Shown piece after piece: positions 1 to 64,000 of a stretch of DNA of 64,000 nt. Source of the DNA: Bacteroidota bacterium (GTDB lineage: Bacteria > Bacteroidota > Ignavibacteria > Palsa-1295); NCBI GenBank assembly GCA_018266755.1, contig JAFDZW010000002.1:186001-250000 (forward strand), in the 5' to 3' direction. The notes below the pieces were generated by a model. The model was not told where the DNA came from and did no database searches. It saw only the letters and a program-made list of their open reading frames with translations. Made by a program: the position numbers and the translations under genes. Position 1 is the stretch's first letter, and every line of letters begins with the position of its first letter.

Positions 1-528
1 CCTGGCTCGCACGACCGTATGCTTGTACCCCAGCATGTCCTGCGCGGCGACTTAGTATTCATTACAACGCGCGATACCGCTGCTGCTATGCGCGAATGGA
101 GAATCGCCGCAGCATTACAACTCGGCAGCGACCAATTTCTGAACGCAATGGCGCGTTTGTGGTGCATAGGCGGTGCCCGCGATCTCGATTCAGTTATCTC
201 TCGTTTGAAAGAAGCATATCGCGACGGTCACCCATTCTCTGTTGGTGGCAAGAGAGGGCTCTTGCTGCCGAGAAACGACAGCGACACACTGTTTCTGATT
301 GGGAGGTCGTATCTGCGATCGCGACAGTTTGCCTCGGAGGGCCGATTACGCCATCAGGCGAGCGAGCTCTTTCGATGTGTTGTATTGCTCGGGGAGTATA
401 GACGATCGCATCAAAGTGCTGAACTCGAACTGTTCACACGGTTGACAACCGAACTATCGAATCGGCTCGATGCTGTCTTTCATACTTCGCTCTCGGCATC
501 AACTTCAGAGATCAAGACGGTGCCATAG
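1..528 (+). CDS. Unknown protein, C-terminal fragment (cut by window edge)
   Basis: The reading frame is open from the first base, so the true start lies outside the window; the first internal ATG is at 19. About 175 residues are visible, rich in Arg, Leu and Ala and apparently helical. The repeated A-x-L-G/F-L-I-G-R-S-Y style pattern loosely recalls TPR or solenoid tails, but no family can be named. The end overlaps the convergent YigZ gene by 49 bases tail to tail. Coding status rests on the long open frame and on consistent GC-rich codon use. Confidence 0.55.
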   Translation, partial: PGSHDRMLVPQHVLRGDLVFITTRDTAAAMREWRIAAALQLGSDQFLNAMARLWCIGGARDLDSVISRLKEAYRDGHPFSVGGKRGLLLPRNDSDTLFLIGRSYLRSRQFASEGRLRHQASELFRCVVLLGEYRRSHQSAELELFTRLTTELSNRLDAVFHTSLSASTSEIKTVP

Positions 529-1130
529 AACGCAGCCTCGAGATCCGCTTTGAATGACGACGCAATTCCTTTACGGACCGACACGCGAACGGTGATGTTC
601 TCGCCGAACTCCGCAGATCGCGCAGCGATCTCATATTTGGCGAGGAATCGTTCAAGTGCGGAGTGCAGATCGTACGAGCACACGATCTCAAACTGCCGAA
701 GGAGCAGAATTTCCGTTCGCTGCGAATGGGCAACCGCCGACGACGCCGCCTCGCTATATGAGCGAACCAGCCCGCCGGTGCCGAGTTTCGTCCCGCCGAA
801 ATAACGCGTCACAACACATAGAATATTCGTGAGCCCTGCACCCGCAAGCACCTGCAGAATGGGTTTTCCAGCGGTGCCGGAAGGCTCACCGTCGTCGGCC
901 GCACGTGTAAGCTCGCCGCGAATCCCGAGGCGATACGCGTAACAGTGGTGCGTGGCATCGTAGAACTCCTTGCGGATACGCTCGAGATGGTCGTCTGCTT
1001 CTTCTTTGGACGAAACGGGGATCAGATCGGCAATGAATCGGGACGAACGTTCTTTGAGCTCGCGCGCACGCAGCGGTGCGGCGATGGTGACGTAGGAGTC
1101 GGTCTCGTTCGGGTTCATCGAAGGATGCAA
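480..1130 (-). CDS. yigZ: YigZ/IMPACT family protein (UPF0029)
   Basis: 216 residues, the usual length for the family. The conserved core is present: DDGEPSGTAGKPIL near residue 80 and VVTRYFGGTKLGTGGL near residue 108, followed by the smaller C-terminal alpha/beta domain. Members are cytoplasmic. The eukaryotic homologue IMPACT modulates GCN2 signalling, while the bacterial role is poorly defined (proposed ribosome or nucleic-acid contact). The start at 1130 is followed by a second ATG at 1118 that could equally serve. The gene diverges from bshA with a 65-base gap and converges on the preceding partial gene. Confidence 0.93.
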   Translation of the reverse strand: MHPSMNPNETDSYVTIAAPLRARELKERSSRFIADLIPVSSKEEADDHLERIRKEFYDATHHCYAYRLGIRGELTRAADDGEPSGTAGKPILQVLAGAGLTNILCVVTRYFGGTKLGTGGLVRSYSEAASSAVAHSQRTEILLLRQFEIVCSYDLHSALERFLAKYEIAARSAEFGENITVRVSVRKGIASSFKADLEAAFYGTVLISEVDAESEV

Positions 1131-1195
1131 ACAAGATTATGCGTACTTTTGACCGCGAAGATTGTTAAACACCCGAACGTATTGTTATTGCGGCT

Positions 1196-2341
1196 ATGAA
1201 CATTGGCATCACATGTTATCCGACCTACGGCGGCTCCGGCATTGTGGCAACGGAGCTCGGCAAATCGCTTGCACAACGAGGGCATAAAGTACACTTCATC
1301 ACGTATGCACTGCCGATGCGCCTGACTGGTATCGGTACCGTCGGCGACGCAGCATATATCGATAACATTTTCTACCACGAGGTGGAAATGTCCACCTATC
1401 CCCTCTTCGAGTTTCCGATGTACGAACTCGCGCTTGCGAGCAAGATGGTCGAAGTAGCTCGCTATGAGAAGCTCGACCTGATCCATGCACACTACGCTAT
1501 CCCGCACGCAACGAGCGCGTATCTGGCGAAACAAATCCTCGGCGGCGACCTCAAGATCGTCACTACGCTGCACGGCACTGACATCACGCTCGTCGGGCAG
1601 GAACCGAGCTTCGAACCGTTGATGAAATTCTCGATCGAAGCATCCGACATCGTGACATCGGTCTCCGAATTTCTCAAACGCGAGACGATCGAGAATTACG
1701 GCATCCGCAAAGACGTCATTGCCATCCCGAACTTCGTCGATACCGAAATCTTCCGCCCGATCCCGACCGCGAAGAACCTGCGTCGCATGCTCGCACCGAA
1801 CGCCGAGAAAGTATTGGTTCATGTGTCGAATTTCCGTGCGGTCAAACGTGTCAGCGATGCCATCAAGGCGTTCAAGCTGGTGCTCGACCGTGGTGTGAAA
1901 GCCAAGTTCTTGCTCGTTGGCGACGGGCCGGACCGCGCCGAGTGCGAATCGCTCGCCCGCCAGCTCGGCATCTGGAATCACACCCGATTCCTCGGTAAGC
2001 AGGCAGAGCTTGCATCGATCCTTTCGGCAAGCGATATTTTTCTTATCCCTTCGGGCAACGAAAGCTTCGGTCTGGCGGCGCTCGAGGCGATGGCATGCGG
2101 TTTGCCGGTTATCTCCAGCGATATCGGCGGGCTTCCCGAAGTGAACGTCGATGGGAAAACCGGATACATCGTCCCGATGGGCAATGTCGAGGCACTGGCC
2201 GACCGCACATACTCGCTATTGACTAACGAGCCGTTGCGCCAACAGATGGGCAAAGCGGCGCTCGACCATGCAACCGGCAACTTCACGAAAGAGCAGATCG
2301 TCCCGATCTACGAGCAAGCGTACGAACAAGCGATGAAATGA
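1196..2341 (+). CDS. bshA: N-acetyl-alpha-D-glucosaminyl L-malate synthase BshA
   Basis: GT-B fold glycosyltransferase (GT4) that joins UDP-GlcNAc to L-malate, the first step of bacillithiol synthesis. The N-terminus has the BshA-type loop CYPTYGGSGIVATELG (residues 7-22). The C-terminal donor-binding segment NESFGLAALEAMACGLPV (about residue 285) carries the GT4 E-x7-E motif. At 381 residues it matches the family length. No SD is visible before the ATG. A second GT4 gene and a methyltransferase follow on the same strand with gaps of 35 and 6 bases, so they are probably co-transcribed. No bshB or bshC is in the window. Confidence 0.93.
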   Translation: MNIGITCYPTYGGSGIVATELGKSLAQRGHKVHFITYALPMRLTGIGTVGDAAYIDNIFYHEVEMSTYPLFEFPMYELALASKMVEVARYEKLDLIHAHYAIPHATSAYLAKQILGGDLKIVTTLHGTDITLVGQEPSFEPLMKFSIEASDIVTSVSEFLKRETIENYGIRKDVIAIPNFVDTEIFRPIPTAKNLRRMLAPNAEKVLVHVSNFRAVKRVSDAIKAFKLVLDRGVKAKFLLVGDGPDRAECESLARQLGIWNHTRFLGKQAELASILSASDIFLIPSGNESFGLAALEAMACGLPVISSDIGGLPEVNVDGKTGYIVPMGNVEALADRTYSLLTNEPLRQQMGKAALDHATGNFTKEQIVPIYEQAYEQAMK

Positions 2342-2376
2342 ACGTCGCCCGCGCTCTGCTGTTGTAGTATCCCAGT

Positions 2377-3525
2377 ATGAAATTCGTTATCGTCGGCACG
2401 GCCTACCCGCTCCGTGGCGGCATCGCTCAATACGTCGGGCTCCTGTACAAGGCATTGCGCGAACGCGGCCACGAGGCCGAGATCGTCACGTTCAGCCGCC
2501 AATATCCGAAAATCCTCTTTCCGGGGAAATTCCAAGAGGAAAAGGGCGATCCGGGAGTAGCGGTCGATAGCATTCAGGTCATCGACTCCGTCAATCCGCT
2601 AAGCTGGCGTAAGGCCGGCAAGATCGTCGCATCGTTCGAACCCGACGCAGTCATCTTCAAATTTTGGCTTCCGTTCTTTGCTCCGGCATACGGCGTGATC
2701 GCGCGTACCGTGAAGAAGCTCATGCGGCGCAAGCGAAGGAACACGAAGATCATCTTCATTGCCGATAACGTCATCCCGCATGAAAAACGCCCTGGGGACC
2801 GTGCGCTGACGAACTATGCATTCAGCGTCGTCGATCACTTCATCGTCCAATCGAAGGCGGTCGAACGCGACCTGCAGATCGTCAAACCCGACGCATCGTA
2901 CCTGCGGCTGGAGCACCCCGTCTTCGAATCGTTCGGCGCACCCATCGATCGTGCAGCCGCACGCGAGAAACTCGGTATCGAAGCGGATGCCGAGGTATTA
3001 TTATACTTTGGCTTCATCCGCAAATACAAAGGGATCGATATTGCCATTCGGGCAGTGGCCGATGTTGCCCAGTTGCGTCCGAATATCCTGCTCCTGGTTG
3101 CAGGCGAACGCTATAACGGCGAAGAAGACTATCGCGCACTCGCCGCATCGCTCGGCCTGACGGAGAAGAACATCCGATTCTTCGATCATTATATTTCGAA
3201 CGACGACGTGCCGGTCTTTTTCAGCGCATCGAACGCGTCGCTGCTTCCCTATCGGAGTGCGACACAATCCGGCGTCGTCCAGATCGCCTACAATTACGAC
3301 CAGCCCGTGATCGCCACCGCAGTCGGCGGCTTACCGGAGATCGTCATCGACGGCAAGAGCGGCCTCATCGCACCGGAGCCGACACCCGAAGCGGTCGCCT
3401 CGTCCATCGAGCGATTCTTTGCCGGGGGATTGGAACCGTCGCTTCGCGAGGGCGTCCGGGCCGAAAAGCCCAAATATCTCTGGAGCACATTCGTGGAAGG
3501 AATCGAACGGCTCGTGCGTTCATAA
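2377..3525 (+). CDS. Glycosyltransferase family 4 protein
   Basis: 382 residues with GT-B architecture. The N-terminus MKFVIVGTAYPLRGGIAQY places a Gly-rich acceptor-side loop after the first strand. The C-terminal half holds LLYFGFIRKYKGID (about residue 210) and a donor-site region ending VIATAVGGLPEIV (about residue 310). The sugar donor and acceptor cannot be told from sequence. Its place between bshA and a SAM methyltransferase suggests surface glycan work rather than a role in bacillithiol, but that is inference. Confidence 0.88.
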   Translation: MKFVIVGTAYPLRGGIAQYVGLLYKALRERGHEAEIVTFSRQYPKILFPGKFQEEKGDPGVAVDSIQVIDSVNPLSWRKAGKIVASFEPDAVIFKFWLPFFAPAYGVIARTVKKLMRRKRRNTKIIFIADNVIPHEKRPGDRALTNYAFSVVDHFIVQSKAVERDLQIVKPDASYLRLEHPVFESFGAPIDRAAAREKLGIEADAEVLLYFGFIRKYKGIDIAIRAVADVAQLRPNILLLVAGERYNGEEDYRALAASLGLTEKNIRFFDHYISNDDVPVFFSASNASLLPYRSATQSGVVQIAYNYDQPVIATAVGGLPEIVIDGKSGLIAPEPTPEAVASSIERFFAGGLEPSLREGVRAEKPKYLWSTFVEGIERLVRS

Positions 3526-3531
3526 CCCCCT

Positions 3532-4368
3532 ATGGCAAGACTATCGGCCGAGACCACCGCTCTGCTCGCACCGCTCGAGTCGCGCAGCGACCTCAACCCC
3601 TACGAACGCTATTATTTCGGCTACCAGTACGGGTTAGGCCGCGAATATATCGCGCCGTACCTGAAGTCGAACGGTGTGAAGCTCGCCGGTGCGAACATCT
3701 GCGAGATCGGCTGCGGTGAAAGCGGCGTCTTGGCGGCGCTCGCACAGGAAGGCCCTGCCGAAGTACTGGGGATCGATATTCGCGACCTCGCGATCGCATC
3801 GTCGCAAAAAGCGTTCGATGCCTTTGGTCTCAACGCAGAATTCGCGATCCACAATATCACCGACGACCCGACCCCCGAGCGCTGGAAGGAGCATTTCGAT
3901 TTTGTAACGCTCCGCGATGTCATCGAGCACCTCAACGATACCGAGACCTCGCTTCGCAACGTGATGGAGTTCGTCAAACCCGGCGGTTGGCTCTTCATCG
4001 TCTTCCCGCCATATTATTCTCCATTCGGCGCACATCAGCACTTGCTCGACAATACGATGGGCAAGATGCCATATATTCAGGGACTGCCGGATGCAATCTT
4101 TAACCGCGCATATAAGAATGCACGATTGCAGATCGACGTCGAGGAAGTTTCGCGCCTGCGTACAATTCGCCTAACCATTGCGAAGATGCGCAGTGCAATC
4201 AAAAATGCCCGACTCGAACTCGTGCGCGAAGAATTGTACTTTATTCGCCCAGTGTTCAAAATGAAGTTCGGGCTGCCTCCGATCAAAGCCAACGCGTTGA
4301 AGTTCATCCCTGGCGTTCGCGAACTCGTGGCACTCGAAGCGTCGTACTTACTTCGAAAACCACAATAA
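3532..4368 (+). CDS. Class I SAM-dependent methyltransferase
   Basis: 278 residues. Motif I is ICEIGCGESGVLAAL (about residues 57-71), followed by the acidic LGIDIRD and, near residue 125, FVTLRDVIEHLND, the pattern of UbiE/Methyltransf_11-like enzymes. The substrate is unknown. It starts six bases after the preceding glycosyltransferase gene, so modification of a glycan or lipid-linked sugar is a reasonable inference. A strong hairpin follows the stop directly, ending this transcription unit. Confidence 0.85.
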   Translation: MARLSAETTALLAPLESRSDLNPYERYYFGYQYGLGREYIAPYLKSNGVKLAGANICEIGCGESGVLAALAQEGPAEVLGIDIRDLAIASSQKAFDAFGLNAEFAIHNITDDPTPERWKEHFDFVTLRDVIEHLNDTETSLRNVMEFVKPGGWLFIVFPPYYSPFGAHQHLLDNTMGKMPYIQGLPDAIFNRAYKNARLQIDVEEVSRLRTIRLTIAKMRSAIKNARLELVREELYFIRPVFKMKFGLPPIKANALKFIPGVRELVALEASYLLRKPQ

Positions 4369-4395
4369 AAAAATCCAGCCAGATGGCTGGATTTT
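4367..4395. terminator. Bidirectional rho-independent terminator
   Basis: AAATCCAGCC, the loop AGAT, then GGCTGGATTT, with an A-run before and a T-run after. The near-perfect symmetry serves both the rightward methyltransferase gene and the leftward GGG-repeat gene that converge here. Confidence 0.9.
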
Positions 4396-4424
4396 GAACT
4401 CTCCTCGAACAATGTATTTTGTAT

Positions 4425-6740
4425 TTACTGTGGTCGACCGAACACGTGGAAATTGAACCGGTAGTCCCACGCGTCGCATGTTACTCCATTACATAAGTGT
4501 GTAGCGTTCCAAGTATAGTTACGTTGTGTCACTACAATGTTAAATTTGTTTGCAATAACTGGAGTCACACTGATAAAGGCGTCACATGTTGTATTGACCA
4601 GCGTAGCCGTCGCCGCCAGCCCGAGCCAACTGTTGAGGCGGTTGCATTGCTGATCGGTGGTGTGGAGGTACACCGTAAATGTCCCAGGTGCAGTTTCTCG
4701 CACACTATCAACGCCAAAGTCTGTGATATTCGTCACTCCTCGGGGATAGTTAATTGGGGCAAGCGGAGCCGCATTCCCAAGGTTTGTCGGGGTAACATCG
4801 CCCCACGCATAGCAAACATTATCCGTATAGGTACCTCCCTTGATCGCACCGCGAACCGCACCGGTATTATTCACATCGTATACTACGGAATGACCATTGT
4901 ACGATACGTAGAAAGCATTACTCCGGACATCATTTACTCCATCGACGAGATGTCCATTCCCAACGATGAACAGCTTCCCATTGTAGTCGTCTGAATTTGT
5001 TTGCCAGGGCGCATCGATTCCAGTGAACTGTGTCGCACCTGTGGGTACGCGAATATCGTCCCAATATGCGACGACAGCTTGTCCATAGGAATTAGTTTGG
5101 TTATTATTTCCACCGAGAATTGACGAGGAGAAAGCATCGGTTACATTTTGTGCTCCACCACTGATCGTCGCAAAGCGGTGAGTTGCTCCTCCTTTTGTAT
5201 GGTTCAGATACCCACCGGCAATCACGCTACTCGATGTTTCGATGGTATCGTAAAAGCCACCACCTATTGCCGAATAAGTGTTGTCCGTGGATCCGGTATC
5301 ACGATAGTTGATAGAATTCCACGCCCCACCACTAATTGTTGCCGCGAAGGAGTTCCCTTGTATGGAGTTGTAATAACCACCCCCGATTACAGTAGCACTT
5401 GCTTGGGTACCAGAAATTAGGTTATGAGATCCACCACCGATAGCACTATGATCGAGGGTATTTACGGTTGTGGTTTGGATGCTGTTGGCTTCCCCCCCTG
5501 TGATCACACCATGATGAGCAAAGGTGGAGTTGTTCTCACCTCCTCCTATAAAGGAATGATGTGCATTTGTGTCGATATCATTTGATTTACCACCACCGAT
5601 CGTTCCATGGTCAGAGCCGGTGGCCACGGTATTCAATTCCCCGCCCGTAATCGCGCTTAGGTTTGAGACAACGTGATTCTGTGCGCCCCCTCCAATTGCC
5701 GAATTAGTCCCGGAAGCTGAATTGTTGGCAGTTTCAGGACCATCAATTGCCCCACCCCCAATGAACGCTCCGAAACCTGAGGCCGTATTGTTTCCACCTC
5801 CGCAAATAGCTGCTTCTTCGGCGGTCACTTGATTATTTTCTCCGCCCGCTATAACAGATTCTTCTCCCGAAGCTAAATTCATGAATCCGCCACCGATTGT
5901 AGAAAGATTACCTTGAGCGAAATTAGTATCACCTCCACCCACAGTACTACGGTGACCGAACGCTCGGTTGTCCTGACCGCCCCCGATCGTGGCAAAAATG
6001 GGAGCACCTGCACCGTTCACTGTCGTATTGCCACATCCTCCTGAGATGGTATTGGTAGTCTCCCCATTATCGTCATTCTGATCGGTTGTACATCCTTGAT
6101 GTGCTATCCACTGCGGTGTATTGTTCCCGAGTCCGTTGAGAACATTCAGAGAAAGACTCCCTGTTTTAGAATCATAGGTAAAATACGTATTTTGTCCATC
6201 CTGAAGATTCAAGACCGATGCTTTACCCGTGATCTGCTTCCCATTTACAGAAATTGCTCCTACAAAATCCGTTTGCATTTTTTCCGCTGTAACCGATTGA
6301 TCCGGAATGGATAATGCATACGGAGAGCTTGACAAAGGAGTTAGTGGCTTCATCTCCGGACTATGGTCGATACTGACGCCTAACCAGAGCTGTTTACTGA
6401 AGTCTAGTCCACTGGAGAACGGGTAAATACCGCTACCAAGCTGGAGACTGAAGATACCGTTAACAACAGTTGTGAGATACTGGCCACTCCAAGCAATTTG
6501 TCTGCCTTCAGGATCAAAATACAGTGTCGTCTGCACTTGATGCACGCCCGTTGCCGGCGAACCTGCATCGGCAGTAATGGAACCTTGGTATGTGATTACT
6601 CTCGGTGCTCGCGTTGTATTTGTCGATTGACAGTACACCACTTGTGTAGCCGCACACGAGAAAATAAGCAAAACGGCTACAGCAACTCCAAGAAGTTGCT
6701 GACGGAACGTTCCCCACGGGGATTGATTTCGAGTTTTCAT
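4425..6740 (-). CDS. Secreted GGG-repeat (YadA-head-like) surface protein
   Basis: 771 residues from the ATG at 6740, chosen because a signal peptide follows directly (MKTRNQ..., hydrophobic LLGVAVAVLLIFSCAA). The frame is open to 6884 without a convincing earlier start. After an N-terminal region beginning VITYQGSITADAG comes a block of about 19 repeats of the form [ITV]-x-GG-x-x-N (TIGGGQDN, TVGGGDTN, AIGGGAQN, FIGGGENN and so on). These resemble the left-handed beta-roll head repeats of trimeric autotransporters. The C-terminal 150 residues are Cys-containing and resemble neither a YadA anchor nor a T9SS tail. The gene is more A+T-rich than its neighbours, which suggests transfer. The function is unknown; surface adhesion is inference. 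Confidence 0.8.
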   Translation of the reverse strand: MKTRNQSPWGTFRQQLLGVAVAVLLIFSCAATQVVYCQSTNTTRAPRVITYQGSITADAGSPATGVHQVQTTLYFDPEGRQIAWSGQYLTTVVNGIFSLQLGSGIYPFSSGLDFSKQLWLGVSIDHSPEMKPLTPLSSSPYALSIPDQSVTAEKMQTDFVGAISVNGKQITGKASVLNLQDGQNTYFTYDSKTGSLSLNVLNGLGNNTPQWIAHQGCTTDQNDDNGETTNTISGGCGNTTVNGAGAPIFATIGGGQDNRAFGHRSTVGGGDTNFAQGNLSTIGGGFMNLASGEESVIAGGENNQVTAEEAAICGGGNNTASGFGAFIGGGAIDGPETANNSASGTNSAIGGGAQNHVVSNLSAITGGELNTVATGSDHGTIGGGKSNDIDTNAHHSFIGGGENNSTFAHHGVITGGEANSIQTTTVNTLDHSAIGGGSHNLISGTQASATVIGGGYYNSIQGNSFAATISGGAWNSINYRDTGSTDNTYSAIGGGFYDTIETSSSVIAGGYLNHTKGGATHRFATISGGAQNVTDAFSSSILGGNNNQTNSYGQAVVAYWDDIRVPTGATQFTGIDAPWQTNSDDYNGKLFIVGNGHLVDGVNDVRSNAFYVSYNGHSVVYDVNNTGAVRGAIKGGTYTDNVCYAWGDVTPTNLGNAAPLAPINYPRGVTNITDFGVDSVRETAPGTFTVYLHTTDQQCNRLNSWLGLAATATLVNTTCDAFISVTPVIANKFNIVVTQRNYTWNATHLCNGVTCDAWDYRFNFHVFGRPQ

Positions 6741-7235
6741 TTCGATAGTTGAACTAGTAACTGAAATAATTACTCGAGTCAGTATGTTGACCTTTAGTAT
6801 TGGGCAAGCAGGTTCAACACACCGCTCAAGCGGCAGTGTATCTGCCATTACACAGGGAGGCGGAGTTAGCGCTTCGCTTCCCAAAATTTTTGTTTGGTAG
6901 TGCTATACTATTGATAGATGCCAGACTTTAAGGCATTACTGTCGTTGGTAGTAAACCAGATAGATGAAATGATAAAACATACTTCAAATGAGACGAATGT
7001 GATAAATATGAACAGAATGTATCGACCACAACTATGTATCTCGTCTTGAAGTTGTTGACAACCCTAACTGTCACAAATATAAGCACCAAATTTTTAGAAT
7101 GCAATAGTAAGAGACTGTTTTTTTAATTTTTTAATTCAACCCCATATCGCAATCGGTTGGATAGTTGAAGATTGCTGTTCCTTCACCATAGACACGATCG
7201 ATACCCCGTCAAGCGAAATTTTGCACACGAACTAG
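6741..7235. other. A+T-rich intergenic region, no gene seen
   Basis: About 495 bases with no credible coding frame. It separates the leftward GGG-repeat gene from the rightward glycosyltransferase gene, so promoters for both should lie here. On the minus strand TATATTTG (7074-7081) fits the Bacteroidota -7 box TAnnTTTG but is some 330 bases from the start codon. No matching box was found facing right. Long A/T runs lie near 7090-7135. Confidence 0.5.
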
Positions 7236-8636
7236 GTGTTCTGCAACCCAGAACTTGGCAAATACCTCTGTCTCAAACCAACTGTGCCGATTCCTAACGA
7301 ACGATACGTACTCTTCATCTCCTACTACTTTCCACCGGCCGGAGGGCCAGGGGTGCAGCGCGTCACGAAATTCGTCCGGTATTTGCGTGAGTTCGGCTGG
7401 ACGCCGATCGTACTCGTCCCGGAAAATCCGCAGTATCAGGCACTCGACCCTTCGCTTGCAGCCGAGATCCCCGAGGGAACGATCATTCGGCGTTCGCCTA
7501 TTTTCGAGCCACATAACCTGTATAAGAAATTCGTCGGGATGGACAAAAGCGCTCCGCTCGATGTGAACGTCAATGAGCGTGGGAAGGGCGGGTCGTCAGT
7601 CAAGAAATCGCTCGCGAATTTCATCCGTTCTACATTTTTCATTCCGGACGCACGTATTGGCTGGAAGCGTGCTGCCGTGCGCGAAGGGTTGAAACTCTGC
7701 AAAGAGTATCCGATCTCGGCGATCTATACATCGTCACCACCATACACCGTTTCGCTCATCGGACGATCAATTGCGAAGAAGACCGGATTACCGTTCGTTG
7801 CGGGGTTCCGCGACCCATGGTCAGGCTTCGAGAGCTCGACACCGAACCGGTGGCTCATCCCAAAGATGATCGACCAATCGCTCGAACACAGCGTTTTTCG
7901 CGATGCGACGAGGATCGATGTCGCATGGGAAGGGATCATTGCCGATGCACTCGGCAAGTATCCCGAGTTGCCACGCGAGAAGTTCGTGCACATCCCGAAC
8001 GGCTTCGATAGCGCCGATTTCCCCGAAGAAAATATTACCACACGCGCTCATCGTGAGCACGGACCGAAGTTCGTTCTGACCTACAGCGGTTCGCTCTACG
8101 GCCCGCGCAATCCGGCGAGTCTCTTTGCCGCGCTCGAACTGCTGCTTTCGCGAGGAGAGATCGACCCGTCGAAGATCATACTCCGATTCGTCGGACGCTT
8201 CGGTGACGACATTCATGCGATGATGGACGCGCCGAACATCAAACCGATGATCGAGAAACACGGGTACGTCGCTCACTCGAAAGCGGTGGAGTTCGTCAGC
8301 GACAGCGATGCATTACTATTGATCGTCGACGATACACCGACGGTTGCGGCTATTGTGCCAGGCAAAGTGTATGAGTATCTGGGCTCAATGCGCCCGATGC
8401 TTGCCATCGCTCCGCCCGATGGTGCGATTGGCGGCTTACTCCGACAGACTGGCGGTGGCGAAACCGCCGCTGCAAAGGACATCGAAGGACAAGCCGCTGC
8501 ATTCAAGCGAATGTATGATCGCTGGCTCCGAGGCGAAGAAGCATCGTCCGGAATGCTCGTCGATGAGATCATTCGGTTCGAGCGTCGCGAAAGCACACGT
8601 GTGCTTGCTACTGTGTTCGATTCGTTAACACGATGA
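7236..8636 (+). CDS. Glycosyltransferase, GT4-like
   Basis: 466 residues. The first strand and loop appear as YVLFISYYFPPAGGPGVQR (about residues 24-42), typical of GT4 enzymes of surface polysaccharide synthesis. The C-terminal half has LTYSGSLYGPRNP (about residue 285) and IVPGKVYEYLGSMRPMLAI (about residue 380) in the donor-binding region. The first about 22 residues are not family-like, so the true start may lie a little downstream, but no other ATG or GTG precedes the first strand. Its TGA overlaps the ATG of prmC (ATGA), indicating translational coupling. Confidence 0.85.
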   Translation: MFCNPELGKYLCLKPTVPIPNERYVLFISYYFPPAGGPGVQRVTKFVRYLREFGWTPIVLVPENPQYQALDPSLAAEIPEGTIIRRSPIFEPHNLYKKFVGMDKSAPLDVNVNERGKGGSSVKKSLANFIRSTFFIPDARIGWKRAAVREGLKLCKEYPISAIYTSSPPYTVSLIGRSIAKKTGLPFVAGFRDPWSGFESSTPNRWLIPKMIDQSLEHSVFRDATRIDVAWEGIIADALGKYPELPREKFVHIPNGFDSADFPEENITTRAHREHGPKFVLTYSGSLYGPRNPASLFAALELLLSRGEIDPSKIILRFVGRFGDDIHAMMDAPNIKPMIEKHGYVAHSKAVEFVSDSDALLLIVDDTPTVAAIVPGKVYEYLGSMRPMLAIAPPDGAIGGLLRQTGGGETAAAKDIEGQAAAFKRMYDRWLRGEEASSGMLVDEIIRFERRESTRVLATVFDSLTR

Positions 8637-9490
8637 GCACCTGGGCGGAGTTGATCGCTGACGGAGCTGCCGCGCTCGAGTCACACGGGCTCGGCGAAGC
8701 CGAGATCACGGCCGAATATCTTGCCGCGCATATCCTCGGTGTATGGGACCGATCGGACTTGCGACCGTTGCGCCTCTCGCCCGCGACCGAAACTCAGCAT
8801 CTTCAATTTGATAATCTGCTCCGCCGACGTCTGGCCCACGAACCTGTCCAGTACATTATCGGAGAGACGGAATTCTACGGGCTGCGCCTGTATTGCACTC
8901 CTGCCGCGCTGATCCCTCGCGCCGAAACAGAAATACTCGTTGAAGAAGCAATCAAGGAGATTCGCGAACGGGGCGGCGCTTGCAGTGTCCTTGATATCGG
9001 TACCGGAAGCGGCGCGATTGCGCTTGCAATTGCAACGCATTGTCCGTCATCGAATGTCGTCGGGATCGATATTTCAACCGACGCCATCTCGCTGGCAAAA
9101 CAGAATGCGAAACGATTAGCCATTACAAACATCGAACTTCGGCAACTTCGATTTCCTCAGATGCTCAACGACCTCGACCGACGCTTCGATCTGCTCGTTT
9201 CGAACCCGCCGTACATCCCTGCGCACGAAATGGAGCTCATTGCCGACGAGGTCCGCTCGTTCGAACCCCACATGGCGCTGACCGATAATGCAAATGGGTT
9301 TTCGTTCTACGAGGCAATCGCAGAACATGCGGCCGAACTATTACATCCGAACGGAGTGATCGTGGTCGAAACCGAATACAAAGGGGCGCCGCATGTGCGG
9401 GAAATGTTCGCCGGCCATGGATTGCATATCGTTCGTAGTGTGAATGACTTGCTCGGGCACGAACGCGTTGTCGTAGCCAATCGTCCATAA
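8633..9490 (+). CDS. prmC: Peptide chain release factor N5-glutamine methyltransferase PrmC
   Basis: 285 residues. It methylates the Gln of the GGQ motif in release factors RF1 and RF2. The N-terminal helical domain contains the release-factor-binding segment [20 protein letters not shown]. The SAM motif [14 protein letters not shown] is near residue 122 and the catalytic NPPYIP near residue 192. It overlaps the upstream glycosyltransferase gene by 4 bases and is followed 10 bases later by dtd. Confidence 0.95.
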
Positions 9491-9500
9491 TCAACCTCCG

Positions 9501-9953
9501 ATGCGCCTACTAGTCCAACGTGTTTCGAGAGCAACGGTCACTGTAGAGGGACAGGTATGTGGTGCGATTGGGGCAGGCTTACTAGTATTCCTGGGTATCG
9601 CCGCCGAAGACACCCGCTCGAACGTGGACGAACTGACCTCGAAGCTCGTCAAATTGCGAATCTTCGAGGACGAGGCAGGCAAAATGAATCTTGACGTACA
9701 GCAGACTGGGGGGAGTATCCTCGTCGTCAGCCAATTTACCCTCTACGCCGATACCCGAAAAGGCAACCGCCCGAATTTTATGGCGGCAGCCAGGCCGGAA
9801 GTGGCCGAACCCCTCTACCGATATTTCGTCGAATCGCTTACGGATATTCTTGGGCCGAACCGCGTCGCAGAGGGACGGTTTGCAGCCATGATGGACGTTG
9901 AATTGGTCAACGACGGACCGGTCACGATTTGGATGGATTCCGCCCAGCAATAG
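9501..9953 (+). CDS. dtd: D-aminoacyl-tRNA deacylase Dtd
   Basis: 150 residues, family-typical. It hydrolyses D-amino acids (and glycine mischarged on tRNA-Ala) from tRNA. The start [15 protein letters not shown] and the two active-site motifs SQFTLYAD (about residue 78) and [11 protein letters not shown] (about residue 137) are intact. It lies 10 bases after prmC, forming a small translation-quality unit with it. Confidence 0.96.
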
Positions 9954-10158
9954 GCATATTTGCTGGCGGACGCCGTTTCGTGAGATTGCGCTCATACGAA
10001 CTGGTTTTTGTAACAAATTGGCATCCGTATTGTTGTTATTATCGCTTAGAGAACACGACCATTTGGCTCTGGGCGGCGTAGGTTTTCCCCGAACCGACGG
10101 TGTGTGTTTTCGCCATGAATTAGACTATAGATACTTCATCATACAATAGAACGGTCAA

Positions 10159-12321
10159 ATGAACACACACATGAATATCCGTCAGCTTGCCCTCGTGATC
10201 GTGGTAAGCCTTCTGTTTGGTTCGCTCGACTTGGTAGCACATGCCCAGGAAAAATCGAACTGCGGGGGCGGTGTCGATGCAGTAAATACCAATAGCGGCC
10301 GTGACTTCCTGCTGATTTTCATGGCAAATGAAGAAGCGGACTACGAGACAGGGGCTCCCTCAAACTACCAAGACGTATACATTGCCAGCCTCGACGATTC
10401 TGCAACGGTAACCGTTTCGTGCCCCGGGACCGGGTTCTCGAAAGTGTTGAATCTCCCCATCCGTACCGGGGTCACAGTACGGGTGGATTCGACCCCTGCA
10501 CTCGACTGTGTGGTCAACAGCGATGAGGTCGTCGATAACATGGTCGTGAGTGTGGTGTCCGACAACCCGATCATTTGTTATGGGATGAATCATAAGTCGG
10601 AAACTGCCGACGCGTTTCTTGTCCTGCCCAAGCAAGTCGCCGGGACAGCCTACATGGTTATGTCCTACACGAACTGTTCGAGCACGGAGATATTCGGGAC
10701 GGACATCCACAACCTCAAACCGAGCGAATTTGCATTCGGTGCATTCGATAACGGAACGACCGTCACCTTCACACCCACTGCCATGACCGAAAACGGTTCA
10801 CCCGCCGGTGTTCCGATCACCGTATCGCTCGACAAGGGTAAGTGCTATCAGGTCAGGGCAAGCCTCTCCGCCGATCCCCTTGCAGACCTCACCGGTACCG
10901 TGATCACAAGCAACAACCCGATCGCAGTGTTTGGCGGACACCGCAGAGCCGAGGTCCCTCACGATTATGTCTTTTATGAAGGAAGTGGCGCACCACGCTC
11001 CAGTCGCGATCATCTTGCAGAGCAGATGCCGCCGATCGCTACCTGGGGAACCGCCTTTATTGCACGAAATTTCTTACCCAGAACCATTGGCGACCTCATG
11101 CGCGTCATGTCGTCAGCCGATGGGAATGTCGTCACGATCAACGGGGTGCCCTGGGGGAAGCCGATGAAAGCAGGCGAATTCCGCGATACAATGATCGTTT
11201 ATAAGAATGCGCCTGTCGACAATGTGTATTGCGTGCAGACATCGATGCCATCACTCGTTGGCATGTATGCACATACTGCCGATTCTTCCAATGGCACAGG
11301 CGATCCATTCTTTGCGATTGTACCGCCGCTCGATCAAGCATACCCCGACCTGACGTATTTCATGAGTTCCGACCCCGTGTACAGCTTGAACAGCTTGATC
11401 GTCACGACCGAGCAGCAGAATGTGGGGACGCTGAAGAGTAACGTGTTCATCAACAATATCGCGATCCCTTCGGCGTCATTCCTCAGCCTGCCGACCACCT
11501 TGAGCCCGGACGGTCACACGGCGAAATCGTATGCGATCGCAACGATCGCTCAGTCGCCCGGTATGAGCAGGATTACTGTTCCGAATACGGGCAGCGGCGG
11601 TGGCGTGACGATCCTGGGCTACGGATTCGGCGTAGTAGATTCATACGGATACACTGCGGGCGGACTGTTCAAACCCAAGACCGGTATCTGGAAAGAGATC
11701 GACGCCCAGAACCTCCCGTTTCCCGGACCACCGATGCAGCCTACGTTCACCATCCGAAACATCCTCGGCGATGAAACGGTCTGGCTCGATAGTATTGTGA
11801 TCGAATACACATCGAATCCCGAAGGGATCGCTGTTCGATCGGTGAACGTCCCGATGAAGAACTTCGGGATCCTGCCGGTTGCGGGCAAACAGCGGATCAC
11901 GCTCGCTCCAGAGACGACCCCTTCACGTCGTATCACGGGTATTGCGCGGCTCTACCATCACACCGGCCTTTGGTTCGATCTGTATCCGCTGGCCGTCGAC
12001 TTTACCATCGAACCGGGCACGACATCGGGGGTACACACCTCGACGACAGATGCCGAAGCGTATGCGATCGCATTCCCGAACCCCGTGACCGGAAGTAATA
12101 CAACCCTCGAATATTCGCTGCCGCATTCGGCTCATGCTTCTGTTCGGATTTTCGATGCACTTGGCCGCCAGATGCTTACCGCATTCGATGGGCAGCAGGA
12201 AGCAGGCCGCAATAGTGTTCATATCGATGCACGTGCGTTGACGACAGGCACGTATGTGTATGAAATATCCGCCCCAGAAGCCGGCATCTCGGCTCGCGGA
12301 CATTTCTCGATCGTTCACTGA
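10159..12321 (+). CDS. IgGFc-binding-like secreted protein with T9SS tail (paralogue 1)
   Basis: 720 residues. A signal peptide ends near AHAQ (residue 30). The body begins with GRDFLLIFMANEEADYET and carries blocks shared by the four other paralogues here: the I-x-C-Y-G-M-N-H-K strand, DLTGTVITSNNPIAVFGGH (about residue 240) and SRDHLAEQMPPIATWG (about residue 280). These match the IgGFc-binding N-terminal family (Pfam PF17517 type). The last about 80 residues, from FPNPVTGSNTTLEYSL to GTYVYEIS, form a T9SS type A sorting domain, so export across the outer membrane and surface anchoring are expected. The ATG at 10171 is an alternative start. A strong terminator follows. Confidence 0.88.
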   Translation: MNTHMNIRQLALVIVVSLLFGSLDLVAHAQEKSNCGGGVDAVNTNSGRDFLLIFMANEEADYETGAPSNYQDVYIASLDDSATVTVSCPGTGFSKVLNLPIRTGVTVRVDSTPALDCVVNSDEVVDNMVVSVVSDNPIICYGMNHKSETADAFLVLPKQVAGTAYMVMSYTNCSSTEIFGTDIHNLKPSEFAFGAFDNGTTVTFTPTAMTENGSPAGVPITVSLDKGKCYQVRASLSADPLADLTGTVITSNNPIAVFGGHRRAEVPHDYVFYEGSGAPRSSRDHLAEQMPPIATWGTAFIARNFLPRTIGDLMRVMSSADGNVVTINGVPWGKPMKAGEFRDTMIVYKNAPVDNVYCVQTSMPSLVGMYAHTADSSNGTGDPFFAIVPPLDQAYPDLTYFMSSDPVYSLNSLIVTTEQQNVGTLKSNVFINNIAIPSASFLSLPTTLSPDGHTAKSYAIATIAQSPGMSRITVPNTGSGGGVTILGYGFGVVDSYGYTAGGLFKPKTGIWKEIDAQNLPFPGPPMQPTFTIRNILGDETVWLDSIVIEYTSNPEGIAVRSVNVPMKNFGILPVAGKQRITLAPETTPSRRITGIARLYHHTGLWFDLYPLAVDFTIEPGTTSGVHTSTTDAEAYAIAFPNPVTGSNTTLEYSLPHSAHASVRIFDALGRQMLTAFDGQQEAGRNSVHIDARALTTGTYVYEISAPEAGISARGHFSIVH

Positions 12322-12342
12322 CATTGTCGAATCGTTTTTCTT

Positions 12343-12387
12343 TGCGGCTACGGTGCACTCGCTCGTGCCGTAGCCGCAGTATTTTTT
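12343..12387 (+). terminator. Rho-independent terminator
   Basis: An 11-bp perfect stem (TGCGGCTACGG at 12343-12353 with CCGTAGCCGCA at 12368-12378) is followed by a T-rich stretch. It separates paralogue 1 from paralogue 2. Confidence 0.88.
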
Positions 12388-12409
12388 ATATCGAAGAGAT
12401 GGACTATTG

Positions 12410-15400
12410 ATGCGGCAACGCATCGCATATCGCGTTTACCCGTTGTCTTGGTGCCGGCAACTCATCGTGACATTGAGCGTGCTGGTACTCTCGTGTTTGG
12501 AAGTGACCGGTGCATCAGCCCAGCAGCGCCAAGCTGCCGAGGTACACCCTCCTCGGCTCGCCCGTATCCCACGGGCACTGGAGGTGAGAGAAGTCACAAC
12601 CGGGTTTGTCGCACGACCGCAAGCGCAGCAGCCGGTGTATAAAACATCCGGAACAGATTTCTTCCTCGCATTCCCGTCTGCGTTGGGATCCGACAGTCCC
12701 AAGGAAATCCCGTATAAGCGAGTCTATATCTCTTCCCGTTCGCAAGTTCGCGGTGTCATTCGTCTGGTAGGCGGAGGATGGCAACAATCGTTCGTGACCA
12801 ACCCAACTGCCGCCGTCGCGATCGATCTGCCGGCTTGGGCCGGACTCGAACGCAGCGAGACCGAACAGGCATACAAACGAGTCTTCGAGATTCAGGCGCA
12901 GGATGAGATTGCCGTCTACGCATTATCGCATCACCACCTTTCGAGCGACGGGTTTCTCGTGCTGCCAACCGAGGCGCTTGGAATGAAGTATGCGATATCG
13001 AGTGCACGGAATTCGCTTAACTATTTTGGCGGACGTGCACGACCGATCAATCCGTTCACGCTCGATACTGTCCCGCGTAGCGAGTGTCTGATCGTCGGCA
13101 CACAAGATGCAACGACGATCACCTTCACACCGTCGTGCGACTCGCATTCCGGAAAATTTATCCAGGGGAAGACCTACACCTTCACCTTGAACAGCGGCGA
13201 AGTCATGGAAGTCTGCGCGCGAGACACCGGTATCACATCCGTCTTCAACGGTATCCTGAGCTGGACCGGAAAACTTTCGAACACCGATTGTGACCTGACG
13301 GGAAGCCTGATCTCCTCGGACAAACCCATCGCTGTCTTCAGCGGCAACGAACGTGCGTCGATTCCCGATTCGATGGAGTTCGCGTATGTCAAGCATCCGA
13401 TCGTCTCGCGAGATCACATCGTCGACCAAATGCCCCCGATCGAAAGCTGGGGGAAGACGTTTGCATTTATCCCCTCGTCGGTCGGCGCGCGCCGATCACG
13501 CCCCGCAAGCGGCGATCTCGTGCGGCTCATCGCAGCATCGAACAATACGACGGTATCATTTAACGGTTCGGTTGTCGCACAACTCTCCAGCGGCGCATTC
13601 AAACAGTTTGCATTGAACAAGGCGACGCTCATCACGTCGACCCAGCCGTTGCTTGTGGTAAAGTATCTCCAATCTGCGATCGATCCGGATACGGTAGGCG
13701 ACCCTGATATGACGGTGTTGCCCCCGATCGAGAACATGAGTACATACTATACGTTGCCGACCATCTCGAGCAACGGATCCTTCACCGAGCACTATGTGGC
13801 AATCCTCTGCGATTCCGCTGCACGCTCCGCGACAACGCTCAACGGCTATCTACTGGTCCAATCCACACTGAAGCCATTCCCCGGTACTCGATATTACTAC
13901 GGCGTCATTGGTGTCGGCGCAGGAATACAGCGCATCGAAAGCAGTCTTCCCTGCTATGCCGAAGCATACGGGTATGGCAACCTCGATTCGTATACATTCA
14001 CTGGCGGGGGCAGCTTCCCATACTTGCATGCGCTTCGCGCTGTCGATCTGGATTTCGGACGTATCGCACCGAACACCGCAAAGGATTCTTTCACAAACAT
14101 TCTCGCTGACCCGGCGCCGCTTCCGCTCGGAGAGCAATCGGAAGTCTACCAATATTCGTGGGAATCCGGGGATACGTCTGCCTTTTCGGTGCTCGATACG
14201 CTTCGCGCGACTGCGTCAATTGCACCCGGTGGTCAGTTGGGCGTGGCATTCCGATTCAAACCGACGCGAGAAGGGTGGTTCCATGCTGTACTCCGCGTCT
14301 GGAGTAACAATCGCACACCAGTGCTGATCACGGTGAGCGGAATCGCATCGAACGACAGCAGCAGCACGTTGCTTGTCTCCCCGCTCGACTTCGGCCGGGT
14401 CAGGGTCGGCGACACCGCGGTCGGAACATATATCCTGCGTAATACCGGCCCGGCGACGATTGCGATCAAGACCCCCAACCCCCCGATCGTCGATAAGCCG
14501 GAGCTGTTTCAAATATCGAGAATCGTCACAGCGGACGGAATCGGAAATAACATCATTCGATACCCGATCCCGGGTATGGCAGTAGACACGGTGCGATATA
14601 CACCGATTGCGCGTAGCTTCGATTCGGTATCGGCGTATATCTATAGTGACGCGATCGACACACCGATTGCAATGATTAGCGGTCGCGGTGTGGATTACGA
14701 GATCCCGACAACGACGATCGATTTCGGCACGGTGCGCGTGCGCGAATCGTCACGATGGGCTTCGACTGCATTCATTGACTCCAATTGGTCGACACGGACC
14801 CTTACAAACTTCGGAGACGATACGGTCGGCATTACATCGATCGCACTCGCCGGAGGTGATGTCAACGATTTTGAGATCGATTATTCCAGCCCAAAGAGTA
14901 ATGCGCCGCCACCGATCTCCGGTCGCTGGTTGCTCGATACCGTCGGAAGCATCGGAAATACGAATAGCTATCGAATCAGATTTTCACCGAAGTTCGATCC
15001 TGCTTCGGGCAAGGTCGATACCGCGCTCCATCTGGCATACGTCAAGATCGAGACGGAAGATGATCGCGCAGCGCGGCGGGTCCGGTACGATACGGTGTTC
15101 GGCGTCGGCGTCGAGCCATATCTGAAGATCACGAACCCCGTTCTCGACTTCGGCACGTTTGTCAACCCGACAAGCACGGTTGTGACCATGCTCGATACCC
15201 TGCTGAACGTCGGCTCGACCTGGGGGATCGTCGACTCGCTCCGACATTCCAATCCAGACTTTGAGATCACGACACAAACGCTCCCCGTGCCCGACGGGAT
15301 GAACGTTGCGGCGGGCGCAAGCATCGAACTCCGGGTTGACTTTCACATCCGCAGTGTCGGTATTTATAACGATACCGTCTACATCAATAACGATTCTCGC

Positions 15401-16567
15401 AACCGGCCGTTATTCGTATTGAAAGCGAACGTCCGTGCCGATCTAAGCCATCAGTCACCTCTGACGATCGACAGCGTCTCATCCTGCGATCCGATTGATC
15501 TTGCATACGATCTGCACAATACTGCGCAGGTTTCGATCGTGATCGACACCATCACCTTTGCCGGAGACTCGGGCGGGTTCTCATTCACAGACGTTCCGAA
15601 CCTCCGTTTCCCCATTGCGATTGCGGGAGATAGCATCTTCACGTTGCATCTGCGTTACCTGTTCCCCATCGACTCGCTCAACGGTACGCAGGTCGCAAAA
15701 ATGGTGCTGCATCGTCCGTCCTTCCGTACGTTGGCAAGCTACGAATACGATACGATCACGATCACGTTGACGCGCACGATCAATCAACTCCAGTTTCTTT
15801 CTGCATTACCGCCGTACAAGCCGAGTGCGGGGGATGCTCCGTTCCGGTTGCCGATCTATCTAAAGGGGAAGCGTGAGGGGCTGACGAATCTCGATTTCGA
15901 TACTGTAAAGGTTCGTTTCGACAATGATATGATCCAACCTGTCGGCATCGATCGTTCAGGTTCGTTGACCGACGAGAGCCTTGCCGGCATTCCGGCACAA
16001 CCCGTCCCGTTTTGGGATTCGGCAGCTCGGACGTATTGCGTCCCTCTTCTGGCTGCAAATCTATCGCATAATACGTCTAAGAACGATCTGCTGTTTACAC
16101 TCTTGTGTAAGACCTACATTACGGTGGATACGACAACGTTCGCGACCGTATCCGTCGCCTACTCGGCAAAGCCATGTGGGTTTCGCGTCGCACCACATTC
16201 GACACAGATCGACTACGCCAATGAGTGCGGAAATCAGACGATCCGCGAACTCATGCGCTTCGGCAACTCGGCGATCATTTCGATCTCGAGTCCATACCCC
16301 GATCCTGTGAATCTCTCGAACCATAGCTCGGTCACCGTTGGGTTCGAGGCGTCGATCGACGGCTCCATCTCTTGGCAACTTGTTGACACCAAAGGAAATA
16401 TTATCACTCGTTCCGGTACCGAAGCCCTAAAAAAAGGCACTGGCTCCCTTGAAATCTCTGCCTCAGGGCTCCCTACAAGCGGGCTATATTTCCTACAGAT
16501 CACGGCGTCGGACAACACCGGCCAAATTAGCCGAACAATAACAACCAAATTTTCCGTTATTCACTGA
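12410..16567 (+). CDS. Giant IgGFc-binding-like protein with ASH-type Ig repeats and T9SS tail (paralogue 2)
   Basis: 1385 residues from the ATG at 12410; a TTG at 12407 immediately precedes it and is a less likely start. The signal peptide ends near GASAQQ. Residues about 75-530 are the IgGFc-like region with SRDHIVDQMPPIESWG. A stalk of several Ig-like repeats follows, each opening with an LDFG-type strand (LDFGRVRVGDT, IDFGTVRVRE, LDFGTFVNP), as in ASH/choice-of-anchor domains. A cohesin-like segment lies near residue 1140. The C-terminal about 90 residues (SSPYPDPVNL ... GLYFLQIT) form a divergent T9SS type A tail. It is probably a long cell-surface filament; ligand unknown. Confidence 0.87.
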   Translation: MRQRIAYRVYPLSWCRQLIVTLSVLVLSCLEVTGASAQQRQAAEVHPPRLARIPRALEVREVTTGFVARPQAQQPVYKTSGTDFFLAFPSALGSDSPKEIPYKRVYISSRSQVRGVIRLVGGGWQQSFVTNPTAAVAIDLPAWAGLERSETEQAYKRVFEIQAQDEIAVYALSHHHLSSDGFLVLPTEALGMKYAISSARNSLNYFGGRARPINPFTLDTVPRSECLIVGTQDATTITFTPSCDSHSGKFIQGKTYTFTLNSGEVMEVCARDTGITSVFNGILSWTGKLSNTDCDLTGSLISSDKPIAVFSGNERASIPDSMEFAYVKHPIVSRDHIVDQMPPIESWGKTFAFIPSSVGARRSRPASGDLVRLIAASNNTTVSFNGSVVAQLSSGAFKQFALNKATLITSTQPLLVVKYLQSAIDPDTVGDPDMTVLPPIENMSTYYTLPTISSNGSFTEHYVAILCDSAARSATTLNGYLLVQSTLKPFPGTRYYYGVIGVGAGIQRIESSLPCYAEAYGYGNLDSYTFTGGGSFPYLHALRAVDLDFGRIAPNTAKDSFTNILADPAPLPLGEQSEVYQYSWESGDTSAFSVLDTLRATASIAPGGQLGVAFRFKPTREGWFHAVLRVWSNNRTPVLITVSGIASNDSSSTLLVSPLDFGRVRVGDTAVGTYILRNTGPATIAIKTPNPPIVDKPELFQISRIVTADGIGNNIIRYPIPGMAVDTVRYTPIARSFDSVSAYIYSDAIDTPIAMISGRGVDYEIPTTTIDFGTVRVRESSRWASTAFIDSNWSTRTLTNFGDDTVGITSIALAGGDVNDFEIDYSSPKSNAPPPISGRWLLDTVGSIGNTNSYRIRFSPKFDPASGKVDTALHLAYVKIETEDDRAARRVRYDTVFGVGVEPYLKITNPVLDFGTFVNPTSTVVTMLDTLLNVGSTWGIVDSLRHSNPDFEITTQTLPVPDGMNVAAGASIELRVDFHIRSVGIYNDTVYINNDSRNRPLFVLKANVRADLSHQSPLTIDSVSSCDPIDLAYDLHNTAQVSIVIDTITFAGDSGGFSFTDVPNLRFPIAIAGDSIFTLHLRYLFPIDSLNGTQVAKMVLHRPSFRTLASYEYDTITITLTRTINQLQFLSALPPYKPSAGDAPFRLPIYLKGKREGLTNLDFDTVKVRFDNDMIQPVGIDRSGSLTDESLAGIPAQPVPFWDSAARTYCVPLLAANLSHNTSKNDLLFTLLCKTYITVDTTTFATVSVAYSAKPCGFRVAPHSTQIDYANECGNQTIRELMRFGNSAIISISSPYPDPVNLSNHSSVTVGFEASIDGSISWQLVDTKGNIITRSGTEALKKGTGSLEISASGLPTSGLYFLQITASDNTGQISRTITTKFSVIH

Positions 16568-16599
16568 GAAACGATTCGTCCGTTCGTGTGTCTATTATC

Positions 16600-16615
16600 A
16601 GGGGCAACGGCCCCT
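16600..16615 (+). terminator. Short hairpin after paralogue 2
   Basis: The stem AGGGGC/GCCCCT has a 4-base loop and begins 33 bases after the stop codon. No clear T-run follows, so termination here is uncertain. Confidence 0.35.
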
Positions 16616-16684
16616 ATTCCCCAGAAGAGTGTGTAACTAATAGCGGCCTAACCTGTTTCTATTTGTAGTCGTACAGAATCACGC

Positions 16685-19600
16685 ATGAAAGCCCCCTTGT
16701 CGTCCTTCATCGCTAGCGTTATCGTTGCGCTTGTGTGCCTCCTTCCGAGGGCGACCGTCTTCGCCCAACCCAAAGATAACTTTGGCAAGGAATTCTATAT
16801 TGCATTCGGTGAGAATCAGGGCGGTACGGAAGACGAAAATTCCATGCAGCTCTATATCACAAGCCAGACAAATACCAAAGGTCATGTCGAGGTCCCTGCT
16901 CTTGGATTTTCTCGCGATTTTACGGCATCACCCGGTCAGATCACAACGATCGATCTCCCGTCGGGCGATGCCACGTTCGGACAGCCGACGGTAGAGATCA
17001 CACAAGACGAAGAATTGCTGCACGGGATGGCGGTGCATGTTACCGCCGACGATCGTATCGCCGTGTACGGCATGAACCATAAACAGTGGTCGAGCGATGC
17101 CTTTCTCGCGTTTCCGGTCGATGTCGTGGGTACGGAATACCTCACGATGAACTATCAGTCGATTGTATATATGGGGGGTGGTTCCACACCCGGCGAATTC
17201 TGGGTGGTGGCGGTCAATGATTCTACGAATGTCACGATCACTCCCAATGCCCGTACCTCGAAAGGGATCCCGGCCAAAGGCACGATTCAGTTGCTCATGA
17301 ATAAAGGCGACGTCTATATGGTGCAAGGCGTTCGAAGCGATTCGAAAAACGATCTGACCGGATCGTTAATCGAATCCGACGAACCGATCGCTGTCTTCTC
17401 GGGGCATGTGCGTGCGGCGATTCCGTACAATGCGAAAAATCAGGGGAGTAGTACGGGAAGCCGAGATCATCTGGTCGAACAGCTCCCGCCGACAAGCGCA
17501 TGGGGCGATTCGGCTCTTGTGGTTCGCTATGCTTCCTCGTCGTTGGCCGACCTCGTCAGGGTGGTCTCAGCCGAAGATGACAATGTGATTACCGTCAATG
17601 GCACGACGGTTGCAACCCTGCAGAAGGGCCAGTTCTATGAGATCACGCAGCTTAACGGCCCGGTCTCGATCCAGGGTACCAGCCCGATCCTCGTGGGCCA
17701 GTTTATGCATACGAGTTTGTACGGCACACAAGGCAACGGACAGCCGTATGGCGATCCGGCGCTTTCGTTGGTCTATCCGGTCGAGCAGTTCGGGAATGCA
17801 TATACGTTCGTCAGCGTCATCAACGATGCATTCACGGGTAATTATGTCAATGTGATTACCGACGCCACCGGCATATCGGGAGTTGCACTCGACGGGACGG
17901 CCATCCCCAGCTCGAAATTCTCGCAGATTCCAAACTCGAATTTTTATGCTGCCCAACTTAATTTAGGCGACAAGACGATCACCCCGATTCCCGGACAAGG
18001 CACACATAATATTACGGGCGCACGACCGATCGGTATTACCGTCTATGGTCTCGGTCCGGTCGATAGCTATTCGTATCCGGGTGGGACACTGATGAAGACG
18101 ATCACACCGTTCAAGACGATCGCACTCGTGATTGATTTCGGTGACCGCTTACTCAAAAGGCCTATCAGCGGCACAACACCGCAGCTATACTCCGATTATT
18201 ATGACTCGGTCGTCTCACTTCAAAATGTGTCCAGCGATCCGCTGACGATCACCGGTTGGAATGTGCGAGGCGATACGAATTTTGCAGTGCCTTCACCGCT
18301 GAATGCAGTCGTCGAAGCAGCCAAATCGGTACCGATGAGAATTCGGTTTACCCCCGGCATCCCGAATGTCCGGCAGCATGCTGTGCTTCGTGCCAAAACG
18401 GAACATTTGACTGCATACGTCGTCGATGTCTATGGCCGCGGTATCATTGACAATATGCAGGTCTTCAGCGATTCGAGCGCCCGCATTCCAGTCGATACCC
18501 TCGACTTTGGTATCTTTCAGAACTCCGATCTGCCAAAAGATTCTTCGATTTTCCTGAGCAACAAGGGCGAAGCGGTCGTGACCGTGACCAATGCAACGAT
18601 CAGTGGTGACCCCGTAGATTTTACAATGATCTCAACCGATATTGCCGGCGTCAATCAGACGATCCCGTACGATATTCAGGTCTCCGGCACACCTGCTCAT
18701 CAGGTGCTCCGTTTCACGCCGAACGCAACGATGCCGAACGGCACCTACCAGGCATTACTTGAACTCACGCCCATCTCCGGTGCATCGCACAAGGTCGTTC
18801 TGCTCGCACATATTCTTACGATCAATCCGGAAACATTTTCCGCGAAGCCGTTCGATTCGATGTTGCTCTGCACCGATCAGGATAAAGCGGTCACTGTTAC
18901 CAATCCGAACGATTTCGAGGTTACGATCACCGATGCATCGCTTTCTGGCCCCGATGCATCCGAGTTCACGATTCTGGGTACCGCACCGTTCAAGATCGCA
19001 CCGCACTCCAGTTTGAATGTATTGGTGCGATGTTCGCCCAGCGCTCCGGGGACGTTCTCCGCACAACTCAATCTTGCGTTCGATCTTCCGAAAGGCTTTT
19101 CCATATCACAACCACTATCGGTCGTCACCTCGCAGCTGAAGGCAACGTTCTGGGCATCGGGCAATGCGCATATGCTGGCCAATGAGGAGATGCTCTACCC
19201 CATTTATGCAAAAACGCCGATGGAGATGTTCCAGTCGTCGAGCTTCAAACTAACCCTATCGTACGACCCCACGCATCTCGAAGATATTGATTACGTTCAG
19301 GACAATACTCATACGTCACTCTGCGGGTATCTTGTCACCGGCGACTCTGCCGGATATCGGGAGTACGACGCCTATACGCTCGACGGCTCGGTGATTAGCG
19401 GCGGAGGCCCGAACGATACGATTCCAATTATATATATCAAATTTAGGTCCCATTTGAACGACGGCGAAGACCAGTTCAGTACGACGCAAGCCATCCCGAT
19501 CAACTATACGATCAATTTCGATCGAGGGCCGTTCCCTTCTGCATGCATTTTGCAAAGCGCCACGAATGGGATGATCACGCTCGATACCACATGCTCGAAC

Positions 19601-19897
19601 GTCTCGCTGCACCGCGACCCCGCGATACCGCTCGAAGCCGATATTGCGTTTATCTCCCCGAACCCCATCACCCAACGATCGACCGACGTTACGTTCTACA
19701 CGCCTGCCGAGGGCGATACCAAGCTTGTGGTCATCGACCGACTCGGCAATGTCGTCAAGACTCTCGTCAATGACGTGAAGAAACCCGGTGCATATACCGT
19801 CAACTGGAATGTCGACGATATGCCCGCAGGCATGTACTTCCTCAGGTTGCAGACCGCTGGCGTCGTCAAGAACCGTGCCGCCATCGTCGTGCATTAA
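16685..19897 (+). CDS. IgGFc-binding-like secreted protein with Ig repeats and T9SS tail (paralogue 3)
   Basis: 1070 residues; the signal peptide ends near VFAQPK. The family blocks are present: GKEFYIAFGENQGGTEDEN (residues 33-51), IAVYGMNHKQWSSDAFLAF, DLTGSLIESDEPIAVFSGH and SRDHLVEQLPPTSAWG. The middle holds LDFG-type Ig repeats (for example LDFGIFQNSDLPKDSSIFL, about residue 607). A cohesin-like stretch (SSFKLTLSYDPTHLEDI, about residue 855) precedes the T9SS type A tail (SPNPITQRSTDVTFYTP ... GMYFLRLQT). Its domain order matches paralogue 2 in a shorter version, so a duplication in tandem is likely. Confidence 0.88.
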   Translation: MKAPLSSFIASVIVALVCLLPRATVFAQPKDNFGKEFYIAFGENQGGTEDENSMQLYITSQTNTKGHVEVPALGFSRDFTASPGQITTIDLPSGDATFGQPTVEITQDEELLHGMAVHVTADDRIAVYGMNHKQWSSDAFLAFPVDVVGTEYLTMNYQSIVYMGGGSTPGEFWVVAVNDSTNVTITPNARTSKGIPAKGTIQLLMNKGDVYMVQGVRSDSKNDLTGSLIESDEPIAVFSGHVRAAIPYNAKNQGSSTGSRDHLVEQLPPTSAWGDSALVVRYASSSLADLVRVVSAEDDNVITVNGTTVATLQKGQFYEITQLNGPVSIQGTSPILVGQFMHTSLYGTQGNGQPYGDPALSLVYPVEQFGNAYTFVSVINDAFTGNYVNVITDATGISGVALDGTAIPSSKFSQIPNSNFYAAQLNLGDKTITPIPGQGTHNITGARPIGITVYGLGPVDSYSYPGGTLMKTITPFKTIALVIDFGDRLLKRPISGTTPQLYSDYYDSVVSLQNVSSDPLTITGWNVRGDTNFAVPSPLNAVVEAAKSVPMRIRFTPGIPNVRQHAVLRAKTEHLTAYVVDVYGRGIIDNMQVFSDSSARIPVDTLDFGIFQNSDLPKDSSIFLSNKGEAVVTVTNATISGDPVDFTMISTDIAGVNQTIPYDIQVSGTPAHQVLRFTPNATMPNGTYQALLELTPISGASHKVVLLAHILTINPETFSAKPFDSMLLCTDQDKAVTVTNPNDFEVTITDASLSGPDASEFTILGTAPFKIAPHSSLNVLVRCSPSAPGTFSAQLNLAFDLPKGFSISQPLSVVTSQLKATFWASGNAHMLANEEMLYPIYAKTPMEMFQSSSFKLTLSYDPTHLEDIDYVQDNTHTSLCGYLVTGDSAGYREYDAYTLDGSVISGGGPNDTIPIIYIKFRSHLNDGEDQFSTTQAIPINYTINFDRGPFPSACILQSATNGMITLDTTCSNVSLHRDPAIPLEADIAFISPNPITQRSTDVTFYTPAEGDTKLVVIDRLGNVVKTLVNDVKKPGAYTVNWNVDDMPAGMYFLRLQTAGVVKNRAAIVVH

Positions 19898-19925
19898 GAC
19901 TCACACATCGTTGTAATCTGCTTAG

Positions 19926-19956
19926 CGAGCACTTCCATCCCCAATGGGAGTGCTCG
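19926..19956 (+). terminator. Stem-loop after paralogue 3
   Basis: An 11-pair stem (CGAGCACTTCC with GGGAGTGCTCG, one G-T pair) encloses a 9-base loop. No T-run follows, so it may be a weak or factor-assisted terminator before comEC. Confidence 0.6.
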
Positions 19957-19971
19957 TGTGCATGTGCTGTG

Positions 19972-20002
19972 TTGGAATCGTGTTCGTTCTGTCTTATCTT
20001 TG
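19972..20002 (+). promoter_or_regulatory. Bacteroidota-type promoter for comEC
   Basis: TTGG at 19972-19975 and TATCTTTG at 19995-20002, separated by 19 bases, fit the -33/-7 (TTTG ... TAnnTTTG) promoter of Bacteroidota. The predicted transcript would start about 30 bases before the comEC ATG. Confidence 0.6.
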
Positions 20003-20037
20003 TATGGTATCTGTCGTTTCGCAGCTCCGTTCATTAG

Positions 20038-22512
20038 ATGAGCCTATTGCCGAATACTACACGTCCGACCACACGACCGGCGTTCGTTGTCCTGGTGGCA
20101 ATGATCGTTGGTATTGTCTTCGCGAACAGCATGTCTTCGCTTCGTCCGGAGATTCTTCCGGTCGTGGTTGCCGCATTGGGAGTGTTGTTGCTCGGCGCCA
20201 TTCTCCTGCGCCGACATACACAATTGCAGTTGCTGCTCGTATGCACACTCTCGTGTGGGCTCGGGTTCGCGTCTCGGAGTTTTCAGCGTATTAGCTCGGA
20301 GCAGTCGATACTCACAACACTCTCCACAGGAGCAGAACGAAGCAGCGTTCTCTTCGGCACGGTCTTGCGGCAGGTACCCTCCGGGCCACGATCCGACCGG
20401 CTCGTCATCGGGCTCGATTCGATACGGTGCGATTCTGCAGTATTCACCACACCGAGCAAGATACTGCTCGCCGTACGACATCTGCCCGACTCGATCGGTA
20501 TTCCGATACCACGACGCGGAGAATATATCAAAGCATTTGCGGTGATCGAGAATGACACACGAATTCGCAACCCGTACGAATCACCCCGATTCTCACAGAT
20601 TCGACGTCAGTATGGTGTGGAGGCCGCCGCATTTGCCACAAGTCCGTTCGATGTTTATATAGTCGGCGGGATACCGCATCGCTCCATTACTGAGCAACTG
20701 ACGGATGCGTTCGATAGTGTGCGAGCGTCGATCGCTAACCGACTCGGAGCACTCTTTCCCGACACAGTGACGCGTGGTATTGTGCTCGCAGTTGTATTGG
20801 GCGACAAACGTTGGATCGACGAATCTACTACTACACAATTTCGTCAGGCCGGTCTCTCGCATATCCTCGTCGTGAGCGGCTTTAATGTCGGTATCGTTGC
20901 GTTACTCGTATACTACCTGCTTCGCTTCATCGGCCTGAGCCGACTACGACTGCGTATTCTCTGCTCGATGATCGTTGTCGCACTCTATGCGCTGACGATC
21001 GGCCTCGAACCGAGCGTCATTCGGGCACTCTCTACGGTTGAACTTGTCTTCCTTGCGCTGCTGCTTGAACGCAAACCGGACATCGGCAACATCACAGCGG
21101 CAACAGCGAGTATTGCGCTCGTCCTCGATCCGTCGCTCCTGTTCGATACGAGTTTCCAGCTTACGTACGGCGCGGTATTTGCATTGGTGTTGATCGCACC
21201 ACGTCTCGATGCGATCTGTATTAGCGACGACGTTCGTGAGAACCGAAGCTGGCGCGGGAGAATACGCTACTACATCTATGCAACCCTGGTCTCATCGACC
21301 GCCGTGACGCTCGGTCTGCTTCCGATCATGGTGTATGCATTTCATCGCGTAAGCGCTGTCGCGATTGTGACAAACCTCGTCGGGATTCCACTCGCAGGGC
21401 TGCTCACGTCGCTGAGCTTTCTGTTGATTCCGCTCTCGTTTCTTCCGCCGATTGCTTCGGTGTACGCGGAGCTGACCGGGGCGCTTGCATATTGTTTGAG
21501 GACACTCGCCTCTGTATCGGGCTCGCTTCATTGGTCATCATTTCCGATCGAGCAGCCGCATCGTGTCTATGTCGTTCTCTATGTTGTTGGATTGTGGTAC
21601 TTGATCCACAGTGACTCGTTCAAACGATTTGCCGCTCGCACCATTGTCATCGCATGCGCAGCAGCACTGCTCCTCATTGCCGACGTGCCGTTCGCGGCAA
21701 CCGTCGTCGCTCGCGATGGCGTACTCTCCGTTCTCTTTGCGGATGTCGGACAAGGCGACGCAATCCTTGTGCATACACCGCACGGGAAGAATATTATGAT
21801 CGACTTCGGCGGGCTCGATCACAATGATGACGCAATCGTGACACAGACGATCGTCCCTCTGCTCGAAGCCGAGGGCATGACGATTATTGATCATGGATTT
21901 CTGACGCACATGCATGTCGATCACTATGGCGGTGCGGCTGCGATGATGGAACGATATCCGCTTCACTCGCTGGTAACGAGCGGCGAACGCTCGTCGGCCG
22001 CCAGCGCACTTGCTCTCGATCGTGCGACCCGGGCAATGCATATTCCAGTGATGCGAACACGTCGAGGCTGTATGTATGACCTTGGGGACAGCATCAAACT
22101 TTACGTTCTGAATCCGACGAGCAGCGAAGCCGTTGCCCGCACAGACATGAACCACCATTCACTCGTGCTGAAGTTGTGTTACGGAACGACCTCCCTCCTC
22201 TTTCTCGGAGATATCGAAGCCTCGGATGAGTCTCGTCTCGTGAACGATTACGGGACGTTTCTTCGATCCGATGTCGTAAAGGTTGCGCATCACGGGAGCC
22301 GCTACAGCTCCGATCCCGCGTTCGCCGAACTGGTGAAGCCTGCGATCGCCGTAGTGTCAGTCGGAGAACATAACTCGTTCGGTCATCCTGCTCGTCGTGC
22401 GCTATCGGTTTGGACTCGCAGCGGAGCGCAGGTGTATCGTACGGATCGTGACGGAGCGGTTCTTATTCACTCGGACGGCAATACGATCCGACGTGACGAT
22501 TGGCGTCGATAG
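20038..22512 (+). CDS. comEC: ComEC/Rec2-type DNA uptake channel
   Basis: 824 residues. Inner-membrane protein that passes single-stranded DNA into the cytoplasm during natural transformation. Several hydrophobic segments start the protein. The Competence domain core is seen in WIDESTTTQFRQAGLSHILV followed by SGFNVGIVALL (about residues 260-295). The C-terminal metallo-beta-lactamase domain starts near residue 563 with DVGQGDAILVHTP and has HMHVDHYGG (about residue 622) and HHGSRYSSD (about residue 750). All three usual regions are present at normal length. A TAnnTTTG promoter lies just upstream. Other competence genes are not in the window. Confidence 0.92.
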   Translation: MSLLPNTTRPTTRPAFVVLVAMIVGIVFANSMSSLRPEILPVVVAALGVLLLGAILLRRHTQLQLLLVCTLSCGLGFASRSFQRISSEQSILTTLSTGAERSSVLFGTVLRQVPSGPRSDRLVIGLDSIRCDSAVFTTPSKILLAVRHLPDSIGIPIPRRGEYIKAFAVIENDTRIRNPYESPRFSQIRRQYGVEAAAFATSPFDVYIVGGIPHRSITEQLTDAFDSVRASIANRLGALFPDTVTRGIVLAVVLGDKRWIDESTTTQFRQAGLSHILVVSGFNVGIVALLVYYLLRFIGLSRLRLRILCSMIVVALYALTIGLEPSVIRALSTVELVFLALLLERKPDIGNITAATASIALVLDPSLLFDTSFQLTYGAVFALVLIAPRLDAICISDDVRENRSWRGRIRYYIYATLVSSTAVTLGLLPIMVYAFHRVSAVAIVTNLVGIPLAGLLTSLSFLLIPLSFLPPIASVYAELTGALAYCLRTLASVSGSLHWSSFPIEQPHRVYVVLYVVGLWYLIHSDSFKRFAARTIVIACAAALLLIADVPFAATVVARDGVLSVLFADVGQGDAILVHTPHGKNIMIDFGGLDHNDDAIVTQTIVPLLEAEGMTIIDHGFLTHMHVDHYGGAAAMMERYPLHSLVTSGERSSAASALALDRATRAMHIPVMRTRRGCMYDLGDSIKLYVLNPTSSEAVARTDMNHHSLVLKLCYGTTSLLFLGDIEASDESRLVNDYGTFLRSDVVKVAHHGSRYSSDPAFAELVKPAIAVVSVGEHNSFGHPARRALSVWTRSGAQVYRTDRDGAVLIHSDGNTIRRDDWRR

Positions 22513-22518
22513 CACATA

Positions 22519-23394
22519 TTATGGTTTGAGCCAGTGCCACTTGACAATGGGCGAGACCTGCACCGCTGGGAGTGGGATTCTGTAGTGGCTGAGGATTTCT
22601 GCGATGATCCTCCATGTATCTCCCTCGATCGGGAGTTGCCGCAGATCGAGATCGACGCCAAGATACACAAGCGATTTCGGTGTCAGCCCCTGCCGTGATG
22701 GGAGGAATGCGGAACTGGTGAGGTTTTCGACACCGTACCCGATCGCCGGTCGCAGCCATGCCGGATATGCGCCGCCGATATAATCATGAATATCCATCGA
22801 AAGCCAAAAGAACTGCGATTCGTCGTCATCGAGCAATCCGCGGAATGCACCTTCGTGATATGCCTGCGAGGGCCAGACGCCGATCTTATAATCGAAACGT
22901 TTCAGATACGGCACATACTCCTTGGCCAGCGAAAAGCTCGCACCCATGATGTCGCCGAATTCATCGCCCGGCGAGAAGCCGTAGTACGGTTCGTTCCCAT
23001 GGAAGCCGTCGCCGATCTCGACCATCGTTTGTGCAAGAAACGAGGATGCAAACCCTAACCAAGCAGACGTTGTACGATCGACTCCCGCCTCGCTATAGCA
23101 GAGCTTGACGACATCGGCACAGATATAGGAATACATCGCATGGCCGAGTTTATCGGCATGCAAGGCATAGGGCGGATCGTTCGAAAAATAGAACGGGACT
23201 TTATTGCTATTGCGCCAGAAGTCATAGTAGTTCTGGCCGATCGCGATGCCGAGCACAGCTGCCGGTGCGAGCGATGCGGCGACGATGCCGAGCGTGGTCG
23301 GTTTGGCTGCCGAATCCAATTGTTGCGCAACGACAATCCTGCAGCACAATGCCGAGAGAAGCAGAACGACGCCGAGGTACCGCAAGCGTGTCAA
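22519..23394 (-). CDS. DUF2279-like membrane-associated protein
   Basis: 291 residues. A signal peptide (LGVVLLLSALCCRIVVAQQ) is followed by a hydrophobic stretch. The segment HADKLGHAMYSYICADVVK (about residues 78-96) and the later GDEFGDIMGASFSL are characteristic of DUF2279/YfiM-like proteins. Function unknown; an envelope location is likely. It converges on comEC with 6 bases between stops and lies 20 bases downstream of kbl on the same strand. Confidence 0.75.
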   Translation of the reverse strand: MTRLRYLGVVLLLSALCCRIVVAQQLDSAAKPTTLGIVAASLAPAAVLGIAIGQNYYDFWRNSNKVPFYFSNDPPYALHADKLGHAMYSYICADVVKLCYSEAGVDRTTSAWLGFASSFLAQTMVEIGDGFHGNEPYYGFSPGDEFGDIMGASFSLAKEYVPYLKRFDYKIGVWPSQAYHEGAFRGLLDDDESQFFWLSMDIHDYIGGAYPAWLRPAIGYGVENLTSSAFLPSRQGLTPKSLVYLGVDLDLRQLPIEGDTWRIIAEILSHYRIPLPAVQVSPIVKWHWLKP

Positions 23395-23414
23395 ATTGCT
23401 GTGAAAGTGTTACA

Positions 23415-24608
23415 TTACTTGATGACGCCAAGCGTCGTGCCGATCTTCGTGAATGCGGCGATCGCTTTATTGAGATGTTCCTTCTCGTGTGCTGCCGAAA
23501 TCTGCACACGAATACGTGCCTGGCCTTTCGGCACGACCGGATAAAAGAAGCCGATCACGTAGATGCCTTCGTCAAGCAACGACTTCGCGAACTGCTGTGC
23601 GAGCGGTGCATCGTAGAGCATGATCGGGCAGATGGGATGCACACCAGGTTTGATATCGAAGCCGGCGGCGGTCATCTGCTCGCGGAAGTAAGTGGTGTTC
23701 CACTCGAGCTTGTCGCGAAGCGCTGTCGTCTCCGAGATCATCTTCACGACCTCTAATGCAGCACCGGCGATCGGCGGCGGAACGGAGTTCGAGAAAAGGT
23801 ACGGCCGCGAACGCTGGCGGAGCATATCGATAATCTCCTTGCGACCCGACGTGAAACCGCCTGCCGCACCACCGAGCGCTTTACCGAGCGTCGAGGTAAT
23901 GATATCGACGCGACCCATGACATTCTTGTACTCGATCGATCCGCGGCCGGTCTTGCCGACAAAACCGGTGGCGTGGCTGTCGTCCACCATCACCAGCGCG
24001 TCGTATTTCTCGGCAAGGTCGCAGATCTCATCGAGCTTCGCGATGAAGCCGTCCATCGAGAATACGCCGTCGGTGACAACGACCCGACGGCGTGCGCCTT
24101 TCGCTTCGATGAGGCAGCGTTCGAGGTCTGCCATATCGCAGTTCTTGTAGCGGTAGCGAGCGGCCTTCGAGAGTCTGATGCCGTCGATGATCGACGCGTG
24201 GTTCAGCTCGTCGCTGATGATTGCGTCTTGCTCGCCGAAAAGCGGTTCAAACACACCGCCATTCGCATCGAAGCATGCCATGTAAAGAATGGTGTCCTCG
24301 GTGTGGAGAAAGGTCGAGATCTCGCGTTCGAGCTGTTTGTGCAGATCTTCGGTACCGCAGATAAATCGGACGCTCGACATGCCATACCCATGCGTATCGA
24401 GCGCATGATGCGCCGCCTTGATAACTCGCGGATGCGACGAAAGACCGAGATAATTATTCGCACAGAAATTCAGAAACGACCCGGCACGGCCTTCGACCTC
24501 GATCTCGACACCTTGCGGAGAAGTGATGATACGCTCGTCTTTGTATAGACCCGATGATTTAATTTCGGCGAGTTCGGCCTGTAGTTGTTCTTTCGTTGCT
24601 CCGTACAT
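23415..24608 (-). CDS. kbl: Glycine C-acetyltransferase (2-amino-3-ketobutyrate CoA ligase)
   Basis: 397 residues, PLP enzyme of the alpha-oxoamine synthase family. It splits 2-amino-3-oxobutyrate with CoA into glycine and acetyl-CoA, the second step of threonine breakdown. Kbl-typical [14 protein letters not shown] (about residue 47), [10 protein letters not shown] (about residue 210) and the PLP-lysine region [14 protein letters not shown] (about residue 240) are present. No threonine dehydrogenase gene is adjacent, so serine palmitoyltransferase-like or other related activity cannot be excluded, though similarity to Kbl is strong. A 7-bp tandem repeat lies directly before its start codon. 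Confidence 0.9.
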
Positions 24609-24613
24609 GATAG

Positions 24614-24641
24614 TAGCCAGTAGTCAGTAGTCAGTAGTCAG
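24614..24641. repeat. 7-bp tandem repeat (TAGTCAG)4
   Basis: Four consecutive heptamers, one with a single change (TAGCCAG, then TAGTCAG three times). They sit 5 bases upstream of the kbl start codon, between kbl and the nucleosidase gene. Similar heptamer arrays with different units occur at three other gene edges in this window. Confidence 0.9.
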
Positions 24642-24657
24642 GGTTAACGAATTCATG

Positions 24658-25404
24658 CTATGACAGCATTCCCCGAATAATACCTCGAGAATAGTGTGCC
24701 GCGATGTACTCGACGAACTGCGGAAAATCGATGACGGCCGAATGATCGGCCTTATCACTGATCGCGCGGATCACGACGAATGGAATGCCGTGTTCGTAAC
24801 AGACTTGCGCGACGGCCGCGCCTTCCATCTCGATGCACTGTAGTCCCGGCAATGCGTCGCGAAGCTCCGCGGTCTTGTTGGGATCGGCAATAAAGAGATC
24901 GCCGCTTGCAATGAGGCCGCTCGTGACTCGCGGAGTAGTAATACGATACGTATCGAGGTGCTTTGTTTCAATGTCGGATGTAATACCCGATGCATACTCG
25001 GCGGCAGCCTGTACCGCTTGTCTGAGCAGTGTAGCATCGGACGCAAAATGCGATATGCCGAGCAGCGGGATCTCGAACCGCTTCATCAGCGGAACGGCGC
25101 TGGCATCGACGTCGTGCTGGACGAGTTCAGTCGAGATAACGATGTCGCCAATTTCAAGGCTTGGATCAACTCCTCCTGCGACACCAGTAAAGATTACCTT
25201 CGAGACGCCGAACGTGTTGATGAGCGTCGTTGCCGTTTGCGCTGCAGCAACTTTGCCCCATCTCGACAGGGCCAAGACTACGTCGTGTCCGTAAAGCGTA
25301 CCGCGAAGGTATCGTCGCCCGGCGATAGTCGTTTCGTCACGTCGCTCGAGGTCGCCAATCAGCAGGCGGATCTCGTCGTCCATTGCAGAGAGGATGCCGA
25401 TCAT
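24658..25404 (-). CDS. mtnN: 5'-methylthioadenosine/S-adenosylhomocysteine nucleosidase
   Basis: 248 residues. It cleaves adenine from MTA and SAH in SAM recycling. The start MIGILSAMDDEIRLL, the phosphorylase-fold segment FTGVAGGVDPSLEIGD (about residue 72), IEMEGAAVAQVC (about residue 192) and the catalytic-Asp segment VIRAISDKADHS (about residue 212) are all typical. The start overlaps the end of the class V aminotransferase gene by 4 bases. Confidence 0.92.
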   Translation of the reverse strand: MIGILSAMDDEIRLLIGDLERRDETTIAGRRYLRGTLYGHDVVLALSRWGKVAAAQTATTLINTFGVSKVIFTGVAGGVDPSLEIGDIVISTELVQHDVDASAVPLMKRFEIPLLGISHFASDATLLRQAVQAAAEYASGITSDIETKHLDTYRITTPRVTSGLIASGDLFIADPNKTAELRDALPGLQCIEMEGAAVAQVCYEHGIPFVVIRAISDKADHSAVIDFPQFVEYIAAHYSRGIIRGMLS

Positions 25405-26570
25405 CCTAAGATCCCCTTAGCTCGAAGCTCGGTCAACACCTCCGCGAGTCGTTCGTACTCAGAAAGTTCGTTGTAGATCTGAACCGAGAAACGGAGCAGC
25501 AGTTCGCCATTGACCTTCAATGCCGGGACTTCTATCTGATAGTTGTCAAAGATCGTATCGTGTAGACGCAGTACCGATTCATCCGTCGCTGCAGGATTCC
25601 CTGGAAGCGGCATCGTGCAGAGGGAGGTCAGCATGGATGTCGGGGCTCCGAACGGCACTCCGAGAGCCTTAGTAACAACCTCTCGTGCTTTGAGGGTGAC
25701 TTCGGCATTATAGGATCGAACCTCGCCAATGCCGTGCTCCTCGAGGAAATCCATTCCGGCGCCAATCGAAAGCAGCGCCGTTAGGTCGCGGGTCCCGACC
25801 CAACCGAACTCGAGTTGATAATTCTTTCCGTAATGCTCGGAGATCACAACGGGATGGATCTTCGGCTGCAGCGTCCGTTTCGTCCACAAGAATGCTGCGC
25901 CTTTCGGAGCGAAAAGCCATTTGTGGCAGTTGCCGCTGTAGTAATCGACGTCGAGAGCTGCAATGTCGATGTCGAGCATTCCCGGAGCGTGGGCCCCGTC
26001 GATCATCACAGTGATGCCGCGTTCCTTCAGGATCGGGATGATCCGTTCAATCGGGAACACGATGCCGGTCGAGCTGGTAACATGATCGATCAATGCGAAC
26101 TTCGTCCGAGCCGTAATCTTCGAAACGATGGCGTCGATCACCTGCTGAGGGTCGTCGATCGGAAACGGGACATAGGCTTCGACGACCGTTGCTCCGCTAG
26201 TATCGGCAACGTAATCCAACGTCTTGCGAACCGCTCCATAGACGTGGGATGTGGTCAGCAGTTCGTCGCCCGGAGAAAACTCCGGTATCAATGATCGAAG
26301 AACGGCGTTGATCCCCATCGTCGCATTTTCGACGAAGACGATGTCCTGGGAATCGGCCTTAATGAAGGATGCCAGTCGTTCGCGGATCGGCTCAATAGCC
26401 TCGGGGAAGTCGCGTTTGAAGAACCGGATCGGTTCCGATTCGAGCCGTTCCTGCCAGTCGCGTTGAACGTCCAGTACGACCTTCGGCGTCGCGCCGAAGG
26501 AGCCGTGGTTGAGGAACGTGATGTTCGGGTCCAGGAGCCATTCGCGGTGTATCGCCTTGCCAAATCGCAT
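25401..26570 (-). CDS. Class V aminotransferase-fold PLP enzyme (isopenicillin N epimerase-like)
   Basis: 389 residues. The N-terminus ITFLNHGSFGATPKVVLD is typical of the isopenicillin-N-epimerase/cysteine-desulfurase-like group. The cofactor-binding region includes MIDGAHAPGMLDID (about residue 190) and the Schiff-base lysine in YYSGNCHKWLFAPKGAAFL (about residue 220). The substrate is unknown; members include epimerases, selenocysteine lyase-like and hercynylcysteine lyase-like enzymes. It is coupled to mtnN by a 4-base overlap. Confidence 0.87.
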   Translation of the reverse strand: MRFGKAIHREWLLDPNITFLNHGSFGATPKVVLDVQRDWQERLESEPIRFFKRDFPEAIEPIRERLASFIKADSQDIVFVENATMGINAVLRSLIPEFSPGDELLTTSHVYGAVRKTLDYVADTSGATVVEAYVPFPIDDPQQVIDAIVSKITARTKFALIDHVTSSTGIVFPIERIIPILKERGITVMIDGAHAPGMLDIDIAALDVDYYSGNCHKWLFAPKGAAFLWTKRTLQPKIHPVVISEHYGKNYQLEFGWVGTRDLTALLSIGAGMDFLEEHGIGEVRSYNAEVTLKAREVVTKALGVPFGAPTSMLTSLCTMPLPGNPAATDESVLRLHDTIFDNYQIEVPALKVNGELLLRFSVQIYNELSEYERLAEVLTELRAKGILG

Positions 26571-26637
26571 CGGGTGCCGTCTAAAAAGAAAGTAGGAACA
26601 TCCACCGAATGTCGTCAGTTACAGTCCGTGCAACAAT

Positions 26638-26719
26638 GGAGGGCTCGCATAATGGTATTGCAGCAGTCTTGAAAACTGCCGGCCGCAAGGCTATGAGAGT
26701 TCGAATCCCTCGCCCTCCG
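26638..26719 (+). tRNA. tRNA-Ser (anticodon TGA)
   Basis: The 7-bp acceptor stem GGAGGGC/GCCCTCC, a 3-bp D stem, and a perfect anticodon stem GCAGT/ACTGC with loop CTTGAAA place TGA as anticodon. A 15-base variable arm with its own GCC/GGC stem marks a class II (Ser) tRNA. The T loop is TTCGAAT; its 5-bp stem has one A-C mismatch. The discriminator is G and CCA is not encoded, consistent with the CCA-adding enzyme in this window. Confidence 0.93.
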
Positions 26720-26736
26720 CACCTTCCAAAGATGCG

Positions 26737-26764
26737 AAAAGCCTCCGAGATCGGAGGCTTTTTT
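26737..26764. terminator. Strong terminator after tRNA-Ser and tatB-like gene
   Basis: A 10-bp GC-rich stem (GCCTCCGA/TCGGAGGC extended by A/T pairs) has AAAA before and TTTTTT after. It is symmetrical and can stop both the rightward tRNA transcript and the leftward tat transcript. Confidence 0.93.
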
Positions 26765-26787
26765 CATATCGGTTGTCAACTTCCGAA

Positions 26788-27114
26788 TTACGGATTTGTC
26801 GTCGTCGCCTCGGGTGTCGAAGTCGGCAATGTCGGCGCTACGACCGGTGCGTCCATCGCCTTTGCGGCTTCGTGGATCGGTGCGGATGCAGCGATGACCT
26901 GGTTCTCAAAGTTGGTCTTCGCTACCGCCAGCGCCTCCATCGGCTCTTTGATCGCCGTCTTGACCTGCTCTTCCAACCCATCCTTCGCCTCGCGGAATTT
27001 TCTGAGGCCTTTACCCAGGCTTGAAGCCAGTTCGGGGATCTTCTTCGGCCCGAAGAAGATCAGCACCACGAGGAATATCAGGAGCAATTCGCCCCCGCCA
27101 AGATTTTCGAACAT
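26788..27114 (-). CDS. Twin-arginine translocase TatA/TatB-family subunit, longer form
   Basis: 108 residues. One N-terminal transmembrane helix (ELLLIFLVVLIFFG) leads into the hinge and amphipathic helix GPKKIPELASSLGKGLRKF, the hallmark of TatA/B. A longer Ala/Pro/Thr-rich tail follows. The longer tail and its position after a short TatA suggest a TatB-like role. It inserts in the inner membrane as part of the Tat pore for folded proteins. No tatC is in the window. The gap to the upstream tatA is 27 bases. Confidence 0.88.
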   Translation of the reverse strand: MFENLGGGELLLIFLVVLIFFGPKKIPELASSLGKGLRKFREAKDGLEEQVKTAIKEPMEALAVAKTNFENQVIAASAPIHEAAKAMDAPVVAPTLPTSTPEATTTNP

Positions 27115-27141
27115 ACGATGTTCTCCTTCTATGCGGTGGAC

Positions 27142-27318
27142 TTACTGAGCCTTCTTTTCAGCTTCGTCGTCATGGCTTTCGCCTGCCGAAGCCTTCTTAA
27201 ACTCGTGCATTCCCTTGCCAAGCCCGCGCATCAATTCCGGGATCTTCTTGCCGCCGAAAAACAGCATGATGATCGCCACGATGACGAGAAGCTCGAATGC
27301 TCCCAGATTCTTAAACAT
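27142..27318 (-). CDS. tatA: Twin-arginine translocase subunit TatA, short form
   Basis: 58 residues, translated from the ATG at 27318: [20 protein letters not shown], then [20 protein letters not shown] and an acidic/Lys tail. A single transmembrane helix followed by the conserved FFGxKKIPEL hinge and an amphipathic helix identify TatA. Its N-terminus is close to that of the neighbouring longer Tat protein (both MF-x-NLG), suggesting duplication. It is preceded by a 230-base gap containing a hairpin repeat. Confidence 0.9.
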
Positions 27319-27502
27319 TAGCTATCTTCCTCTTTTTAGTATTGTGATGGGTGGGTACGAATTCCGCCCAAATGCCAAACTCCGCCTTCGGGGGATAGGT
27401 TCGCCGGATGGAATGTAACCGCCGTCTTTGCGACCGAAGGGGAAATCCGGGCCTGCTGACGGCCAGGCGTTTGCTGGCAATCCTTCAGAGCGCTGCCTCC
27501 CC

Positions 27503-27540
27503 AGATTCCTCATTGCAGCAACGGCTGCATTCGGAATGAC
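27503..27540. repeat. Hairpin repeat remnant, GTCATTCCGA type
   Basis: On the minus strand it reads GTCATTCCGAATGCAGC, a loop, then GCTGCAATGAGGAATC: a broken inverted repeat. Its ends (GTCATTC ... GAATC) resemble the larger hairpin repeats near 28.8, 40.5 and 56.9 kb. It lies 9 bases past the end of the small membrane-protein gene. Confidence 0.55.
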
Positions 27541-27548
27541 GACAACGC

Positions 27549-27689
27549 TCAATGCTGCTCGAACCACGACGTCTGGTATTTCCCTTTGCGGCCGCCGCGA
27601 ACGTTCTTCAAAAAACCGAGGATCGTCACCACGAGTGCGAGGCCCCCGATCGCAAACACAACCAGTTCGAGTATGCTGCCTGCTGTCAT
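27549..27689 (-). CDS. Small single-pass membrane protein (46 aa)
   Basis: The start is the ATG at 27689, 27 bases after purQ. The protein begins MTAGSILELVVFAIGGLALV, has one transmembrane helix (about residues 5-29) and then a strongly basic stretch (RGGRKGK), so the C-terminus is probably cytoplasmic. It is followed by tatA 230 bases on. No family is recognised. Spacing and strand suggest co-transcription with purSQ. Support is moderate because it is short, but the hydrophobic-then-basic layout is hard to explain by chance. Confidence 0.6.
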   Translation of the reverse strand: MTAGSILELVVFAIGGLALVVTILGFLKNVRGGRKGKYQTSWFEQH

Positions 27690-27716
27690 TGTGAGAGTCC
27701 GAAAACTTCGTATGGA

Positions 27717-28463
27717 TTAACTACGCTCCGATACCAGTACCCCGCCGGAACGAACGTTCGACACGACCGTATCGAAGTGCTTCTTCAGCGAGCGGAATAC
27801 CCCAAGCCCGTCGGCACTGCCAAGCGCCACGTCGCAGGCCCGCTCCGGATGCGGCATCATCCCGAGCACATTACCCGTCTTGTTGACGATACCCGCGATG
27901 TTGTTGATCGAGCCGTTCGGATTCGCTTGGTCGGTGATGTTGCCCGGCTCATCCGAATACCGGAACACAACCTGATTGTTCGCTTCGAGCTCTGCGATCA
28001 CTTCAGGGTCGGCAAGGTAATTACCTTCGCCGTGCGCGATCGGGACCTTGATCACTTGTCCGTTGCCGTACTCGCTCGTGAAGCGCGTCGAGGTATTCTC
28101 GGTGCGCAGCGTGAGAAACTTGCAGCGAAACTTGAGTTGGTTGTTTCGCACGAGTACTCCGGGCAACAGACCGCTTTCGCAGAGCACCTGAAACCCGTTG
28201 CAGATACCAATGACCGTACCGCCGTCGTTTGCGAAACGGATGACATCCTTCATCACCGGCGAGAACCGTGCGATAGCCCCGGTTCGGAGATAGTCGCCGA
28301 ACGAGAAGCCGCCGGGAAGGATCACGAGATCGACGTTCTTGCCGATCGAGTCGTCTTTATGCCAAACGAACTCGGTATCCGGTTCGCCGAGAATATTCTT
28401 GACGGCGTAGATCGCGTCGTGGTCGCAGTTCGAGCCCGGGAATTGGACGATGCGTGTCCTCAT
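27717..28463 (-). CDS. purQ: Phosphoribosylformylglycinamidine synthase subunit PurQ
   Basis: 248 residues. Glutaminase subunit that feeds ammonia to PurL in the fourth step of purine synthesis. It starts MRTRIVQFPGSNCDHD, with the oxyanion strand LPGGFSFGDYLRTGAIA (about residue 50), the nucleophile elbow GICNGFQVL (Cys about residue 86) and the C-terminal GMMPHPERACD holding the catalytic His/Glu. It overlaps purS by 4 bases. purL is not in the window. Confidence 0.96.
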   Translation of the reverse strand: MRTRIVQFPGSNCDHDAIYAVKNILGEPDTEFVWHKDDSIGKNVDLVILPGGFSFGDYLRTGAIARFSPVMKDVIRFANDGGTVIGICNGFQVLCESGLLPGVLVRNNQLKFRCKFLTLRTENTSTRFTSEYGNGQVIKVPIAHGEGNYLADPEVIAELEANNQVVFRYSDEPGNITDQANPNGSINNIAGIVNKTGNVLGMMPHPERACDVALGSADGLGVFRSLKKHFDTVVSNVRSGGVLVSERS

Positions 28464-28723
28464 GCGCCCGCCACCTCCCGCACCTCGACGATGCGGAATG
28501 TCTCCATGATCGGATTGGCAAGCAGTTCGTGGCTCGACTTCTCGGCGACCTTGATCGCCTCCTGTTTCGATGCTGCATTCACATCGAGGCGGATGAACTT
28601 TCCGATCCGGACGTCACCAACCTCTTTCATGCCAAGCGATTCGAGCGCATGATGCGTCGCCTTCCCCTGCGGATCGAGAATCGCCTCTTTCCGCTCCGTT
28701 GCTACATAGACTTGGTAGTGCAT
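28460..28723 (-). CDS. purS: Phosphoribosylformylglycinamidine synthase subunit PurS
   Basis: 87 residues from the ATG at 28723 (MHYQVYVATERKEAILDPQG). Earlier in-frame ATGs at 28729 and 28738 would add 2 or 5 residues that do not fit the family start. The segment DPQGKATHHALESLGM is the PurS signature. The protein forms a small dimer that docks PurQ to the short form of PurL. Its stop overlaps the purQ start. Confidence 0.95.
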   Translation of the reverse strand: MHYQVYVATERKEAILDPQGKATHHALESLGMKEVGDVRIGKFIRLDVNAASKQEAIKVAEKSSHELLANPIMETFRIVEVREVAGA

Positions 28724-28774
28724 AGGCATAGATAACAAACCTCGCGTCGGCTTAGTGCGAATCCCCTCTGTGAG

Positions 28775-28890
28775 GTAGTGGCTCAGTTTGAAACGGTGTA
28801 AAGCTCCGTCATTCTGAGCAACGCGAAGAATCCCTTGCTGAAACCCTGCATGGCTCCGCCACAGGGATTCTTCACGTTGCTCAGAATGAC
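28775..28890. repeat. Dispersed hairpin element, copy A
   Basis: It opens with GTAGTGGCTCAGTTTGAAA (28775-28793), the same end sequence as copy B near 40.5 kb. The hairpin 28808-28890 has two 27-base arms (GTCATTCTGAGCAACGCGAA ... and its complement) that match at 26 of 27 positions. The loop shares GGCTCCGCCA with copy B. No transposase gene lies nearby. A clear right-hand terminal repeat was not found in this copy. Confidence 0.8.
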
Positions 28891-28984
28891 GTGCTATTCT
28901 AGAGTCAAAATGCGCCGCTGCGCCGTCCGACTCTATCGTTCAGAAGTCTCACCACTCGGGCACACACCTGGAAGGAGGCTTCGC

Positions 28985-30043
28985 TTACGCCGCTTCGGCA
29001 ATTACCTCTGCAACCTGTGTATTTTCAACAACTTCATTTTGCACAACCACGCCTGCCGGCTTACGGTGTTGGTCGAGGTAATTCTCGAGCTTGACCCGCA
29101 CGAGCGGTGCGGTTTCGTAGGGTACCGGGCTTGGGAAGTCGTAGTCGCTGACATAGACAATCGCCGTTCGGTGGAAGACGTCCTTGTCGATGATCCGCTC
29201 TTCGATGATCGTGGTGGTCTTCGTATTTCCCGGCGGATTACTGAAATAAATCTTTCGTGCGCCGCGCGGTATTCCGATGCGATCCCATCGCTGTACTACT
29301 TCGTCGTTCTCTTCGAGGTCAAAGACCGCATCGAGATAGATCTCTTTGTGACCGTGGGTATTGATCACGGTCTTTGCCGGACCGTTGAGATTCATGTCGC
29401 TGACATCGGCGTCTTCCGACCACGCAGCCATTTCGGCGGGGGTGATGATTTCAGTGTCCGAGCTTGCTGCACTCTTCGGCGTCACAATGAGATCAGGCTC
29501 CTCGTCGGTGTACGCTTTATGGATCACATCGGCAACACCTGCCAAGCGGCCGAACCCGCCGCGCTGTCCGTACCCGGGCTTCGGCATCGCTGTCGATCTC
29601 TGTGCGTAGATCAGCACCGATACGCCGAACTCCTCGAGCCAGCGCATAATCATAAATTGGAGCTTCTCGCGGGTTCGGTAATCGCGCGCCGCAAGCTCCC
29701 AGCAGTTGATAATCACGGTCCGAACCTGACGGTGCTCGAAGTATTCGCGAACGATGTCGTCGCTATCGACGAGATTGCCCATCGCAAGCGATCGGAAAAA
29801 GAGCCCGTCGGGCCCGGCTTCGATATCGTATCCTTCGGGCAGCGCAGCATGCACCGTCTTCGCATATTTCTTGCGTCGCTGCACTGTGTTGATTGTCAGA
29901 ATACCTCCGTGCAGACCGCTGCGCCCGAGTTCGAGCGCCAACTTGACGCTCTCGACACAGTTTTCACCGATACATTCCCCGACTATGAGCACCAAGTCGT
30001 TCGGGTTGAAATTTAAGGACTTATGTTCTTTTTGTGTATTCAT
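28985..30043 (-). CDS. Unknown protein with RecA/AAA-like N-terminal layout
   Basis: 352 residues from the ATG at 30043 (MNTQKEHKSLNFNPNDL); the frame runs open to 30094 through A+T-rich sequence. LVLIVGECIGENCVES (about residues 17-32) sits where a Walker A loop would be but lacks the Lys-Ser/Thr pair. Later hydrophobic strands TVIINCWEL and VSVLIYAQRS recall Walker B and sensor strands of RecA-like ATPases. YGQRGGFGRLAGVADVIHK also fits that fold. This could be a degenerate or phage-derived RecA-fold protein, but no family is assigned. It lies upstream of hairpin element A. Confidence 0.7.
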   Translation of the reverse strand: MNTQKEHKSLNFNPNDLVLIVGECIGENCVESVKLALELGRSGLHGGILTINTVQRRKKYAKTVHAALPEGYDIEAGPDGLFFRSLAMGNLVDSDDIVREYFEHRQVRTVIINCWELAARDYRTREKLQFMIMRWLEEFGVSVLIYAQRSTAMPKPGYGQRGGFGRLAGVADVIHKAYTDEEPDLIVTPKSAASSDTEIITPAEMAAWSEDADVSDMNLNGPAKTVINTHGHKEIYLDAVFDLEENDEVVQRWDRIGIPRGARKIYFSNPPGNTKTTTIIEERIIDKDVFHRTAIVYVSDYDFPSPVPYETAPLVRVKLENYLDQHRKPAGVVVQNEVVENTQVAEVIAEAA

Positions 30044-30233
30044 AGCGATAAAAAGTATGTTTAATAGCACTAAAAAGAACAATAATATCACCAAAATTAT
30101 TCGACCGATTCTCTGTCACTCATCGAGAACACAACCCGGAAACGATGTGCGGCGCCGATGGTAGCATAGTGCCCAAGGATGAATCCGCCAAACGAAAGTG
30201 AACTTAGAAGTTCAGAAACAGTGAACGTGGCAA

Positions 30234-30425
30234 ATGATCGAAATACGGATCCCGCTGAGCGAGGGTGACTTTCAATTACTCAAAGCACAGGCCTCACATC
30301 TGAGTGTTGAGGAATACTCGAGCCTGTAGCTGCACAACTCCATTGCCAAATAATCGGACCAATACGAGAAGATCGTGGAGCATGCGACGAAGAAGCACTC
30401 AGAGTTGATCGGCAGGCTTGCATGA
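30234..30425 (+). pseudogene. Broken antitoxin-like gene
   Basis: Reading from the ATG at 30234, 63 codons to TGA contain two in-frame stops: TAG after MIEIRIPLSEGDFQLLKAQA plus 11 more residues, then TAA eight codons later. The rest reads SDQYEKIVEHATKKHSEL then IGRLA. The start (R-x-P-L-S-E-G-D-F-x-L-L-K-x-Q-A) and the end (KK-x-x-E-L-x-x-R-L-A) resemble short ribbon-helix-helix-type antitoxins often paired with Doc-like toxins. No partner toxin is left beside it. It lies in the only large gene-free gap of this region (30044-30458), next to another toxin-antitoxin pair. Confidence 0.6.
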
Positions 30426-30458
30426 GCCCAGAATAGGTTTGGCATCGGAAAAAGGAAA

Positions 30459-30959
30459 TTAGAACCGCTCTCCTAACCTCCGGAACATCTCAATCGGATT
30501 GATGTATTGTGCGCCGCAGGACACGCATGCTTCCGATATCTTGATCTTCTTTCGATTGTTTGGGTCGCTCACCTCGTAGGTCACAATGATCCGTTCGTTG
30601 GGCTCGACAAGAGAAAACGCAACGAGCCATGCATCAGCCTCGTCAGCGTCAAGGAACTCTAATAGAGCGCTTGGTTTGTAATGGGTAGCCATTGAACTAG
30701 CCCACCGAATCACCTCCGCATATTTGGCTAGGGAGTCACCGCTGTCGCGAAAGAAACCTGGGTCAAGGTTCTGCTCGCACCAGTCCTTCAGTGCATCCTC
30801 TTTCTTGAAAATCTCATGCTTAACCTTATCGATGGAGAGAATTGTCCCTTGATCGGCCAGTTGCTTCACCTTTGCCCAGAAGCCCGTCGCAACATCTAAA
30901 GGATAACTCCTTCGATGGGCCTCAATGAAGAAATTGCTGTCGACCACATATACACTCAT
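30459..30959 (-). CDS. DUF4411 PIN-like toxin-type protein
   Basis: 166 residues from the ATG at 30959 (MSVYVVDSNFFIEAHRRSYP); a TTG at 30968 is less likely. PIN-fold acidic residues are visible: VVDSNFFIEA at the N-terminus, KHEIFKKED in the first third, and LDADEADAWLVAFS near residue 115. The C-terminal CVSCGAQYINPIEMFRRLG is typical of DUF4411. It follows the ImmA/IrrE gene by 5 bases. DUF4411 with an Xre-ImmA partner is a recognised toxin-antitoxin arrangement; RNase activity is inferred from the fold. Confidence 0.85.
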   Translation of the reverse strand: MSVYVVDSNFFIEAHRRSYPLDVATGFWAKVKQLADQGTILSIDKVKHEIFKKEDALKDWCEQNLDPGFFRDSGDSLAKYAEVIRWASSMATHYKPSALLEFLDADEADAWLVAFSLVEPNERIIVTYEVSDPNNRKKIKISEACVSCGAQYINPIEMFRRLGERF

Positions 30960-30964
30960 GCGGA

Positions 30965-32083
30965 TCAAAAATACTTCGAGACAAATGTTTGATAAGTGGC
31001 TCCCGTCAGGTTAGTCAGCTTGTAAGCATCTCGATACAGAAGTTGACCGGAACGCACGGCACGATTTACATGAGCCGCGAAGGATAGGCTCAATCGGACT
31101 TTAGTTGTCCGAAAGAAGTCCCCACCACCGCTCTCTCGCTTCTTGAACTCACGACCGATATACTCCTCGTAGAAATCGAAGAACTGCTTTTTTGTGAACA
31201 CGCCCAAATCAAGCGCTCTTCGGGCAACTACGATCTCACTGACTTTGAAATGTCTTGCGGCTGCGCGAAGACCACCCTCCGGGGACCATATCTTCAAAAA
31301 ATGAGCAGCCGGGACTAGAAATTCAGCCGCAACCTTATCACACAGAATTTCCGTAGCATTATCAGCTGGTTGCAGCCGCCGAAAATCGAAACCTGCACTT
31401 TGACCGACCCAGATGTGTGCTAGTTCATGCACCAACGTAAACAATTGGGCAGACTTGCTATCCGAGTTATTGATGAACATGAAGGGCGCGAGATCGTCTA
31501 CCAAGACAAAACCGCGGCACTCTTCGACGCTGATTGGACGCGTGGTATTATTCCCAACTACACCATTGAATACTACAACAATCCGTTGGTCTTCAATCTT
31601 CTCTGTCAGCCGAGTCAAGGCCTCTTCCCATGTTCGAAAACCACTTGCCCATTCCTCGGGCAAACCAAGCGTCGTCCGAATATCCTGGGCTATCTCCGCA
31701 TAATTGCGACTGCTCCGGAATTTCCCGACAAAGCCAACAGGTTCGAACTCGTTGTCTTTGAAGTAGTCTCGGAGCCAATCCTGCCGCTGCTGTAGCTGCA
31801 AGATTGTGTCATAAACGTTCACACTTACCTTCTCAGTAGTGCCTTTCCCAGTACGAAAGAACGGAATTGGCAATTGTTCCTCGGGAGGGGCCGGGAGCAT
31901 CAAGTAACCGAAGGGGACATGCACCTTCTTGGAGAATTTTTCCAATTGGATGAGCGTAGGCTTCTTGCCACTCATCCAGTCGAGGATCATCGGGAAGTCG
32001 GCCGCGAACTCCGGCAGCGTGAATCCAGCCCGGGTTACGGCCCAGCTAAGCAGTTCGGGATTAACATCGACTCGCTGACTCAT
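30965..32083 (-). CDS. Xre-type HTH protein with ImmA/IrrE metallopeptidase domain
   Basis: 372 residues. The N-terminal about 70 residues contain a helix-turn-helix region (VTRAGFTLPEFAADFPMILD). The central part carries the zinc-protease motif HELAHIWVGQ (about residue 220), with an Ala/Glu-rich downstream helix (DKVAAEFLVPAAHF) supplying the third ligand. It probably acts as antitoxin and regulator of the DUF4411 gene, cleaving or binding in response to stress; this is inferred from similar pairs. Base composition is nearer 50% GC than the rest of the window, which suggests transfer. Confidence 0.88.
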   Translation of the reverse strand: MSQRVDVNPELLSWAVTRAGFTLPEFAADFPMILDWMSGKKPTLIQLEKFSKKVHVPFGYLMLPAPPEEQLPIPFFRTGKGTTEKVSVNVYDTILQLQQRQDWLRDYFKDNEFEPVGFVGKFRSSRNYAEIAQDIRTTLGLPEEWASGFRTWEEALTRLTEKIEDQRIVVVFNGVVGNNTTRPISVEECRGFVLVDDLAPFMFINNSDSKSAQLFTLVHELAHIWVGQSAGFDFRRLQPADNATEILCDKVAAEFLVPAAHFLKIWSPEGGLRAAARHFKVSEIVVARRALDLGVFTKKQFFDFYEEYIGREFKKRESGGGDFFRTTKVRLSLSFAAHVNRAVRSGQLLYRDAYKLTNLTGATYQTFVSKYF

Positions 32084-32155
32084 ATCAACTGAACAGAACG
32101 AGATCGAACTCGAAAACAGTCCACGAGCAGCACCTCCTATCCGTTCGGAGATATC

Positions 32156-33034
32156 TTATTTCCCGACCACCAACTTCCGTACCTCGCTGCGTCCCTTCTC
32201 GCTCACGAGCGAATAGAAATACGTACCCGAGGAGAGTTCGCCAGGGCTGATAAGGATGTCGTTGAATGCGCTGCCGACGCGGTAGCGCTTACACTCTTTT
32301 CCCAAGACGTCGGAGATGACGAGGTCAGCGGTCGTTGCTCCAGCAGGAAGCGTGTACACGATGCGGACTTCTTTGCTTGCGGGATTTGGAAAGGCTGCGG
32401 CCGAGCCACTACCATTCTCAGCCGTGGATGTAACACCGCTCTGTGCCCGGAACGCCTGCATCGCACCCGGCAAGTTGCCGGGCAACGAATACACCTCTTG
32501 GTAGCCGACGGGTTTTGTGACGAACGTCATCAACATCTTGGAACCGGAAGTCGTGGATACGATGGCGTCGTGATTCCGCGGACCAGAGGTCCATTCACTG
32601 TAGCTCGGCTGACAGGAATCGCATGAAAAAACGGTTTTGCCCGATTCGTTGAAGATGTATGTCGATGGCGACAGCTCAGAACCCGTATAGACCAGATACT
32701 CGTACTGATCGTCGAGATCGAAGAGTCGACGAGCGAAGTACTCGAGCCGCAATCCCGGATAGCCGGGACCGGCGAACTTCGGCGGAGTCAGAGGAATTGG
32801 GATAACCTTTTCGAGTTGGTGCGCAAGGGTGTACACAGAGATGGTGTCGGCATTCGACGTGCCGGTCAGATACACATAGCGCCAATCGGCCGAGTCCACC
32901 TCGAGCAGCCACAATTTTCCAATGTTCAGCGAATCGGCATGATATTTGTGCTCTGAGGTGATTTGTGCCCGTCCGACACCGAACGCTATACAGAGTGCGC
33001 ATATGGCACAGAGGACGATAGGAGTAATTTTCAT
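32156..33034 (-). CDS. Secreted protein with T9SS type A sorting domain
   Basis: 292 residues. The signal peptide MKITPIVLCAICALCIAFG ends near GRAQ. The middle is beta-rich with no clear family (DLDDQYEYLVYTGSE). The C-terminal about 75 residues (AFPNPASKEVRIVYTLP ... SSGTYFYSLVSEKG ... KLVVGK) form a classic T9SS type A tail. It is expected to be secreted and attached to the cell surface. Role unknown. It stands alone between the toxin-antitoxin pair and a divergent DUF1801 gene. Confidence 0.85.
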   Translation of the reverse strand: MKITPIVLCAICALCIAFGVGRAQITSEHKYHADSLNIGKLWLLEVDSADWRYVYLTGTSNADTISVYTLAHQLEKVIPIPLTPPKFAGPGYPGLRLEYFARRLFDLDDQYEYLVYTGSELSPSTYIFNESGKTVFSCDSCQPSYSEWTSGPRNHDAIVSTTSGSKMLMTFVTKPVGYQEVYSLPGNLPGAMQAFRAQSGVTSTAENGSGSAAAFPNPASKEVRIVYTLPAGATTADLVISDVLGKECKRYRVGSAFNDILISPGELSSGTYFYSLVSEKGRSEVRKLVVGK

Positions 33035-33259
33035 TGCCTGTAAGATGTGAAGTACACGAATGACACGATCGGGCGATCATTTGTGACATATGGGTGACGA
33101 TATTCCTGCACGCCGCACTTTGTATCAATGCATGTGTGCGGGCGTGGTTACATGGCGCCGGATAACTCCACTGTGTACCTTCTGAAGTCACACCGGAACC
33201 TCCGGTTCGACCAGTCAGTTGGCGTGGACAGATTCAGCTACAATCATCACACCACCCAT

Positions 33260-33703
33260 ATGACCGTCCAGGCACAGATCAACGCATTCATTACAAGCCA
33301 ACCGGAAGGGAAACGAAGCGACATTCAAGCACTGCATACGCTGACACTCGCGGCGATGCCGAAGTGCAAGCTCTGGTTCTCCGACGGAACCGACGAGACG
33401 GGAAAGACCGTCAGCAACCCGACGATCGGCTATGGCTTGCAGACGATCACGTATGCCAACGGGAAGACCAAAGACTTCTTCCAGATCGGACTCAGTGCAA
33501 ACAAGACCGGCATCTCCGTCTATATCCTCGGCATCGCCGACAAAACGTATTTGGCAAAGACGTTCGGAAAGAAGCTCGGCAAAGCGAGCGTCACGGGATA
33601 CTGCATCAAGTTCAAAGCGCTGAAGGATATTGACTCAGACGTTCTCGTCGCAGCAATCCGCTACGGGGCCTACGAAGCGCCGAAGCAAGCGAAGAAGAAA
33701 TAG
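33260..33703 (+). CDS. DUF1801 domain protein
   Basis: 147 residues from the ATG at 33260 (MTVQAQINAFITSQPEGKRS). The frame extends upstream to 33128, but that part has no family likeness. The start resembles the YdhG/DUF1801 fold, which continues with KLWFSDGTDETGK and TYANGKTKDFFQIGLSANK. Such proteins are small and cytoplasmic, with unknown biochemical role. The C-terminus is Lys-rich. It converges on pssA with a 33-base gap. Confidence 0.82.
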   Translation: MTVQAQINAFITSQPEGKRSDIQALHTLTLAAMPKCKLWFSDGTDETGKTVSNPTIGYGLQTITYANGKTKDFFQIGLSANKTGISVYILGIADKTYLAKTFGKKLGKASVTGYCIKFKALKDIDSDVLVAAIRYGAYEAPKQAKKK

Positions 33704-33736
33704 CTCGGTCCGATCGCAGTGCTCCAGCAACACGGG

Positions 33737-34546
33737 TCACATCCCAAGCATCGAGCGGTCTTCTTCCTCGAGTTCGTCTTCGTCGAAGAGGGCGGTGGCG
33801 TTGCGTTCTTTGAGGTAGCGGCGTACACGGACGATCATCGAGCGCACAGCGCCGAAGATCGCGAATGCGAAAAAGAATGGGAAGATCGCCGAGCCTTTTG
33901 TGACGATCGCCGCGACGATGGCGACGAGCACGACGATAAATTTCCACGGCTCCTTCTTGATCGCCGCGCCGGAGAATTTCGGCATCGTCTCGTACTTCAC
34001 GGTGCTCACCATCAACGCCGAGGCGCCAATTGTCACGAAGAACATCAATGCGTCGAACGTTTGGGGTGCGATGAACTCAGGCGAGTGGCGATTGAAGTGG
34101 AAGACGACGAACGAAACAATAAAGAGCGCGGCTGACGGAATCGGCAGGCCACGGAAGTAATCCTTATCGAAGCCGACAAGTTGCACGTTGAAGCGCGCAA
34201 GCCGAAGCGCACCGCAGATCGCAGGTAGTGCGGCGACGAGCATCCCGACGCCGGCGTATTGATAGAAGAAGAGCTTGTAGATGATGGCGCTCGGTGCGAC
34301 GCCGAACGTGACGACGTCGGCAAGCGAATCGAGCTCGACGCCGAACTCCGATGCCGAGTGCGTTAGGCGCGCCATGAGGCCGTCGAGCGTATCGAAGATC
34401 GCGCCGAGGACGATGAACCACGCGGCTTTTTCGTAGTTGCCATCCATCATCGCACACTTGATCGCGATGAACCCGCTGAAGAGGTTCATCGACGTAAAGA
34501 GCGACGGAATAACCGAACGCGTGCGCTGTATTAATGGGCGGCCTGC
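33737..34546 (-). CDS. pssA: CDP-diacylglycerol-serine O-phosphatidyltransferase
   Basis: About 269 residues if translation starts at the GTG at 34546, which overlaps psd by 16 bases. The first ATG (34489) would cut into the first helix (SVIPSLFTSMNLFSGF). The CDP-alcohol phosphotransferase motif is complete: DGLMARLTHSASEFG, then VELDSLAD, fitting DGx2ARx8Gx3Dx3D. At least six hydrophobic helices follow; the tail is acidic. It makes phosphatidylserine, which the adjacent psd product decarboxylates. Confidence 0.92.
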   Translation of the reverse strand, partial: AGRPLIQRTRSVIPSLFTSMNLFSGFIAIKCAMMDGNYEKAAWFIVLGAIFDTLDGLMARLTHSASEFGVELDSLADVVTFGVAPSAIIYKLFFYQYAGVGMLVAALPAICGALRLARFNVQLVGFDKDYFRGLPIPSAALFIVSFVVFHFNRHSPEFIAPQTFDALMFFVTIGASALMVSTVKYETMPKFSGAAIKKEPWKFIVVLVAIVAAIVTKGSAIFPFFFAFAIFGAVRSMIVRVRRYLKERNATALFDEDELEEEDRSMLGM

Positions 34547-35199
34547 CACCGTGCGATTGGGGTTTCTCCGGAACGCGTCACGTCGCCTTCTTTCACCAAG
34601 AGCGGTGTGCCTGCCGGCAGATAGACGTCGACGCGCGACCCGAACTTGATCATACCGAAGCGTTCGCCGCTTGTTACAGTCTGTCCTTGCTTGAGCGTAC
34701 ACACGATGCGACGCGCGACATACCCCGTCACCTGATTGAAGAGGATCTTGCGGCCGCCGGCATTCATGCCGATGCACTGCCGCTCGTTCTGGCTGACGGC
34801 CTCAGGTTCGCTCGCGACAAGGAATTTGCCGGGGATGTACTTGAGATATTCCACCGTCCCGCTTGCGGGCATGCGGTTGACATGAACGTCGAGTGGCGAC
34901 ATGAAGATCGAGACCATCGTCGCGCGGCCGCCGATGTAATCTGGTTCGTCCACTTCCTTGATGAGCACGACCTTACCGTCGGCAGGCGAAATGACGAAAT
35001 CGTCGACGGGCTTGCCGCCGGTGTTGGCGGTGCGGTCGGGATCGCGAAAGAAGTTCGCGGTGAAGAGAACGAGGAACGCCGCCACCGCGAAGCAGACGAT
35101 GCGCACCCAGCGCTCGTCGCTCCAGAGTGCCAGCGCGACAATAATGGCGACCGTCACCAGGACGCCGATAATCACATCAGTACCGTAGCGGGTAAACAA
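34531..35199 (-). CDS. psd: Phosphatidylserine decarboxylase
   Basis: 222 residues, the short form common in Bacteroidota. Two N-terminal hydrophobic helices are followed by FRDPDRTANTGGKPVDDFVI and SPADGKVV. MSPLDVHVNRMPASG is conserved, and the self-cleavage site GS lies in MIKFGSRVDVYLPAG (about residue 190), where Ser becomes the pyruvoyl group. It converts phosphatidylserine to phosphatidylethanolamine at the inner membrane. It overlaps pssA, giving a two-gene unit. An A-rich stretch lies just upstream of the start. Confidence 0.95.
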   Translation of the reverse strand: MFTRYGTDVIIGVLVTVAIIVALALWSDERWVRIVCFAVAAFLVLFTANFFRDPDRTANTGGKPVDDFVISPADGKVVLIKEVDEPDYIGGRATMVSIFMSPLDVHVNRMPASGTVEYLKYIPGKFLVASEPEAVSQNERQCIGMNAGGRKILFNQVTGYVARRIVCTLKQGQTVTSGERFGMIKFGSRVDVYLPAGTPLLVKEGDVTRSGETPIARWQAAH

Positions 35200-35313
35200 A
35201 TCAGACGGTTACGGATAAAAAAAGAAAAACCTCCGTTGCGGTGGGTAACGATTTCTTTGGGTCTTCCGTTTGCCAACAATCACATCTGCGCGTCCGGGGG
35301 TCCGCCGTGCAGC

Positions 35314-35321
35314 TACATTTG
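35314..35321 (+). promoter_or_regulatory. Putative -7 box (TACATTTG)
   Basis: It matches TAnnTTTG and ends 16 bases before the ATG of the fourth IgGFc/T9SS paralogue. No convincing -33 TTTG is placed correctly, so this is a single-box prediction. Confidence 0.5.
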
Positions 35322-35337
35322 TCCAGGACAGAGCACT

Positions 35338-37029
35338 ATGAACACATTCCGACATGCTTCGATCTGCGTCGTCGCAGCACTCCTTTCATTGTGTGCCACC
35401 TCCGCGCATTCGCAGGACCAGGCGATGTGGGGCCGCGATTTCTACACGACGTTTCCCGCAAACGAGCTAGCGGACTATGAAACGAGTGCTTCATTGACCT
35501 TCGAGTTACTTATCAGCGCATCGATCCAAACCCATGTGTCGATCACACAGGGACAGACGAAGTTTGCGCTCGATACGATCATTGCCGCAAACACCACGGC
35601 CCGCGTTCTACTTCCGTCGGGCGTCGAGTGCCAGTCGACGGAGGTAGTGGAATCGAACAAAGCGATACATATCACTACCGATGCGGCCGTTCAGGTGGTG
35701 GCGATCAGTAGTAAGCCGATGACGAGCGATGCTTGGGTCGTGTACCCGACGAATATCCTCGGGACATCATACCGACCACTGTGTTTTAATGCGTCGGTCA
35801 ATCCTATGATGTTTGGTACTGGTCTGGACCATCCGAGTGAGTTTACCGTGACCGCAACCGAGAATAACACCCAAGTAACGATCACACCTCGCACGATGAC
35901 GATGGCGGGAACCGTGGGACCGCTGACATATACGCTCAATGCAGGTGATGTCGTACAGATTTGGGGTTCGACGGCCGATTCGTCGATGGACCTGACCGGA
36001 TCGCTCATCAGCTCGGATAAACCGATCGCCGTCTTAAGCGGACACCGCCGCACCGAATGCCCGAGCTACTATACGTTCACCGATAATTCCGGTGCCCTTC
36101 GTACCAGCCGCGATTTTCTGTGCGAGCAAATGCCACCGATTACGGCATGGGCAAAACAGGCGCTCGTGATTCCGCTGACGGCAAATGAACCGCAAACGCT
36201 TGTGAGAGTGCTCAGTGCTTCCGACAGCAATGTCATTTCTGTTGACGGAGTGAACATTGGTGTGATCCAGGCAGGCCAGTTCGTGCAGATCGATAGTATC
36301 GGCCGCTCTCTGATCGAGGGTACGGGGCCGATCCTTGTCGGTGAATATCTGCACACAGCGAGCGGGGTGAATGCGCAGGCCGATCCCTCGCTCTCGATCG
36401 CCGACCGTCCGCCGGTCGTCGGCGGGATACATCATCTCACTGCGATCACGAACCCGACGGGCTTTACGTTTATCTTTAGCACGATCATCGCGAAGCAATC
36501 GGATGTCGGCTCCATCATGATCGACGGCGCTCCGATCAATCCGGCGGCCGCAAACCCCATCGGTGCGACCGGCTATTCGTTCGTTCGGTTTTCGCTCAGC
36601 GCCGGCGATCATATCGTGAGCGCCACCGCCCCCTACACAGTGAGCATCTGCGGTTTCGGTCAGGTCAGCAGCTATGCATACACATTCCCAACATCGCTCT
36701 TTGCGGATCCGAAGCTCAGCGTACCGACCGAATCTGCTGTAATCGATCGCTTCCGTATCGACCGCATTGCGCCGAACCCCGTCAATAGCGGCAACTCGAT
36801 TCAGGCGCATGTTCAGTCCCCGGCCGGAACCCAATTACAATGGGCACTCTACGACGCGGCAGGCAGGAATGTATCCGGTGGCTCAACCGTCACCCACGGT
36901 GATGGCGTACTGAGTGTCGTCTTGGATGCACAACTACAAAACGGAATTTATCTGCTCCGAGTGAATGCGTTCGGTTCGTCCGGTGCCGTACTGCATTCGT
37001 CAGCAGAGAAGATTATACTCGCACGGTAG
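35338..37029 (+). CDS. IgGFc-binding-like secreted protein with T9SS tail (paralogue 4)
   Basis: 563 residues from the ATG at 35338, where a signal peptide begins (MNTFRHASICVVAALLSLCA, ending near AHSQ). The frame is open back to 34534, but that part is the antisense of psd. Family blocks: GRDFYTTFPANELADYETSA, DLTGSLISSDKPIAVLSGH and SRDFLCEQMPPITAWA (about residue 255). There are no Ig-like stalk repeats; the IgGFc-like region leads straight to a T9SS type A tail (IAPNPVNSGNSIQAHVQ ... NGIYLLRVN). It is the shortest architecture together with paralogue 5. Confidence 0.87.
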   Translation: MNTFRHASICVVAALLSLCATSAHSQDQAMWGRDFYTTFPANELADYETSASLTFELLISASIQTHVSITQGQTKFALDTIIAANTTARVLLPSGVECQSTEVVESNKAIHITTDAAVQVVAISSKPMTSDAWVVYPTNILGTSYRPLCFNASVNPMMFGTGLDHPSEFTVTATENNTQVTITPRTMTMAGTVGPLTYTLNAGDVVQIWGSTADSSMDLTGSLISSDKPIAVLSGHRRTECPSYYTFTDNSGALRTSRDFLCEQMPPITAWAKQALVIPLTANEPQTLVRVLSASDSNVISVDGVNIGVIQAGQFVQIDSIGRSLIEGTGPILVGEYLHTASGVNAQADPSLSIADRPPVVGGIHHLTAITNPTGFTFIFSTIIAKQSDVGSIMIDGAPINPAAANPIGATGYSFVRFSLSAGDHIVSATAPYTVSICGFGQVSSYAYTFPTSLFADPKLSVPTESAVIDRFRIDRIAPNPVNSGNSIQAHVQSPAGTQLQWALYDAAGRNVSGGSTVTHGDGVLSVVLDAQLQNGIYLLRVNAFGSSGAVLHSSAEKIILAR

Positions 37030-37034
37030 CGTGC

Positions 37035-37069
37035 GCACCGAGCAAGCGTTCGGAGAGTTACCTCGGTGC
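37035..37069 (+). terminator. Stem-loop between paralogues 4 and 5
   Basis: The 8-bp stem GCACCGAG/CTCGGTGC begins 6 bases after the stop. The loop is long (19 bases) and no T-run follows, so it is only a possible terminator. Confidence 0.4.
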
Positions 37070-37155
37070 TGCTCATGCTGTCGCTGAGCTTCATCCTCTG
37101 CGTGCGACATTATCAGAGGTAGTGGTTATCTATACACAACCGACACCCCCACTCT

Positions 37156-38841
37156 ATGAAACGATCGATCCCAATCGCAGTGATAGTGCCAACGCTCATG
37201 CTTGTCTACATTGCCTTGGTTGATACGGCACGTGCACAGTTGTCTCAATACGAGTATGTCACTGCGTTCATGCAAAATCAGGGCGGGTCGGAACATGAAA
37301 ATGATTTCGAGCTTCGCATTGCCGCTCCGGCGGGCACTACGGTACGCCTGAGCCAGCGTGCACTATCGATCACATTCGATACGACCGTGCCTGCAGAGGG
37401 GCTGCTGAGTCTGCGGCTCGTCTCAGGCGATCTGTCAATGGGACAGCCAAGCGTTGAGTGTAGCGATATCCCAGCCCCGCAGTCCGGGATGGCTGTCGAG
37501 ATCACGACCGACCAACGCGCCGAAGTAATTGCCTATGAGCACAAACTGTGGTCGACCGACTCATGGGAAGTCCTGCCACGCGAGGTGCTTGGGACGAACT
37601 ACTATGTGATGTCTTACAAACCGAGCATCTACCCTGGAGGCAATAGCACCCCGGGCGAATTCGCGGTGATCGGTCTGGCAGATAGCTCGCACATTACGGT
37701 AACGCTGCCGACCGATAGCAAGGCGCTACCGAAGGGCTCGACAACCCTACCGATCAATGCGGGCGACGTCCTGATTGTCCAATCGAAGGTCGATGATTCA
37801 ACGAGCGATTTGACCGGCAGCAAAATTTCGTCGGATCGTCCGGTTGCAGTTCTCGCAGGACACGTGCGGACTGCGATTCCATCCTACGCCAAGAATTTCG
37901 GAAGTCAAACTGGTTCACGAGACTTTCTCTGCGAGCAGATGCTGCCGGTGAGCTACTGGCAGCCGACTGCAATCGCGACGAGAACATCCTCGTCCACGCT
38001 GCCCGATCTTGTTCGCATCATCAGTGGTGTGGATGGGAACACGATCAAAGTAGATGGAATAACAGTCGGCATATTCAATGCAGGACAATTCTACGAGATC
38101 CCCAAGCTCGATAGTTACGCAGTCATCAAGGGAAGCGGTCCACTGCTTGCGGTGCAGTTCATGCATTCGAGCCTTGATGGAAACAACAATAATGGGACAC
38201 CGTACGGCGATCCCTCGATGATCGTCTGTCCGCCACTGGGCTACTTCTTCCATGAACAACACCTCATCGCGGAATCAAACACGGCATACACATCGCAATT
38301 TGTCAGTATCGTTGCGTCGGACACAGACATCAGCAAGCTGACATTCGACGGACACCCCATCCCTGCAACGGATGAACGGTCGGTCGAAGGCAGTGGCTAT
38401 ACGGTTGCGGACATCCCCGTCACGCAGGGCGACCATCTGATTGGAAGCGACGCCGTCAAATACAGCGCACGCGTCTACGGCTTCGGTCCGATCGATAGCT
38501 ACGGATATGCATTACAGGCATATCATACACTCGAGGAATCGGTCCCGGAAGAACACACTATCAGCAGCGAAGATCTAATACTCCAGGATCCGGTGCCGAA
38601 CCCCTCGGGCGGAGCGGATCGCACGATTTGCGTGCGTTACACATGCACTACGCAAGGATCGCTGCAGTGGCAATTGGTCGACGGTCTCGGCAGAGTGATT
38701 TGTTCGGGCAGTGTGCAGGCAACAGGAGGAAACGGCGTGATCGACGTGGCGAATTCGTCATTACTTGCAAACGGGACATACACCGTGCTGGTGCGATCGC
38801 AGACGACGACCTGCACGAAGCAGATCGTCGTTGCGAAGTAA
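37156..38841 (+). CDS. IgGFc-binding-like secreted protein with T9SS tail (paralogue 5)
   Basis: 561 residues. The signal peptide ends near ARAQLS. The mature protein starts YVTAFMQNQGGSEHENDFEL, close to paralogue 3 (both have QGG-x-E-x-E-N), and continues with VIAYEHKLWSTDSWEVLP, DLTGSKISSDRPVAVLAGH and SRDFLCEQMLPVSYWQ. The T9SS type A tail runs from DPVPNPSGGADRTICVRY to NGTYTVLVRS and ends KQIVVAK. There are no stalk repeats. It converges on purC with 7 bases between stops. Confidence 0.87.
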   Translation: MKRSIPIAVIVPTLMLVYIALVDTARAQLSQYEYVTAFMQNQGGSEHENDFELRIAAPAGTTVRLSQRALSITFDTTVPAEGLLSLRLVSGDLSMGQPSVECSDIPAPQSGMAVEITTDQRAEVIAYEHKLWSTDSWEVLPREVLGTNYYVMSYKPSIYPGGNSTPGEFAVIGLADSSHITVTLPTDSKALPKGSTTLPINAGDVLIVQSKVDDSTSDLTGSKISSDRPVAVLAGHVRTAIPSYAKNFGSQTGSRDFLCEQMLPVSYWQPTAIATRTSSSTLPDLVRIISGVDGNTIKVDGITVGIFNAGQFYEIPKLDSYAVIKGSGPLLAVQFMHSSLDGNNNNGTPYGDPSMIVCPPLGYFFHEQHLIAESNTAYTSQFVSIVASDTDISKLTFDGHPIPATDERSVEGSGYTVADIPVTQGDHLIGSDAVKYSARVYGFGPIDSYGYALQAYHTLEESVPEEHTISSEDLILQDPVPNPSGGADRTICVRYTCTTQGSLQWQLVDGLGRVICSGSVQATGGNGVIDVANSSLLANGTYTVLVRSQTTTCTKQIVVAK

Positions 38842-38848
38842 AGCAGAC

Positions 38849-39559
38849 TTAATGCGTCACTTTCTCGAGCATGGTCGCATAGGCGCTCGAGACGTCGCCG
38901 AGATCGAAGCGGAAGAGGTCTTTATCCATCTTCGCGCCGGTAGCGGCATCCCAGAAACGGCAGGTGTCCGGTGAGATCTCGTCGCCGAGGAGTATCTCTC
39001 CGTGATGTTTGCCGAACTCCAGTTTGAAGTCCACGAGGATGACCCCGCGATCGAGGAAGAAGGTCTGTAGCAGGTCGTTCACGAGCAACGCCTGTTCGCG
39101 GATCTGTGCGATATCGGCTTCTGTAGCAAGGCCGAGGGCGATGGCGTGGCTGTCATTGATGAGCGGATCGCCGAGCTCGTCTTTCTTGTACGAGAACTCG
39201 AAGGTCGGCTTCTCGAAGATAATGCCCTCTTTCGCGCCGTAGCGTTTGCAGAAACTTCCGGCAGAACGGTTGCGCACGATCACCTCGAGCGGTACAATCG
39301 TAAGTTTTTTGATGAGCATCTCGTTCGGCGAAAGCTGTTCGACGAAATGCGTCTTGATGCCGTGCGATTCGAGATATTTGAAGAGCGTCGAAGCGACCGT
39401 ATTGTTCACGATTCCTTTGTTCGACCACGAGCCTCGCTTCTCGCCGTTGAAAGCCGTGGCATCATTCTTAAATTCTTGAATCACAAGATCGTCGGATTCA
39501 TTGACCGACCAAATCTTCTTCGCTTTTCCTTCGTAGAGCTGCTGCTTCTTTGTCCACAT
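38849..39559 (-). CDS. purC: Phosphoribosylaminoimidazole-succinocarboxamide synthase PurC
   Basis: 236 residues, the compact bacterial form. It joins aspartate to CAIR in purine synthesis. It begins MWTKKQQLYEGKAKKIW, with the ATP-site Lys region KNDATAFNGEK, VEVIVRNRSAGSFCKRYG-like sequence (about residue 85), LVDFKLEFGKH (about residue 175) and the signature LGDEISPDTCRFWD (about residue 190). A 7-bp tandem repeat lies 10 bases upstream of its start codon. Confidence 0.96.
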   Translation of the reverse strand: MWTKKQQLYEGKAKKIWSVNESDDLVIQEFKNDATAFNGEKRGSWSNKGIVNNTVASTLFKYLESHGIKTHFVEQLSPNEMLIKKLTIVPLEVIVRNRSAGSFCKRYGAKEGIIFEKPTFEFSYKKDELGDPLINDSHAIALGLATEADIAQIREQALLVNDLLQTFFLDRGVILVDFKLEFGKHHGEILLGDEISPDTCRFWDAATGAKMDKDLFRFDLGDVSSAYATMLEKVTH

Positions 39560-39569
39560 GGCAGTGTTA

Positions 39570-39604
39570 GGTGCTGAGTGCTGAGTGCTAAGTGCTGAGT
39601 GCTA
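39570..39604. repeat. 7-bp tandem repeat (GTGCTGA)5
   Basis: Five consecutive heptamers, GTGCTGA or GTGCTAA, fill most of the gap between purC (start at 39559) and the outer-membrane protein gene (end at 39616). The unit differs from the arrays at 24.6, 43.8 and 50.3 kb, but the period is the same. Confidence 0.92.
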
Positions 39605-39615
39605 AGAACTCAGCA

Positions 39616-40425
39616 TTACTGAAAGATCCCTAAATAGATACCTGCGTTCGCGACGAGACCGCCGCCCTTGGTCGTCGAGAGTTTGTCGGTGTTGCCGAGC
39701 GAAACGTCTTCGTCAGCATACCACGTCCCGATCGACGTACCCTGATAGCCGAGCGATGCGCGAAGCATCAGGAAATTCAGTGGCGCCCACTCGAATGTCA
39801 CCTGCGGCTTAAAGACGATCATGCTTGCAGAGTACGTGTGCGTGATGACGCTCGACGCATTGTCAAATTCGTTGTTGATATCGAACGACGTCCGGTTGGC
39901 TGCCTGTTTGGCCCATACGTTCAAGCTTCCGACGCCGAGTTCGATCCCGGCAAGCACATGGCACCGACTGATGCGGACCGGAAGATTATAATCGAGCGTG
40001 ATCCCGCCGTACCCCGTCGAGACACGCAGCGTGCGCATCAGCGGCTGGCCACTCGAAGCAGTATCGGGCACACAGCAGACCTGCGAGCGGCCCATTGCGA
40101 ACACCCCGCCCACGCGCAGATTCTTCACCCACGGAAACGGAAAGAACAGATGCGCACCGAAGAGCGGGATCGTCGCAGAAAGATCCTGTTTGAGAAACGG
40201 CTGCGAGACGTTCTTGTTGAAGTCATCGAGGTTCGTCATGAGCGCCCCAGAGACGAATCCCGCACCGAGCCACGCATACGGCGGAGCCGAAGCCGTCGCA
40301 TTCGGATTATAAATATCCTCATCGTTCCAGTGCGTCGTGTCGCGGGGGATGCCGGTCTGGGCCTTCGCGGACATCGATGAGAATACCACGCACACCAACA
40401 GCAGGAATATCGCCGATCGCTTCAT
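39616..40425 (-). CDS. Predicted outer-membrane beta-barrel protein
   Basis: 269 residues from the ATG at 40425 (MKRSAIFLLLVCVVFSSMSA, signal peptide ending near AKAQ). Upstream codons to 40488 lack a signal sequence. The mature part has alternating hydrophobic strands with aromatic girdles (LFFPFPWVKNLRVGGVFAMG; MIVFKPQVTFEWAPLNFL) and ends GGGLVANAGIYLGIFQ, like a closing barrel strand. No specific family is recognised. Two Cys (QVCCVP) are unusual for a barrel. It lies downstream of a TIR-bearing hairpin element. Confidence 0.7.
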   Translation of the reverse strand: MKRSAIFLLLVCVVFSSMSAKAQTGIPRDTTHWNDEDIYNPNATASAPPYAWLGAGFVSGALMTNLDDFNKNVSQPFLKQDLSATIPLFGAHLFFPFPWVKNLRVGGVFAMGRSQVCCVPDTASSGQPLMRTLRVSTGYGGITLDYNLPVRISRCHVLAGIELGVGSLNVWAKQAANRTSFDINNEFDNASSVITHTYSASMIVFKPQVTFEWAPLNFLMLRASLGYQGTSIGTWYADEDVSLGNTDKLSTTKGGGLVANAGIYLGIFQ

Positions 40426-40502
40426 ATTATGGGCTATTCGGTTGAATTTCAATGCAGTGTAAACCGTGAAGCGAGAGGTAGAATTCAATTGTGTGCCAGT
40501 CA

Positions 40503-40649
40503 GTAGTGGCTCAGTTTCGACTGTATTCCAACTGTCATTCTGAGCGAAGCGAAGAATCCCTTGATGAAACGCAGTGAGGCTCCGCCATAGAGATTCTTCG
40601 CTTCGCTCAGAATGACTGGTATTTAGACAATTTCAAACTGTGACACTAC
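40503..40649. mobile_element. MITE-like element with terminal inverted repeats, copy B
   Basis: 147 bases. Left end GTAGTGGCTCAGTTT (40503-40517); right end AAACTGTGACACTAC (40635-40649), whose complement matches 13 of 15 positions. Inside is the hairpin GTCATTCTGAGCGAAGCGAA ... with complementary arm near 40590-40616, sharing loop sequence with copy A at 28.8 kb. There is no coding capacity, so movement would need a transposase elsewhere. No clear target-site duplication was seen. It sits between the barrel gene and the dnaX promoter. Confidence 0.75.
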
Positions 40650-40699
40650 CTTACGGTGCATGGTCCTCCTACGCTCTCGGGGTCTGAGCCAAGGTACAG

Positions 40700-40734
40700 T
40701 TGGAACCACACCCATGCGCCGCAACATATCTTTG
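40700..40734 (+). promoter_or_regulatory. Bacteroidota-type promoter for dnaX
   Basis: TTGG at 40700-40703 and TATCTTTG at 40727-40734 fit the -33/-7 pattern, with a 23-base spacer that is somewhat long. The -7 box ends 11 bases before the ATG, so the leader would be only a few bases. Both this and the comEC promoter have TTGGAA at the upstream box. Confidence 0.55.
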
Positions 40735-40745
40735 TACAGCAAAGT

Positions 40746-42440
40746 ATGGCAGAAAAGCAATACCAAGTCACCGCCCGAAAGTGGCGCCCGCAGCGATTCG
40801 ATGAAGTGGTCGGACAGGACCACATCACGCGCACCCTCAAGAACGCCATTCGCGAGGGGCGGCTGGCGCATGGCTACCTCTTCACCGGTCAGCGCGGTTG
40901 CGGCAAAACGACGGTTGCCCGCTTGCTTGCCAAGGCCATCAACTGCCCGAACGCCGCCCAGAACGGCTACGAGCCGTGCAACAAGTGCGAGATCTGCACC
41001 TCGATCACGTCCGGCGCCTCGATGGACGTCATGGAGATCGACGGCGCATCGAATAACGGCGTCGATGACGTCCGCGAGATGCGCGAGAACGTCAAGTACC
41101 CGCCGCTGCAGGGCAAGTACCGCGTCGTGATCATCGACGAAGTGCATATGCTGACGTCGAACGCGTTCAATGCGTTGCTCAAGACGCTCGAAGAACCGCC
41201 CGCGCACTTGGTCTTTATCTTCGCAACGACCGAAGTTCAGAAAGTACTGCCGACGATCCTCTCGCGCACGCAGCGCTATGATTTCCGGCGCATGCAGATC
41301 GACGAGATCGTCAAACATTTGAGACTGATCGCCGATACCGACGGCATCAAAGCCGACGACGATTCGCTCCTACTAATCGCGAAGAAAGCCGACGGTTCGA
41401 TGCGCGATGGCCAGAGCATCTTCGATCAGGCGGTCGCCTTTAGCGGTGGTAAGCTCGAAGCCAGTACGCTTCGCGATGCGCTCAATCTCATCGACGCCGA
41501 TTTCTTCTTCGACGTCACCGACGCCATCCACGAGCAAGCCACCGCAACAGCATTCGCATTAGCTTCGGATGTTGTCACGCGCGGGTATGATGTTGAAGAG
41601 TTCATCGGCGGGCTGCTCGATCACATGCGCAACATCCTGACGGTGATCGTCACAGGCAAGCCGCAGTTACTGGAAGTTGTCAAGCATCATCAGGAGCGTT
41701 ACAGCAAGGACGCGAAGAATTTCAGCGAAGGTGACATCCTGCGCCTGACGGCGATCGGTTTTCGTGCGCTCGAACGGTTGAAGTCATCGCCGTCGCCGCG
41801 TATCACGCTCGAGTTGATGCTCGTCGAGATGACGCTGCTCGAACGCGCGATCGATGTCAAGTCGCTCATCGAAGAGATCCGCGCACTCAAAGGCGCGGCC
41901 AATACACTCCCGCGAAGCACGCCAACGCCCACACCCGCTGCCGCGCCGAGTGCTGCGCCCGCGGCGAAGCCCGCTGCCTCACGTGTCCGTGCGGAAGCTC
42001 CGCCGGCACCAGCTCCGGCTGCTGCACCGGTCGGGCCAAGTGCGGATGTCGGGATGATGGAGATCAAGTGGTCGGAGTTTCTGGAGTCGATGGGTGCGAA
42101 GAGCATCCCGTTCCGGATGGTATCCGACGATATCGAGTTCGCCGGGCTCAGCGGTTCATCGGTGAAGATCACGATCTCGAAGAAGTTTACCGACGATGCC
42201 TTCGCGCGCAATCGCGACGCGTTCATCGAACATCTCCGTCAGTACTTCGGCGAGCCGGGACTGACGATCGACGTCAGCAAAGTCGAAAAGCGCATCTCGG
42301 CGGCGAAGTCCGCCATGCCTCCCGCGCCGAAACCGACGATCAACGGCGTCGAAGCCCCCGCCGTCACCCTCGACGAATCCGTCGAACGCACCGAACTCGA
42401 AATGGCGCTGATGAAGGAGCTGGGGGCGGTGCCGTTGTAA
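40746..42440 (+). CDS. dnaX: DNA polymerase III subunit gamma/tau
   Basis: 564 residues from the ATG at 40746 (MAEKQYQVTARKWRPQRFDE); codons upstream to 40656 are promoter and repeat sequence. Clamp-loader AAA+ ATPase: Walker A GQRGCGKTTVA (about residue 46), zinc-binding Cys cluster CPNA...CNKCEIC (about residues 64-82), Walker B VIIDEVHMLT (about residue 122) and sensor LSRTQRYDFRR (about residue 170). A Pro/Ala-rich linker (about residues 390-435) leads to a tau-like C-terminal domain. No E. coli-type AAAAAAG slippery site was seen. Confidence 0.95.
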   Translation: MAEKQYQVTARKWRPQRFDEVVGQDHITRTLKNAIREGRLAHGYLFTGQRGCGKTTVARLLAKAINCPNAAQNGYEPCNKCEICTSITSGASMDVMEIDGASNNGVDDVREMRENVKYPPLQGKYRVVIIDEVHMLTSNAFNALLKTLEEPPAHLVFIFATTEVQKVLPTILSRTQRYDFRRMQIDEIVKHLRLIADTDGIKADDDSLLLIAKKADGSMRDGQSIFDQAVAFSGGKLEASTLRDALNLIDADFFFDVTDAIHEQATATAFALASDVVTRGYDVEEFIGGLLDHMRNILTVIVTGKPQLLEVVKHHQERYSKDAKNFSEGDILRLTAIGFRALERLKSSPSPRITLELMLVEMTLLERAIDVKSLIEEIRALKGAANTLPRSTPTPTPAAAPSAAPAAKPAASRVRAEAPPAPAPAAAPVGPSADVGMMEIKWSEFLESMGAKSIPFRMVSDDIEFAGLSGSSVKITISKKFTDDAFARNRDAFIEHLRQYFGEPGLTIDVSKVEKRISAAKSAMPPAPKPTINGVEAPAVTLDESVERTELEMALMKELGAVPL

Positions 42441-42510
42441 GTGAATTGTGGCGAGTCTGGGGATTGCTTTCTGCCCTTGAACTGCATCTACGAATCCGGC
42501 TCCGTGTCCG

Positions 42511-42518
42511 TAACTTTG
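42511..42518 (+). promoter_or_regulatory. Putative -7 box (TAACTTTG) with near-leaderless start
   Basis: It matches TAnnTTTG and ends only 4 bases before the ATG at 42523. If used, transcription would begin at or next to the start codon. No good -33 box at the right distance was found. Confidence 0.5.
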
Positions 42519-42522
42519 TGCC

Positions 42523-43791
42523 ATGCAACTGACGCTTCGTCGCATCTTCGCTGTCCTCTGCCTCGGGCTCTTGACATCGTTGTGTCATGCCCAACCCGCA
42601 CGCATCGACAGCACGTTCGTTGATGAAACGAAGGGCGAGTTGGTCGTATTTGGGGATCTTGGCGCAACGCAAGGATTCGTGTTCGTGGATAGCGTTTCTA
42701 TGCCTGTCGTGTCGTGGACGGATTCGGTCTGTCGGGCTACGATTCCGGTGAGTGGAAAAGGATCGGCGGGGTTGGTCGAGATTGGGGCACGGGGGTATAG
42801 GAGCGACGGAAGAATGCTGACCTCATATAGGCCCTGGTATCGGGAGTATATATACCAGAACTCGGCGTACTATCAAGGACATGGTTTCGACAAGCACTAT
42901 TACTACTACTACCACTACAGAGCAGATATTGAATCACGACTAAAATCTGGAGTGCCTACTGCCACACTGATGATGGCTGCAGATGCTTACGGCACTGTCA
43001 ATGATATCGAGGTACGGAATTTTGCGCAGAGTGAAACGACCTATACGGTGAAATTTATGCACGGCGCGACCCTGGGTATCATGCAACGTAAATTGATCTT
43101 CGGATACGGTGGCCGCCCAGAAGGATATGATCTTGACGCACAGTACAGGCCTATCAGTGCCTCGGGTAATTCGCCTTGCGGAGCAAGAGATCAGGGTGAT
43201 TGCATTGAATGGGGCGATGACGACTTCTCCTTCCCACCTCGCCCCGAATACAGAGTCCTCGCATTCCAACCGATCTTGTCACCCTCAGACAGCTCGTACT
43301 TCGATGGCGACGTCATGTATCTGTCATGGAATGCCCCGACTACACCGGTCAGCTTCGAACTGCAGTATGGCTTGGATTCCGCTTTCACGGTCACATCCGA
43401 TGATACGATTCTGAGTATGACGTCATTCACCACGGATATGCTTGCCACGGGATACTGGCGTGTTCGCGTAAAGGATTCGGTCGCGCACGGGCCATGGTCA
43501 AATATTGCTCGGGTCAAATATCTTGGAGTGAATTCAGTACGATCGACGCAGTCCATGTCAACGGCGATGCTTTCTCCCAATCCATGCACATCGACGGTTG
43601 CGATTCAATTTCCGACCGTCTCATCAGAATGCATCCTGTTTGATCTGCTTGGACGTGCGGTTGCAAAGAGCGATGCGAATGGTGAACTCCGTCAGACACT
43701 TGATGTGAGTACGCTGGCCGAGGGTTTGTACTTCGCTCGTGTATTCGACGGGAAGGCGAGTTCTATTCTTCAGCTCTTCGTCAAACGATAG
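42523..43791 (+). CDS. Secreted protein with T9SS type A sorting domain
   Basis: 422 residues. The signal peptide MQLTLRRIFAVLCLGLLTSL ends near CHAQPA. The first domain (IDSTFVDETKGELVVFGDLG) looks like a short IPT/TIG-type Ig fold, and a Tyr-rich stretch (YYYYYHYRADIES) follows at about residue 127. A fibronectin-III-like segment (YLSWNAPTTPVSFELQYG, about residue 266) precedes the T9SS type A tail (LSPNPCTSTVAIQFPT ... AEGLYFARVFDG). Role unknown; surface-exposed. Confidence 0.85.
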   Translation: MQLTLRRIFAVLCLGLLTSLCHAQPARIDSTFVDETKGELVVFGDLGATQGFVFVDSVSMPVVSWTDSVCRATIPVSGKGSAGLVEIGARGYRSDGRMLTSYRPWYREYIYQNSAYYQGHGFDKHYYYYYHYRADIESRLKSGVPTATLMMAADAYGTVNDIEVRNFAQSETTYTVKFMHGATLGIMQRKLIFGYGGRPEGYDLDAQYRPISASGNSPCGARDQGDCIEWGDDDFSFPPRPEYRVLAFQPILSPSDSSYFDGDVMYLSWNAPTTPVSFELQYGLDSAFTVTSDDTILSMTSFTTDMLATGYWRVRVKDSVAHGPWSNIARVKYLGVNSVRSTQSMSTAMLSPNPCTSTVAIQFPTVSSECILFDLLGRAVAKSDANGELRQTLDVSTLAEGLYFARVFDGKASSILQLFVKR

Positions 43792-43798
43792 CTCTTAG

Positions 43799-43836
43799 AT
43801 TGCTTCGTCGTCGCTTCGCGACTTCCTCGCAATGAC
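43799..43836. repeat. Short hairpin repeat (ATTGC ... GCAAT type)
   Basis: ATTGCTTCGTC, GTCGCTTCGCGAC, then TTCCTCGCAATGAC: nested inverted repeats just after the T9SS gene stop. Its end CAATGAC and overall plan recall the other hairpin repeats, but the arms differ. It could also help to terminate transcription. Confidence 0.5.
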
Positions 43837-43844
43837 ATTCTATC

Positions 43845-43879
43845 CTTCTCAATTCTCAATTCGACATTCTCAATTCCTC
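43845..43879. repeat. 7-bp tandem repeat (ATTCTCA)5, imperfect
   Basis: Units CTTCTCA, ATTCTCA, ATTCGAC, ATTCTCA, ATTCCTC. The array runs into the 3' end of the leftward rlmD gene: the rlmD stop codon (complement TCA at 43870-43872) is part of the fourth unit. Confidence 0.85.
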
Positions 43880-45315
43880 CTCCGCAGCCGGGCCACACAC
43901 TCGATATGCCACGTCTGTGGGAACATGTCGACTGGTTGCAGCGAGATGAGTTCGTATTTCTCGAGCATCAGTGCGATGTCGCGGGCTTGGGTGGCGGGGT
44001 TGCAACTGATATAGCTGATGCGCTCGGGTGCGAGCTCGAGCACTTCCTGAACCACATCGGGATGCATGCCGCTGCGCGGCGGGTCGATGATGATCGCGGT
44101 CGGTTTGTGATACGATGAAAGGATATCGGGGTCGAGCAAAACCTTGCGAAGATCGCCCGCGATGAAATCAACGTTCGAGATGCCGTTTCGCTCGGCATTC
44201 GCATGTGCATCGGCGATCGCCGCTTCGACGACCTCCACGCCCAGCACATGCTTCACCTTCGGTGCGACGAAGAGCGAGATCGTCCCGGCGCCGCAGTAGA
44301 GGTCCCAGACGATATCGTCGGCCTTGAGGTCAGCGAATTCCTCGCCGATGCGGTAGAGCGTCTCGGCCTGTTCGGTGTTCGTCTGGAAGAAGCTGTTCGC
44401 GGAGATCTGATACTTCGGCGCGCCGATGTGATCGGTGATGAATCCCGGACCGAAGATGACATGCTCGCTATCCCCTGCCGCCACTTGTGCGCGGCGACCG
44501 TTGATGTTGTTGACGAGCGTCGTGACCTCGGGCAACTCCTTCTTCAAGAGCTCGGCATACTTCGCCATCACTGCTTCGTCGTAGCGCGAGGTGACGAAGT
44601 TTACCATCATCTCCGACGTATGGAAGCTGTTGCGAACGACGAGGAAGCGTAGGAGTCCGTCGGGGACGTTGTCGGGGTCGTAGACGCGAAGGTCGTTCGC
44701 GCGGGAGAACTCGCGCGTGAGTTCAAGCAGCTTCGGGATGATCGGATGTGCGATGTGGCAGACTTCGTTATCGAGCACGCGGTCGTAGCGGCCGCGAATA
44801 TGCAGGCCGAGCGCGAAGCGGTCCTGCACGTCGCCTTCGGCGATCTCCTCGTCCGTGAGCCAGCGCGACTCGCTGAACGAGAACTCCATCTTGTTGCGAT
44901 AATGATACTCGTGCTCACTCGCGCCGATGGCAGCAAGCACCGGAGGGCTCTCGATCTTGCCGATGCGCTCGAACACATCCTTCACCTGCGCTGTCTTCGT
45001 CGCAAGCTGCGCGCTGTAGTTCATGTGCAGGATCGCGCAGCCGCCGCAGGTACCGAAATGTTTGCAGATGGCCTCGCGGCGATCGGGCGACGGACGCAAT
45101 ATCTCCTTCAACCGCGCCTCAGCGAACTGGCCTTTTGCTTTGAAGACTTCGGCTTTCACATGCTCGCTTGCGAGCGCACCTTCGACGAAGACGACATAGC
45201 CGTCTTCGCGTCGCGCGACGGCTTTTCCTTCGAATGCAACGGAGGCCGTTTCAAGCTCGAGGATATCGCCTCTGGTCGGTTTCGGAAGTCGTTCGCTGCG
45301 CTCGGTTGCGTCCAT
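43870..45315 (-). CDS. rlmD: 23S rRNA (uracil-C5)-methyltransferase, RlmD/TrmA family
   Basis: 481 residues. An N-terminal TRAM domain (SVAFEGKAVARREDGYVVFV, about residues 29-48) is followed by the Fe-S cluster cysteines CKHFGTCGGC (about residues 82-91). The SAM domain has DLYCGAGTISLF (about residue 340), DPPRSGMHPDVV (about residue 425) and the nucleophile-bearing ISYISCNPATQARD (about residue 450). These fit RumA/RlmD; paralogues in the same family (RlmC or TrmA) are not strictly excluded. The last codons overlap a heptamer repeat. Confidence 0.9.
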   Translation of the reverse strand: MDATERSERLPKPTRGDILELETASVAFEGKAVARREDGYVVFVEGALASEHVKAEVFKAKGQFAEARLKEILRPSPDRREAICKHFGTCGGCAILHMNYSAQLATKTAQVKDVFERIGKIESPPVLAAIGASEHEYHYRNKMEFSFSESRWLTDEEIAEGDVQDRFALGLHIRGRYDRVLDNEVCHIAHPIIPKLLELTREFSRANDLRVYDPDNVPDGLLRFLVVRNSFHTSEMMVNFVTSRYDEAVMAKYAELLKKELPEVTTLVNNINGRRAQVAAGDSEHVIFGPGFITDHIGAPKYQISANSFFQTNTEQAETLYRIGEEFADLKADDIVWDLYCGAGTISLFVAPKVKHVLGVEVVEAAIADAHANAERNGISNVDFIAGDLRKVLLDPDILSSYHKPTAIIIDPPRSGMHPDVVQEVLELAPERISYISCNPATQARDIALMLEKYELISLQPVDMFPQTWHIECVARLRRRN

Positions 45316-45415
45316 TTGATTGAAGTTAGAGTCTGTTTGGTGCCGAAATATCGGTTCTGAGAAACCACGTGCGCTCGTTGATTGTTCATATACTTTCTAC
45401 AGAGTTCATTCAATA

Positions 45416-45427
45416 TAGAGGAGAAGG
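45416..45427 (+). promoter_or_regulatory. Strong Shine-Dalgarno site
   Basis: TAGAGGAGAAGG lies 6 bases before the ATG at 45434. Such a clear SD is rare among the genes here and supports the small downstream gene as real and highly translated. Confidence 0.7.
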
Positions 45428-45433
45428 ATACGT

Positions 45434-45643
45434 ATGAAAGAATCACTGAAGGATAAGCTGCAATCAGCCCTCTCCGAGAGCTTCGAGCGTGCTCAGGAAG
45501 AGAAGATCGAAGAGCTCAATCGCCTCTCGCGCACGGGAAAAACCATCACCCGCAAGGACTATAACTCGCGCAATCTTGCGGAGCTCTACAACGAGCTCGG
45601 ACTGGAATACCCGTCCGGCAAACCCCTCGTCGCCGCGGCATAA
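45434..45643 (+). CDS. Small charged protein, unknown
   Basis: 69 residues. The first half is a charged helix, possibly coiled coil (LQSALSESFERAQEEKIEEL), followed by LSRTGKTITRKDYNSRNLAE and LYNELGLEYPSGKPLV. It is cytoplasmic, has no membrane segment, and belongs to no recognised family. A strong SD site precedes it and a strong terminator follows, so it is probably a separate, well-expressed gene. Confidence 0.75.
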   Translation: MKESLKDKLQSALSESFERAQEEKIEELNRLSRTGKTITRKDYNSRNLAELYNELGLEYPSGKPLVAAA

Positions 45644-45670
45644 GCCCGAGGCACCCACGAGATCTACGAA

Positions 45671-45715
45671 CAAACGCTGCCCGCGGCACGAACTGTGTCG
45701 GGCAGCGTTTGCGTT
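45671..45715 (+). terminator. Rho-independent terminator
   Basis: A perfect 13-bp stem CAAACGCTGCCCG (45671-45683) / CGGGCAGCGTTTG (45699-45711) followed by CGTTTT. It ends the small-protein transcript only 9 bases before the next start codon. Confidence 0.88.
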
Positions 45716-45723
45716 TTCAGCCC

Positions 45724-46530
45724 ATGCGATCGCTCATCAAGCGCCTCTTGCGCGCCCTCGGTCTGCTCAAAGCGGGCCGCGTGGTTTATAGCTTCGTCAA
45801 CGGTCTATCGCCAGTGGTGGTCGCCACCGAACTTCGTGTGCGGCTAACGAGCTCCGGCGTGCCTGTTCCTCCCGGCAGGCTCATCTTCTTCGTGATCGGG
45901 TATCGTTGGGCGAAGGTGTTCCTCGATTCGGGTGCGCTGATCGTCGGTCACGTCGCACGCCAACTCGAAGCGAATGGCTGCAAACTTTCGGAGCGCACGG
46001 CGATTCTCGATTTCGGCTGCGGCTGTGGGCGCCTCATCCGGCACTTGAGCGAACGAACGGGCGCCCGGCTCTATGGCTGTGACTATAACGGCGAGCTGAT
46101 CAAGTGGGACCAAGAGCACCTCCGTTTCGCCGAGTTCAAACAGAACTCGCTCGAACCGCCGCTGCCCTACGAGAGCGAGTCGTTCGACTTGATCTACGCC
46201 CGTTCGGTCTTCACGCACCTCTCCGAGGCGTTACAACACCGCTGGCTTGATGAGCTGCGCAGGGTGCTGCAACCGGGTGGGTATCTCTACTTCACGACGC
46301 ACGGCGTGCAGTTCTTGCACCGGATGCTGCCGGAAGATCGCAAACGCTACGATGCTGGCGAGGTGGTGGTGTACGACGTGAACGAAGAGGGCCATAATGT
46401 CTGCTCGAGCTTTGAAAGCGAGCGTTACGTTCGTGAGCGGCTGAGCACAGGGTTTGAGGTAGTAGCGTATTTCCCGGGAGAGTCGACGCCCCACTTACAA
46501 CAGGACGGCTATCTGCTGCGCAAACGTTAG
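45724..46530 (+). CDS. Class I SAM-dependent methyltransferase
   Basis: 268 residues from the ATG at 45724 (MRSLIKRLLRALGLLKAGRV); a TTG at 45709 would lie inside the terminator hairpin. Motif I ILDFGCGCGRLIRHL (about residue 96), then LYGCDYNGELIKW, and FDLIYARSVFTHLSEALQH (about residue 155) followed by LRRVLQPGGYLYFTTHG identify a Methyltransf_11/25-type enzyme. Substrate unknown. A basic N-terminus may contact membrane or nucleic acid. Its end overlaps the convergent FmdB-like gene by 4 bases. Confidence 0.83.
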   Translation: MRSLIKRLLRALGLLKAGRVVYSFVNGLSPVVVATELRVRLTSSGVPVPPGRLIFFVIGYRWAKVFLDSGALIVGHVARQLEANGCKLSERTAILDFGCGCGRLIRHLSERTGARLYGCDYNGELIKWDQEHLRFAEFKQNSLEPPLPYESESFDLIYARSVFTHLSEALQHRWLDELRRVLQPGGYLYFTTHGVQFLHRMLPEDRKRYDAGEVVVYDVNEEGHNVCSSFESERYVRERLSTGFEVVAYFPGESTPHLQQDGYLLRKR

Positions 46531-46781
46531 TCGCCGGACTTCGGCGTCGTTGCAGGTGCTGGGGAAGCTGCGGGCTTCTCTTTCCCGCCGCTCGATTTTT
46601 TGCTGTAGTCGGTGACGTACCAGCCTTCGCCTTTATACAATACTCCCGCGCCGCCCGAGATGACGCGCGCGAACGATTCCTTCCCGCAGTTAGGGCATGT
46701 ATGCAACGGAGCTTCGCTCATCGATTGGAAGATCTCTTGTTCGAACGAACACTCCGAGCAACGATAATCATACGTTGGCAT
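46527..46781 (-). CDS. FmdB-family zinc ribbon protein
   Basis: 84 residues from the ATG at 46781 (MPTYDYRCSECSFEQEIFQS); earlier codons are not family-like. Two Cys pairs (CSEC, about residue 8, and CPNCG, about residue 35) form the zinc ribbon. A Gly-rich stretch and a Lys/Pro/Ala tail follow, as in FmdB/CxxC regulatory-type proteins. It is proposed to act in transcription or metal sensing; the true role is unknown. It lies 19 bases after the propeller T9SS gene. Confidence 0.9.
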   Translation of the reverse strand: MPTYDYRCSECSFEQEIFQSMSEAPLHTCPNCGKESFARVISGGAGVLYKGEGWYVTDYSKKSSGGKEKPAASPAPATTPKSGD

Positions 46782-46800
46782 CTGCTTCTTCCTGTCTCTC

Positions 46801-49092
46801 TTATTTTCGCACCAACACAAATTTCGTCATTCCGAATTCCGTCACATCGGTCTCGGACGAAACTGCGCCGACCAAATACACTCCGCTCGGCAGCAATTTA
46901 TTATTCTCATCACGACAGTTCCATCGTACGGTTGAACCGAGTTGGGTTGCATCGATCGTCGCCACACGCCTTCCGGAAGGTGTGAGGACAAGCAGCGACG
47001 AACCCTGCTTCATCCCGGTCACAGTCAGCGATACCGGATCATCGCCGTCCTGCACAAGCGGATTCGGGTAGATCCGGATCGTTTTATAATCGGGTTCACC
47101 TGCTTTGAAGACGGAGCTGGTCCGCGAAATTCCTTTCGGTGTCGAGAAATACGCCTCGCCCGTCGCCACGTCCAGCGCAATGGCCGTGATGGTGTTGTCG
47201 ATCAGTGGCGAATTCGCAGTCGTGAAGTGTGCCAGAGAATCGGTGCCGTCGGGCGAGACGACAAAGACACCATCCTGTGTACCGACCCATTTATTGCCGA
47301 CGCCATCGACTGCAATCGAACTGACGATCTGCTGGTCGAGGAAGCGCAGCGTGCGTGCGCGGAATTGGAGAGCGCCGGTCTGGAAGTCACGCGAGTGACT
47401 CACGACCTGCACACCGACGTTCATCCCGCACCATAGGCCGTTATCCTGATCGACCACCATCGCATCGATGCTGCCGCTTGCAAGTTGACCACCCGACCCG
47501 CCATAAATTAAGGTCACACTCGTATCGCCCCCGCTCGGAATCACAACGCTGATCCCAAAGCCCTCCGGCTGATTCCAAGACTGCGTGGCGACATAATAGT
47601 ACCCATCAAGATCCTGAATGGCAGATCCGTATGGCCGCCAACCGCCGGGCGGATTAAGCTGGACCGGATTGAATGTGATCGCGTCCTTACTGATGAGCAA
47701 ACTCCGACCATCCGCAGCCCACAACGGCACGAGCAGGTTTCCCTGATTGTCAAGATTCGCACGTTGAGAGATGACGGTGCTCGGGTACAATATTGGAAAA
47801 CCATTTGTATCGGTAAATCGCGTTACACTGAAGGACGGAGAAAATTTGAACGCAAATAGACCTTCTCCGAATGCGCCAGCCCATAATGTCGAACGAACGG
47901 AATCATAGAAGATCCGGGTGTACCCAACATGAGGCAGCGGCGCATTGTTTGCCGGGAAAAGCTGCCACGAACCATCGTCAGGACGAAAGAGTGTAAGGCC
48001 GTTCGTCCCATACAGTGAGTATAGCGTACGACCACCCTGTGCGAACTGCAAATCGGTTACATCGTTAGTCAACGGACCGTCGGGCGAAAAACCAATCATC
48101 GGCGTCGTACCATCGTCGATTGTAATGCCACCGCCATTAAAGCCGCTGATCCGAACCCCGCTTGCGGTGACCGCAAGCGCGGTGACGGTTTTTTGCAGCG
48201 AGTTGCGGGGAAATGCGATGACAGTGAATTGAGCAAGATCGGTTGTCGAGAGCAATGTATTTCCTCGTGCGTCGGCGGCATAGAGTACGTTTCCAAGCTT
48301 ATCTTGTGCAAACCGCGCGATCGAGACGGAGTCTTTCACGGGGATAAAGGCGAGTGTGTCACCGTTGAGCGTCCACAGCCCTTGCATCGAGCCAACGACG
48401 ATCTTGCCGTGGAAATAGGTGATCGAACGCAGGCTCACTCCCTGAGGCGCATCGACGAGCGTCCAGGCGAACGGTGCGCTCAGTTGCGACGAATGTCTTG
48501 GGGCATATGCGACAGCACCGTTGACGATTGTATAGATCGTATCGTTTGCGATCGTGACGTCGAAGACAGTATCCTGCAGCGTCCAGTTGCCGAAGCGAGT
48601 AACGGTCTGTGTGAACACACCGCTCTTGAGATCGTAGAGGCTCAGTCCGAAGCCGGTGCAGACATACAATATGCTATCATCGACGAGCAATTTGCTGATC
48701 TGACGATGCGGGAATTGTGAGCTTGAGGCGATGTCAGTCACGATATCGAACGTCCCACTCGATGGATGGAAGATACTAATCCCGCCGCTGCTATCACCGA
48801 CAAAGATATCTCCCGACGGCCCACGTGCGAGCGCCGAGCAACTGTTATCGCGCAGCCCGTCGGAATTTCGCAGGCCCGTCACATGTGCGTTGTCAACCGA
48901 TGCAAGCGGGACGCGGTACAGCCCTCCGGATGTCGCAACCCATAGTTCCGAGGAATCCTGGTTCACGAGGATGTCGGCGACATTCGTCATCGAGGTATAG
49001 GTACGCCACTCGCCCGGCTTCAGCGGCTGCGAGAGAGAGGCAGTACTGCACAAGACGGCCAGAATGAGTAGAATGATCGAGCGTTGGGACAT
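46801..49092 (-). CDS. Secreted beta-propeller-like protein with T9SS type A tail
   Basis: 763 residues from the ATG at 49092, where the signal peptide starts (MSQRSIILLILAVLCSTASL, ending near SQPLKPG). The frame runs open to 49374, but that part is antisense to ribH. Repeats of the two-component-regulator-propeller type are visible: SSELWVATSGGLYRVPL (about residue 48), STLWAGAFGEGLFAFKFS, GLWCGMNVGVQVVSHS and NKWVGTQDGVFVVSPDG. The C-terminus (IYPNPLVQDGDDPVSLTVTG ... PSGVYLVGAVSSE) is a T9SS sorting domain. There is no kinase part, so it is a surface propeller, not a sensor kinase. Confidence 0.87.
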   Translation of the reverse strand: MSQRSIILLILAVLCSTASLSQPLKPGEWRTYTSMTNVADILVNQDSSELWVATSGGLYRVPLASVDNAHVTGLRNSDGLRDNSCSALARGPSGDIFVGDSSGGISIFHPSSGTFDIVTDIASSSQFPHRQISKLLVDDSILYVCTGFGLSLYDLKSGVFTQTVTRFGNWTLQDTVFDVTIANDTIYTIVNGAVAYAPRHSSQLSAPFAWTLVDAPQGVSLRSITYFHGKIVVGSMQGLWTLNGDTLAFIPVKDSVSIARFAQDKLGNVLYAADARGNTLLSTTDLAQFTVIAFPRNSLQKTVTALAVTASGVRISGFNGGGITIDDGTTPMIGFSPDGPLTNDVTDLQFAQGGRTLYSLYGTNGLTLFRPDDGSWQLFPANNAPLPHVGYTRIFYDSVRSTLWAGAFGEGLFAFKFSPSFSVTRFTDTNGFPILYPSTVISQRANLDNQGNLLVPLWAADGRSLLISKDAITFNPVQLNPPGGWRPYGSAIQDLDGYYYVATQSWNQPEGFGISVVIPSGGDTSVTLIYGGSGGQLASGSIDAMVVDQDNGLWCGMNVGVQVVSHSRDFQTGALQFRARTLRFLDQQIVSSIAVDGVGNKWVGTQDGVFVVSPDGTDSLAHFTTANSPLIDNTITAIALDVATGEAYFSTPKGISRTSSVFKAGEPDYKTIRIYPNPLVQDGDDPVSLTVTGMKQGSSLLVLTPSGRRVATIDATQLGSTVRWNCRDENNKLLPSGVYLVGAVSSETDVTEFGMTKFVLVRK

Positions 49093-49103
49093 GGACCTCA
49101 CGT

Positions 49104-49571
49104 TCACAAAAGCGGTTTTAAGTTTACCATCTCGATCGCGGCAAGTGCCGCTTCGCGGCCTTTGTTGGCGTCGGTATCGGAGCTGCGGGCAACAGCTTGT
49201 TCGTCGGTAAATGTCGTGAGCACTCCGCACGCGATGGGGATGCCATACTTGAGCGAGACGGACTGGATTCCTCGCATTGCCGCTTCCGAAATATGATCGT
49301 AATGCGATGTTTCGCCTTGAATCACCGCACCGAGCGCGACAAGTGCATCGTACGAACCGCCGAGCGCCAGCCATTCGAGCGCGATCGGGATCTCGAATGC
49401 GCCCGGGGTTTCGATGATCGTAATGTCCGATTCCGACGCTCCGGCGCCGACGAGCGTCGTGAACGCCCCAGCGAGCAACCCTTCGGTTACTTCCGAGTTG
49501 AACCGGCTGACGACGAGCGCAAAGCGTTTGCCAGCGGCATTGAGCGATCCGTGAAGGCGTGTGCTACTCAT
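49104..49571 (-). CDS. ribH: 6,7-dimethyl-8-ribityllumazine synthase
   Basis: 155 residues from the ATG at 49571 (MSSTRLHGSLNAAGKRFALV). It condenses the ribulose-derived 4-carbon unit with the ribitylamino pyrimidine in riboflavin synthesis. Signatures: VVSRFNSEVTEGLLAGA (about residue 20), ETPGAFEIPIALEWLA (about residue 54), GAVIQGETSHYDHIS (about residue 80; catalytic His) and GVLTTFTDEQAVARS. It is followed 11 bases later by the propeller gene. Confidence 0.95.
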   Translation of the reverse strand: MSSTRLHGSLNAAGKRFALVVSRFNSEVTEGLLAGAFTTLVGAGASESDITIIETPGAFEIPIALEWLALGGSYDALVALGAVIQGETSHYDHISEAAMRGIQSVSLKYGIPIACGVLTTFTDEQAVARSSDTDANKGREAALAAIEMVNLKPLL

Positions 49572-49635
49572 ATACCGATTTGTAACACCCGAATACGGGC
49601 GGGTGTCCCTAAAAGATTCGGGCGAAACGAGTGCC

Positions 49636-50346
49636 CTACTCGTTGGCAACGGCAACCGCAGAACGAGCGGGGTCGATCACCTTCAGCCCACTGCCACTGC
49701 CGCGCAATCCGAGATATCGTGTCTGCGAAGGTAATGCCGGCAGCGGGACCGTTCTCGTTGTTGCCAGAAAGATCGTCATTCCCCGAAGGTGTTCGTTTGC
49801 AAGAATGCGAAAGATCCCAACGGCTGTTTCGGCGTCGAGCTGCGACGTTGGGTTATCGGCAAGCAATACGAGCGGTTCGGTGACGATTGCCCGTGCGATG
49901 GCCGCTCGCTGGCGTTCGCCGAGCGAAAGCGCATACGGGAATTGACCTGCGAGCGATGTAAGCCCCACGCGATCGAGCACGTTCATCACGAGCGGATCGA
50001 TCTTTGCGCGCTTGGTAATGCCCTGAACCTCAAGCGCGAACGCAACATTTTCGTAGATGGTCTTTTCCTCGAGCAGGCTCAAATCCTGAAAGACGCAACC
50101 GATCCGGCGACGATACGCAGCGATCTTCGCTCCGCGAAGCGAACTTACCTCCGTCTCGCCGACGAAGATCCTTCCAGAAGCGGGTTTCAGTTGGGCAGTG
50201 AGCAATTTCAGGATTGAAGACTTCCCCGCCCCGGTCGGTGCGGAAAGCACGACCAGTTCGCCTTTCTCGACCGAGAACGACAAGCCGTGCAACGAGAAAT
50301 GCTCGTTACCCGGATATTGAATACTGACGTCTTCGAAGCGGATCAC
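49636..50346 (-). CDS. FtsE/LolD-like ABC transporter ATPase with altered Walker B
   Basis: 236 residues from a GTG start. Walker A APTGAGKSS (about residue 36), Q-loop CVFQDLSLLEEKTIYENVAF (about residue 84) and signature LSLGERQR (about residue 143) are intact and FtsE-like. Walker B reads LLADNPTSQLD: the usual catalytic Glu after the Asp is Asn, which normally slows hydrolysis. The H-loop position reads ATTRT, without the usual His. No ftsX or permease lies next to it. It may be a structural, slow or inactive ATPase. Degenerate heptamer repeats lie just upstream. Confidence 0.85.
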   Translation of the reverse strand: MIRFEDVSIQYPGNEHFSLHGLSFSVEKGELVVLSAPTGAGKSSILKLLTAQLKPASGRIFVGETEVSSLRGAKIAAYRRRIGCVFQDLSLLEEKTIYENVAFALEVQGITKRAKIDPLVMNVLDRVGLTSLAGQFPYALSLGERQRAAIARAIVTEPLVLLADNPTSQLDAETAVGIFRILANEHLRGMTIFLATTRTVPLPALPSQTRYLGLRGSGSGLKVIDPARSAVAVANE

Positions 50347-50349
50347 TGC

Positions 50350-50391
50350 GAATGTATGAAGTACGAACGGTGAATCGTGAATTGAGAATGC
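50350..50391. repeat. Degenerate 7-bp tandem repeat (TGAATxG-like)
   Basis: Six heptamers (GAATGTA, TGAAGTA, CGAACGG, TGAATCG, TGAATTG, AGAATGC) with a common GAA core, starting 4 bases upstream of the FtsE-like GTG start. It is older or more divergent than the other three arrays. Confidence 0.55.
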
Positions 50392-50445
50392 AGATCGGTG
50401 AGAATTAGTGTCATCGCCGGCAATCGTCGGCCCGCAACCTTGCGT

Positions 50446-50844
50446 TCAATAAAATGCCGTCTTAATATGACGAATCTCCGGCGCTGCACCGATCAGATCG
50501 ACGGCCACCACATCAAATCGACAGGCCTGATCGACAAGCTTGTTGATGTGATAGTAGCCTTCGGCAACGCGCTTCAGCTGACGCTGTTTACGGACATCGA
50601 CAAAATCCTCCGGCTTCCCGTACGTCTGCCTGCTTCGCGCTTTGACTTCGACGAATACGAGTTGATCACCATCCATGGCGACGATATCGATTTCCCCTAT
50701 TTTACCGTAATGGAAGTTACGCTTAATGATGCGATACCCTTGGTCGCTGAGATATTTGCACGCCTCCTCCTCCCCGAGGTGACCTTGTTCGTTGCTGGTT
50801 GGTTGTTGATGTTGCGGCTGCATGGTAATACTCGGAGTAGACAC
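50446..50844 (-). CDS. yraN: YraN family putative endonuclease (UPF0102)
   Basis: 132 residues. The restriction-endonuclease-like core is present: GHLGEEEACKYLSDQGYRII (about residue 21), KIGEIDIVAMDGDQLVFVEV (about residue 48) and KARSRQTYGKPED, with the PD-(D/E)xK-type E...D...E-x-K residues intact. The role is unsettled; the fold resembles Holliday-junction resolvases. Its first about 18 residues are Gln/Thr-rich; the ATG at 50823 could be an alternative start. It begins 3 bases after the lipoprotein gene. Confidence 0.93.
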   Translation of the reverse strand: MSTPSITMQPQHQQPTSNEQGHLGEEEACKYLSDQGYRIIKRNFHYGKIGEIDIVAMDGDQLVFVEVKARSRQTYGKPEDFVDVRKQRQLKRVAEGYYHINKLVDQACRFDVVAVDLIGAAPEIRHIKTAFY

Positions 50845-50847
50845 TCG

Positions 50848-52113
50848 TTAGAAGAACGGCCAGCCTGTGAATCCCGGCTGAAAGCTTGCAAAGAACGATA
50901 CGGTACCTGCCACGGGATCGACCACAACGCCATTGCTATTGCTGACGAGTTGAACCCGCACCCGGTTTCCGCCGGGCAGCAGCGCGTAGAACGTCGGTCC
51001 GGTCAATATCGGTTTGGGCAGTGTTAGTGATGTCTCGCTGAAGTCGGCATCCGTGAACGGTGCGGCGAAATATGCCAGATCAAGCGCGACGGTATCTGTC
51101 TGCGTCGCAAACTTCGTACCGTTTAGCCCGGTGACCGAAAGATTAGTACCGTCGTAATGGAAGCTGAACTCGATGCTCGGATTCGTCAGCGGTCCTTGTG
51201 CGACCGCGAACGAAGTATTCACTTGTCCGACAAACACACCGGTATCGAGCCGAACGGTCGTCTGAGCAATTCGTTCGGCGCCGCTCCAGGTGATCGAGAT
51301 GGAGTCGTCGCTCTCGACAGAATCCTTGCGGATCGCTTTGATCCAGAACCGATACGGATATTCTCGGAATGTCAGCGTTTGCGGATTCACCGGCACGGAA
51401 ACAATCGCTCGAGGGACAGACTTCAATGAATCGCTGGATTTCTCTACCCGCTGCAAGTACACAAGCTTCGCACCGCTCTGCTTGATCGTATCGATATAGC
51501 GAATAATATACCCGGCAAAACCCGGGTTCTTCTCCGAGGCACTTCGCGGCCAAAAGAGATTCACCGAAGTAGCCCCAAACCCACTCGATGCATACGCAGC
51601 GGCAGGAGCGGCAACAGGTTCGGGATCATTATAAAAACTCAGGGCCGTGAATACAAGCGACCGTACGAGAGAATCGGGTTTGGACTGCGGTGGGTATCGC
51701 ACACCCCATACTTCCGCCGTATAACGGCCGGGTCCTTTGAAAGCATTCTTCGCCGTTGCGGTCGTGAAGACGCAACTCGTGTCGAGATACCCCGAAACCG
51801 GATCTTTATACACTGTCGCCGTATCGGGAGTACCATAGGTGCTGTCAAAACTGCCGACATCATTCGCTTTGCCGGACGTATCGGCGACGGATGCATACAG
51901 CAGAACATAATAGCCCTTGAAATTCAACTGCGTATCGCTAACCGATCGTGTCCATCGTACTTGGAGTGTACTCTGATCGATCGAGCGATAATAGACGGTC
52001 GACGGCTGATACGTATTTCGGGGTACGACCACGGGCGGCACATCGCCCTCACTGAGGCAACCCACGAACGACAGGCCCGAGATGACGAGCACCAATGCAA
52101 TAAGCGATCTCAT
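50848..52113 (-). CDS. Predicted lipoprotein with fibronectin-III-like domains
   Basis: 421 residues from the ATG at 52113 (MRSLIALVLVISGLSFVGCL), where a lipoprotein signal with lipobox LSFVGC is seen. An earlier ATG at 52155 is possible. Two or three FN3-like units are suggested (LQVRWTRSVSDTQLNFKGYY, about residue 47; SVNLFWPRSASEKNPGFAGY; YRFWIKAIRKDSVESDDSIS). No catalytic motif and no T9SS tail. It is probably anchored in the envelope. It forms a close-spaced set with yraN (3 bases). Confidence 0.78.
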   Translation of the reverse strand: MRSLIALVLVISGLSFVGCLSEGDVPPVVVPRNTYQPSTVYYRSIDQSTLQVRWTRSVSDTQLNFKGYYVLLYASVADTSGKANDVGSFDSTYGTPDTATVYKDPVSGYLDTSCVFTTATAKNAFKGPGRYTAEVWGVRYPPQSKPDSLVRSLVFTALSFYNDPEPVAAPAAAYASSGFGATSVNLFWPRSASEKNPGFAGYIIRYIDTIKQSGAKLVYLQRVEKSSDSLKSVPRAIVSVPVNPQTLTFREYPYRFWIKAIRKDSVESDDSISITWSGAERIAQTTVRLDTGVFVGQVNTSFAVAQGPLTNPSIEFSFHYDGTNLSVTGLNGTKFATQTDTVALDLAYFAAPFTDADFSETSLTLPKPILTGPTFYALLPGGNRVRVQLVSNSNGVVVDPVAGTVSFFASFQPGFTGWPFF

Positions 52114-52164
52114 TCTTCTGTACAATGCAAAAGATACCCTCACAGTTTCTTTCATTCTGGGCAA

Positions 52165-52203
52165 AAAGAAACGGGTATGCCACATGTACGTGGCATACCC
52201 GTT
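52165..52203 (-). terminator. Rho-independent terminator (leftward)
   Basis: A perfect 14-bp stem, AACGGGTATGCCAC / GTGGCATACCCGTT, with a 6-base loop. On the minus strand it is followed by TCTTTTT. It ends the leftward transcript of the lipoprotein gene that stops at 52227. Confidence 0.92.
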
Positions 52204-52226
52204 CGAAACGATGGAGCGTCGATTCG

Positions 52227-53228
52227 TTATTGGCGGACGATGTGCGCGTGAACCGGCGCATCGTTCGTACCGCGACGGATCTCCGTCGGACGACCGACAT
52301 AACCCCAACCGACTGTCGGCTGGTACCACGCATTCACGACGATCGCGCGAACGGAATACGGAGCGGTCGCGATTGCAACATCCTTCCACAGCAATGACTT
52401 CGACGGGTCGGACGGATTGGTTTGCGGGATGATCTCGACACGTGAATAATGACCATCGGCTGTGTACACCAAGAGAACGATCGACGTACCCTTGAAGTCA
52501 CCATCCGGAATATCGAACTGGTTTGCGATCAGTGAACCCGATGTCGGGAAGGTCCCGGCAATCGTCGAACTGAAATGTTGGTCCGACGCATCGCCCGTGA
52601 TCTGGTAGATATTCGTATCGAATACCGTCTGACGGCCACCCGTGATTCCTGTAAGAGACGAAACCGAAGGAGCTACCAACGAAAGGAACGGCAACGTAAT
52701 ACCGCTATTCGACGCAAGGACGAGATCGAGCTTCGTTGCATCGGCACCCAGAACGGATCCGACGCGAGTGGTGCCGTCACCAAGGATCAAGCCGCTTCCG
52801 TGGCCCGAGGTGTTATCGGCCGTTTCATAGATCGTCAGATTACTTGCCTTCGTCGCCGTTGCCCAGGTGATCGCAGTTGCGCCGCTAACGGGATCAGTGT
52901 TTGTGACCTGCTCGACAGTCTTATAATTCACAGTGTCCGGCGTATGATCGAGGGGATCGCGGGTCCAAAGCACTGTGATCGAGCTTTCGTCGGCCGCATT
53001 GACGGCGAGGATTTTTGTCACACCGACGCCGTTGACACTAAACACATATAACTGGTTCTTCTGCAGCCCCGTAATGGTCATCTTTGTATCCGTACCGGAC
53101 GCACTGGCGACACGAGTACGAGAGTCGGTCGACGGGGTCACCGTGTTTTCGGTGGTGCAGCTTGACAGGAACGCACTGCCGAGCAGAGCCGTCGAAGCAA
53201 GCATCAAGATCTGATTTCGTAGTTTCAT
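52227..53228 (-). CDS. Predicted lipoprotein, unknown function
   Basis: 333 residues. The signal MKLRNQILMLASTALLGSAF has the lipobox LSSC near residue 24. A FN3-like strand pattern follows (MTITGLQKNQLYVFSVNGVG, about residue 50), then a long Thr/Ser-rich beta region. The layout and neighbourhood resemble the preceding lipoprotein, but clear homology between them is not seen. No T9SS tail. Upstream 53229-53447 (219 bases) shows no gene, only a small CGGACT/AGTCCG hairpin near 53310. Confidence 0.75.
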   Translation of the reverse strand: MKLRNQILMLASTALLGSAFLSSCTTENTVTPSTDSRTRVASASGTDTKMTITGLQKNQLYVFSVNGVGVTKILAVNAADESSITVLWTRDPLDHTPDTVNYKTVEQVTNTDPVSGATAITWATATKASNLTIYETADNTSGHGSGLILGDGTTRVGSVLGADATKLDLVLASNSGITLPFLSLVAPSVSSLTGITGGRQTVFDTNIYQITGDASDQHFSSTIAGTFPTSGSLIANQFDIPDGDFKGTSIVLLVYTADGHYSRVEIIPQTNPSDPSKSLLWKDVAIATAPYSVRAIVVNAWYQPTVGWGYVGRPTEIRRGTNDAPVHAHIVRQ

Positions 53229-53447
53229 ATCCGTTTGTGAACTATATGGTGAAAATCGCGATGTCCCTCTCGTGGGGAGAAACTCAGTATCCTCTGTAAC
53301 TGTACCGGACTCTGGGGAAGTCCGAGTTCGTAGCGATGTAACCCGTTCGCTGTAAGTGGTAGTTCCGACCTTGCACGAGCGAAGAATGACTGATGAAGAG
53401 TGAATTTGTTATTCGTTTCGCTCAGCCTTCGCCCGAGACTCCCACGT

Positions 53448-54764
53448 CTAATTCAGCCCTACCCGCTTGAAGATCGTATCGACGTGGCGAAGCGCGGCCA
53501 TCGGGTCGAACGCCTTGTCGAGCAGCTCCTTCGAAATGCGGCCGGAGATGTCCGGATCGGCCTCGAGCAGCGAGCGGAACGTGATGTGCGGGTCCTTCCC
53601 TTCCGCCGCCAACTCCCATACTTTCATTGCATTACGCTGAACGATGGAGTAGCTTTCCTCCCGCGTGAGGCCACTCTTGGCCAGAAGCAGCAACACGGGC
53701 TGAGAAAAGACGAGGCCTCGGGTGAGGTCGAGATTGCGCTTCATTGCTTCGGGGTAGATGTACATCGTCTCGACGGTCTTCGTCATCAGATGCAGCATGT
53801 AATCGAGCGTGATCGTCGCGTCGGGTCCCATCACGCGCTCGGTCGAGCTGTGGCTGATATCGCGCTCGTGCCACAGGGCAACATTCTCCATTGCCGTCGC
53901 AGCATACCCACGCAGCAATCGGGCAAGACCCGTGACACGCTCCATCGTGATCGGATTGCGCTTATGCGGCATGGCCGACGAACCCTTCTGCCCTTTCGAG
54001 AAGAACTCCTCCGCTTCGCGAACCTCCGTGCGCTGCAAGTGGCGCAATTCGATCGCAAGCTTTTCGAGGCTGGCACCAACGAGAGCGAGAGTGGTGAAGT
54101 ACTCCGCATGGCGGTCGCGTTGGATGATCTGCGTCGAGATCGGTGCGGGCGTCAGGCCGAGCTTGCTACAGACGTACTCTTCGACAGACGGATCGAGATG
54201 CTCGAACGTGCCGACAGCGCCGGATATCTTGCCTGCCGAAATCGTCGCAACGGCATGAGCCATACGCTCGCGGCAGCGTTTCATCTCGGCGTAGAACACG
54301 GCGAGCTTCAGTCCGAATGTGGTCGGCTCGGCGTGGATGCCGTGTGTGCGGCCGATGCACGGCGTTAGCTTATGCTCGAGTGCGCGTTTGCCAAGCGCGG
54401 TGATGAGCGCGTCGATCCCCGTGAGGATACGCTCGCCCGCTTGTTTACACTGGACGGAGAACGCTGTGTCCACGACGTCGCTCGACGTCATCCCAAGATG
54501 GATGAATCGGGAGTCGGGACCGACATATTCGGCGACGTTCGTCAGAAACGCGATGACGTCATGCTTCGTCTGCTCCTCGATCTCAAGGACGCGCGCAGTA
54601 TCGAACTTGGCCTTCGTGCGAATGCCGGCGGTCGTCCCGTTCGGGATGATGCCGAGTTCTTCCTGTTTTTCGCAGGCCAGGAGCTCGATCTCGAGCCAGA
54701 TCTTGAAACGGTTCTCGTCGGTCCAGATAGCGCCCATTTCCGGGCGGGTGTAGCGTTGGATCAT
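53448..54764 (-). CDS. purB: Adenylosuccinate lyase
   Basis: 438 residues from the ATG at 54764 (MIQRYTRPEMGAIWTDENRF). It acts twice in purine synthesis (SAICAR to AICAR, adenylosuccinate to AMP). Fumarase/aspartase-superfamily signatures are intact: HLGMTSSDVVDTAFSVQ (about residue 73), IGRTHGIHAEPTTFGLK (about residue 123; catalytic His) and GSSAMPHKRNPI (about residue 268). Its ATG overlaps the TGA of the upstream ParE-type toxin gene (ATGA), so it may be translationally coupled to a toxin-antitoxin module. Confidence 0.96.
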   Translation of the reverse strand: MIQRYTRPEMGAIWTDENRFKIWLEIELLACEKQEELGIIPNGTTAGIRTKAKFDTARVLEIEEQTKHDVIAFLTNVAEYVGPDSRFIHLGMTSSDVVDTAFSVQCKQAGERILTGIDALITALGKRALEHKLTPCIGRTHGIHAEPTTFGLKLAVFYAEMKRCRERMAHAVATISAGKISGAVGTFEHLDPSVEEYVCSKLGLTPAPISTQIIQRDRHAEYFTTLALVGASLEKLAIELRHLQRTEVREAEEFFSKGQKGSSAMPHKRNPITMERVTGLARLLRGYAATAMENVALWHERDISHSSTERVMGPDATITLDYMLHLMTKTVETMYIYPEAMKRNLDLTRGLVFSQPVLLLLAKSGLTREESYSIVQRNAMKVWELAAEGKDPHITFRSLLEADPDISGRISKELLDKAFDPMAALRHVDTIFKRVGLN

Positions 54765-55057
54765 GTGCGGGTTTCGATAAATGGCTCGGGATCCCGAGCA
54801 TCGTGATAACACGCGATCACGACAATTCGGTCGGCAAGAACATAATACAACAGAGAATACGGGAAACGACGCAGATGGGCCCGACGCACAGAACCCTCAA
54901 CCTTTGGGAATCGCAACGGACTCTGTTCGATCAACCCAAGAAGCACGCGAACCTCGGCTGTGAAGCGTAGACCTAGTCCATGTGAACGATCTTCATACCA
55001 TTCGGCGGCATGAAGGATCTCACGTTCGGCAAATTCCTCAATGTGTAACAGGAACAT
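54761..55057 (-). CDS. RelE/ParE-family toxin
   Basis: 98 residues. The fold is shown by HIEEFAEREILHAAEWYEDR (residues 5-24), GLRFTAEVRVLLGLIEQSP (about residue 29), RRAHLRRFPYSLLYYVLADR (about residue 58) and the final IVVIACYHDARDPEPF. Such toxins inhibit ribosome-bound mRNA or gyrase; which one cannot be told. It overlaps the antitoxin gene upstream by 20 bases and purB downstream by 4 bases. Confidence 0.92.
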   Translation of the reverse strand: MFLLHIEEFAEREILHAAEWYEDRSHGLGLRFTAEVRVLLGLIEQSPLRFPKVEGSVRRAHLRRFPYSLLYYVLADRIVVIACYHDARDPEPFIETRT

Positions 55058-55274
55058 TCCCGAGCCGCGCCTCTATCTCGTCGATCACTTCCCGCCACGG
55101 TCGACGAGGCTTGTCGGTGTTCATCGACGCCTCCAACCTACGTGCAAGCTCTTGCTGTTGAGCGTTTGTGAGTTTAGCAAATTGTGGGTCTGTCTCAATG
55201 CTATCCCAGAGCGCCCAAGCGAGTTCGATCCGCTCGTCCACGCTCATGCGATCGAGTTCAGCTTTCGTCAACAT
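55038..55274 (-). CDS. Addiction-module antitoxin (PF09720-like)
   Basis: 78 residues: MLTKAELDRMSVDERIELAW, ALWDSIETD, LTNAQQQELARRLEASMNTD and the C-terminal PRRPWREVIDEIEARLG match the unstable-antitoxin family paired with ParE-like toxins. It probably neutralises the toxin by binding it. It starts 56 bases after the cca stop, so its promoter may lie within that gap. Confidence 0.92.
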   Translation of the reverse strand: MLTKAELDRMSVDERIELAWALWDSIETDPQFAKLTNAQQQELARRLEASMNTDKPRRPWREVIDEIEARLGNVPVTH

Positions 55275-55330
55275 ACATCAGATCCTCCAATGAGTGAACA
55301 TCTGGCGATAGGTGCTCGGGTTCCGTTGGG

Positions 55331-56809
55331 TTACGAAGGATCGGAGGTCTCAAGGCTCTGTCGTCGCGCTGCTTCGCGCGGCGTCAACGGATTTGCTGCA
55401 ACGATCTCATCCTTGATCTGCATCAGGTATGCTTTCGCGGCCTCGTAATCATTCGCGATGATGCCGTCGAGGATGGCGTTCTCGATCTCATCCTTCAGTA
55501 CACCGATGGTTTTCGACGGTGGCAGGCCGGTGATCTTCATGATCTCCTCGCCGCGCACCGGCGACTGGAATGCACGCATCTGGTCTTTGGCCTCGACCTC
55601 CTGCATCTTCTCCCAGACAAGATCGTAGTTGCGCTGATACTTGCTGATCAGGCGCGGGTTCTTTGACGTGATATCCGCCCGACAGAGCGTCATCAGATCC
55701 TCGATGTCGTCGCCTGCTTCGAAGAGTACACGCCGCACCGCGCTATCGGTCACGCCTTCGTCCACCAGCGCCATCGGCCGCATGTGCAGGCGAACCAGTT
55801 TCTCGACGTACTTCGCGGCATCGAGCGGAAGCTTCATCCGGCGGAAGATCTTCTCGACCCACCGCGCGCCGATCACATCGTGCGCATAGAACGTCCAACC
55901 GTAGCCATCTTTGAACGACTTCGTCTTCGGCTTGGCGACATCGTGCAAGAGCGCGGCGAAGCGGAGCCAGACATTGTTCGTCATCTCGGCTGCGTTGTCG
56001 ACAACGCGCATCGTGTGCTTGAACACATCTTTATGCGCGAACTCCTGCACGCCGACCATCATCAGATCAACACCGGCGAGGCGGGCGATCTCCGGGAAGA
56101 CGAAGTCGAGCAGTCCCGTTTCATAGAGGATATTGATACCGAGGCTCGGCCGTGCCGAAGCCATGATCTTCACGAACTCGTCGCTCGTGCGTTCCTGCGA
56201 GACGATTTTGATGCGCTCGCGCATGTGGTGCATCGCATCGAGCGCTTCGGGTACGACCATAAACTCAAGCTGCGCGGCAAAACGGGCGGCACGCATCATG
56301 CGAAGCGGATCGTCCTCGAAGGTCACTGCAGGATCGAGCGGTGTGCGGAGGATGCGCATCTTCAGATCGTCAAGTCCGCCGAAGAGATCTACGATCTCAC
56401 CGAAGTGACCGGTATTGAGCGAAGCGGCGAGAGCATTGACGGTGAAATCGCGCCTGGCGAGATCGTCGTCGAGCGTGCCTGCTTCGGTCACCGGATTTCG
56501 CGAAGCCGAACGATACGATTCCTTTCGCGCACCGACGAACTCAAGCTTCACTTCGCCGACCTCGACCATCGCCGTCCGGAATTTCTCGTACACGACGACA
56601 TGTGCCCCTTCGAACTCGGCAGCGACCCGCTTGGCGAATGCAACACCATCGCCGACGACAGTAATGTCGATGTCGCGGTCGTTGCCGCGACAGAGCAGCA
56701 CGTCGCGGACGAATCCGCCGACGACATATGCCTCGACACCGGCCTGATCTGCGATCTGGCCGACAGCAAAGAGCAATGGTTCGGTGATATCGAGTACTGG
56801 GTTCTTCAC
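55331..56809 (-). CDS. cca: CCA tRNA nucleotidyltransferase with HD domain
   Basis: 492 residues. Class II nucleotidyltransferase: VVGGFVRDVLLCRGNDRDID (about residues 31-50), followed by the DFTVNALAASLN and DPLRMMRAARFAAQLEF motifs (about residues 130-180). A C-terminal HD domain is indicated by LLHDVAKPKTKSF (about residue 270) and VRLHMRPMALVDEG. It adds or repairs the CCA end of tRNA; the only tRNA in this window lacks an encoded CCA. Confidence 0.93.
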   Translation of the reverse strand: MKNPVLDITEPLLFAVGQIADQAGVEAYVVGGFVRDVLLCRGNDRDIDITVVGDGVAFAKRVAAEFEGAHVVVYEKFRTAMVEVGEVKLEFVGARKESYRSASRNPVTEAGTLDDDLARRDFTVNALAASLNTGHFGEIVDLFGGLDDLKMRILRTPLDPAVTFEDDPLRMMRAARFAAQLEFMVVPEALDAMHHMRERIKIVSQERTSDEFVKIMASARPSLGINILYETGLLDFVFPEIARLAGVDLMMVGVQEFAHKDVFKHTMRVVDNAAEMTNNVWLRFAALLHDVAKPKTKSFKDGYGWTFYAHDVIGARWVEKIFRRMKLPLDAAKYVEKLVRLHMRPMALVDEGVTDSAVRRVLFEAGDDIEDLMTLCRADITSKNPRLISKYQRNYDLVWEKMQEVEAKDQMRAFQSPVRGEEIMKITGLPPSKTIGVLKDEIENAILDGIIANDYEAAKAYLMQIKDEIVAANPLTPREAARRQSLETSDPS

Positions 56810-56860
56810 GCGCCGAAGTTAACGATATTGAGGCGGGAGGGTTCCGAGCAGAATAACTAT

Positions 56861-56972
56861 GTCATTCTGAGCATTCTTCTGCGACCATAGGAGCAGAAGC
56901 GAAGAATCCCTTAAGGCAAGAACGAACGTTTGAGCCATGTCCGAAGAGATTCTTCGCTTTGCTCAGAATGAC
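56861..56972. repeat. Dispersed hairpin element, copy C
   Basis: The outer arm GTCATTCTGAGC (56861-56872) pairs with GCTCAGAATGAC (56961-56972). The inner arm AAGCGAAGAATC pairs with GATTCTTCGCTT. A 24-base insertion interrupts the left arm. There is no GTAGTGG terminal repeat, and the loop differs from copies A and B. The right arm holds the stop codon of bioA. Confidence 0.8.
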
Positions 56973-58264
56973 GTTGTTGTCAGGAGGCGTTCAAGCACGT
57001 CATAGGCCATGTGCATATCTTCCGCACGTGTGGAGTATGGCGGCAAGAAGTAGATCGTATCGCCGAGCGGACGAATGAGCAGGCCTTCGGCGAGTGCGCG
57101 CTTCGAGAGATCAAGCGAGTTCATGCTCAGATATCCTTCGGCATTGTTCGGCTCCATGACGGCCACCGTCCCCAACATGCGGCTTGCATAGCCAAGCTTC
57201 GCAGCGAGCGGTCTCATACGCTCGGAGTGGACAGCGCCGATGGCGGCGATGCGATCGAACACCGGCTCGCTATCGAAGACGTCGAGCGATGCAACGGCAG
57301 CAGCACAACTGATCGGGTTACCGGTGTAGCTGTGGCCGTGAAAGAATGTCTTTTTGCGGTCGTCGCTTAAGAATGCATCGAAGATCTCGCGGGTGCAGAG
57401 CGTTGCGCCGAGCGGAAGGAAGCCGCCCGTGATGCCTTTTGAAAGCGTCATCATATCGGGCGAGACACCGGCCTGTTCGCACGCCACAAACGTACCGGTT
57501 CGACCGAAGCCTGTGAGCACTTCATCTGCAATTGTTAGCACACCGGCCTCGCGCGCGATCGTCACCGCCTCGCGCAGTACTTCGGCCCGCCACATACGCA
57601 TCCCGCCCGCACCGAGTAAGAGCGGTTCGAAGATGAACGCGGCCGGCTTCGAGAGTTTGCAGTGTCGGCCCAGATCGTTGAGGAAGCGATGCTCGGCGTC
57701 CGAGTAGTCATTGCCTGCAAACGGTGGTGCTGGAAACGGCAAGCGAACAACATCGAAGAGCAGCGGATCGAACGCCGCCGTGAACGCACTGCGTGCGCTT
57801 GCTGCCATTGCACCAAACGTATCCCCGTGGTATGCGTCCTCGAGTGCGAGAAATGTCGTCCGTGTTTCGCCGCGAAGTTGCCAGTATTGCAGCGACATCT
57901 TCAGCGCGACTTCCACGGCTGTCGAGCCATTGTCGCTGAGAAACAGCTTCGCGAGTCCGCGCGGCATGCGCTCGACGAGTCGCTTTGCAAGCGTGGCAGC
58001 GGGTTCATGCGTGAAACCGGCAAAGATCACCTGTTCCATCTTTGCCGCTTGCGCGCCGATGGCTGCAGCGATCCTCGGTTGTGCATGGCCATGGAGCGTC
58101 ACCCACCAAGATGAGATGCCATCGAAGATCTTTCGGCCATCCGATAGATACAGGTATGAGCCTTCAGCACGCTCGACGGGCACGGCATCCGGCACAAGCT
58201 GCATCTGGGTGTACGGGTGCCAGACGAACTCGGAGTCCCACGATTGCCAGAGTGGTGCGTTCAT
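56963..58264 (-). CDS. bioA: Adenosylmethionine-8-amino-7-oxononanoate aminotransferase
   Basis: 433 residues. It converts KAPA to DAPA using SAM as amino donor in biotin synthesis. Features: EFVWHPYTQMQLVPDAVPVE (about residue 12), SSWWVTLHGHAQPRIA, FLSDNGSTAVEVALKM (about residue 108), YHGDTFGAMAASARS (about residue 144) and the PLP lysine in TLSKGITGGFLPLGAT (about residue 277). It overlaps bioD by 4 bases. Its last residues (TSF) and stop fall inside hairpin repeat C. Confidence 0.95.
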   Translation of the reverse strand: MNAPLWQSWDSEFVWHPYTQMQLVPDAVPVERAEGSYLYLSDGRKIFDGISSWWVTLHGHAQPRIAAAIGAQAAKMEQVIFAGFTHEPAATLAKRLVERMPRGLAKLFLSDNGSTAVEVALKMSLQYWQLRGETRTTFLALEDAYHGDTFGAMAASARSAFTAAFDPLLFDVVRLPFPAPPFAGNDYSDAEHRFLNDLGRHCKLSKPAAFIFEPLLLGAGGMRMWRAEVLREAVTIAREAGVLTIADEVLTGFGRTGTFVACEQAGVSPDMMTLSKGITGGFLPLGATLCTREIFDAFLSDDRKKTFFHGHSYTGNPISCAAAVASLDVFDSEPVFDRIAAIGAVHSERMRPLAAKLGYASRMLGTVAVMEPNNAEGYLSMNSLDLSKRALAEGLLIRPLGDTIYFLPPYSTRAEDMHMAYDVLERLLTTTSF

Positions 58265-58893
58265 TGCAGGAGTGTGCGAAGCGGTGTGAAGTGTGTCTGA
58301 AATTCATGCTCCAGGCTGGCGCGGTCGATCTGACCGATACGACCTATCCGCCCTATCAGTTTTATTCGTCCCATTCTCTCCACCGCCCGCTCGTTCTCCG
58401 GGTTGTGCTCCCCGATCGGCACGAAGCCCGCGATCTCGATGCCTCGGCTTCGCATCGCTTCGATCGAAAGCAGCGAGTGATTGATCGTCCCGAGCGATGA
58501 GCGCGTTGCGAGGATCACGGGCAGGTTCCATCGCTTGACGATATCGATCTGCAACACATCGTCGGTGATCGGCACGAGCAATCCTCCTGCAAGCTCGATG
58601 ACAAGCGGCGAACGCTCCGGTACCACTAACCTGCTCGTATCGATCGTTACTCCATCGAGTCGCGCCGAGAGATGCGGTGAAAGCGGCTGGTTCAATCGAT
58701 ACGCTTCGCCGATGATGCGATCGTCGGCACAACCTGACAATTCACGCACAACGTCAGTATCTGTTTCATCCTCCAGCCCCGACTGAACGGGCTTCCAGTA
58801 CGAGAGATCGTCGAACCCGCACATCAGCAATGACGACAGAATCGTCTTGCCAATGTTCGTGTCGGTACCGGCGATGACAAATTGCTTCTTCAC
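58261..58893 (-). CDS. bioD: Dethiobiotin synthetase
   Basis: 210 residues. ATP-dependent carboxylation of DAPA. The P-loop FVIAGTDTNIGKTILS (residues 5-20) is typical of BioD, as are YWKPVQSGLEDETDTD (about residue 33), LNQPLSPHLSARLDG and IELAGGLLVPI (about residue 99). The C-terminal half has FVPIGEHNPENERAVERMG. Overlaps with both neighbours are 4 bases (bioF and bioA), so the four bio genes are tightly coupled. Confidence 0.93.
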   Translation of the reverse strand: MKKQFVIAGTDTNIGKTILSSLLMCGFDDLSYWKPVQSGLEDETDTDVVRELSGCADDRIIGEAYRLNQPLSPHLSARLDGVTIDTSRLVVPERSPLVIELAGGLLVPITDDVLQIDIVKRWNLPVILATRSSLGTINHSLLSIEAMRSRGIEIAGFVPIGEHNPENERAVERMGRIKLIGRIGRIGQIDRASLEHEFQTHFTPLRTLLQ

Positions 58894-60047
58894 TCTGAAA
58901 ACTGTTGTTCAAGTTGAATGAGCGAATCGCAGAGCAGATCGAGCTCTGCCTTCGTATGCTCGGAATTCACGGTCAACCGAAAGCGAGCGCTTCCTTCGGC
59001 AACGGTCGGCGGGCGAATGGGCCGCACATCCATGCCTCGCGCATGCAGTTCTTCCGCCACTGCAACCGACTCTGCATCCATCCCAACGACGAGCGGAATG
59101 ATCGGCGAGCGACCGGGATACACGGTCCATCGCTTGAGTGCAGGCGTTAGTCGCTCACGTACGTAGGCTGCATGTTCAAAGACTCGACAAAGGCGCACAG
59201 GATCGTGCCGAAGAATTTCGATCGCCTGCGTCAGCGTGTACGCGACGATCGGAGGAAGCGCCGTCGTGAAGATCATCGTGCGTGCGCGATTGAGCAGGTA
59301 GCTCTTGACCGTATCGCTCCCGCAGACGAACGCACCGGCACCGGCAAGCGCTTTGCCGCAGGGGTGCACGCTTGCAAAGACATCCGAACGAACGCCGCGC
59401 TCGTCGATTAATCCTCTGCCCTCGCCGCCGAAGAGACCGGTCGCATGGGCTTCATCCACGATAAGCGCGAAGCCGCGTTCGCGTGAGAGCCGTGCGAGTT
59501 CGTCAAGCGGTGCCTCGTCGCCGTCCATCGAGTATAGACTCTCGACGACGACGAACACTGCATCCGCACCGGCGGAAGCGTCGAGCGCCGAGATGAGCGA
59601 CTCAATGGAGTTATGCTCGAAGGTCCGCTTTGTCGCAAAGCTTGCGTGTATCCCTTCCTTAATACTCGCATGAACGAACGTATCGTAGATGATCACGTCG
59701 CGGCGCGTCGGTATCGCCGTGAGCACGGCCATGTTCGCTGCGTATCCCGATGTGAAGAACAGCGAAGCCTCTGTGCCTTGCCACGCCGCAAAGTACACCT
59801 CGGCCTCTTCGTGCCACTCGTGATTGCCGCGAAGCAAACGCGAACCGCCGGAGCCGAGCGGGATCTTGCCCTTCGAAAGCTCCGCGATCACGCGGGTGCG
59901 AAGCTCGCCGCTATGGGTGAGCGCGAGATAATCGTTGGAAGTAAAGTCGATGCCTTCTGCCGGACGTAGCGTGCGCTTGCGCTCCTTCGCTTCGAGCGAG
60001 CGAAGTTCGGAGTCCAGGCGCCGGATTACATCCTGCGATGACGGCAT
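58890..60047 (-). CDS. bioF: 8-amino-7-oxononanoate synthase
   Basis: 385 residues, alpha-oxoamine synthase family, joining pimeloyl-thioester and alanine. Features: IDFTSNDYLALTHSGELRTR (about residue 28), GSGGSRLLRGNHEWH (about residue 60), IVDEAHATGLFGGEGRGLID (about residue 195) and the PLP-lysine segment HPCGKALAGAGAFV (about residue 230). Its similarity to Kbl is expected, but the operon position between bioB and bioD fixes the assignment. Confidence 0.94.
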   Translation of the reverse strand: MPSSQDVIRRLDSELRSLEAKERKRTLRPAEGIDFTSNDYLALTHSGELRTRVIAELSKGKIPLGSGGSRLLRGNHEWHEEAEVYFAAWQGTEASLFFTSGYAANMAVLTAIPTRRDVIIYDTFVHASIKEGIHASFATKRTFEHNSIESLISALDASAGADAVFVVVESLYSMDGDEAPLDELARLSRERGFALIVDEAHATGLFGGEGRGLIDERGVRSDVFASVHPCGKALAGAGAFVCGSDTVKSYLLNRARTMIFTTALPPIVAYTLTQAIEILRHDPVRLCRVFEHAAYVRERLTPALKRWTVYPGRSPIIPLVVGMDAESVAVAEELHARGMDVRPIRPPTVAEGSARFRLTVNSEHTKAELDLLCDSLIQLEQQFSE

Positions 60048-60054
60048 CGCAGAG

Positions 60055-61017
60055 TTACGCAGTGAGCGAGAACTCGGTCGAATACGGGACGGTCGGCTTC
60101 ACGCCGAGTGTCGCAAGCAGATCGGCATCCTCGTTCGTGCCGGGGTTCGGAGTGGTGAGTAGCTTCTCGCCCGTGAAGATCGAGTTCGCGCCGGCAAGGA
60201 ATGCAAGCGTCTGCGCCTCGCGCGTGAGCGAGAGCCGGCCGGCGCTCAGCCGCACTCGTGCGCGCGGCATGAGGATGCGTGCGCAGGCGATAACTCTGAC
60301 AAACTCCAGCGGATCGAGCGGCGGCATGTCGGCAAGCGGCGTGCCTTCGACCGGAACGAGTGCGTTGATCGGCACGCTCTCGGGTTGCGGATCGAGATTG
60401 GCGAGCGTGTGCAAGAAACCGACGCGGTCGTCGGCACTCTCTCCCATGCCGATGATACCGCCACAGCAGACCGAGATGCCGTTCGACTGAACGTTGCGTA
60501 GCGTATCCAAGCGATCGTCATACGTCCGGGTATGGATGATCGAACCGTAGAAGCCTTCCGATGTATCGAGGTTGTGATTGTACGCCGTGAGTCCTGCTTC
60601 TTTTAGTCTGCGTGCCTGATCGGCGTTGACCATGCCGAGCGTGGTACACACTTCCATGCCGAGATTCTTCACGTCGCGGACCATCTCGAGCACGGCATCG
60701 AAGTCCTTACCGTCGCGCACTTCGCGCCATGCAGCCCCCATACAGAAGCGAGTAGAGCCGGCTTCTTTTGCCCGGGTCGCTGCGTCCATTACGGTTGCAT
60801 GATCAAGCATCTTCTGGGCATCGACGTCGGTATCGTAGCGGGCCGATTGCGGGCAGTAGGCGCAATCCTCCGGACATCCGCCGGTCTTCACCGACAGCAG
60901 CGTGCAGAGTTGGATATCTTCAAAGCCATGATGCTCCGAGTGGATGCGGTTCGCTTCAGAGATGAGTTGCAACAGCGGCATATCGTAGAGGCCGCGAACT
61001 CGGTCAAGTGAGATCAT
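60055..61017 (-). CDS. bioB: Biotin synthase
   Basis: 320 residues from the ATG at 61017 ([20 protein letters not shown]); the ATG at 61071 would add 18 residues. Radical-SAM enzyme inserting sulfur into dethiobiotin. The 4Fe-4S motif C-x3-C-x2-C is in [18 protein letters not shown] (about residues 49-66). [28 protein letters not shown] (about residue 150) and the C-terminal [16 protein letters not shown] hold the 2Fe-2S cluster residues. First gene of bioB-F-D-A. Confidence 0.96.
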
Positions 61018-61107
61018 TAAGTGGTTTCCTTCTTGCCCGACCACAACGGTCGAGGGCGGGTCTTTAAACAATGTATGGGAGCAATCGTTTGCGAACGCAC
61101 CCGACTC

Positions 61108-61416
61108 TTATTCCGAAACGTCCACTTCGACACGCCCCTCTACTACTCGAATGGGATAGACCGGAATACGCGGTCCGCTTCCCGGGAAGGTGAGTTGACC
61201 GTTCTCGAGCGAGAAGGTCCAGCTGTGTTCGGTACACGTGATCTCCTTGTCGAAGACGAGCCCGTTCTCCATCGAATAGCCCTGATGGGGGCAAACGGAA
61301 CCGCACGCAAAGATCTGACCGTCGCTTTTGGTCAGCAATATTCGTTTGTTTAACAACGACTTACAAAAAATTTGACCTTCCTGTAACTCATCGGTTTGTA
61401 TTCCATATACCCACAT
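61108..61416 (-). CDS. Rieske-type 2Fe-2S protein
   Basis: 102 residues, a stand-alone soluble Rieske domain. The cluster ligands are in CPHQGY (C-x-H, about residue 42) and CTEHSW (C-x2-H, about residue 61), spaced 16 residues apart as expected. It resembles nitrite-reductase small-subunit and dioxygenase ferredoxin components. No signal peptide is seen. It diverges from the triheme cytochrome gene and lies about 90 bases upstream of bioB on the same strand. Its electron partner is unknown. Confidence 0.9.
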   Translation of the reverse strand: MWVYGIQTDELQEGQIFCKSLLNKRILLTKSDGQIFACGSVCPHQGYSMENGLVFDKEITCTEHSWTFSLENGQLTFPGSGPRIPVYPIRVVEGRVEVDVSE

Positions 61417-61545
61417 CCGTATATTAGCAACATTCTGAATCGCTCACAACAACCGTAATTCCGAACAAGGAATTGCAATCACTGACATCCGAGGCATTGC
61501 ATTACGTGTATTCGAGATGTCATTCACATCATTCACCCACAACCG

Positions 61546-62820
61546 ATGAAAAAATTCTTCAAGATCCTGGGGATCGTCCTGGGTTGCGTGGTTATTCTGA
61601 TACTCGGCTTTCTCGGGTATCTGAAGATGCACGGCTTCCCGAAGTTCAGCGAGGCCGATCTCCATCGTCCGAACATCCATGTGCAATCCAGCCCGGATCG
61701 CATAGCACGCGGCGCGAAGATCGTGCATCTACTCTGCTACGATTGCCATTACAATCCGTCAACCAATCGGCTCACCGGGCATTATCTGCCGGAGATGCCT
61801 GCCGTCTTCGGCAAGATCTATTCACATAATATTACCAACGACAAGACGAATGGCATCGGCTCGTGGAGCGATGGCGAAATCCTCTATTTCTTGCGCACCG
61901 GCATTCATAAGAATAATGAGTATGTGCCGCCGTATATGCCGAAATTCCCGAACGTCTCGGAAGAAGATCTGCAGTCGGTGATCGCCTACCTGCGTTCGGA
62001 CGATTCGCTCGTCGCTCCGCATCCGGCGATGGATACGGCCGAAGAGCCATCGATGCTTGCGCTGTTCCTCGGCAATTTCGTCTTCAAGCCGTTGCCATAC
62101 CCCACGACCGAGATCCCGAATCCGCCGGCGAACAATGCGGTGGCGGTCGGCAAATACTGGGCGACAGGTGTGATCGGTTGTTATCAGTGCCACAGCGCCG
62201 ACTTCAAGACCAACGACGAAATGGTACCGGAGAAGTCGGTCGGCTATTTCGGCGGTGGCAACGAGATGAACGACGCGATGGGCAAGCCGATCTACACGGC
62301 GAACATCACCATGAGCCCGGAACATGGGATCGGCAAGTGGTCGAAGGAGACATTCCTTCGGGCATTGCGCGACGGCATTCGCCCCGACAACCGGGCGCTG
62401 CGTTACCCGATGGCCCGCTTCCCGGAGCTGACCGATTCCGAGATCGTCTGCATCTTCGAGTATCTCAAGACCGTGCCGGTGCAGCAGAACGTCGTCAACC
62501 GCAATACGGAGTTGAAGTATGTCAATGCCGATCCGTCGGAAGGTGCGAAGGTGTACTATAAGTATGCATGCTACGCCTGTCACGGCCAGAACGGCATCGG
62601 GATGTGCGACCTGACCAAGGCGTGCAGGAAGTATCACTCCGATGAAGAGCTCATCGCCTGGATCAAGAACCCGTCGAAGCTCAACCCCGGTACGAAGATG
62701 CCGACATGGGAAGGCACCATCAAAGAAGATGAATTCGCGCCGCTGGCGCAGTACGTTCGTCAGCTTGGCAATCAAGCGTCGAACACAGCCGCCGGAGGAA
62801 AATCCACTGCAAAGAAGTAG
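61546..62820 (+). CDS. Membrane-anchored triheme cytochrome c
   Basis: 424 residues. The N-terminus MKKFFKILGIVLGCVVILIL is a membrane anchor. Three CxxCH haem sites lie at about residues 64 (CYDCH), 212 (CYQCH) and 342 (CYACH), each followed by a cytochrome-c fold with later Met ligands (PEMPAVFGKIYS, MPTWEG). The triheme layout resembles the cytochrome subunit of membrane alcohol or sugar dehydrogenases, yet no dehydrogenase gene is adjacent. It probably carries electrons on the periplasmic side. Confidence 0.9.
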   Translation: MKKFFKILGIVLGCVVILILGFLGYLKMHGFPKFSEADLHRPNIHVQSSPDRIARGAKIVHLLCYDCHYNPSTNRLTGHYLPEMPAVFGKIYSHNITNDKTNGIGSWSDGEILYFLRTGIHKNNEYVPPYMPKFPNVSEEDLQSVIAYLRSDDSLVAPHPAMDTAEEPSMLALFLGNFVFKPLPYPTTEIPNPPANNAVAVGKYWATGVIGCYQCHSADFKTNDEMVPEKSVGYFGGGNEMNDAMGKPIYTANITMSPEHGIGKWSKETFLRALRDGIRPDNRALRYPMARFPELTDSEIVCIFEYLKTVPVQQNVVNRNTELKYVNADPSEGAKVYYKYACYACHGQNGIGMCDLTKACRKYHSDEELIAWIKNPSKLNPGTKMPTWEGTIKEDEFAPLAQYVRQLGNQASNTAAGGKSTAKK

Positions 62821-62852
62821 CAGCGTCTATCTGACAATAAACACGTTGTTCT

Positions 62853-62875
62853 ACAGGCGGCCGATGGCCGCCTGT
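62853..62875. terminator. Terminator-like hairpin
   Basis: The perfect 10-bp stem ACAGGCGGCC / GGCCGCCTGT has the loop GAT. It lies between the convergent cytochrome and asparaginase genes. The T-richness after it (GTTGTTT) is modest. Confidence 0.8.
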
Positions 62876-62887
62876 GTTGTTTACGGA

Positions 62888-63904
62888 CTAATCAAGCATG
62901 AAGAGCTGCGACAGCGCCTCGGCATTGTAGTTCGCAGCAAGCGCCAGCATAAGCTTTAGCCGGGCTTTCTGTCCGTTGAGGTACGGTGCGAACAGGCAGC
63001 CCAATCGTTCAAGCTCTCTGCCCGCACCTTCGTATGCATAGTACGGTCGTACCGCTCCGCTCGGGCAGCGGGAGACGATGACGACCGGGATCTTCCGTTC
63101 ACAGGCCCGGGCGATACCGTTGAGTGCACCCGGCGGGACGTTGCCCTGCCCCATTGCTTCGACGACGATACCGTTGACACCTTTCTCCAATGCGTAGGCG
63201 AAGAGTTGGTCGTCCATGCCGGCATAGGTCTTGAAGAGTTCGACCCGCGGAAGTTCACCGTCTTCCGTCAGTGGGATGTGGACCCGCTTGTGAGCTACTC
63301 GACGTTTCTCCGGCGGTGCAGAGCCGAGGATGTTCACCGTGCCGAGCGGACCGAAGTCGAGCGACTTGAACGTATCCGTTCGTGTCGTATGTGATTTCGT
63401 TACCGACTGTGCGGCGTCGATCTCGCCGTTCATCACGACCAGTACTCCTTCGCCGCGATACTTCTCGCTCGAGGCCACGCCGATCGCATCGATCAAATTC
63501 CGAGCGCCGTCCCACCCGGCATCCATCGAGTGATGCATCGCACCGGTGAAGACCACAGGCTTCGGTGTGTCGAGCGCCAGGTCGAGGAAGTACGCGCTTT
63601 CTTCAAGCGAATCGGTGCCGTGTGTGATCACCACGCCGTCGCAACTTTCGAGCACCGCGCTGGTGAAATCGGCCAGCGTTGTCATCATTGCCGGCGACAT
63701 GTGCGGTCCGGGCAAGATTGCAAAATCGAACACACTGATCTCCACATGCGGCAAGTATTTCCCGATCTCGGGGATACGGTCGAGTATCTCGCTGCCTTTG
63801 AGATTTGGCACAGGGCCGGCGTTCTTGTCGGTCGTTACCGAGATCGTACCGCCGGTGAAGATGAGAGCAATGCGTGTATTCGTGGGGTTGGCTTGGTCAG
63901 TCAT
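62888..63904 (-). CDS. L-asparaginase-family amidohydrolase
   Basis: 338 residues from the ATG at 63904 (MTDQANPTNTRIALIFTGGT); codons up to 63964 are not family-like. The first catalytic Thr is in IFTGGTISVTTD (about residue 15), and the second Thr-Asp pair in THGTDSLEESAYF (about residue 94). GAMHHSMDAGWDGARNL (about residue 119) and the C-terminal VVIVSRCPSGAVRP also fit. Without a signal peptide it is probably cytoplasmic (type I-like). Whether Asn or Gln is preferred cannot be told. Confidence 0.92.
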   Translation of the reverse strand: MTDQANPTNTRIALIFTGGTISVTTDKNAGPVPNLKGSEILDRIPEIGKYLPHVEISVFDFAILPGPHMSPAMMTTLADFTSAVLESCDGVVITHGTDSLEESAYFLDLALDTPKPVVFTGAMHHSMDAGWDGARNLIDAIGVASSEKYRGEGVLVVMNGEIDAAQSVTKSHTTRTDTFKSLDFGPLGTVNILGSAPPEKRRVAHKRVHIPLTEDGELPRVELFKTYAGMDDQLFAYALEKGVNGIVVEAMGQGNVPPGALNGIARACERKIPVVIVSRCPSGAVRPYYAYEGAGRELERLGCLFAPYLNGQKARLKLMLALAANYNAEALSQLFMLD

Positions 63905-64000
63905 TTCTAAAACAGTGACATGGATTCGGTCAGAAGCTTCGGGACGGGCATGGTGGCCCCGCATACTTCATTGAACCGCTTCGTACTATAGTGCAGCAAT

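Follow-up and report, generated by a model that had tools for sequence, protein, structure and literature searches.

A probable MITE family with IS1-type ends and a REP-like hairpin in a genome of the Ignavibacteria

The analyzed window is a stretch of 64,000 nucleotides that forms part of contig C2 of a Bacteroidota genome (3.55 Mb, 11 contigs, rated 100% complete). A short element located at positions 40502–40650 of this window (149 bp) is very probably (about 90%) a miniature inverted-repeat transposable element (MITE) with IS1-type ends. The observations behind this assignment are its ends, its numerous copies, the target-site duplications of the family, and the occurrence of the same ends, with a duplication of the same length, on an IS1-like transposon of a relative from the same genus. 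According to the proposed model, the GTAGTGGCTCAGTTT ends would be recognized in trans by an IS1-type DDE transposase, which would insert copies, mostly between genes, with an 8-bp duplication of the target. Instead of a transposase gene, the element contains two facing REP-like units, possibly captured as cargo, which fold into a long hairpin; with its helper absent or decayed, the family has probably ceased to move.

The left terminal inverted repeat (40503–40517, + strand) consists of GTAGTGGCTCAGTTT, a motif found exactly in other copies and in IS1-type transposons of relatives. It pairs with the right repeat (40635–40649, − strand) at 13 of 15 positions, in agreement with the initial sequence-only reading of this DNA. 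The long hairpin postulated between these repeats was also confirmed: two REP-like arms of 28 nt (40534–40561, + strand, and 40589–40616, − strand) are 96% complementary and are separated by an asymmetric 27-nt loop (40562–40588), which is conserved among copies. The first 25 bases of the left arm have exact matches in many phyla. The folding z-score of the element is −8.4 for DNA and −8.3 for RNA, and none of 200 shuffled sequences was equally stable. The ends originally recognized are correct, but the family-wide duplication register (described below) shifts the limits of the element one base outward on each side.

The GTAGTGGCTCAGTTT motif (≤3 mismatches) occurs six times in the window, compared to 0.94 expected, and this number was reached in none of 100 shuffles. 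Copy A, previously noticed at position 28775 because of its common left end, arms and loop, does share these parts (28775–28921); its right end (28907–28921) is degraded and matches at only 11 of 15 positions. A third hairpin pair (56861–56972) is represented by its arms only, without recognizable ends.

BLAST analysis of the element against its own genome yielded at least 84 matches (both strands counted; best 40 of 177 first-look candidates), several of which run from query position 23–24 to 171–172, i.e. between the ends first proposed. The first 25 bases of the arm (≤3 mismatches) gave 219 matches in the genome, compared to none for a reversed control. Family stretches were taken around sites among the 25-base matches listed (100 of 219) and around the earlier loci. 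A profile built from five full copies produced 254 matches, corresponding to 103 non-redundant ones (23 nearly full length), counts that refer to the stretches examined and not to the whole genome. Both ends were recognizable (≤6 mismatches of 15) at 44 of these 103 sites, where they coincide with the repeats of the window copy. At least 9 of the 15 end bases were detected at the expected distance on one side or the other in 55 of 76 hairpin pairs (6.1% in shifted controls), and on both sides in 26 pairs (0.0% in shifted controls). Since pairs without clear ends retain such traces, most of the pairs examined in this genome derive from a single DDE-type MITE, as copies or as remnants.

Among 39 copies scored for the subterminal types a and b, the order relative to the loop was a..b in nine and b..a in two (L010 and L039); the other 28 had one or no classifiable end. 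In copy A (L031) the ends are likewise in the opposite orientation relative to the loop (left end of type b, right end unclassifiable). The hairpin thus appears inverted with respect to the element ends in a few copies, fully in L010 and L039 and partially in L015 and L031, as if it had sometimes been flipped inside the element. A different alteration was observed in copy L030 (1501–1657), whose 8-bp duplication is exact: the inner part of one arm has been swapped for the palindrome GGTCGCCGCGGCGACC.

Comparison of the sequences flanking the 44 copies revealed sharp agreement in a single register, 8 bp long and offset outward by one base from GTAGTGG..CCACTAC; identity there averages 0.543, compared to 0.261 for control flanks taken from different copies. 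A duplication of at least 6 of 8 positions was detected in 15 copies (0.42 expected), five of the 44 had a perfect one, and 29 fell below 6 of 8. A scan of 76 hairpin pairs, performed without reference to the ends, peaked at the identical register (0.354, mean 0.250). Another peak, not quite as high (left 1, right 15), falls within the element and was read as within-element similarity; no duplication signal was detected at the hairpin edge of the 76 pairs (0.237). The 8-bp duplications of the family therefore define a DDE-type MITE of 149 bp. In the window copy itself, the expected duplications TGCCAGTC (40494–40501) and TTACGGTG (40651–40658) agree at 4 of 8 positions, which is not significant (about 15% of control pairs score at least as high), and this copy is probably old or altered.

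The position of the duplications bears on another explanation, in which RAYT (Y1) transposases have spread the element as a REP/BIME-type repeat and its outer repeats are incidental. The arms are indeed facing REP-like units (PMC3733652), and five Y1_Tnp loci are present in the genome (C5:1092502, C7:178321, C5:1509403, C5:1124772 and C1:268799). However, the 8-bp duplications are placed at the outer ends and are absent from the hairpin edge. Moreover, none of the five Y1 genes has an adjoining unit (the closest units lie at distances of ~1.3 and 3 kb), and three of these loci have no unit in their 4-kb stretches. RAYT-mobilized REPs and REPINs share with the present family the many facing palindromic units between genes, but the lack of units beside Y1 genes and the presence of target duplications distinguish it from them. 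RAYT-mediated spread was rejected for the window element on the evidence of the Y1 genes and of the outer duplications, and is considered highly improbable.

The window copy occupies the intergenic region between two divergent genes: dnaX on the right (40746–42440, + strand, ATG at 40746) and a gene without a Pfam match on the left (39616–40425, − strand). It had been placed just upstream of the dnaX promoter. The element is indeed upstream of dnaX, but the promoter itself found no confirmation, the one weak sigma-70-like site being on the opposite strand (0.5 expected). In the other 12 genomes, BLAST analysis of the dnaX loci detected nothing comparable to the element (matches of 17 bases at most). 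The left neighbor is not common to these loci and they carry no comparable element, so they offer no alignable empty site.

Another explanation is a functional RNA or regulatory hairpin that is retained because it acts on neighboring genes (termination, mRNA protection or control of dnaX) and whose mobility belongs to the past. Such a role would fit the strong fold, the identical units in distant phyla and the intergenic bias of the family: of 35 reconstructed empty sites, only 12 lie in an ORF of 120 aa or longer, whereas 88.5% of positions drawn at random from these stretches do so, by a crude ORF rule applied identically to both. Against it, no Rfam match was obtained at the gathering threshold in the region 28400–57500, no terminator-like site was found, and the element is missing from the dnaX loci of the 12 relatives. 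In addition, the agreement between arms is barely higher within a copy (26.59 of 28) than between copies (26.33). Of 44 cores, four carry the AACGCG variant in both arms, compared to ~1.5 expected from its frequency per arm. On the basis of arm agreement and AACGCG co-occurrence, selection for base pairing is weak at best. A regulatory function as the primary explanation has very little probability.

We now return to transposition and to the putative mover of the MITE. IS1-family elements have GGnnnTG ends and generate duplications of about 8–9 bp. The end motif of the MITE was found without mismatch in five of 13 genomes of the taxonomic family. In G002, a genome of the same genus, identical ends are located at C304:312 and ~4357, each flanked externally by ATAATTAA (an exact 8-bp duplication). 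These ends begin with GGTAGTG and enclose, besides other genes, a gene for a 261-aa transposase, which matches PF03400 above the cut-off; its best NCBIfam model is IS1, with a score below the cut-off. This 4-kb unit, carrying both ends, represents the related autonomous element expected of a MITE, and the MITE layout recognized in the initial reading is thereby supported: the element is short, non-coding and multicopy, with coinciding inverted ends, a family-wide 8-bp duplication and a same-ended relative. Among MITEs whose ends have no more than 4 mismatches, G occupies the outermost position at 12 of 19 left ends, as does C at 13 of 19 right ends.

Nine of the 13 genomes encode relatives of this transposase. 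One such relative, a 273-aa protein in G011, is encoded next to one matching end, and the contig begins where the other end is expected. In the genome carrying the MITE, only a transposase remnant was identified (67 residues, two stops); PF03400 gave no match and no intact IS1-type transposase was found. No intact transposon was found to carry subterminal type a. The suggestion that the element had been moved by a transposase encoded elsewhere is consistent with the same-ended full-length transposon of the same genus, but an intact partner is missing from its own genome. From the shared ends and the duplication length, we infer that an IS1-type transposase moved the MITE in trans; this helper has probably been lost or has decayed in the genome studied.

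IS1595 elements have similar ends and also produce 8-bp duplications. A MITE derived from this or another GGnnnTG-ended family distinct from IS1 was therefore considered, particularly as the G011 transposase shows a weak IS1595 match (9e-6). However, PF12762 has no match in the genome carrying the MITE, and the end-sharing transposases of relatives score best with IS1 models. IS1595 was rejected as the mover on these grounds, and an origin from such a family is improbable. With IS1-family transposons and their derived MITEs, in turn, the present elements share an IS1-type transposase with the same ends in relatives, the GGTAGTG start, the 8-bp duplication and a non-coding MITE. They differ in that the transposases consist of a single ORF and do not reach the cut-off of the NCBIfam IS1 model, the G002 unit has passenger genes and the MITE has a hairpin as cargo. 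The accessible part of PMC10017437 does not give a duplication length for IS1.

Inspection of the transposons of relatives provided some additional information. The unit in G002:C304 (L129, 312–4000; L131, up to 3603) is a 4-kb IS1-family transposon whose passengers encode an HTH_3 protein and several proteins without Pfam matches. In G011:C44 (L127, 981–1226), the IS1-type transposase is separated from the right end by the gene for an 81-aa probable membrane protein without a Pfam match. G009:C10 (L124, 1625–2675) contains a degraded IS1-type unit with both ends exact, enclosing transposase fragments together with a 238-aa ORF that has no Pfam match.

MITEs containing REPs have already been described, in so far as the accessible parts of two reports show (PMC5896051, PMC10969869). 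According to the former, QMITE2 of Coxiella burnetii is 150–190 bp long, has inverted ends and 7–11 nt duplications of varying sequence, and holds a GTAG REP; its shortened copies resemble plain REPs. The family described here is similarly composed of small MITEs with inverted ends, duplications, an inner REP-like unit and shortened REP-like copies. Unlike QMITE2, as portrayed in that part of the report, it has a CGTC-like unit and ends tied to an IS1-type transposon. CGTC-tagged REPs, in the portion of PMC3733652 available, start with (C/T)GTCAT, mostly form facing dimers and have no dedicated transposase; dimers within longer palindromes were reported there in 2013, unexplained, for Halothiobacillus (H. 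neapolitanus). Both the CGTC/TGTC tag and the facing dimers are present in our element, whereas its outer palindrome, in contrast to what that portion describes, is a transposon end pair with duplications. The 8–9 bp stem that a single CGTC REP forms is lacking: the window unit pairs with itself over only 5+2 bp, around mismatches (−1.9 kcal/mol; 37% of shuffled sequences are equally stable), and for this reason it was not classed as a CGTC REP. The unit of G004, another relative, forms an 8-bp stem. The MITE family is ordinary in kind, and its cargo is unusual.

As a cargo module, the hairpin pair is separate from the IS1-type ends and occurs without them as well. The exact 25-base unit was detected in at least 120 stretches of a wider genome collection, and the 80 listed loci belong to Acidobacteria, Bacteroidales, Chloroflexi, Nitrospirae, Planctomycetes, Clostridia, Cyanobacteria, Verrucomicrobia and others. 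In a sample of the phylum, the unit (within one mismatch) occurred in 44 of 296 genomes, with the highest number of hits (149) in the genome carrying the window, followed by 61 and 42. The listed loci comprise 82 sites, of which 37 have a right arm by pattern; outer repeats were testable at 35 sites and not testable at 45. Outer inverted repeats scoring at least 12 were found at seven of the 35 testable sites, compared to 0.05 expected from swapped flanks, and 28 sites scored below. These repeats differ from one another: they occur in Nitrospirae (L201, L210), Chloroflexales (L154 and L179, from one genome), Deltaproteobacteria (L188), Planctomycetes (L221; L196 reaches a score of 10) and Verrucomicrobia (L217, internally repetitive and doubtful).

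One full copy in G004 (rated 7% contaminated) holds another pair, GTCATTCCCGCGAACGCGGGAATCC, between the same IS1-type ends, and most G004 pairs have no ends. This copy accounts for the only outer inverted repeats scoring at least 12 among 19 pairs (0.11 expected). Three further pairs retain one IS1-like end with 3–4 mismatches, and the 19 pairs show no clear duplication register. Inspection by eye revealed no full IS1-type end pair around units in 20 stretches from G002, G003, G005, G010, G011 and G012, nor in 40 stretches from the more distant G064, G121, G252, G291 and G301. Units within 5 mismatches were absent from three of the 20 stretches of relatives (L309, L317 and L318). Comparison of the element with phages and plasmids gave no match at 1e-5, and literature text searches found nothing related to the arm sequence and nothing for ISMhu11; a text search on REP-containing MITEs likewise matched no paper on five of its six terms.

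The occurrence of ends and palindromes in more than one combination is the basis for a tentative idea, to which we give a rather low probability, that the REP-like pair is a swappable passenger spreading within and between phyla via MITEs of unrelated transposon families. In detail, and with equal reserve, an IS1-type MITE may have amplified the pair in this genome, the identical 25-base unit may have entered approximately five other, unrelated end types, and the ends may have acquired another pair in G004. The lack of full IS1-type end pairs around the units inspected in relatives and in more distant genomes counts against the MITE as a general carrier, as does the fact that most occurrences outside the genome studied are free-standing. 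If exchange among unrelated MITEs does take place, the cross-phylum spread of such palindromes becomes testable, and the dispersal of CGTC-like REPs without a dedicated transposase would be explained. Apart from this idea, a repeat family present at ~100 sites in one genome now has exact boundaries and a putative mover, connecting the MITE literature with REP-like palindromes that lack a known spreading enzyme.

Free-standing single units were also observed in four stretches of relatives (L321, L315, L304 and L307), in some cases followed by coding-looking sequence.
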